32,680 nt of DNA, taken from positions 1 to 32,680 of the forward strand of contig CANCPZ010000007.1 in the NCBI GenBank assembly GCA_947380175.1. The letters are read 5' to 3'. Positions 1-32,680 of the stretch are shown here, in pieces (positions within the stretch are counted from its first letter, which is position 1; the number at the start of each line of letters is the position of its first letter). A model generated the notes under the pieces. The model was not told the origin of the DNA and ran no database searches. It saw only the letters and a program-made list of their open reading frames with translations. The translations under genes and the position numbers were made by a program. Source of the stretch: Bacteroidota bacterium. GTDB taxonomy: Bacteria > Bacteroidota > Bacteroidia > 2-12-FULL-35-15.

Positions 1-1778
1 CATCGCATCCAGCAGGTACACCTGAAAATTGTTTTGAGCTAAAAGATAATTCACCTACTTGGCGTAATTACCTTGCAACTTTTTTTAACAATGTTGATAA
101 TAGTTTATTGAGTCCTATTAAAACGGGCGATTACGTATTAGCATATTCTCAAAAATCATTGAGCAATGCAATTTATGATTTTGTTACACCTAATGCATTA
201 GGTTGGGTTTTTGAACACGTTTTAGGTAGCACTCAATTAGCAACTATGCCAGCATCGCGTCCTTATATTTTATTTACTAAAATAGGTTCAAATGTTTCAA
301 AAGAAGTTGTTGGTTCAGCAACTAGTTCAATTATTACTTTTGATACAGCAATCACTTCAAATTTTACCAGTGGGTCAATTTATTCGCCCGTAATAGGGCC
401 TGCTTTAAGTTGGGGTTCATTTCATTGGCGTCAAAGAACACTTGATGGTGCAACAACGCAAGATAGTATTGTTGTAAAAATAATTGGTATTAAAGTAAAT
501 GGAACCGAGGATTCGCTTGCTTGTTTTCATATTGATTCATTGGATGTATATGATTTAGCTCGTTATGTTGATGTTGCCCAATATCCCAAAATACGTTTGG
601 TAGCATCTATGCAGGACCCTAATCTGCATACACCACCTCAAATGAAACGCTGGCAAGTAATATACGCCCCAGTTCCTGAAGCTACAATTAATCCTGCAAT
701 AGGTTTTTCGTATGCTCAAGGCGACACTTCAGTTATGCAGCAAGGTAATAAAGTAAAAATATACTTGCCAATACAAAATATAGGCGATATGCCATTTGTT
801 GATAGTTTATTGGTTACCTACTGGATAGAGGATGCAAATAGAGGTATCCATTCTTTGCCTTCAAAAGTTAAGAAACCAGGATTTATGCCAGGCGAAGTAA
901 TAATGGACACAATTAATTTAAATTCATCTTCATATATGGGTAATTGTGGATTATGGGTGGAGGTTAACCCTGTTAACCCATTAAATCCAATAGATCTTAG
1001 TAATACGCAGCTTGAGCAATATCATTTTAACAATATAGCTTGTATTGGTTTTACTGTTAATCCAGACAGGATAAATCCTTTATTGGATGTTACATTTGAT
1101 GGAGTTCATATTTTAAATAATGATATCGTTTCAGCAAAACCCAACATTTTGATAAAGCTTAAAGATGAGAATCAGTATCTTGCTTTAAATGATACCAGTG
1201 ATTTTAAAATATTTATTCAAAGCCCTTCACAGCCTTTAAAACGAATTTATTTTGGAAACTCTATTACATTTATTCCTGCCGTGTTACCAAACAATAGTTG
1301 TAAAATAAATTATATGCCATCGCTTATCGAAGATGGAACCTACCAGCTGATTATTGAGGCTAAAGATCGATCTAATAATTTATCTGGTATAAATGACTAT
1401 AAAATAAGTTTTGAAGTAATAAATAAATCTACCATTACCGAAGTGATGAATTATCCTAATCCGTTTTCTACATCAACGCATTTTGTTTTTACAATAACGG
1501 GCTCAGTAATTCCTACTTATTTCAAGATTCAAATTTTAACTATTACAGGTAAGGTTGTTCGTGAAATTAATAATGATGAATTAGGTGTTATACATATTGG
1601 CAGAAACATTTCAGATTATGCTTGGAATGGTAAAGATGAGTTTGGCGACCAGCTAGCAAATGGACTTTATTTATATAGAGTAGTTACTTCAATAAATGGA
1701 GAGATAATTGAAAAAACCCAAACGGATGCTGATCAGTATTTCAAAAAAGGATTTGGGAAAATGTATTTAATGAGATAA
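1..1778 (+). CDS. C-terminal part of a T9SS-associated secreted protein, probably a PorU2/C25-peptidase-like protein (5' truncated by window edge)
   Basis: The reading frame is open through base 3 (SHPAGTPENCFELKDNSPTWRNYL...), so the TTG at 108 is not the true start. It has an ILEI-like region (GDYVLAYSQ...), an Ig-like/FlgD-type sorting region (NYPNPFSTSTHFVF...AWNGKDEFGDQLANGLYLYRV), and a terminal ...YFKKGFGKMYLMR tail that I associate with Bacteroidetes C25/PorU2 proteins. The catalytic domain lies outside the window. Confidence 0.7.
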   Translation, partial: SHPAGTPENCFELKDNSPTWRNYLATFFNNVDNSLLSPIKTGDYVLAYSQKSLSNAIYDFVTPNALGWVFEHVLGSTQLATMPASRPYILFTKIGSNVSKEVVGSATSSIITFDTAITSNFTSGSIYSPVIGPALSWGSFHWRQRTLDGATTQDSIVVKIIGIKVNGTEDSLACFHIDSLDVYDLARYVDVAQYPKIRLVASMQDPNLHTPPQMKRWQVIYAPVPEATINPAIGFSYAQGDTSVMQQGNKVKIYLPIQNIGDMPFVDSLLVTYWIEDANRGIHSLPSKVKKPGFMPGEVIMDTINLNSSSYMGNCGLWVEVNPVNPLNPIDLSNTQLEQYHFNNIACIGFTVNPDRINPLLDVTFDGVHILNNDIVSAKPNILIKLKDENQYLALNDTSDFKIFIQSPSQPLKRIYFGNSITFIPAVLPNNSCKINYMPSLIEDGTYQLIIEAKDRSNNLSGINDYKISFEVINKSTITEVMNYPNPFSTSTHFVFTITGSVIPTYFKIQILTITGKVVREINNDELGVIHIGRNISDYAWNGKDEFGDQLANGLYLYRVVTSINGEIIEKTQTDADQYFKKGFGKMYLMR

Positions 1779-1950
1779 GTGTTGGATTTATAAATTCATA
1801 AATAAATACGTTCTGCCTTTTTTTATTCGTTTTTAAAGTATCTGATAATTATTGTATTTATTCATTCATTTTAAATTAAAGAGTTGTAAAGTCCTTTTTT
1901 TATTGCAAACTATTTTTAAATTTGTAAGAATGTTATTTTACAAATTAGCA

Positions 1951-3492
1951 ATGAACAAAAACTGTACGTTAAATCTAACTATTTATATATTTTTTTTATT
2001 TTCAATACGTACATCTTCTTCAGTTGCTCAATTAAAAGTAGAGGAGGTTATTCAAAAAATTATTACAAACAATCCTGATTTACAGGCGAATTCAAAAAAA
2101 ATAAATCAGGCAACAGGTATTCTTCTTCAAGCTAAAGGTTCTTTTAATACAACCTATTCCGCAAATTTTAATAAGGCGCTTGCTAAAACAGATTATACTT
2201 ACGAATCTCCAACTTTATCTACACCAATTGATTCTTGGAATTATTCCGTGGGTGTTTCGCGCAAGTTGCCCTGGGGTATGGTTATTTCGCCATCTGTGGG
2301 AGTTAAAAATTATGGTTATGTCGAGTCGTATCCAGGGAAAGGAGATGTGTTAACTAATCATGGTGTTGCTTCTTTAAGGGTTGTGCAGCCTTTATTATTA
2401 GGGCTTGGTAAAAAATACAATATGGCAAATATTCGTAACGCACAGCTAGCTATTTCTGCTACCGAACACGAATATATTTATCAAGCATCAGAAATTATTT
2501 TACAAAGTTTAGAAACATATATACAATATATAGGTGCTTATCAGAATTTACTTATTCAAATTCAAACGGAAGCAAGTTTAAATAAAGCTATTGTCGATGT
2601 AAATCGTTTGATAAAATTGGATGCATTACCTGCATCTGAAGTTATCATTCTCGAGGCCCAATTATCCAATCAAAGAGCAATGCATAAGCTTGCTGAAAAT
2701 AAAATGGAGTCAGTAAAAAATCAATTAGGGGCACTAATGGGATTAAAAGAAGAAGAAATTTATTCAATGCCGCTTCCTGATACTGTTTTTCCTGTAACAT
2801 TTTCTAATAGCACTATTAATGAGGATTTTATTAAAAATTGGTTAGATAAATCTTTCGTAAACCGACATGATTACATGGCTCTTGAAAAAAATATACAAAG
2901 TGCTGAACTGGATTGTTTTGTTAGTAAAAAAAGTGTAAAACCTCGATTAGATTTAACTCTGACCACTGGTTATACTGGTTTATCACAGGCGTTAAATTCA
3001 GAACAATATTACCAGTCATTAACACAAAATATTCCGGGTGTGAACTACATGGTTGGGCTTTCATTCGTTTTTTTAGGAAAAAATGACTATGCAAAAGGAA
3101 AAGAAATAGAAACACTTTCAACATTGGATATATTAGAAGAGCAGAAAAAAAAATTAATTTTAAATATTCATAATCAAATAAAACAAACTGGAAATAATTA
3201 TAAAAACAATGCTCAAGTGGTAGGATTCTTAAGTGAATCCGAAAAAAATTATAAAAAAGCATACCAAAATGAAATAAGAAAATTTCAAGCAGGTACCTCT
3301 ACATCATTTATTGTTGTTCAGGTTCAGAATGATTATTTATTGTCAAAAAATCAATTGGTATCATTATTAACAGACCTTAATATTTCAGTTCTTGAATTTC
3401 GTCATAACACCGGTACTTTAATTGAAGCACAATCGGATAACACATTTAATATTAATCCCACAAAAATTTTTACATTGCCTTTGGCTAAATAA
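1951..3492 (+). CDS. TolC family outer membrane efflux protein
   Basis: Signal-peptide-like N-terminus followed by a TolC-type repeat (VEEVIQKIITNNPDLQANSKKINQATG; VVQVQNDYLLSKNQLVSLLTDLNISVLEFRHNTGTL). It sits directly upstream of an HlyD-type adaptor. The ORF track starts at a TTG at 1852; ATG 1951 (MNKNCTLNLTIYIFFLF) gives a better signal peptide. Confidence 0.9.
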   Translation: MNKNCTLNLTIYIFFLFSIRTSSSVAQLKVEEVIQKIITNNPDLQANSKKINQATGILLQAKGSFNTTYSANFNKALAKTDYTYESPTLSTPIDSWNYSVGVSRKLPWGMVISPSVGVKNYGYVESYPGKGDVLTNHGVASLRVVQPLLLGLGKKYNMANIRNAQLAISATEHEYIYQASEIILQSLETYIQYIGAYQNLLIQIQTEASLNKAIVDVNRLIKLDALPASEVIILEAQLSNQRAMHKLAENKMESVKNQLGALMGLKEEEIYSMPLPDTVFPVTFSNSTINEDFIKNWLDKSFVNRHDYMALEKNIQSAELDCFVSKKSVKPRLDLTLTTGYTGLSQALNSEQYYQSLTQNIPGVNYMVGLSFVFLGKNDYAKGKEIETLSTLDILEEQKKKLILNIHNQIKQTGNNYKNNAQVVGFLSESEKNYKKAYQNEIRKFQAGTSTSFIVVQVQNDYLLSKNQLVSLLTDLNISVLEFRHNTGTLIEAQSDNTFNINPTKIFTLPLAK

Positions 3493-3501
3493 AAACACAC
3501 A

Positions 3502-4767
3502 ATGAGTCAACTTTTTAGAAAAGATGCTTTAGATAAACTTCAATCACCAGAACGTCTCAATGAGATGGTTCAGATTACCAACAAAAAAGCATGGTTTGCC
3601 CTTTGTGGTATTGGTGGTATGCTTATTATTGGAATTATTTGGTGCTTTTTGGGTCGCATTCCTGAAACAGTGAAGGGAGATGGAATGTTACTTCAGCCTG
3701 AAGGTGTTACTGAAATAGTTGTAAGTGGAACAGGAATTCTTTCAAAGATTACAGTTAAAGAGGGCGCACTTGTTCATAAAGGTGATGTCCTTGCATATTT
3801 ATCGATTCCTGAAATGGAAATGCAAATTTCGAATGCTCAAAAAAATCTATTAGAGTCGAAAGAGTATTTTGATGATCTTAGTTTGTTTGACGAAAAAGAT
3901 ATTTCCATGCGTCAGAATTTACTCGGTAAAAAAGAAAATCTTCAAAATAATACGATTAAGTCAAACGAGCAACTATTGCAGTTTTATAAAGATAAAATTA
4001 CATCTCAAGAAGCTTTATTAAAAGATGGTTTGATAACTAAAGAAACTATTTTAAATACACGAAATGAATATTTTCGTTTGCAACAGCAACAAGATGGTTT
4101 AAAGAATGAAATTGTTTCGGTAGGTTTGGATATGTTTCAAAATGTAAATCAAAAAGATAAAGAGCGTAAAATCATGAAGCAAAAAATCAATGATGCAGAA
4201 CGTAATCTTCAACAAATAAAAACATTGTATGGTTTGATGGGTACTATTTATAGTAGCACAACAGGAACTGTTATCGAAATTCTTGCAAATACCGGTAATA
4301 TGCTTATACCTGGAACCACATTGATGCGTGTAGAACCAACAAAAGAAAATGAAGCATTAGAGTGCAATATTTATGTTAGATCTACCGAGGGTAAACGCGT
4401 TGTGCCTGGAATGAAAGTAAAAATTTCTCCGTCTACTGTTGAGCGTGAGGAATATGGTTTTATTGTTGGTACCGTAACGTATGTTTCTCAATATCCTGCC
4501 TCTTTTCAAGGAATGGTTCGCATATTGGGCAATAAAGATATTTCTCAATCCTTTATGACTCAAGGCGGTCCGCCAATATCCATAAGGGTTGCACTTGATA
4601 AGTCAAGTGCAACATATAGTGGTTATCAATGGACATCCGGTAAAGGACCAAATACAAAAATAAAAACAGGAACTATTTGTACGGCTCAAATAGAAGTGAA
4701 TTCGAAACGACCAGTAGAACTTTTGTTTATTAAACTGGACAAATTAAGACATAGCGACAGGTGGTAA
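3502..4767 (+). CDS. HlyD-family membrane fusion protein, NHLM bacteriocin-system secretion protein type
   Basis: Single N-terminal TM, lipoyl-like halves (GILSKITVKEGALVHKGDVLAYLSIPE) and a coiled coil. Lies between TolC and the PCAT transporter; its stop overlaps the next gene. Confidence 0.9.
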   Translation: MSQLFRKDALDKLQSPERLNEMVQITNKKAWFALCGIGGMLIIGIIWCFLGRIPETVKGDGMLLQPEGVTEIVVSGTGILSKITVKEGALVHKGDVLAYLSIPEMEMQISNAQKNLLESKEYFDDLSLFDEKDISMRQNLLGKKENLQNNTIKSNEQLLQFYKDKITSQEALLKDGLITKETILNTRNEYFRLQQQQDGLKNEIVSVGLDMFQNVNQKDKERKIMKQKINDAERNLQQIKTLYGLMGTIYSSTTGTVIEILANTGNMLIPGTTLMRVEPTKENEALECNIYVRSTEGKRVVPGMKVKISPSTVEREEYGFIVGTVTYVSQYPASFQGMVRILGNKDISQSFMTQGGPPISIRVALDKSSATYSGYQWTSGKGPNTKIKTGTICTAQIEVNSKRPVELLFIKLDKLRHSDRW

Positions 4768-6923
4768 AAAAAGGTTATGTAAATACACCAATAGTTCTTC
4801 AGATGGAGGCCGTAGAGTGTGGGGCTGCAAGCCTTAGCATGATACTTCGCTATTATGGAAGGTTTCAGCCATTGGATAGATTACGTGTAGATTGCGATGT
4901 TTCAAGGGATGGAAGTAAAGCAGGAAACATTTTACGTGCAGCGCGATTGCATGGTCTTGAAGCCAAAGGTTTTAAAATGGAGGTTCCTGATTTAGAAGAT
5001 GTAGTTATGCCCGTAATTATCCACTGGAACTTTAATCACTTTTTGGTTTTAGAAGGAAGGGATAAAAAATGGTATTACTTGAATGACCCTCAAACAGGTC
5101 ATAAAAAGGTCTCTCACGAAGAATTTCATGGTTCGTTTACTGGAATTGTTTTATCATTCTCACCTTCCAGTACTTTTGAAAAAACAAGTAATAAAAACCC
5201 ACTTTGGTCTGGATTAAAAGATAGATTAGTGCCGCATAAATCGGCAGTATCTTTTTTAATCATCATTGGTTTTTTGTTAATTATTCCTGGATTAATTATT
5301 CCAAGTTTTTCAAAAGTTTTTGTAGATAATATTTTGATTAAGGGTTCTAAAGATTGGTTGTGGCCATTAATTGCTGGTATGACCTTAACATTTAGTTTGC
5401 GTTTTTTTCTTGAGAATATTAAATATAAATATTTGCTAAAAACAAATAGCAAGATAGATTTGATTACTTCGGCAGCTTTTTTTTGGCATGTTTTAAGTTT
5501 GCCGATTAACTTTTTTACACAACGTCATCCTGGTGAAATAGGCAGTAGGGTAGGAGTTAATAGCAAGGTCGCAGGTTTTATTTCAGGGGAGTTTGCCAAT
5601 AATTTTCTAGATATTATTAAGGTTGTTTTTTTTGCATTATTAATGTGGTTATACTCCCCCTTGCTTACCTTAATTGGTATTTTTCTATCAGCCATCAATG
5701 TGTTAATATTAAAGTATTTTTCTTTAAAACGGAAAGAAGGATATATACGTTATTCTAAAGAAGCTGGCAATTTAAGTGGTGTAACAATGGCTGGATTACA
5801 AACAATCGAAACATTAAAAGCAACAGGTCGTGAAAATGATTTTTTTGTTCGGTGGTCAGGCCAATTTACAAAAGTGCTTAATTCGGAGCAGGAGTTGGCG
5901 TTGACATCAATTTTAATGAATTCAATGCCTGCTTTAGTTAATCTTTTAATAAATGTTTCTGTACTTATTTTTGGTGCTTGGAAAGTTATGAATGGTCAAC
6001 TTACAATGGGTATGTTAGTTGCTTTTCAAAGTTTAATGGTTAGCTTTTCTGGTTCGGTAGCTAATTTAATTGGCTTAGGAGCATATCTGCAGGAAATGGA
6101 AGGTGACTTAACACGTTTGGATGATATCATGAAAACAGAGGGAGATAAAACCGTATTGAAAGCAAGAAAAAATGTAGAAAAAGATTATTCCATTTATGGA
6201 CAAAAACTGGAAGGTTATATTGATTTTAAAAATGTAACTTTTGGGTATAGTAGATTGGCAGCCCCATTGATTGAAAATTTTTCGTTAAGTGTTACACCTG
6301 GTCAACGTATAGCATTGGTTGGTGGATCGGGAAGTGGTAAATCTACTTTAGCTAAAGTTCTTGCAGGATTATATGAGCCAGTAAAAGGAAAAATTTTATT
6401 GGATGGCGTACCTTCTAATAAATGGTCGCGTCAGGTAATAAATAATTCGGTTGCAATGGTTGATCAGGATATTTTTTTATTTGAAGGTAAAATTCGGGAT
6501 GTGTTAACTTTCTGGGATGATGATATAACAGAACAACAGATTATTAAGGCTGCTAAAGATGCTGAAATACACGATCTTATTGCATCTAAAAAAGAAGGAT
6601 ATGATTTTATTATTAATGAAGGTGGTGGTAATTTTTCTGGTGGTCAGCGTCAACGCTTGGAAATTGCAAGAGCATTGGTTGGTAATCCATCTATTTTAAT
6701 TTTAGATGAAGCAACAAGTGCATTGGATCCTCCTACCGAAAAATTAGTGTATGACAATATAAAAAAAAGAAAATGTACCGTGATAGTTGTAGCACACAGA
6801 TTAAGCACAATACGCGATTCTGATGAAATTATTATGCTCGATGGTGGAAAAATAATTGAAAGAGGAACACATTCAGACCTTGTTAAATTACAAGGTAAAT
6901 ATTACGAACTTATTAAAATGTAA
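4761..6923 (+). CDS. Peptidase-containing ABC transporter (C39 peptidase + TMD + ATPase), NHLM-type PCAT
   Basis: C39 domain with Q/Cys (LQMEAVECGAASLSMILRYYG), His (IIHWNFNHFLVLEG) and Asp (YYLNDPQTG). ATPase Walker A GGSGSGKST, signature FSGGQRQRLEIARAL, Walker B ILILDEATSALD, H-loop VAHRLST. GTG start at 4761 overlaps the upstream stop. Confidence 0.95.
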   Translation: MVKKGYVNTPIVLQMEAVECGAASLSMILRYYGRFQPLDRLRVDCDVSRDGSKAGNILRAARLHGLEAKGFKMEVPDLEDVVMPVIIHWNFNHFLVLEGRDKKWYYLNDPQTGHKKVSHEEFHGSFTGIVLSFSPSSTFEKTSNKNPLWSGLKDRLVPHKSAVSFLIIIGFLLIIPGLIIPSFSKVFVDNILIKGSKDWLWPLIAGMTLTFSLRFFLENIKYKYLLKTNSKIDLITSAAFFWHVLSLPINFFTQRHPGEIGSRVGVNSKVAGFISGEFANNFLDIIKVVFFALLMWLYSPLLTLIGIFLSAINVLILKYFSLKRKEGYIRYSKEAGNLSGVTMAGLQTIETLKATGRENDFFVRWSGQFTKVLNSEQELALTSILMNSMPALVNLLINVSVLIFGAWKVMNGQLTMGMLVAFQSLMVSFSGSVANLIGLGAYLQEMEGDLTRLDDIMKTEGDKTVLKARKNVEKDYSIYGQKLEGYIDFKNVTFGYSRLAAPLIENFSLSVTPGQRIALVGGSGSGKSTLAKVLAGLYEPVKGKILLDGVPSNKWSRQVINNSVAMVDQDIFLFEGKIRDVLTFWDDDITEQQIIKAAKDAEIHDLIASKKEGYDFIINEGGGNFSGGQRQRLEIARALVGNPSILILDEATSALDPPTEKLVYDNIKKRKCTVIVVAHRLSTIRDSDEIIMLDGGKIIERGTHSDLVKLQGKYYELIKM

Positions 6924-6925
6924 TT

Positions 6926-9847
6926 TTGGATTTTACAGTAGAAAATATTTTTACCAAACAAGGTAAGCTTATATTAACGGATATTCATTCTCCTTTTTTG
7001 GCTAATGATCCTACAAAAATTTGGTTTATAGCCAAAGGACAAATTAATTTAAGTGGTACTAAAGTTGTTGGAGATGCTCCTATTGGTAAGGTTCAGGATT
7101 TTGCTACCTTAAAAAAGGGAGATGTTTTTTTAGGGATAAAGTTAGATAGCTATAATTCATTAAGCTTTATGGCATCGCCTCAGGAGGAAACTGAATTATA
7201 TGAATTAGAGATTGAATTTTTAAAAGAGTACGCTTTAAAAAATCCACACTCATCGGCAGAGTTTGAAGCTATATTGCGCAATTGGTTAACAATTTTATTT
7301 AGTGGTCTTGAAGAAGGTTTTACCCTTCAACAGCCTGATACAGATATTCATTTAAGGGTTGGTAAAAACGAAACATTATTAAAGAATCAAGTTGTCTCCT
7401 CTATTGGTCAAATTATTTGGTGCGAACCAAGTAATCCCAATGCGTTTGTTTATAATGATTTGGTTGCTGTAGAAACTGATGTAAAAGGAATTCTTTTGCC
7501 TCTTTCTAGAAAAGTGTATATAAGGGTTATTGAAGATACAAATGTTGTTTGCCCTGAATTAGAAGGACTTCTTAAGAAAAAAGAATTATGGGAAGGGCTT
7601 AATATCTTTCATCACATTGTAGTAGAAATTCAGCTCATACGTTTTAAAAACGACGAAGAACAGGAAAGGCAGCGGCTTATAAGAAAACATCAGAAGGAAG
7701 ATGAAAATTTGCTTGACATGTTGGATCAGGCCAAGCGCGTTCTAAATTCAACCAAAAGTGATTTCTTTGATTTAGATATTGAAAAATCTAACAATTTGCT
7801 TTTTGATGCATTACAAATTGTAGCTAAACAAAACGATATTAAGCTCGTACTGCCTCCTCAACTAAATGATTGTAATGATCCTTTAGAAGAAATTAGTCGT
7901 TTCTCTTGTATTCGTTATCGAGAAATAAGTTTAGAAGGTAAATGGTATAAAAAAGATAATGGTCCTTTCCTTGCATTTTATGGTGATCAATACGAGCCTG
8001 TTGCAATAATAAATACTAAAGGGAATAATTATCTGATAATTAATCCAGCAACAAAGGAAAAAATTATACTTACTCCCGAAAATGCAAAAAAAGTTTCCAA
8101 TGTAGGGTATATGCTATACAAGTCTCTACCAACAGAAATAAAAGGATTAAAAGAAATTTTAGCATTTTGTCTTTCAAAAGATCGATCTGATTATTATTTT
8201 CTAGTTGTTTTAGGATTGCTTGTTACTGTTTTGGGAATGGTAACACCTTTTTTTACCTCCTTTATTTTTGATAACATTATTTTAAATGCTGAAAAAAAGC
8301 AATTAATTTATGTCGGATTAGGCATTGCAATGGCAGGTGTTGCATCGTTTTTATTCGAACTTTCTAAAAGTTATGCATTGCTTAGAATTGAAAGCAAAAT
8401 GGATAGCACCTTGCAAGCTGGTGTTTGGGATAGGATATTAAATTTACCTACCACTTTTTTTACTCAATATACAGCTGGTGATTTAGCTAACCGTTCATTA
8501 GGAATTAATCATATTCGTCAGGTGCTTTCTGGAGCAGCGATTACAACTATTTTATCAGGATTATTCTCTGTAGTAAATTTAATTCTTTTGTTTTATTATA
8601 GTGTAACGCTTGCTCTTGTTGCAGTTTTGATAGTTGGAATTCAAATAGCTGTTAATGTTTATTTTGCTAGAGTTCAAATTAAAAAACAGAAACTATTAAT
8701 AGAACAAACAGGAAAAATAGAAGGCATTGTTTTGCAATTACTTACTGGAATAACAAAATTTAGGGTTTCTGGCACTGAACATAAAGCCTTTGGTCATTGG
8801 TTTAAACATTATTTACCTATAAAAGACACGTCGATAAACTTGATTAAAACACAAAACCTTTCAACACTTTTTAATACCTATTATCAGTATTTTTCTATGA
8901 TGGTTCTTTTTGTAATGATGGCAGGTTATTCAAGCAGCACTTCAATGAGTTTAGGGGAATTTTTGTCGTTCAATGCGGCATATGGAATTTTTGCTTCCGC
9001 AATGTTTGGCTTAAGTTATACATTGATGGGGGTATTTAGTGTGTTGCCAATTTTTGAACGCACAAAACCAATACTCGATACACCAACAGAAAATAATTCA
9101 ACCAAACAATCACCTGGTCCATTAAAAGGGAGTATTGAATTTTCGCAAATTAATTTTAGTTATGAGAAAGATGGCCCACTGATTTTACAGGACATCAATA
9201 TGACAATAAGTAGTGGCGAATATGTTGCTTTTGTTGGTCCTTCTGGTTCTGGTAAATCAACTCTCATTCGATTGATATTAGGCTTTAATGAAGCTAATTC
9301 AGGGACAATTTATTTTGATGGTCAAAATTTAAACAACGTTGATCCACGCATGGTACGGCAACAAATTGGTGTTGTTTTGCAAAATGGTAGTTTGTTTTCA
9401 GGTGATATTTTTAAAAACATTACTGGCGCATCTGGTAATTTAACCATTCAACAGGCATGGGATGCAGCAGAGTCGGCGGCTTTTGATGAAGATATTAAAA
9501 AAATGCCAATGGGTATGCACACAATGGTTAGTGAATCGGGCAGTACTATTTCTGGCGGACAAAAACAACGTTTAATGATTGCGAGAGCATTGGTGCATAA
9601 GCCTAAAATTTTAATTTTTGACGAAGCTACATCGGCTTTAGATAATAGAACTCAGGCCATTGTAACTAAAAGTTTAGATGAGTTGGAAGTAACGCGTATT
9701 GTAGTAGCACATCGTTTAAGTACCATTAAAGGTGCACATAAAATTTATTATTTAGAAGCAGGTAAAATTATTGAAAAAGGTAGATTTGAAGAACTCATGG
9801 CTTTGAAAGGTAAGTTTTTTGAATTAGCTAATAGGCAGATTGAGTAG
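6926..9847 (+). CDS. ABC transporter permease/ATP-binding protein with long N-terminal extension, NHLM-type second transporter
   Basis: A ~400 aa N-terminal extension (cNMP/cupin-like start WFIAKGQINL...KKGDVFLGIKL) precedes the TMD and an ATPase (GPSGSGKST, ISGGQKQRLMIARAL, ILIFDEATSALD, VAHRLST). TTG start 2 nt after the preceding stop. Confidence 0.93.
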   Translation: MDFTVENIFTKQGKLILTDIHSPFLANDPTKIWFIAKGQINLSGTKVVGDAPIGKVQDFATLKKGDVFLGIKLDSYNSLSFMASPQEETELYELEIEFLKEYALKNPHSSAEFEAILRNWLTILFSGLEEGFTLQQPDTDIHLRVGKNETLLKNQVVSSIGQIIWCEPSNPNAFVYNDLVAVETDVKGILLPLSRKVYIRVIEDTNVVCPELEGLLKKKELWEGLNIFHHIVVEIQLIRFKNDEEQERQRLIRKHQKEDENLLDMLDQAKRVLNSTKSDFFDLDIEKSNNLLFDALQIVAKQNDIKLVLPPQLNDCNDPLEEISRFSCIRYREISLEGKWYKKDNGPFLAFYGDQYEPVAIINTKGNNYLIINPATKEKIILTPENAKKVSNVGYMLYKSLPTEIKGLKEILAFCLSKDRSDYYFLVVLGLLVTVLGMVTPFFTSFIFDNIILNAEKKQLIYVGLGIAMAGVASFLFELSKSYALLRIESKMDSTLQAGVWDRILNLPTTFFTQYTAGDLANRSLGINHIRQVLSGAAITTILSGLFSVVNLILLFYYSVTLALVAVLIVGIQIAVNVYFARVQIKKQKLLIEQTGKIEGIVLQLLTGITKFRVSGTEHKAFGHWFKHYLPIKDTSINLIKTQNLSTLFNTYYQYFSMMVLFVMMAGYSSSTSMSLGEFLSFNAAYGIFASAMFGLSYTLMGVFSVLPIFERTKPILDTPTENNSTKQSPGPLKGSIEFSQINFSYEKDGPLILQDINMTISSGEYVAFVGPSGSGKSTLIRLILGFNEANSGTIYFDGQNLNNVDPRMVRQQIGVVLQNGSLFSGDIFKNITGASGNLTIQQAWDAAESAAFDEDIKKMPMGMHTMVSESGSTISGGQKQRLMIARALVHKPKILIFDEATSALDNRTQAIVTKSLDELEVTRIVVAHRLSTIKGAHKIYYLEAGKIIEKGRFEELMALKGKFFELANRQIE

Positions 9848-9859
9848 TGTTTTCAAAAA

Positions 9860-10465
9860 ATGATCAAAAAAATCCTTCCCATTATTTTTATTCTAATTGT
9901 TTTAAATATAACAGCGCAAAATAAGTTTTCGCAAATTTCTCGCCCCGAAAAGATTTGGGTTTTAATGCATCCATTTAGTTCAAAAAAAGCATTTACTATT
10001 ACTAAAAATGTTTTAATAATAGTTGATTCAATAAAAGCAATAGGAATAATTGGATGTGATATTAATGGAGGTAAATTAGATGCTTTTAAACATGCTTATT
10101 GGATGGCGAATCTTTCAAAATCAATAGGTAATAAAAAAGCGAAAAGTTTAGGAATAGCCCATGAAAAAGGAAATAAACTTCAATTTAAAAAGCAGAAAAC
10201 AGAAGATAGAATATTGCCAGATTCAATAAGTTGTGAAATGGATTTATTTAACAATATTCAAGGGATTGAAATTGGAACCAATTCCCAAAATATGAATCTT
10301 AAAGAAATGCAATTAGCTACTCTTGATACATTAAAAAATGGGAAATTGAGAGTTTTAAAAAAAGATAATAATGGAAATTACCTAACATCTCAAAATACCT
10401 TAATAAATTTGAACGATTGGTTTGGGAAATGGAATATTCCAAAATGTTTAGAACCATCTTATTGA
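9860..10465 (+). CDS. Small secreted DUF6973-like protein of unknown function
   Basis: Sec-type signal peptide (MIKKILPIIFILIVLNITAQ) followed by GGKLDAFKHAYWMANLSKSIGNKKAKSLGIAHEKGN, a core I associate with DUF6973. Starts 12 nt after the ABC gene on the same strand. Confidence 0.72.
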   Translation: MIKKILPIIFILIVLNITAQNKFSQISRPEKIWVLMHPFSSKKAFTITKNVLIIVDSIKAIGIIGCDINGGKLDAFKHAYWMANLSKSIGNKKAKSLGIAHEKGNKLQFKKQKTEDRILPDSISCEMDLFNNIQGIEIGTNSQNMNLKEMQLATLDTLKNGKLRVLKKDNNGNYLTSQNTLINLNDWFGKWNIPKCLEPSY

Positions 10466-10555
10466 ACTTTCTTAGGATTTTCGTAATAGAAAATGTGGCC
10501 TAAAAACACGACTAAAATCAGTCCATTATAGTATATTTGTAGCCAAATTTTAATA

Positions 10556-12205
10556 GTGAAAACGCTCCATCTTTTTTTACTTTCTGTTTTAAGTGGCTTA
10601 TTGCTTGCTTTTGCTTGGTTCCCTAATGGTTTGCTACCTTTTATTTTTATTGCTTTCGTACCTTTATTAATTCTTGAACATTCTCTTTTTTTAAAGCCGA
10701 AAAGTAAAAAATCCTTATTGTTTTTCGCTTTAACTTATTTAACGTTTTTTATTTGGAATGTTTGCACAACCTGGTGGGTTAAAAATGCATCCTATGGAGG
10801 TGCAGCAATGGCAATACTAGCAAACTCGTTATTGATGACAATCGTGTTCATGCTTTTTCATAAAGTAAAAAAACGAATTGGTAATAAATGGGCTCCTGCT
10901 ATATTTATTTGCTTTTGGATAACATTTGAATTTCTTCATTTAGATTGGGATTTAACATGGCCTTGGTTGACTTTAGGAAACATTTTTGCAAACACTCCAA
11001 GCCTAATTCAATGGTACGAATACACAGGTGTTTTTGGTGGCAGTTTATTGATTTTACTTGTTAATTTTTCAGTGTTTCAATTGGTAAATATTTCAAAAAT
11101 TAATAGCATTGAAGTTGAAGGTGATTTTAAAATTAAATTTATTTATTCTCAAAAAATTGTTGGAATTATCATTTTACTTTTGATAGTACCCATACTAATT
11201 TCTAAACTTATTTTAGCTTTTTTTACACCAACTAATCCCGAACAAAAACAAAATTGCAAAGTTGTTGTTGTTCAGCCTAACATTGACCCATACAAAGAAA
11301 AATTTACTAGTTCTTACCAAGGTCAATTGCAAAAAATGATTCAGCTTGCAATCCAAAAAACAGACTCTACAACTGATTATTTAATATTTCCAGAAACTGC
11401 ATTAACAGAGGATATATGGGAAAATGAATTTGCAAAAAGCTATAGCATACAAACTCTGAAATCACATCTAAAAAATTTTTCAAAATTGAAAATAATTATT
11501 GGTGCAGCTACAGGTAAAATATATAAACCCAACGAATTAAAATCGATAACAGCTCGCAAGTTTACACAAGAAAATGCTTTTTATGATTCATACAACACCG
11601 CATTACAAATTGATTCGAGTAATCTAATTCAAACATATCATAAATCTAAATTAGTTCCCGGTGTCGAGATGATGCCATTTCCTTTTATTTTTAAATACAT
11701 TGAAAAATTTGCGATTAATTTAGGTGGCACCTCTGGAAGTCTTGGTAAACAAGCTGAACGAACTGTATTTAATTCCTGTGATAATTTAACAAAAGTTGCC
11801 CCCGTAATTTGTTATGAAAGTATTTATGGCGAATATGTTGGTACTTATGTGAAAAATGGAGCGCATTTTATTTCAATCATTACAAATGATGGATGGTGGG
11901 GCGATACTCCAGGATATAAGCAGCATTTGAAATACGCTTCATTACGAGCAATTGAAAATCGGAGATGGGTTGTGCGATCTGCAAATACAGGTGTTTCATG
12001 TTTCATAAATCCGCAAGGTGAAATTTTACAAGCCACTTCCTGGTGGACACCAGCTGTTATTTCGCAAGGCATTGAGTTAAAAAATGAACTTACATTTTAT
12101 ACAAAATATGGTGATTACATTGCTCGAATAACAATGTATATATCGCTATTACTAATTATTTATTCTTGTCTTATTCGTTTCAAGATTATTAAAAATATAA
12201 ATTGA
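10556..12205 (+). CDS. lnt: Apolipoprotein N-acyltransferase
   Basis: N-terminal multi-TM domain plus a nitrilase-fold domain with Glu (FPETALTEDIWEN), Lys (HKSKLVPGVEMMPF) and Cys (PVICYESIYGEYV). GTG start. Confidence 0.95.
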   Translation: MKTLHLFLLSVLSGLLLAFAWFPNGLLPFIFIAFVPLLILEHSLFLKPKSKKSLLFFALTYLTFFIWNVCTTWWVKNASYGGAAMAILANSLLMTIVFMLFHKVKKRIGNKWAPAIFICFWITFEFLHLDWDLTWPWLTLGNIFANTPSLIQWYEYTGVFGGSLLILLVNFSVFQLVNISKINSIEVEGDFKIKFIYSQKIVGIIILLLIVPILISKLILAFFTPTNPEQKQNCKVVVVQPNIDPYKEKFTSSYQGQLQKMIQLAIQKTDSTTDYLIFPETALTEDIWENEFAKSYSIQTLKSHLKNFSKLKIIIGAATGKIYKPNELKSITARKFTQENAFYDSYNTALQIDSSNLIQTYHKSKLVPGVEMMPFPFIFKYIEKFAINLGGTSGSLGKQAERTVFNSCDNLTKVAPVICYESIYGEYVGTYVKNGAHFISIITNDGWWGDTPGYKQHLKYASLRAIENRRWVVRSANTGVSCFINPQGEILQATSWWTPAVISQGIELKNELTFYTKYGDYIARITMYISLLLIIYSCLIRFKIIKNIN

Positions 12206-12224
12206 TTATAAAAATTCAAAAAGT

Positions 12225-13631
12225 ATGATGGAAAAATTTGATGTTACAATTATAGGTTCTGGTCCTGGAGGATATGTTGCCGCAATTCGTTGTGCTCAGT
12301 TAGGTATGAAAACAGCCATCATTGAGCGTTATTCAACATTAGGAGGCACTTGTTTAAATGTTGGCTGTATTCCTTCAAAAGCATTGTTAGATTCATCAGA
12401 ACATTATCACAATGCTACTCACACATTTACTGAACATGGCATTGATTTAAAAGATGTAAAAGTAAATTTATCACAAATGATAAAACGCAAAGCGGATGTG
12501 GTAAAGCAAACTTGTGATGGTATTAATTTTTTAATGAAGAAAAATAAGATTACCGTTTATAATGGACATGGTTCTTTTGTAACTAAAAATACAATTGAAA
12601 TTGCTTCTGCTAGTGGGAATAAAACTCAAATTGAGTCAGCAAAAATAATTATCGCTACAGGTTCAAAGCCTTCATCATTACCAGGTATTGAAATTGATAA
12701 AAAAAGAATCATTACATCTACAGAAGCTTTGGAATTAAAAGAAATTCCAAAGCACATGGTAATTATTGGTGGAGGTGTAATTGGTTTGGAATTAGGCTCG
12801 GTCTACGCACGATTAGGTTCTAAAATTTCGGTAGTAGAATTTACGAGTAGTCTTATTAGCACGATGGATGGTTCACTTGGAAAGGAATTGCAAAAAAGTT
12901 TAAAAAAAATTGGCTTTGAATTTTATTTTAATCACAAGGTTATTAGCGCTTCTTCAAAAGGTAAAGACGTTATTATTATTGCCGATAATGCCAAAGGAGA
13001 GAAGCTTGAACTAAAAGGTGATTATTGTTTGGTTTCTGTTGGTCGTAAACCTTATACTGATAATTTAGGTTTAGAAAATGCAGGTGTAATTCTGGATAAA
13101 AGGGGTAAAATAGAAACAGACAAACAACTTCAAACAAATGTTGCAGGTATTTATGCAATTGGAGATGTAGTGAAAGGTGCAATGTTAGCTCATAAAGCAG
13201 AAGAGGAAGGGATTTTTGTTGCTGAAACAATTGCTGGGCAAAAACCTCATATTAATTATAATTTAATTCCAGGTGTAGTTTACACTTGGCCCGAAGTTGC
13301 TGCTGTAGGCTTAACAGAGGAGCAATTAAAAGAACAAGGCAAAAAATACAAGGTTGGTAATTTTCCTTTTAAGGCGAGTGGAAGAGCACGTGCATCAATG
13401 GATACAGATGGTTTTGTGAAAGTGCTAACAGATGAACTAACAGATGAAATTTTAGGTGTGCACATGATTGGTCCACGCTGTGCTGATATGATTGCTGAAG
13501 CTGTTGTTGCTATGGAATATCGTGCAAGTGCTGAAGATATTGCCCGTATGAGTCATGCTCATCCAACATTTACCGAGTCTTTTAAAGAAGCTTGTTTAGA
13601 TGCAACAGGAAAAAGAGCATTGCACATTTAA
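12225..13631 (+). CDS. lpdA: Dihydrolipoyl dehydrogenase
   Basis: FAD motif GSGPGGYVAAIRCAQLG, redox disulfide GGTCLNVGCIPSKALL, C-terminal HAHPTFTES. Confidence 0.98.
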   Translation: MMEKFDVTIIGSGPGGYVAAIRCAQLGMKTAIIERYSTLGGTCLNVGCIPSKALLDSSEHYHNATHTFTEHGIDLKDVKVNLSQMIKRKADVVKQTCDGINFLMKKNKITVYNGHGSFVTKNTIEIASASGNKTQIESAKIIIATGSKPSSLPGIEIDKKRIITSTEALELKEIPKHMVIIGGGVIGLELGSVYARLGSKISVVEFTSSLISTMDGSLGKELQKSLKKIGFEFYFNHKVISASSKGKDVIIIADNAKGEKLELKGDYCLVSVGRKPYTDNLGLENAGVILDKRGKIETDKQLQTNVAGIYAIGDVVKGAMLAHKAEEEGIFVAETIAGQKPHINYNLIPGVVYTWPEVAAVGLTEEQLKEQGKKYKVGNFPFKASGRARASMDTDGFVKVLTDELTDEILGVHMIGPRCADMIAEAVVAMEYRASAEDIARMSHAHPTFTESFKEACLDATGKRALHI

Positions 13632-13700
13632 TTTTCTGCAACGAAAATCAATAGAATAGCCAACAAAAATATACTAATGCCATCGCACTTTAGTGCCTAA

Positions 13701-14735
13701 GTGGCAAATAAAAAAAATATGAAAACAGGTGTACTGCTTATAAATTTAGGAACTCCCGATAGCCCCAAAACATCGGATGTAAGAAAATATTTAACACAAT
13801 TTTTAAATGATTCGCGAGTGATTGATATCAATCCTGTGGCACGTTTTTTATTGGTAAATGGAATTATTGTTCCCTTTCGTTCTTCAAAATCAGCAAAATT
13901 GTATCAGCACATCTGGACAAAAGATGGCTCACCATTATTGACAAATAGTATTAAAATGAAAAATTTGCTTCAACAACAATTAGCTGAAAACTATGTTGTC
14001 GAATTGGGTATGCGTTATCAAAGTCCTAGTTTAGAATCGGCATTAGATAGGTTACGCAAAGCACAAGTCGAAAAAATAATTATGATTCCGCTTTATCCTC
14101 AATATGCATCATCAAGCACGGGTTCATCTGTAGCCGAAGCAATACGTTTAATGCAAAAATGGGAAGTGACTCCGTCAGTAGAAGTAATATCAAAATTTTA
14201 TGATAACCCCGATTTTATTGATGCATGTGTGGATGTAGCAAAAAAATATAGTTTTGATGATTATGATTATTTTATTTTCAGTTATCACGGCTTGCCCGAA
14301 CGTCACATCATGAAAGGTTCTGCGCATTATTGTGCAAATACATGTAAGTTAGGAAGCTGTTGTGATTCAATCACAAAAGACAATCAATATTGTTACCGTG
14401 CCAATTGTTTTGAAACAACTCGTCAATTGGTTAAAAAATTAAATATTCCGGCAGGGAAATATGAAACCACTTTTCAATCGCGCTTAAATGATAAATGGAT
14501 AAAGCCATACAGCGATAAAGTAGTTGCTCAAAAGGCGGAAGAAGGCAAAAAGAAAATGCTTGTATTTTCGCCAGCCTTTGTTGCCGATTGTTTAGAAACA
14601 TTGTATGAAATTGGTACCGAATACGATGAAATTTTCAAAGAGCATGGTGGCGAAAAAATTACTTTGGTAGAGAGCTTAAACGATTCACCCAAATGGATTG
14701 AAGCATTGAAGAATATGGTTTTAAGAGCTTCGTAA
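13701..14735 (+). CDS. hemH: Ferrochelatase (GTG start at 13701; internal ATG at 13719 also possible)
   Basis: GVLLINLGTPDSPKTSDVRKYL, PLYPQYASSSTGS, SYHGLPERH, TFQSRL, FSPAFVADCLET. Confidence 0.97.
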   Translation: MANKKNMKTGVLLINLGTPDSPKTSDVRKYLTQFLNDSRVIDINPVARFLLVNGIIVPFRSSKSAKLYQHIWTKDGSPLLTNSIKMKNLLQQQLAENYVVELGMRYQSPSLESALDRLRKAQVEKIIMIPLYPQYASSSTGSSVAEAIRLMQKWEVTPSVEVISKFYDNPDFIDACVDVAKKYSFDDYDYFIFSYHGLPERHIMKGSAHYCANTCKLGSCCDSITKDNQYCYRANCFETTRQLVKKLNIPAGKYETTFQSRLNDKWIKPYSDKVVAQKAEEGKKKMLVFSPAFVADCLETLYEIGTEYDEIFKEHGGEKITLVESLNDSPKWIEALKNMVLRAS

Positions 14736-14869
14736 ATCAAACAAAAATGCCCCGAAATGACAGTGCCATCATTGAAGCGTAAACCATTTGGGTTGAGGTT
14801 TTGTACTTGATAGACGCTACTAAATGAAAACGCTTGCATTAAAACTATTAATTAAGTTCAAAAATAACA

Positions 14870-15892
14870 CTATGCCCAGACTTTAGTGCCCTCTGTGCAA
14901 TTTTTGCAAATATCAATTTCGGAACGGGAGCGAAGTAGAGCAGCTCTAAAGTTTTTGTATTTTGTACTTTTCCATAATTCTTTAAATGAGGTAGTTTTTA
15001 AATCGCCCAATTGATGCTTGGCATCTTTGTCAAAACAACAAGGTACAACCAAGCCATCCCAGGTTATAACGGACGAATGCCATAACTTCCAGCAATGGTT
15101 TACCATGTTATTTTTAATGATATATGTGCCATCATTTTGCTTTTTATATCGTGTGTATTTTTCGATTGTTGGTATCAGCGAATTGCCATTTTTGTAATCA
15201 TAAATTTGGGCTGTTTTTAAACGCACTTCATCTACCCCTAATTGTTTTGCTAATTGCTCTATATCCTTTATTTGATGTTCGTTTGGCTTCACTACTAAAA
15301 ATTGAAATATAATGTGAGGTGTTTTAGATTTCAGCTCTTTTTTCCATTTAATAATATTTTGAGTGCCTTCAATTACTTTATTTAAATCGCCACCAATACG
15401 ATATTTTTGATATGTTTCCTGCGTTGTGCCGTCAATCGAAATTATTAATCGATCTAATCCGCTTTCTATTGTTTTTTTTGAATTTACATCATTTAAATAA
15501 TGTGCATTGGTAGATGTTGCAGTGTATATTTTTTTTGATGAAGCATATTTTACCATGTCTAAAAAGTTAGGATTCAGATACGGTTCGCCCTGAAAATAAA
15601 AAATTAGGTAAGAGGTTTTTTTATAAATTTCGTCAATCGTTTTTTCGAAAAAATTATTTTGTAACATCCCTGTTGGGCGAGTAAATTCGCGTTTACCACT
15701 AGGGCATTCGGGGCAACGTAAATTGCAGGAAGTGGTTGGTTCAAAAGTGATGCTGACTGGTAAGCCCCACTGTGTTGGCTTTTTACTGATTTTAGAAATG
15801 TAAAAACTTGATACAACTTGGATAAAATTCATAACTCGTCCAAAATTTAATTTGGATAAAAAGTTTAACCCATCTGTAATCTTTGTATTCAT
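14870..15892 (-). CDS. Radical SAM protein with C-terminal SPASM-like domain
   Basis: CxxxCxxC motif (TSCNLRCPECPSG), a YFQGEPYLNP segment typical of the family, and C-terminal NHCWKLWHSSVITWDGLVVPCCFD...CKNC. Confidence 0.92.
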   Translation of the reverse strand: MNTKITDGLNFLSKLNFGRVMNFIQVVSSFYISKISKKPTQWGLPVSITFEPTTSCNLRCPECPSGKREFTRPTGMLQNNFFEKTIDEIYKKTSYLIFYFQGEPYLNPNFLDMVKYASSKKIYTATSTNAHYLNDVNSKKTIESGLDRLIISIDGTTQETYQKYRIGGDLNKVIEGTQNIIKWKKELKSKTPHIIFQFLVVKPNEHQIKDIEQLAKQLGVDEVRLKTAQIYDYKNGNSLIPTIEKYTRYKKQNDGTYIIKNNMVNHCWKLWHSSVITWDGLVVPCCFDKDAKHQLGDLKTTSFKELWKSTKYKNFRAALLRSRSEIDICKNCTEGTKVWA

Positions 15893-15936
15893 TTTTTATT
15901 CACTTTAAAAATAATTAATATTCAAAAATACTAAAA

Positions 15937-15975
15937 ATAAAACGCCTGCTCTTCGATGAAAGACAGGCGTTTTAT
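15937..15975 (-). terminator. Intrinsic terminator downstream of the 15994-16917 gene (potentially bidirectional)
   Basis: Perfect 12-bp inverted repeat ATAAAACGCCTG (15937-15948) / CAGGCGTTTTAT (15964-15975). On the minus strand it is followed by a T-rich run (TTTTATTTTTAG). Confidence 0.85.
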
Positions 15976-15993
15976 TAGAATATTTTTAAAATA

Positions 15994-16917
15994 TTATTTT
16001 GCTATTTCAAATTTCCCTCTATTTATAACTTCTTTCTTTTCGTTTAAAACAGCATATAAATAAATGCCAGGAGCAAAGCCTGTTGTTTGAATATTAGTTG
16101 TGTTGTCAATCATGTTAAATAAACCCATTTTACGACCTGTAACATCACTAACCTCAACAAAGCTAGCTTTTGCTGTGCATTTTAAATTAATGCTATTTGT
16201 AGCTGGATTTGGAAATATTGAAACTGAATTTTTAATTGCATCAATATCATTAGTGCTAACCCAACCATTAAACGAAAAGTCATCTACCCATAATGAACTA
16301 CCTACCTTAGGATTATAAAGACTACTTGACGAACAATAAATTTTCATTGTATCAGGTAAAGCTGTTTGAGTAGTATAGGAATTAGATAAATCAATCGTTT
16401 GCAAAGTCCAAGTGGTGCTATTTGTTAAGGTTTGAAATTTACCTGTAGCCATTGTATCGGCTCTGTTATTTGCAACATTCCATTTTGTTAATTGAACTAA
16501 AACCCAACCTGTATCAATACCCACAGGTGTATATTTTGTTGCAAATGTTATTGTAGCAGGTCGTCCTGTATATGTTGTACCATAAAGTATTTTAGGCGTT
16601 GTGCCACTTAATGATATTGTACCAAGCACCAGTAAACCAAGTTTATTATAACCAACCGAACTTTGCAAAAAAGAAGGAACATCTTGAGTTGTTATTTTAG
16701 CAGCATATGTTCCTGAAAAACTAGCAGATGTTGTATCAACGGTTTTGGCCATAAAAGCACTTGTTAAAAGATTGAAACTAGCCCATCCGATAGGATCTTT
16801 AACCGTAGTTGAGTTTGGTACAAATGCCCAAGACTCGAAACCAAAACTAGGTGCTTGCGCTTTAATAGTTGTATTTGTTATAAAAACTAAAAGAGTAAAA
16901 AGGATAATTTTTTTCAT
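15994..16917 (-). CDS. T9SS type A sorting domain protein with PCMD-like N-terminal domain
   Basis: Signal peptide; FGFESWAF...DPIGWASFN and GSSLWVDDFSFNGW resemble PCMD-type secreted proteins; C-terminal sorting domain SIFPNPATNSINLKC...GFAPGIYLYAVLNEKKEVINRGKFEIAK. Confidence 0.85.
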   Translation of the reverse strand: MKKIILFTLLVFITNTTIKAQAPSFGFESWAFVPNSTTVKDPIGWASFNLLTSAFMAKTVDTTSASFSGTYAAKITTQDVPSFLQSSVGYNKLGLLVLGTISLSGTTPKILYGTTYTGRPATITFATKYTPVGIDTGWVLVQLTKWNVANNRADTMATGKFQTLTNSTTWTLQTIDLSNSYTTQTALPDTMKIYCSSSSLYNPKVGSSLWVDDFSFNGWVSTNDIDAIKNSVSIFPNPATNSINLKCTAKASFVEVSDVTGRKMGLFNMIDNTTNIQTTGFAPGIYLYAVLNEKKEVINRGKFEIAK

Positions 16918-16978
16918 TTTATTTATTTTATGATACTAACAAATATAATACTTAAATGATATTCTTAAAAATAAAACC

Positions 16979-17001
16979 CTTCGAAATTTTAGATTTCGAA
17001 G
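16979..17001 (-). terminator. Intrinsic terminator downstream of the MsbA-like ABC transporter
   Basis: Inverted repeat CTTCGAAAT / ATTTCGAAG with a 5-nt loop. Minus-strand readout is followed by GGTTTTATTTTT. Confidence 0.7.
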
Positions 17002-17035
17002 CGCTTAATTCAATCTGTTTTTTTGTGAAATTTAT

Positions 17036-18880
17036 TTATACAAACGATTGCATCTCGTGCAATTTATGATAAATGCCATTGGTAGCAAGCAGTTGCGTAT
17101 GCGTGCCACGTTCTATCAATTCGCCTTTTTGCATTACAATAATTTCATCTGCATGTTGTATGGTTGATAAACGGTGCGCAATTACAATAGATGTACGGTT
17201 TTTCATTAATTTATTTAGAGCATCTTGAACCAATCGTTCGCTCTCTGTATCAAGAGCAGAGGTAGCTTCATCTAAAATTAAAATTGGTGGGTTTTTTAAT
17301 ACTGCCCGTGCAATGCTTATTCGCTGGCGTTGCCCGCCCGACATTTTGCTTCCTCTATCTCCAATGTTGGTATGGTAACCATTAGGCATTAATACAATAA
17401 AATCATGTGCATTAGCAATTTTTGCAGCTTCAATAACTTGCTGTTCGGTTACATTTTCAATACCAAATGCTATGTTGTTGTATACGGAATCATTAAATAA
17501 AATAGATTCTTGGGTTACAATACCCATTAATGATCTGATGTCTTTTAGTTTTGCCGTTTTAATAGCAACTCCATCAATTAATATTTCACCTTTTGTAGCA
17601 TCGTAAAAGCGAGGCAACATATCTGCCAATGTTGTTTTTCCAGATCCAGATTGCCCAACTAATGCAATGGTTTTCCCTTTTTCAATTTTTAAATTGATAT
17701 TATTTAATACCCAACCAATTTCTCCTTCGCGATAAGCAAAGGAAACATTTTTGTATTCAATTTCTTTTTCAAATTTTGTAATATTAACTGGATTAATAGC
17801 ATCTTTAATAGTAACATCGGCATCAATAATTTTATCAATGCGTTCCGCTGATGCTAAACCTTTTTGAACACTATAATACGCGGTTGTAAAAGATTTAGCT
17901 GGAGTTAATAATTGCGAAAATAAAGCTAGGTAAGTTATAAAAACAGTGCCATCCATAGTATGGTCGTTGATAACCATTTTGCCTCCAAAATAAAGTATAA
18001 CTACCAAAACGGTTGTTCCTAAAAATTCGCTCATGGGGGATGCTAAATCGGCTTTACGATACATTTTAATACTGATGTCGGTGTACTGTTGATTTTCGTT
18101 TTTGAATTTATCACTCACATGTTTTTCCGCATTAAATCCTTTTATAATGCGCAATCCACCTAAGGTTTCTTCCATCATGGAAAGTAAAATTCCCATTTTA
18201 ACTTTTCCTTTTGAAGAGGAGCGTCGTAAACTTTTTCCAATGATGGCAATTAATCCGGCCGAAATTGGTAATAATATAAATGCAATAAGTGTTAATGTTG
18301 GACTCATAAAAACCATCATTACTAAAAAGATAACAATGTTTAATGGTTCACGAAAAATCATTTCGAGCGATTGCATGATGCTCCATTCTATTTCTTGAAC
18401 ATCAACTGTCATGCGGCTTATAATGTCTCCTTTGCGTTCTTCTGAATAATACGATAAAGGCAATTCAAGTGTTTTATTAAATATTTTATTACGCATATCG
18501 CGTACCACGTAATTTCGTATTGGCGCTAAAAAATACATTGCCAAGTAACGGAATAGATTTTTTATGAAAATGGATGAAATAGTAAATAAACAAATACCAA
18601 TTAATACATAAAGTTTTCCATTATCCATGGCGCTTTTTGCCAAGGTATAATTTAAAAAATCCATTAGGCTATTGGTTGTAAAATGCAAATCAGGTTTAAT
18701 ACCATTTCCAATTATTTCTAATTCTTTAGAATCACCAGAGAATAATATTTTTAAAAACGGTAATAACATGATGATTGAAAACAATGAAAAAATAACGGAT
18801 AAAATATTGAAAATAATATTCCAAATAGCATATCGCCAATATCCTTTTACATATCGTAGAACTCCGAAAAATTTTTTCAT
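17036..18880 (-). CDS. MsbA-like ABC transporter, fused permease/ATPase
   Basis: Six-TM N-terminus, Walker A GQSGSGKTTLAD, signature MSGGQRQRISIARAVL, Walker B ILILDEATSALDTESE. Confidence 0.95.
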   Translation of the reverse strand: MKKFFGVLRYVKGYWRYAIWNIIFNILSVIFSLFSIIMLLPFLKILFSGDSKELEIIGNGIKPDLHFTTNSLMDFLNYTLAKSAMDNGKLYVLIGICLFTISSIFIKNLFRYLAMYFLAPIRNYVVRDMRNKIFNKTLELPLSYYSEERKGDIISRMTVDVQEIEWSIMQSLEMIFREPLNIVIFLVMMVFMSPTLTLIAFILLPISAGLIAIIGKSLRRSSSKGKVKMGILLSMMEETLGGLRIIKGFNAEKHVSDKFKNENQQYTDISIKMYRKADLASPMSEFLGTTVLVVILYFGGKMVINDHTMDGTVFITYLALFSQLLTPAKSFTTAYYSVQKGLASAERIDKIIDADVTIKDAINPVNITKFEKEIEYKNVSFAYREGEIGWVLNNINLKIEKGKTIALVGQSGSGKTTLADMLPRFYDATKGEILIDGVAIKTAKLKDIRSLMGIVTQESILFNDSVYNNIAFGIENVTEQQVIEAAKIANAHDFIVLMPNGYHTNIGDRGSKMSGGQRQRISIARAVLKNPPILILDEATSALDTESERLVQDALNKLMKNRTSIVIAHRLSTIQHADEIIVMQKGELIERGTHTQLLATNGIYHKLHEMQSFV

Positions 18881-18919
18881 TTGCAGTTAAAAATAAACAT
18901 ATAATGCGCAAATATACAG

Positions 18920-18946
18920 TTTGTAGCTGTTAATTTGTTAAATTTG
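18920..18946 (+). promoter_or_regulatory. Candidate Bacteroidetes-type promoter upstream of rbfA
   Basis: TTTG at 18920-18923 and TAAATTTG (TAnnTTTG) at 18939-18946. The 15-nt spacing is slightly short of the usual consensus. Confidence 0.4.
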
Positions 18947-18986
18947 AGGCTACTTAACAGGTAAATTTTGTCATAAAAAAAATTAA

Positions 18987-19325
18987 ATGGATTCAACACG
19001 TCAGTTAAAAGTATCGAGATTAATTCAAAAGGAGCTTGGTGAAATATTTCAACGGGAAACACGCTTGTTATTTGGTAATGCATTAATTACTGTAACTCAG
19101 GTGCGCGTAAGTGCCGATTTAAGTGTTGCTAAAGTGTATGTGAGTTTATTTAATTGCACGGATACAAAAGTTTTATTAAAATTAATCCAAGAACATACTA
19201 AAGATGTTCGAATGAAATTGTCGGAACGAATAAAAAAACAGGTACGTATTATTCCGAATTTGGTATTTTTTCAGGATGATTCTTTGGATTATGCCATGCG
19301 AATTGATGAGCTACTTAAAAAGTAA
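18987..19325 (+). CDS. rbfA: Ribosome-binding factor A
   Basis: RQLKVSRLIQKELGEIFQRE...VTQVRVSADLSVAKVYVSLF...RIIPNLVFFQDDSLDYAMRIDELL. Confidence 0.97.
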   Translation: MDSTRQLKVSRLIQKELGEIFQRETRLLFGNALITVTQVRVSADLSVAKVYVSLFNCTDTKVLLKLIQEHTKDVRMKLSERIKKQVRIIPNLVFFQDDSLDYAMRIDELLKK

Positions 19326-19417
19326 AATGCTGATTTAAATATCTGCTTATGTGAGAATTTAAAAATGTTCTTCAGATTTTCAAGTAACCAAAATCAACCA
19401 ACAACAATCAACTAAAA

Positions 19418-20635
19418 TTGAATTTTCCTTTTTTTATAGCTAAACGGTATTTAATTTCCAAAAAGTCTCATAATGCTATTAATATCATTTCTGGTATTTC
19501 TGTTGCCGGAATTTGCATTGGCACAATGGCTTTGGTGATAGTGCTTTCGGCATTTAATGGTTTGTCCGATTTGGTGCAATCTTTTTATAATTCGTTTGAT
19601 GCTGAATTACAAATTACAGCTAAACATGGAAAAACATTTGATTCGAATTTACCTGAAATTCAAAGGCTGAAAAAAATAAATAACATTGTTTATTTTACCG
19701 AAGTGATGGAAGGTAATGCGTTATTAAAATTTAATGATCAGCAATGTATTGCAACAATAAAAGGTGTTAGTAGCGAGTTCGTAAAAATGAGTCACTTTGA
19801 TTCTGTCGTTTATGAAGGATCATTTAATATTTCGAAAAACAACATTGTAATTGGAAAAGGGGTAAGTTACATTTTGCAAACAGGGCCAAACGATAAATTT
19901 AATCCTATTTCAATATATGCTCCAAAACGTAATAATATCAATACTCTTAATCCCGAAGATGGATTAAATGAATCGAAGTCTTACCCTTCTGGAATATTTT
20001 CGATCAATGAAGAGTTTGATAATTATGTAATCATGAATGTGGATAAAGCCCGCGAATTACTTGATTACCCCAACGCAGTAACGTCTATTGAGTTGGGTGT
20101 AAGTAAAGGTAGAAGTGTAGACGAAGTGCAGCACCTAATTACTGATGCTATTGGCGATAAATTTGAAATAAAAAATCGCGAACAGCAAAATGCCATGTTT
20201 TACAAAACGTTGAAAACAGAAAAATTGTGGACCTTTATCATCTTAATATTTATACTTGTTATAGCTACATTTAGTGTTATTGGTTCGCTAGCCATGTTAA
20301 TCATCGAAAAGAAAAAGGATATTGGTATTATGCATAATATGGGTGCTGATATTAAACGTATTCAAAAAATATTTTTAATGGAAGGTATGTTAATTACTAT
20401 AATTGGAGTAGGGGTAGGATTGATTTTAGGTGCAGTTATTTGCTGGTTGCAAATGAGGTTTTCTCTGGTGAAAATATCTGCAGATATAGATGCACCAGCA
20501 TATCCCGTTAATATGATAGCATCCGACTTTGTTAAGATTATAGCTGTTGTTTTATTGATAGGTTTTTTTGCTGCCTGGTACCCAGTAAGTGTTTTTACAA
20601 AAAAACATTTGAAATATAATAGCTTTGTTAAGTAG
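19418..20635 (+). CDS. LolC/LolE-like lipoprotein-releasing ABC permease (FtsX family)
   Basis: FFIAKRYLISKKSHNAINIISGISVAGICIGTMALVIVLSAFNGL and C-terminal FtsX-type TM block (IGSLAMLIIEKKKDIGIMHNMGAD). TTG start. Confidence 0.93.
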   Translation: MNFPFFIAKRYLISKKSHNAINIISGISVAGICIGTMALVIVLSAFNGLSDLVQSFYNSFDAELQITAKHGKTFDSNLPEIQRLKKINNIVYFTEVMEGNALLKFNDQQCIATIKGVSSEFVKMSHFDSVVYEGSFNISKNNIVIGKGVSYILQTGPNDKFNPISIYAPKRNNINTLNPEDGLNESKSYPSGIFSINEEFDNYVIMNVDKARELLDYPNAVTSIELGVSKGRSVDEVQHLITDAIGDKFEIKNREQQNAMFYKTLKTEKLWTFIILIFILVIATFSVIGSLAMLIIEKKKDIGIMHNMGADIKRIQKIFLMEGMLITIIGVGVGLILGAVICWLQMRFSLVKISADIDAPAYPVNMIASDFVKIIAVVLLIGFFAAWYPVSVFTKKHLKYNSFVK

Positions 20636-20669
20636 TTTAATTTTCTTGTTTCTGTATTCTTTGTATTCA

Positions 20670-20686
20670 ATGTTTTTTTAAAACAT
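20670..20686 (+). terminator. Weak AT-only hairpin after the LolC/E-like gene
   Basis: ATGTTTT-TTT-AAAACAT, low GC. Confidence 0.3.
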
Positions 20687-20780
20687 AAAACATCTTTTTC
20701 TTTCTCAAATAAATATCCTCGCTCACTTTCAATTTCTTTATAATTTGAAAAGACTTTTTTATTACTCTTAAAACGAAATA

Positions 20781-21338
20781 TTAACCCTTTTTTACAAATT
20801 TTGTAAGTATTACAATTGTTTGTTCATTAATCTTGCCTTCTATTTGTTCGGCATTATCACTTACCAATTTAATTTTTTTAACAACTGTCCCTTTCGAAGC
20901 TGTAAAATTTGTTCCTTTTACATTTAAGGCTTGTGTAAGAACTACATTATCGCCAGTTTCAAGAATATTTCCGTACGCATCCTTATGCACATCGGGCACT
21001 TCAAAAGCGCTTAAAGCCCACTGAATAGTATTTTCATCTAAATCAACAGAGCTAATCAAATCGCTTGACCAGGATTCTTCTTTAAATTGATGAAGCAATC
21101 TATAACTCAAAGCCTTTACGCTATCAAATGGACTCCAAATACTGCCTTCTAAACAACGCCAGTGAAATGCTGAATTTGAATCCCCCATTGCATTTATACA
21201 GGTTTCGCAAACTGCAACCTGGTTGTCTATCGAATCATCACTTTTTGGACTCACAGTATATTCAGTAGTTGCAATTTCGGTATTGCATAACTCGCACAAA
21301 TCTTGATTTCTTTCTTTTAATTGTTGGCTAATTGACAT
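20781..21338 (-). CDS. PhnA domain-containing protein
   Basis: N-terminal zinc-ribbon-like CELCNTEI...CETCINAM and C-terminal PhnA core VPDVHKDAYGNILETGDNVVLTQALNVKGTNFTASKGTVVKKIKLVSDNAEQIEGKINEQTIVILTKFVKK. Confidence 0.9.
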   Translation of the reverse strand: MSISQQLKERNQDLCELCNTEIATTEYTVSPKSDDSIDNQVAVCETCINAMGDSNSAFHWRCLEGSIWSPFDSVKALSYRLLHQFKEESWSSDLISSVDLDENTIQWALSAFEVPDVHKDAYGNILETGDNVVLTQALNVKGTNFTASKGTVVKKIKLVSDNAEQIEGKINEQTIVILTKFVKKG

Positions 21339-21507
21339 AATTAATTTGAATTTATAATTTAATAGTGGTAAAGATTAGAGGTGAATACTTTTAAACAAAA
21401 GTATAAGATATTTTATAGAATTTTTTTTAAAATTAACTTAATTAACAGTATTTTTTAAATTGGTATGCTAATTAATTTTTTTTATTTTAAATAATCTTCA
21501 ACTCAAT

Positions 21508-21543
21508 AAAAAAAGTGTTCAGTTTTAAATTGAGCACTTTTTT
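21508..21543 (-). terminator. Intrinsic terminator downstream of the PepSY-like gene
   Basis: AAAAAAGTGTTCA / TGAGCACTTTTTT hairpin with one G-T wobble. A-run on one side and T-run on the other, so possibly bidirectional. Confidence 0.8.
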
Positions 21544-21556
21544 ATTGTAAATAAAA

Positions 21557-22009
21557 TTATTTTTTATCATCGTTGTCTTTTGCTTCAACCACTTTTTTGA
21601 CAAAAGCTCCAGAAGCATCAAAAATATAATCAGCATCGTCAATTTCTGCTTCAAATGTTACTTTCCCTTCAGCATCAGTTATTTTAGAAGCTTCGTTTAT
21701 TTTTTTATCTAACAGGTTTTTTTTACAATAATCAGAGACACTTTTTGGTAACTCACTTAAAGCAATTTCAGATTCTGTTTCAGTAATGTTTCCATTTACA
21801 TCCATCAATACCGATGTTTCTACTTTATTTAAATCAAATTCTGCTTCATATTTTCCATTTTCCATTTCCCACTTAGCTGCTTTAATTGCTGGGTATTTTT
21901 TTGCAAATGCAGCTTTAACTCTTGCTGGCACTTCCGATTCTTTCATTTTTTGAGCGTTGGCTGTGATTGCTATTAATCCGATTGCCAAAAAGAAAATTAT
22001 TTTTTTCAT
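21557..22009 (-). CDS. Secreted PepSY-like domain protein
   Basis: Signal peptide; tandem pattern VPARVKAAFAKKYPAIKAAKWEMENGKYEAEFDLN and LPKSVSDYCKKNL...TFEAEIDDADYIFDASGAFVKK. Confidence 0.85.
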   Translation of the reverse strand: MKKIIFFLAIGLIAITANAQKMKESEVPARVKAAFAKKYPAIKAAKWEMENGKYEAEFDLNKVETSVLMDVNGNITETESEIALSELPKSVSDYCKKNLLDKKINEASKITDAEGKVTFEAEIDDADYIFDASGAFVKKVVEAKDNDDKK

Positions 22010-22073
22010 GGTTCTGTTTTTTGGTTTTAAATTATTACTTAAATATAAAATTTAATTCTGTTTAAAATAGTCA

Positions 22074-24239
22074 CTAAATTTTAAGTTTAATGGATAAATT
22101 AAAAACTCGCCCTTCTACAGGGCCCCATAATGGTTTAATTATCGGTTGTTGTTTTGTGCCTTCAATTAATGATTCGTATTGAGATTGTCGAACATCCAAT
22201 AGGTTTTCACAATTTAAAACAATGCTTACTCTTTTTAATTTACGTTCAACCATTGCGGCCATAAATAAAAAATTAGGCACTTTTTTATTGTTATATAGAT
22301 ATTGATTAGCTGAATAAGACGCTTCAATACCTGCTCTCCATTTGCCTTCAATTTCATAAGATAAGGTTGAAGATAATTTATCCTTTGGATTAAAAGGCAT
22401 GTTGAAATTTATAGTGGAATAAACCTGTTTCGATTCTGTATGATTATACCCTAAATACAAAGCAATTTCATCAAGTGCTAAACGAATATAGGTATCTGTA
22501 CCATAACTATTGGTCGTATAGTTATCGTTTTTAGTAAATAGATTTCCGGAGGCGTCGCTCCATAAAATAATAGGATTTGAAATAGTAGTATAATAAAATG
22601 CTTGATTTAGTTCAAATGTTAAATCTTCAAATAACACTGTATGGTAATTTATGTCGGCATTTGCACCGTGAGAATTTTCTGATTTTATAGCTTTTGTTTG
22701 GTTTTGTAATCCTATTGATGGTTCAGCAATGTCAAATATATTAGGCGTTTTGTAACCACTACCTGTTGCTAGTCTGATTGAAAATTTTGGCCCATTTTTA
22801 TAAAATAGAGAAAGTCTGGGTAATAAAAAATTACCATAATTTGAATTTATATCATAACGTAAACCTATTTGTAAAGACAGTTTTTTAAATACCTGCCAAT
22901 CTTCTTGGAAAAATAAACCATTTGTTTGATTGCTATAATTTTTAAAATTGATAGCATCACTTTTTTGAAGAATAAAGTTTTCTGAAATAAAATTTATTCC
23001 GAAAACAAGAGTGTGTTTATTTAGTAATAGCAAATCATTTATTTCACTGTAGCTGGAATATTGGGTGCCATTAAAAATAAATTCCGAATAATTTACATTC
23101 CTCTGAAACGAGCTTCCCGAAATTTTAATATTGAGGGAGTTATTTTTAGAAAAATGTTTTATTAAACTAAAATCAACGGTATTTCTAAATAAAAATTCTT
23201 TTTGTAAAAATTGATGAATAGTATCAGCACCCTTTTTTACAGCAATTAGATCACCTCCTTTTCTTTCGTCGTAATTGGTTGTAAACCCAACAATAATTTC
23301 TGTTTTTTTATTAGGGTTAAAAAATAGGCGAGGGTGAATGCTGTAATTTTTATCTGTTGGTATATCTGTAAATCCATCACCATTAATGTCTTTGGCTTGC
23401 TTAATGTTTGCTCCAGCAAATAAAGTAGCACCTGTTTTTTTTCGTTTGCCTGAAAAAAAAGTATTTATATTTCCTTCACCAATGCTTGTTGCATTTAATA
23501 TGATTGTACCTTGAGCCGAATCTGTTGGTTGTTTAGATATAAAATTAATAAGACCTCCAATAGCGCCACCACCATATAAAGTAGAAGCCGATCCTTTAAT
23601 AATTTCAACTTGTTTTAAATCTAATGGGGGAATCGATAAAACACCTAAGCTGCCTGAAAATCCTCCAAACAAAGGTAATCCATCGCGCATAATTTGTGTA
23701 TACTTTGAATCTAATCCTTGCATCCTTATTGCGTCATTGCCATTTACTAAATTTGTTCGCTGAATTGTAATGATTGATAAATCGCCTAAAATGCTTGAAA
23801 CATTGCTTGGAACAATGGTGCTTTCTTCGTCCATGTCTTCTTGTCCCAAAACCTCTACTTTTGTTGGCAAATCATCTATTCGAGAATTTGTTCGGGTAGA
23901 GCTAACCGTAATTTCTTCTAAATCATTTTGTATTGCAACTAAATAAATGGGTAACGAATTACTCTGTTTATTAGGGAAATCAATCATAAATTCCCTTTTT
24001 TTATATCCAATTAAGTATAAATTTATTTTTTGGTTCCCATCAGGTATATTATAAATTTTAATCAAGCCATTTGCATCTGAAATTGCATTTAGGTTTGTGT
24101 TTTCAATAGTTACCGATACTCCAAATAACGTTTCGTTCGTAACACTATCTTTTACTAAAGCGGAAAATGTATTTTGACTATAAATTGAAACAGATGATTG
24201 AATTATAAAAACGAAGCATATTAATTTAGTTTTCGTCAA
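22074..24239 (-). CDS. TonB-dependent receptor with N-terminal carboxypeptidase-regulatory-like domain
   Basis: CarboxypepD_reg-like start (VKDSVTNETLFGVSVTIENTNLNAISDANGLIKIYNIPDG), plug (EEITVSSTRTNSRIDDLPTKVEVLGQEDM...GLDSKYTQIMRDGLPLFGG...IIKGSASTLYGGGAIGGLINFISK), C-terminal beta-barrel strand ending in aromatic/hydrophobic residues. Confidence 0.95.
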   Translation of the reverse strand: MTKTKLICFVFIIQSSVSIYSQNTFSALVKDSVTNETLFGVSVTIENTNLNAISDANGLIKIYNIPDGNQKINLYLIGYKKREFMIDFPNKQSNSLPIYLVAIQNDLEEITVSSTRTNSRIDDLPTKVEVLGQEDMDEESTIVPSNVSSILGDLSIITIQRTNLVNGNDAIRMQGLDSKYTQIMRDGLPLFGGFSGSLGVLSIPPLDLKQVEIIKGSASTLYGGGAIGGLINFISKQPTDSAQGTIILNATSIGEGNINTFFSGKRKKTGATLFAGANIKQAKDINGDGFTDIPTDKNYSIHPRLFFNPNKKTEIIVGFTTNYDERKGGDLIAVKKGADTIHQFLQKEFLFRNTVDFSLIKHFSKNNSLNIKISGSSFQRNVNYSEFIFNGTQYSSYSEINDLLLLNKHTLVFGINFISENFILQKSDAINFKNYSNQTNGLFFQEDWQVFKKLSLQIGLRYDINSNYGNFLLPRLSLFYKNGPKFSIRLATGSGYKTPNIFDIAEPSIGLQNQTKAIKSENSHGANADINYHTVLFEDLTFELNQAFYYTTISNPIILWSDASGNLFTKNDNYTTNSYGTDTYIRLALDEIALYLGYNHTESKQVYSTINFNMPFNPKDKLSSTLSYEIEGKWRAGIEASYSANQYLYNNKKVPNFLFMAAMVERKLKRVSIVLNCENLLDVRQSQYESLIEGTKQQPIIKPLWGPVEGRVFNLSIKLKI

Positions 24240-24277
24240 GGTAATTTGAATTTTAAATTAAATCTTGTTAATTATAA

Positions 24278-24301
24278 TTTTATTATGCAAGCATAATAAA
24301 A
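24278..24301. promoter_or_regulatory. Perfect 24-bp palindrome upstream of the TonB receptor, candidate operator
   Basis: TTTTATTATGC-AA-GCATAATAAAA, 11-bp arms, located about 38 nt upstream of the receptor's TTG start. Confidence 0.5.
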
Positions 24302-24446
24302 TGCACTGTTGTGTTTTTTGATAAAAAAATAATCTAAAAACTAACTCAAAAAACTAATAACATTGCAATTGTATTATATTGCTCTAAAGTCAATTAAATA
24401 TAACACAGAGAAGCTTCTTTAATTAACATTTTTTTATTTAAGTGTT

Positions 24447-27284
24447 TTAGTTACTTAGTTTATTTCCATTGCTATCTAATTCTATTATTTCATATCCCAA
24501 TTTAGATAGTGGCTCATATACTTTTGCTTTATCGCCTACAACTAAAATCGACATATTATTATATGGTAAGTGTTTTTTAGCAAGCTCGTCAACCTCTGAT
24601 TTTGTCATTGCTTTAAGCACTTCGTTTTGTTTTTCAGTATAAGCTTTGTCTAAATTGTAATCCATTATATTTTTAATAAATCCAGCTTTTTGGCGTGCTG
24701 TTTCATATTTTAATGCTTCGCTTTGTCCCATAGATTTTTTTGTGAAATTTAATTCATCTTCAGTAATTCCATTGTCAGCATATTGCTTTATTTCTTTCAT
24801 AAACTGTACAATCGAACTATCTGTCGCATTACCTCTAACACCTGCACTTGCTACAAATGGTCCAATAAATTTATTTCCTAAAAATCCTGAACGAGCACCA
24901 TACGTCCATCCTTTAGCTTCACGTAAATTCATATTTATTCGACTATTAAAAGCTCCACCTAAAATATAATTTGAAATACCTGTCTTGTAAAATTCGCCTG
25001 TAGCATCATATTGCATTGCCATGTAGCCAATTCGTATTTCGGATTGAGGAGCTTTATCTTTATTTACAAAATAAATTTTTGTTTTATCAATTGATGGTAA
25101 AGCTGGCTCTGTTGTGTGTACGATGGTATTACTTTTCCAATTTTTTAAGAAAGTTAATTTCGGAATAACGGCTTCTTGTTCAATATCACCAACTATTACA
25201 GTTGATGATATGGTTGGTGAAAAATTATCAGCATAATATTTCTTTACATCTTCCAATGTAATAGCATTTACCGATTCTTTAGTTCCCATGGTAGGAATAC
25301 TCATTATATGATCGTTTCCATACATTAATTTTGCAAAAACATTATTTGCAATCGTCGTTGCTTGTGTCGATTGGCTCGCAATTGCCTCTAATTGCTGTTT
25401 TTTATTTAATTCAAATTCTTCTTTATCGAATTTAGGGTGAAATAAAATTTCTTTAGCAATTTCTAAAGTAGCATCAATGTTTTTTGTTAATGATGAAATG
25501 TAAGCAACAATTTCGTTCCCGTTATTTATAATGCTAACAGTACTTCCAATCTTTTCAAGCATCTCGCCAATCTCTTCTGCCGAATGTTTTGTGGTTGATT
25601 CACTCATAATACTTGTTAGTAATTGCGAAATTCCTGCCTGGTTTTTATTCTCGTACCTGTGACCAGCTTCAATATTTAATTGAATTGTAATACTTGGGAT
25701 TTCATCACTTTTTGACCCGATTAATTTTAATCCGTTATCAAATTTTTTAGTCCAAAAAATGGGTGATTTTACAATTGGATTTGCTCCTGAAGCAGGTTTT
25801 TTATTTCTATCAAAATTTTCGTTCGCTTTATTATAAACCAAGCCTTTGTATTCTGATCCTTCTGGTGCATTAATGTTACGTACAGGTGGTGTGTAATTGT
25901 CTGTTTTTACTATTAAATCTTTTTTACCTTTTGGATAAATACTTAAAATAACGGCATATTTATTTTTTATATATTTATTATAAACTCGCATTATATCCTC
26001 TTTTGTTACCTTATTATATCGCTCCATTTCTTTTGTAATATAATTGGGGTTGCCTGTAAATGTTTGATAATAGGCAAGTTTAGCTCCTTTCCCTTGTACG
26101 CTTGATAGCGAATTAATCATTTGAGATTCAAATCCAGCTAAGAATTTTTTAATGTCTTCGTCATTTACACCCCGTTTTTCGAATTGAAGAAGAGATGCTC
26201 GAACTAACGAGTCCATTTGTGCAAGTGTTTTGTCTGGGAATGTTCGTACGGTTATTTCAAATTCTCCACCCAATTCTTGACCCCCATTGCTTATACTTGC
26301 AAACTGGGCCATTTGTGATTTTTCAAAATTTTGATAAAAAATAGATGATTTGCTTCCCGCTAAAACATCTGCTAAAACGTCAAGTGGTGCCTCATCTTCA
26401 GCTCTTGATGCAACAGTTGGAAATGTATAGGTAACTTGTGGAGCCCGAATATTATCTTCATATGAAATGTAACGATCTTTGTCTAAAACAACAGGAGCAA
26501 CTATTTGTGGACTAACGGCAGGACACATCGGTATTGAACCAAAATATTTTTCTGCAAGTTTAATTACTTCAGCTGCATTTACATCACCACATATTGTTAA
26601 TGTTGCATTGTTAGGACCATACCAGCGTAAGAAAAAGTTTTTTAAGTCCATTACATTTACTCTGTTTAAATCTTCGATGTAGCCGATAGTTTGCCATGAA
26701 TACGGGTGATTTGTAGGGTACATAGCAGCACCTACTTTTTCACCTGCAACACCATAAGGGCGATTGTCGTAGTTCTGTCCACGTTCATTTTTAACCGTTT
26801 CGCGTTGATTTTCAAATTTTACTTGTGTTACAGAATCCAATAAAAACCCCATTCTATCAGATTCTAACCACATTCCAATTTCTAATTGATTCGATGGTAG
26901 TACTTCAAAATAATTGGTTCGTTCGGTATTTGTCGTGCCATTCAAGGTTCCTCCAGCTTCTGTTACACATTTAAAATGTTCGCCTTTCCCAACATGTTCC
27001 GAACCTTGAAACATCATGTGTTCAAAAAAGTGAGCAAAACCTGAACGTCCTTCTTGTTCTCTTGAAGAGCCAACATGATAGGTAACGTCAACGTATACAA
27101 TTGGGTCGGAATGGTCTTCGGCAACAATAATAGTTAAGCCATTTGCTAATTTATATTTTTCGTAAGGTATTAAAAGCTCATTTCCCTTGCGGGATACTTT
27201 TTCAATAAGTTTTGTTTGTGCAGATGAAGTATTTGCAAATAATGCAATTAATACGATTGATAAAATAACACTAATTTTTTTCAT
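24447..27284 (-). CDS. M16 family zinc metallopeptidase, two-domain
   Basis: HxxEH motif GFAHFFEHMMFQGS; second M16 repeat from IFWTKKFDNGLKLIGSKSDEIPSITIQLNIEAG; GWTYGARS signature. Confidence 0.96.
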   Translation of the reverse strand: MKKISVILSIVLIALFANTSSAQTKLIEKVSRKGNELLIPYEKYKLANGLTIIVAEDHSDPIVYVDVTYHVGSSREQEGRSGFAHFFEHMMFQGSEHVGKGEHFKCVTEAGGTLNGTTNTERTNYFEVLPSNQLEIGMWLESDRMGFLLDSVTQVKFENQRETVKNERGQNYDNRPYGVAGEKVGAAMYPTNHPYSWQTIGYIEDLNRVNVMDLKNFFLRWYGPNNATLTICGDVNAAEVIKLAEKYFGSIPMCPAVSPQIVAPVVLDKDRYISYEDNIRAPQVTYTFPTVASRAEDEAPLDVLADVLAGSKSSIFYQNFEKSQMAQFASISNGGQELGGEFEITVRTFPDKTLAQMDSLVRASLLQFEKRGVNDEDIKKFLAGFESQMINSLSSVQGKGAKLAYYQTFTGNPNYITKEMERYNKVTKEDIMRVYNKYIKNKYAVILSIYPKGKKDLIVKTDNYTPPVRNINAPEGSEYKGLVYNKANENFDRNKKPASGANPIVKSPIFWTKKFDNGLKLIGSKSDEIPSITIQLNIEAGHRYENKNQAGISQLLTSIMSESTTKHSAEEIGEMLEKIGSTVSIINNGNEIVAYISSLTKNIDATLEIAKEILFHPKFDKEEFELNKKQQLEAIASQSTQATTIANNVFAKLMYGNDHIMSIPTMGTKESVNAITLEDVKKYYADNFSPTISSTVIVGDIEQEAVIPKLTFLKNWKSNTIVHTTEPALPSIDKTKIYFVNKDKAPQSEIRIGYMAMQYDATGEFYKTGISNYILGGAFNSRINMNLREAKGWTYGARSGFLGNKFIGPFVASAGVRGNATDSSIVQFMKEIKQYADNGITEDELNFTKKSMGQSEALKYETARQKAGFIKNIMDYNLDKAYTEKQNEVLKAMTKSEVDELAKKHLPYNNMSILVVGDKAKVYEPLSKLGYEIIELDSNGNKLSN

Positions 27285-27392
27285 TGGTCTGTTTTTTAAT
27301 TTACAACAAATATATTCATTTATGATAGAAAATGAAGTTTATTACCTTTGGGTTTTTAACAGATTTTACATATTTCATTGCCACAAAATATG

Positions 27393-27400
27393 TAAATTTG
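27393..27400 (+). promoter_or_regulatory. Candidate -7 element upstream of the bacilliredoxin gene
   Basis: TAAATTTG matches TAnnTTTG, 40 nt before ATG 27441. No well-spaced -33 element seen. Confidence 0.35.
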
Positions 27401-27440
27401 TAACCATAAAAATATTTTTCAACTATTAAATATAAATATC

Positions 27441-27851
27441 ATGTATCCAGAAAGTATAGTAATGCCGATGAAATCTGAATTAGTAACCGTTGGCTTCGAA
27501 GATTTAACAACACCAGATGCTGTAAATGCAGCAATTAATAGTAAAGGTACAACATTGGTTGTTGTAAATTCTGTGTGTGGTTGTGCTGCAGGTGCAGCTC
27601 GCCCTGGAGTAAAATTGGCTGTTTCGGGAGCTAAACGACCAGATAAAATAACGACAGTTTTTGCTGGCTTTGATACCGAAGCAGTTGCAGAGGCTCGTAA
27701 ACATTTTGCTCCATATCCTCCATCTTCACCTGCAATTGCATTGTTTAAAGATGGCAGCTTAGTTCATTTTGTTGAGCGTCATCATATTGAAGGACGAAGT
27801 GCACAGATGATTGCAGATAATTTACAAATGGCTTTTGCTGAATTTTGTTAA
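27441..27851 (+). CDS. BrxA/BrxB family bacilliredoxin (YphP/YqiW type)
   Basis: VVVNSVCGCAAGAARPGVKLA CGC motif and C-terminal ALFKDGSLVHFVERHHIEGRSAQMIADNLQMAFAEFC. Confidence 0.95.
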   Translation: MYPESIVMPMKSELVTVGFEDLTTPDAVNAAINSKGTTLVVVNSVCGCAAGAARPGVKLAVSGAKRPDKITTVFAGFDTEAVAEARKHFAPYPPSSPAIALFKDGSLVHFVERHHIEGRSAQMIADNLQMAFAEFC

Positions 27852-27870
27852 GTATAATTTTATTAAAAAT

Positions 27871-27904
27871 AAAACTCCCAATAATTAAATTTATTGGGAG
27901 TTTT
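27871..27904 (+). terminator. Intrinsic terminator after the bacilliredoxin gene
   Basis: Perfect 14-bp stem AAAACTCCCAATAA / TTATTGGGAGTTTT with 6-nt loop and a trailing T. Confidence 0.88.
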
Positions 27905-28023
27905 TGCTCCTTACCTTGTATTGATTTTATGCATCATTCTAAAAAATTAGTGATGTGTTATGTAAAAAAAACATCAAGTCTTATATAGTTAATTGAGTAA
28001 AATCATCTTATTTGTAATTCGTT

Positions 28024-29631
28024 ATGAAAAAATATTGTATTGCCTTCATTTTATTAGTTAGCACTTTTGTTTTTGGACAAAAAAAAGCACCCGATAATTG
28101 GCAATTAATGAATCCTGAAAGCGATAAAGTAATTGGTATTGGATCTGAAGAGGCATACAAATTATTAAAAGATAAAACTCCTAAAAAAGTTATTGTTGCT
28201 GTTATTGATGGAGGCGTTGATATTGAACACGAAGATTTAAAAAACGTTATTTGGACGAATGTCAATGAGATACCTGATAATGGTATTGATGATGATAAAA
28301 ATGGTTATGTTGATGATGTGCATGGTTGGAGTTTTATTGGAGGTAAAAATGGTGATATTAATTATGAAGCAACTGAAGTAGCTCGTAACTATCATCGGTT
28401 GAATAATAAATACAAAGATGCAGATACTAATACTTTTTCATCTGTTCAAAAAAATGAGTATGCCGAATATTTAAAAATTAAAACTGCTTTTTTGGACGAT
28501 CAGAATCAAAAAAAACAACAGCTCTTATCAATTAATGTTATTGCTGATTTTTTACTTAAAGTTAAAAAGCAGGGTGATGGAAGCCTTACAAAAGAATCCT
28601 TCAATGCTTTTGTTCCTCAAACCGATATGGATAAAAGATTAAAGCGCTTTCTAAAATTAACCTTTGCCTTTGGGTTAGATGTAAATGAAATGGATAGCCA
28701 AATCAGTGAGGGGAAAAATCAGTTAGAGAATATGCTAACTTACAATAGTATTAATACAGATTCTATAAGATCTTATATGGTTGGAGATGACTTAAATAAT
28801 AACAATGAACGTTATTATGGTAATAACCATGTTAAGGGTCCAGATGCATTGCATGGCACCCATGTTGCAGGAATTATTGCTGCGATACGTGATAATAACA
28901 TTGGTATAAAAGGTGTTGCAAATAATGTAGAAATAATGGTTGTTAGAGCTGTTCCAAATGGTGATGAACGAGATAAGGATATAGCAAATGCTATTTATTA
29001 TGCTGTTAATAACGGTGCAACAATTATTAATATGAGTTTTGGTAAAGATTGTTCTCCAGACAAAAAAAATGTTGAAGACGCTGTTAAATATGCCGTATCA
29101 AAAGATGTATTATTGGTTCATGCGGCCGGCAATGAGTCTGCAAATAATGATCTTAAACTTACCTATCCTAATAGAGTGACAAACGCAAATTCAGTTATTC
29201 CAAATTGGGTGGAAGTGGGTGCAAGTTCTTATAAGCCAGGTAAAAAATTAATTGGGGCTTTTTCTAACTACAGTAAAAATCGGGTTGATTTATTTGCGCC
29301 TGGGGTAGATATTTATTCTACTGTAGCAGATAATAAATATAAAATTGAATCGGGTACAAGCATGGCAGCTCCTGTTGTAACAGGTGTTTCAGCTGTGTTA
29401 AGGGGCTATTTTCCTGAATTGAAAGCCGAACAGATTAGGGAAGTTTTAATGAAAACTGTTTTTGTGTATAATAAACCAGTTGAAGTTCCTGGTCTTTTTA
29501 AAAACAAAATAATTAAAAAGCTTGGTCGAAAACCAATAAAAAACAAAGTAAGTGAACTGTGTATTTCTGGTGGTATTGTTAATTTGAATAATGCCGTAAT
29601 CGAATTATTAAAATTTAATTCGCCAAAATAA
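28024..29631 (+). CDS. S8 family subtilisin-like serine protease, secreted
   Basis: Signal peptide; Asp AVIDGGVDIEHEDLK; His HGTHVAGIIAAI; Ser SGTSMAAPVVTGVSAVL. Confidence 0.96.
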   Translation: MKKYCIAFILLVSTFVFGQKKAPDNWQLMNPESDKVIGIGSEEAYKLLKDKTPKKVIVAVIDGGVDIEHEDLKNVIWTNVNEIPDNGIDDDKNGYVDDVHGWSFIGGKNGDINYEATEVARNYHRLNNKYKDADTNTFSSVQKNEYAEYLKIKTAFLDDQNQKKQQLLSINVIADFLLKVKKQGDGSLTKESFNAFVPQTDMDKRLKRFLKLTFAFGLDVNEMDSQISEGKNQLENMLTYNSINTDSIRSYMVGDDLNNNNERYYGNNHVKGPDALHGTHVAGIIAAIRDNNIGIKGVANNVEIMVVRAVPNGDERDKDIANAIYYAVNNGATIINMSFGKDCSPDKKNVEDAVKYAVSKDVLLVHAAGNESANNDLKLTYPNRVTNANSVIPNWVEVGASSYKPGKKLIGAFSNYSKNRVDLFAPGVDIYSTVADNKYKIESGTSMAAPVVTGVSAVLRGYFPELKAEQIREVLMKTVFVYNKPVEVPGLFKNKIIKKLGRKPIKNKVSELCISGGIVNLNNAVIELLKFNSPK

Positions 29632-29696
29632 AATTTAATTTTTCCTTTATAAAAAGCAGTAAAATCAACTTCTTAAGAGGTTTAATTAAGGAGTGT

Positions 29697-30890
29697 TTAT
29701 TTTAATAATTTCTGCTCTTTCCTTCTGTTTTTTTCTTCTTTTAATAAATTAAGTTCTCTGCTCATTTGACCTGCAATAGCCGTGTTTTCATTAGCGCGTC
29801 TTATTAAATAGGGTATAACTGATTTAACAGGTCCATATGGCAGATATTTAGTAATGTTATATCCATTAGCGGCTAAATTAAAACTGATGTGATCACTCAT
29901 TCCATATAATTGAGAAAAATATACATGAGGATGATTATTTGCAATACCGAGACGTTTTAATTCTGTGATTAAATACATTGTACTTTCTTCATTATGTGTT
30001 CCAGCACACAATGTAATTATATCAATATTTTCAAGGCATAAAGTAATTGATTTATCAAAATCAATATCCGTATTTTCTTTATTCGTATGTATAGGCGATT
30101 TATATCCTAAATTTTCTGCACGCATATTTTCTTTTTCGAGATACGCACCGCGAACTAATTTTATTCCAATAAAAAAATGTTCTTTTTTTGCTTGTTTTAT
30201 CAATACCTGAAGATAATTAATTCTATCCCAACGATACATTTGCAGGGTAGTTAAAACAATAGCTTTCTCTTTATTATAAGCACGCATCATATCCTCTGCT
30301 AAACAATCAATAGCATCTTGTATCCAACTTTCTTCGGCATCAAAATAAATAGGAACATTGTTTTTAAATGCACTTTCACAAATTTTATTTAAACGTTTTT
30401 TGCCAATAACTAATTCTTCATTTTCTTCCGTTGTTATTTTCTCATTTCTATTTAATTTTTCTAATAATGAAAAAGAAATTATTCCAGTTAATTTTAAGCA
30501 GGTATAGGGTATTGCATGGTTATTTTTAGCGATATCAATTATTTTAAGAACTTCATTTAGAGTTCGTTCAAAATCGTTAACAGTTTCTTTACCTTCAACT
30601 GAATAATCTAAAATAGATCCAATATTGGATTTTTTTAACTGGTCAACAATCTCTGTTGTTTCAACAATGTTTTCACCACCACAAAATTGTTTAAATATCG
30701 TTGCTTTAATTATTGCTTTAACAGGTAGATGAACCTTGATAGCAAAGAGTGTTAATTTTGAAAAGACTTTTACCACGCCCGCTTTTTTCATAAAGGTAAA
30801 TAACCATAGAGATCGCTTAAGATCCCAATCTGTTTTTGTTAAAAATGCTTTATGTGTATTATTAAACATTATTTCGTTTCCTTTATCCAT
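29697..30890 (-). CDS. Proline dehydrogenase (ATG at 30869, MFNNTHKAF..., may be the true start)
   Basis: FNNTHKAFLTKTDWDLKRSLWLF, IYFDAEESWIQDAID, IKLVRGAYLEKE, FSQLYGMSDHISFNLAANGYNITKYLPYGPVKSVIPYLIRRANENTA. Confidence 0.96.
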   Translation of the reverse strand: MDKGNEIMFNNTHKAFLTKTDWDLKRSLWLFTFMKKAGVVKVFSKLTLFAIKVHLPVKAIIKATIFKQFCGGENIVETTEIVDQLKKSNIGSILDYSVEGKETVNDFERTLNEVLKIIDIAKNNHAIPYTCLKLTGIISFSLLEKLNRNEKITTEENEELVIGKKRLNKICESAFKNNVPIYFDAEESWIQDAIDCLAEDMMRAYNKEKAIVLTTLQMYRWDRINYLQVLIKQAKKEHFFIGIKLVRGAYLEKENMRAENLGYKSPIHTNKENTDIDFDKSITLCLENIDIITLCAGTHNEESTMYLITELKRLGIANNHPHVYFSQLYGMSDHISFNLAANGYNITKYLPYGPVKSVIPYLIRRANENTAIAGQMSRELNLLKEEKNRRKEQKLLK

Positions 30891-30896
30891 AAATAA

Positions 30897-32246
30897 TTAG
30901 TTCTTCAAATATTTAACAATCACTTTTAATAAAGGGATTGTAATTAATAATAGTCCAATTGAAATGATAATGCCCGCTATTGTAAAAACAGTTAAATAGG
31001 GTGAAATGTTTTGCATTATTTCTTGAAAACTTAATTTATCTTCAATAATTAATCTGCCTTTTTCGGCACCAGCAAAAAGTAACGAAGAAAAAAATATTAG
31101 TAAAAAAATATTCATCAACCAAAATCCTGTAACAATCAATTTTGTTTGGATTTTATTGAAAGTACATTTAGTTACATCACAAATTAAAAAAAAGCAAGAT
31201 GCCAGCAGTATCATCGTATTAATGCCTATTGTCGAACCCATTGCATGAGCAACAGTAATGTGTGTTCCATGAGAAAAAATATTTATAGCGGGAATTGAAA
31301 TAGCTAAAGCAAGTATCAAATTTATAAAAATCCAAAAGTCCGATGCGGCAATAAATTTATAGGATAATAAATGAAAATGTTTTTTAGCTTCACTGACACT
31401 CGCCTTCCAATTCCATATTAATTTTGCAAGAATTAGTAGCTCTGTCATACTTATTGCATAAGCAAAATATCTTATCCAAAGTGCTGAAGGGACAATATAA
31501 ATATGATGCGCCCAGCCAAATAATAAATTAGTAAATCCAAGAAAGTACATCAAAAATGCAAGCTTTGATTTAGCAATTTTTGCGTCATCATTTATCCGTT
31601 CCATCACAAAAATTGCTGTGCCATACACTAGCATATTCCAAGATCCAACCAATGCACCATAAGCCTTCCATTGGATCGTAATGTCTCTCGCTATATTATC
31701 ACTAAAATAAGGGAATAGCCATAAGTATGACTCGGAAAATGTAAATAAAAAAAAGAATATACCTGTTCCCCACATCCATAAATACACAGGCCATTGACCA
31801 ACTTTTTTAAATACAGTTTTAAAATAATTAATTCCAAAAAGAATCCATGAAATTACGATAGGGATTGCTAAAATTGGAGGGAACTCCCAATATTCTCGTC
31901 CACCAAATTTTCCAACAACATAGCAACTGAGGATTACAACTCCTGTACATAAAAATATCCAAAAATGTATTTTTGGAAGCCTGTTTGAAAATAATGGAAG
32001 GTTGCAATATTTTGGGAGATAATAATAAATACCTCCAATCGAACTTAAAAATATCCACGCAACAACAAGTCCCACATGCAAAGGTCGGCATTTAAAAAAA
32101 GGGAGATTGTTTAAAAAGCCAGGAATAATAAATTGTAGTGCGCTTATACTACCAAATAAAATACCACCTAATAATGATAAAATTGCAAGTAAAATAAAAA
32201 CAATACTTATTTCTTTTTTATTTTTTGTGCTGAGAAATGGTTCCAC
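30897..32246 (-). CDS. NorB-like heme-copper oxidoreductase subunit I (variant active site)
   Basis: Twelve-TM-like protein. Conserved RPLHVGLVVAWIF...YYYLP, GREYWEFP, HH pair (GWAHHIYIVP) and HGTHITVAHAMG, followed by GFWLMNIFLLIFFSSLLFAG. GTG start overlaps the upstream cytochrome c gene. Confidence 0.85.
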   Translation of the reverse strand: MEPFLSTKNKKEISIVFILLAILSLLGGILFGSISALQFIIPGFLNNLPFFKCRPLHVGLVVAWIFLSSIGGIYYYLPKYCNLPLFSNRLPKIHFWIFLCTGVVILSCYVVGKFGGREYWEFPPILAIPIVISWILFGINYFKTVFKKVGQWPVYLWMWGTGIFFFLFTFSESYLWLFPYFSDNIARDITIQWKAYGALVGSWNMLVYGTAIFVMERINDDAKIAKSKLAFLMYFLGFTNLLFGWAHHIYIVPSALWIRYFAYAISMTELLILAKLIWNWKASVSEAKKHFHLLSYKFIAASDFWIFINLILALAISIPAINIFSHGTHITVAHAMGSTIGINTMILLASCFFLICDVTKCTFNKIQTKLIVTGFWLMNIFLLIFFSSLLFAGAEKGRLIIEDKLSFQEIMQNISPYLTVFTIAGIIISIGLLLITIPLLKVIVKYLKN

Positions 32247-32640
32247 TATAATTAATATTAAAATATTTTACAGGAGAAACTCCTGTTTTATCTAAATAGT
32301 CTAGGTAAGCAATTAATTCATTCATTTCATTCTCTTTTAATTCATAATTAGGCATCCTAACAGTTCCATTGCTTAAAAATGCTTTTGCATAAATTGGCCC
32401 TTTGTTTTTTTGAGAAATTATATTTGTTAAATCGGGTCCCATATATCCACCCAATCCATAAAGTTGATGACAGGCGATGCAATTGTATTTTTGAAAAAGT
32501 AATTTACCTTTTTTCGATTGTTCGTTTAATAAATTCAATCCAGCATCATTTGATGTTCCAATTGTATAAACAACTATGGTATATATAAAAAATAATAAAA
32601 TCAATGATGTGAATATTATTTTTTTTATAAATAAATTCAT
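32218..32640 (-). CDS. NorC-like membrane-anchored monoheme cytochrome c
   Basis: N-terminal TM anchor; heme motif CIACH in GKLLFQKYNCIACHQLYGLGGYMGPDLTN; distal Met NGTVRMPNYELKENEMNELIAYLDYLDKTG. Confidence 0.86.
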   Translation of the reverse strand: MNLFIKKIIFTSLILLFFIYTIVVYTIGTSNDAGLNLLNEQSKKGKLLFQKYNCIACHQLYGLGGYMGPDLTNIISQKNKGPIYAKAFLSNGTVRMPNYELKENEMNELIAYLDYLDKTGVSPVKYFNINYSGTISQHKK

Positions 32641-32680
32641 TTATTTAAGCTGTTGTTAAAATTGTAAATACCTTGCGTTA

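Follow-up and report, generated by a model that had tools for sequence, protein, structure and literature searches.

The NHLM-type exporter locus

The window analysed here spans contig C7 from end to end (32,680 nucleotides); the MAG to which it belongs measures 2.63 Mb (251 contigs, 87% complete). The left edge of the window, i.e., the contig end, falls inside a T9SS gene. Downstream of this gene lie four genes for a TolC-type outer membrane channel, an HlyD-type adaptor, a C39-peptidase ABC transporter (PCAT) and a second ABC transporter (ABC2) (Table 1). They are closely packed, with a gap of 9 nucleotides between the TolC and HlyD genes, an overlap of 7 between the HlyD and PCAT genes and a gap of 2 between the PCAT and ABC2 genes, and the next ORF (9860-10465) begins after a gap of 12. 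Translation of the PCAT would start at GTG and that of ABC2 at TTG, and a search for a -33/-7 promoter upstream of tolC gave no match. The C39 domain of the PCAT matches PF03412 (E 2.2e-33), and both ABC proteins carry Walker A, SGGQ, Walker B and H-loop motifs. An initial annotation, made from the sequence alone, had named the same four protein types and an intact set of C39 residues, and the ORFs, domain matches and motifs all agree with it.

The adaptor, PCAT and ABC2 exceed the cut-offs of all three NHLM transport models (TIGR03794, TIGR03796 and TIGR03797), each scoring far above the next best family; the NHLM/NHLP assignment, which the initial annotation had given and proposed to check by HMM search, is thereby borne out. 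The locus encodes a complete NHLM exporter, one more instance of an export system already known.

Table 1. Features of the exporter locus and associated genes (positions refer to the window unless a contig is given)
Feature	Position	Strand	Details
TolC-type outer membrane channel	1930..3492	+	PF02321 OEP, E 1.6e-28; start ATG 1930 or 1951
HlyD-type adaptor, NHLM family	3502..4767	+	TIGR03794, 315.9 bits (cut-off 156.2)
C39-peptidase ABC transporter (PCAT), NHLM ABC1	4761..6923	+	TIGR03796, 1003 bits (cut-off 853.3)
PCAT C39 catalytic residues Q14, C20, H93, D109	codons within 4800..5087	+	motifs QMEAVECG, NHF, LNDP
Second ABC transporter (ABC2), NHLM ABC2	6926..9847	+	TIGR03797, 855 bits (cut-off 709.4)
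ABC2 N-terminal extension, residues ~1-273	6926..7744	+	predicted cyclic-nucleotide-binding-like beta-roll region, then long helix
Exporter cassette of four genes, apparently inserted; flanked by the host's T9SS and DUF6973 genes	1779..9859	+	
Radical SAM/SPASM protein	14873-15892		nearest TIGR04317 (tungsten cofactor maturase), below cut-off
Precursor candidate, 59-aa predicted ORF	G000:C11:1238-1417	minus	MSNSDQNQKKESVELNENELNEVAGG/GSHNIKTEKPIEHFQRSGSKIAPGGPPVEIHKK

The N-terminal extension of ABC2 was modelled with AlphaFold2 (pLDDT 85.5), and Foldseek matched the model to PKA-R and CRP. As the E-values are good (best 9e-7) while TM-scores calculated over the full query are low, the predicted likeness to a cyclic-nucleotide-binding fold is one at the domain level only. 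A relative of this N-terminal part was found in 9 of the 395 genomes of a wider class sample (the window's genome included). The ABC2 proteins of four loci from Firmicutes and Spirochaetales (L011, L018, L020 and L022) are ca. 720-740 aa long, i.e., too short for such an extension.

Insertion between host genes

The lnt neighbourhoods of twelve congeners were read, and in three of these (G008, G016 and G009) the T9SS gene, the DUF6973 gene and lnt occur together in that order without any exporter. The T9SS gene directly adjoins DUF6973 in G008 and G009, and one unrelated ORF intervenes in G016. In the window, the end of the congeners' T9SS protein (conserved ...DQYFKKGFGKMYLMR end) is reached at 1778 and the same DUF6973 follows from 9860. 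Given this gene order in exporter-free congeners, the exporter appears to be a four-gene insertion of ca. 8 kb, and DUF6973 a host gene. Of the tight same-strand unit that the initial annotation had described, the gaps (9, -7, 2 and 12) are correct, but the fifth ORF, as a member of the operon, is ruled out by host synteny; the neighbourhood comparison that it had suggested bounds the exporter block by the host T9SS and DUF6973 genes.

No convincing repeats and no mobile genes were found at the edges of the block, and the exporter genes differ little from their neighbours in GC content. An ABC2 above cut-off was found in none of the 35 congeners and in none of the 23 other class members searched. 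The nearest relative of the exporter (L009, i.e., CALPON020000060.1, from a MAG labelled Sphingobacterium thalpophilum) has the same gene order, and the identity per protein (56-75%, with 56% for TolC) fits a horizontal transfer of the exporter. As for the flanking genes themselves, the 9860-10465 product (DUF6973, PF22322) is a secreted-looking protein, and 3-1778 encodes a long T9SS-related protein of which, owing to the contig end, only the C-terminal part is present; it resembles the last portion of the PorU model (E 2.2e-23) but scores far under the PorU cut-off.

A precursor candidate on another contig

Small ORFs with GG leaders were sought throughout the window, with only one chance match, inside the ABC2 gene; this is consistent with the initial annotation, which saw no precursor and placed the substrate either elsewhere in the genome or just left of the window. 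The latter is unlikely, as congeners have the remainder of the T9SS gene, which is ca. 5 kb long, at that place. The former is supported by the genome-wide search that had likewise been suggested, in which the sole matching small GG-leader ORF is a 59-aa predicted ORF on contig C11, between accC and a nadB-like gene (Table 1). It has a 26-residue leader and a 33-residue basic core without Cys and with four Ser/Thr. We call it unlinked in the sense that C11 and C7 are separate contigs of the fragmented MAG.

With the L009 peptide as query, the window's genome returned one weak match (E 0.11), namely the C11 ORF. The DNA pattern [DE]Lxx[VIM]xGG was matched 14 times in the genome, compared with 3 times for a reversed control, and only in the C11 ORF does the motif occur in a small ORF at the leader position; the other thirteen matches fall either within large frames or within short ones that have no plausible leader. 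Against a leader profile that was rebuilt without it to avoid circularity, the C11 ORF scored E 2.9e-4, the next best match among the 36 genomes being E 0.0465, inside a 513-aa frame. No comparable small ORF was recovered by the leader profile in the 35 congeners, where matches to the 59-aa peptide itself were E 0.18 or worse and mostly in long frames. A second precursor in the same genome was rejected, the other profile matches being E 0.6 or worse and located inside frames of >1000 aa. Thus, among the 36 genomes of the genus, the exporter occurs only in the window's genome and so does the precursor candidate, and with one genome holding both and 35 holding neither, this co-occurrence counts as a single event in the genus, suggestive but not statistical.

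The core of the candidate belongs to no recognisable family, and searches of the precursor against NCBIfam and Pfam gave no match to TIGR03793 (NHLP) or TIGR03798/Nif11; the Nif11 or nitrile-hydratase-leader substrate that the initial annotation considered usual for such systems is therefore not what the candidate leader resembles. At the precursor gene, no terminator was called and promoter predictions stayed near chance level.

From identities to congener orthologues, which amount to 90-94% for accC on C11 and 58-69% for lnt on C7, both contigs belong to this genus. In tetranucleotide use they differ by 0.117, and either differs from the compared congener loci by at least 0.147, making C7 and C11 the closest pair among the compared loci. 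Still, the bin may mix two very close species, and since the MAG is incomplete and fragmented, further precursors may be absent from it. An Rfam search gave no match and a tRNA search found none.

Related loci in Bacteroidia

All eight Bacteroidia loci in which the full set is visible (L009, L075-L079, L081 and L082) share the order TolC-HlyD-PCAT-ABC2, and the TolC gene within the operon, which the initial annotation had singled out, is indeed present, being the rule in Bacteroidia NHLM loci and no peculiarity here. These loci, together with the window, fall into a minimal and a larger type. The minimal type (window, L009, L075 and L076) consists of short-leader precursors and the four transport genes. 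In L009 the precursor is a 75-aa GG-leader ORF with ELNENDLSKVAGG, located 378 bases upstream of tolC; the same leader type lies beside tolC in L075 (four copies) and L076. The L009 precursor is thus next to its exporter whereas that of the window is on another contig, and their cores differ. The C39 motifs of the PCAT are conserved in L009, L075 and L076. The last two loci are flanked by uvrD and the rpsG-fusA region (ribosomal protein/fusA operon) and contain no maturase.

The larger loci (L077-L079, L081 and L082) keep the same order of transport genes but, where readable, add two genes that the window's minimal type is without: DUF7005 (PF22541) after ABC2 in L077, L078, L079 and L081, possibly an accessory protein, and a cNMP-binding gene before TolC in L078, L079, L081 and L082. 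Their leaders are long and NHLP-like, and radical SAM or JmjC genes are sometimes nearby. In L082, a 377-aa ORF follows ABC2 and the precursor matches TIGR03793 under its cut-off (E 3.4e-6).

Leader matches were obtained in six other Bacteroidia genomes, and in five of these every credible match is linked to the exporter; in G298, an NHLP-type precursor (L167, G298:C7:71389-71454) is on a contig other than that of the exporter. An unlinked precursor is hence unusual but not unique.

Tentatively, and with somewhat less than even confidence, we consider that the window, L009, L075 and L076 may represent a minimal Bacteroidia NHLM subtype, devoted to unmodified peptides that have no Cys and carry short leaders of a non-NHLP kind, and lacking DUF7005, the cNMP-binding gene and maturases, in which the transport genes would be inserted as a four-gene block and the precursor can become unlinked. 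Two loci have unusual frames: an ABC2-like protein of 935 aa in G371 (L080:10499-13306) has no TolC, HlyD or PCAT nearby, and the PCAT at L077:4660-6887 is split into two overlapping frames, possibly through a frameshift or an assembly error.

Proposed export route and alternative explanations

For the family it is established by homology that PCATs remove GG leaders with their C39 domains in the course of export. We regard it as probable that the complete NHLM-type peptide exporter of the window arrived as a block of four genes and that it processes the unlinked C11 precursor. After synthesis of the 59-aa precursor in the cytoplasm, the C39 domain of the PCAT would bind the 26-residue leader and cut after the Gly-Gly (G26); the PCAT, assisted by ABC2, would drive the 33-residue Cys-free basic core out, and HlyD and TolC would carry it over the outer membrane. 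The initial annotation saw no adjacent maturase, and in the window we likewise found no dedicated one linked to the exporter. The radical SAM/SPASM gene, which lies 9 kb off the start of the PCAT operon, was rejected in this role because it is common in the genus, occurring in 24 exporter-free congeners at 74-82% identity. Given that no dedicated maturase was seen, the simplest reading is that of an unmodified peptide, class II bacteriocin-like or signalling, although either role is at present a guess by analogy.

Proteins of the TolC, HlyD and ABC kinds are also common to type I secretion and multidrug systems, and the operon could in principle serve a large protein or a drug. This is highly improbable: the NHLM models outscore all T1SS and multidrug models, and HlyB (401.7 bits, own cut-off 725.6), type_I_hlyD (77.3 bits, own cut-off 208.7), LssB, bacteriocin_ABC, MsbA and the multidrug models all stay under, and the T1SS and multidrug families far under, their own cut-offs. 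The related loci lack a large RTX-like neighbour and present small GG-leader ORFs instead, so that neither better T1SS or multidrug scores nor a large linked substrate in homologous loci, which the initial annotation had named as evidence against itself, was found.

More weight is due to two explanations that accept the exporter but differ on its substrate, both of which we deem unlikely. The main substrate could be encoded in the missing 13% of the genome, the C11 peptide being a minor or chance substrate; the MAG is only 87% complete and precursors in related genomes usually lie beside the exporter, often in several copies, but the right flank of the exporter is readable, the left flank is occupied by the long T9SS gene in congeners, and the leader-profile match is specific to the window's genome. 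Alternatively, the peptide could be post-translationally modified (RiPP) by a maturase encoded elsewhere. Classic NHLM exporters carry thiazole/oxazole-modified or lanthionine peptides (PMC2887384), and radical SAM and JmjC genes do occur near other Bacteroidia NHLM loci; against this, the C11 core offers no Cys and few Ser/Thr, the minimal loci L075 and L076 contain no maturase, and the radical SAM gene of the window is shared with exporter-free congeners. We thus favor export of the C11 peptide, probably unmodified.

The arrangement agrees with the NHLM/NHLP system (Haft, Basu and Mitchell 2010, PMC2887384) in that three transport families above cut-off form one operon, the C39 triad is intact and the genome contains a GG-leader precursor candidate. 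It differs in the short leader, neither NHLP nor Nif11, in the unlinked precursor and in that no dedicated maturase is seen. The exporter was reported to be more widespread than NHLP precursors and capable of leading to further peptide families (Haft, PMC2887384), and the short-leader peptides are candidates for one further Bacteroidota family of the kind foreseen there. The orphan exporter can now be tested as one half of an exporter-peptide pair, made up of one C39 domain and one 59-aa peptide, for which four related loci serve as comparison; neighbourhood mining alone would have missed the candidate substrate. Of these results, it is the grouping of minimal loci with short leaders and no maturase that may merit a closer look.

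Bacteroidetocins (PMC6671954), peptides of Bacteroidetes, likewise have GG leaders and leave the cell through a C39 ABC transporter. As presented in the portion of that source used for this comparison, they differ from the C11 candidate in having four Cys and leaders of 15-16 aa; no HlyD/TolC/ABC2 set is described in that portion, and their clusters also encode a membrane protein and, in most cases, a thiol oxidoreductase.
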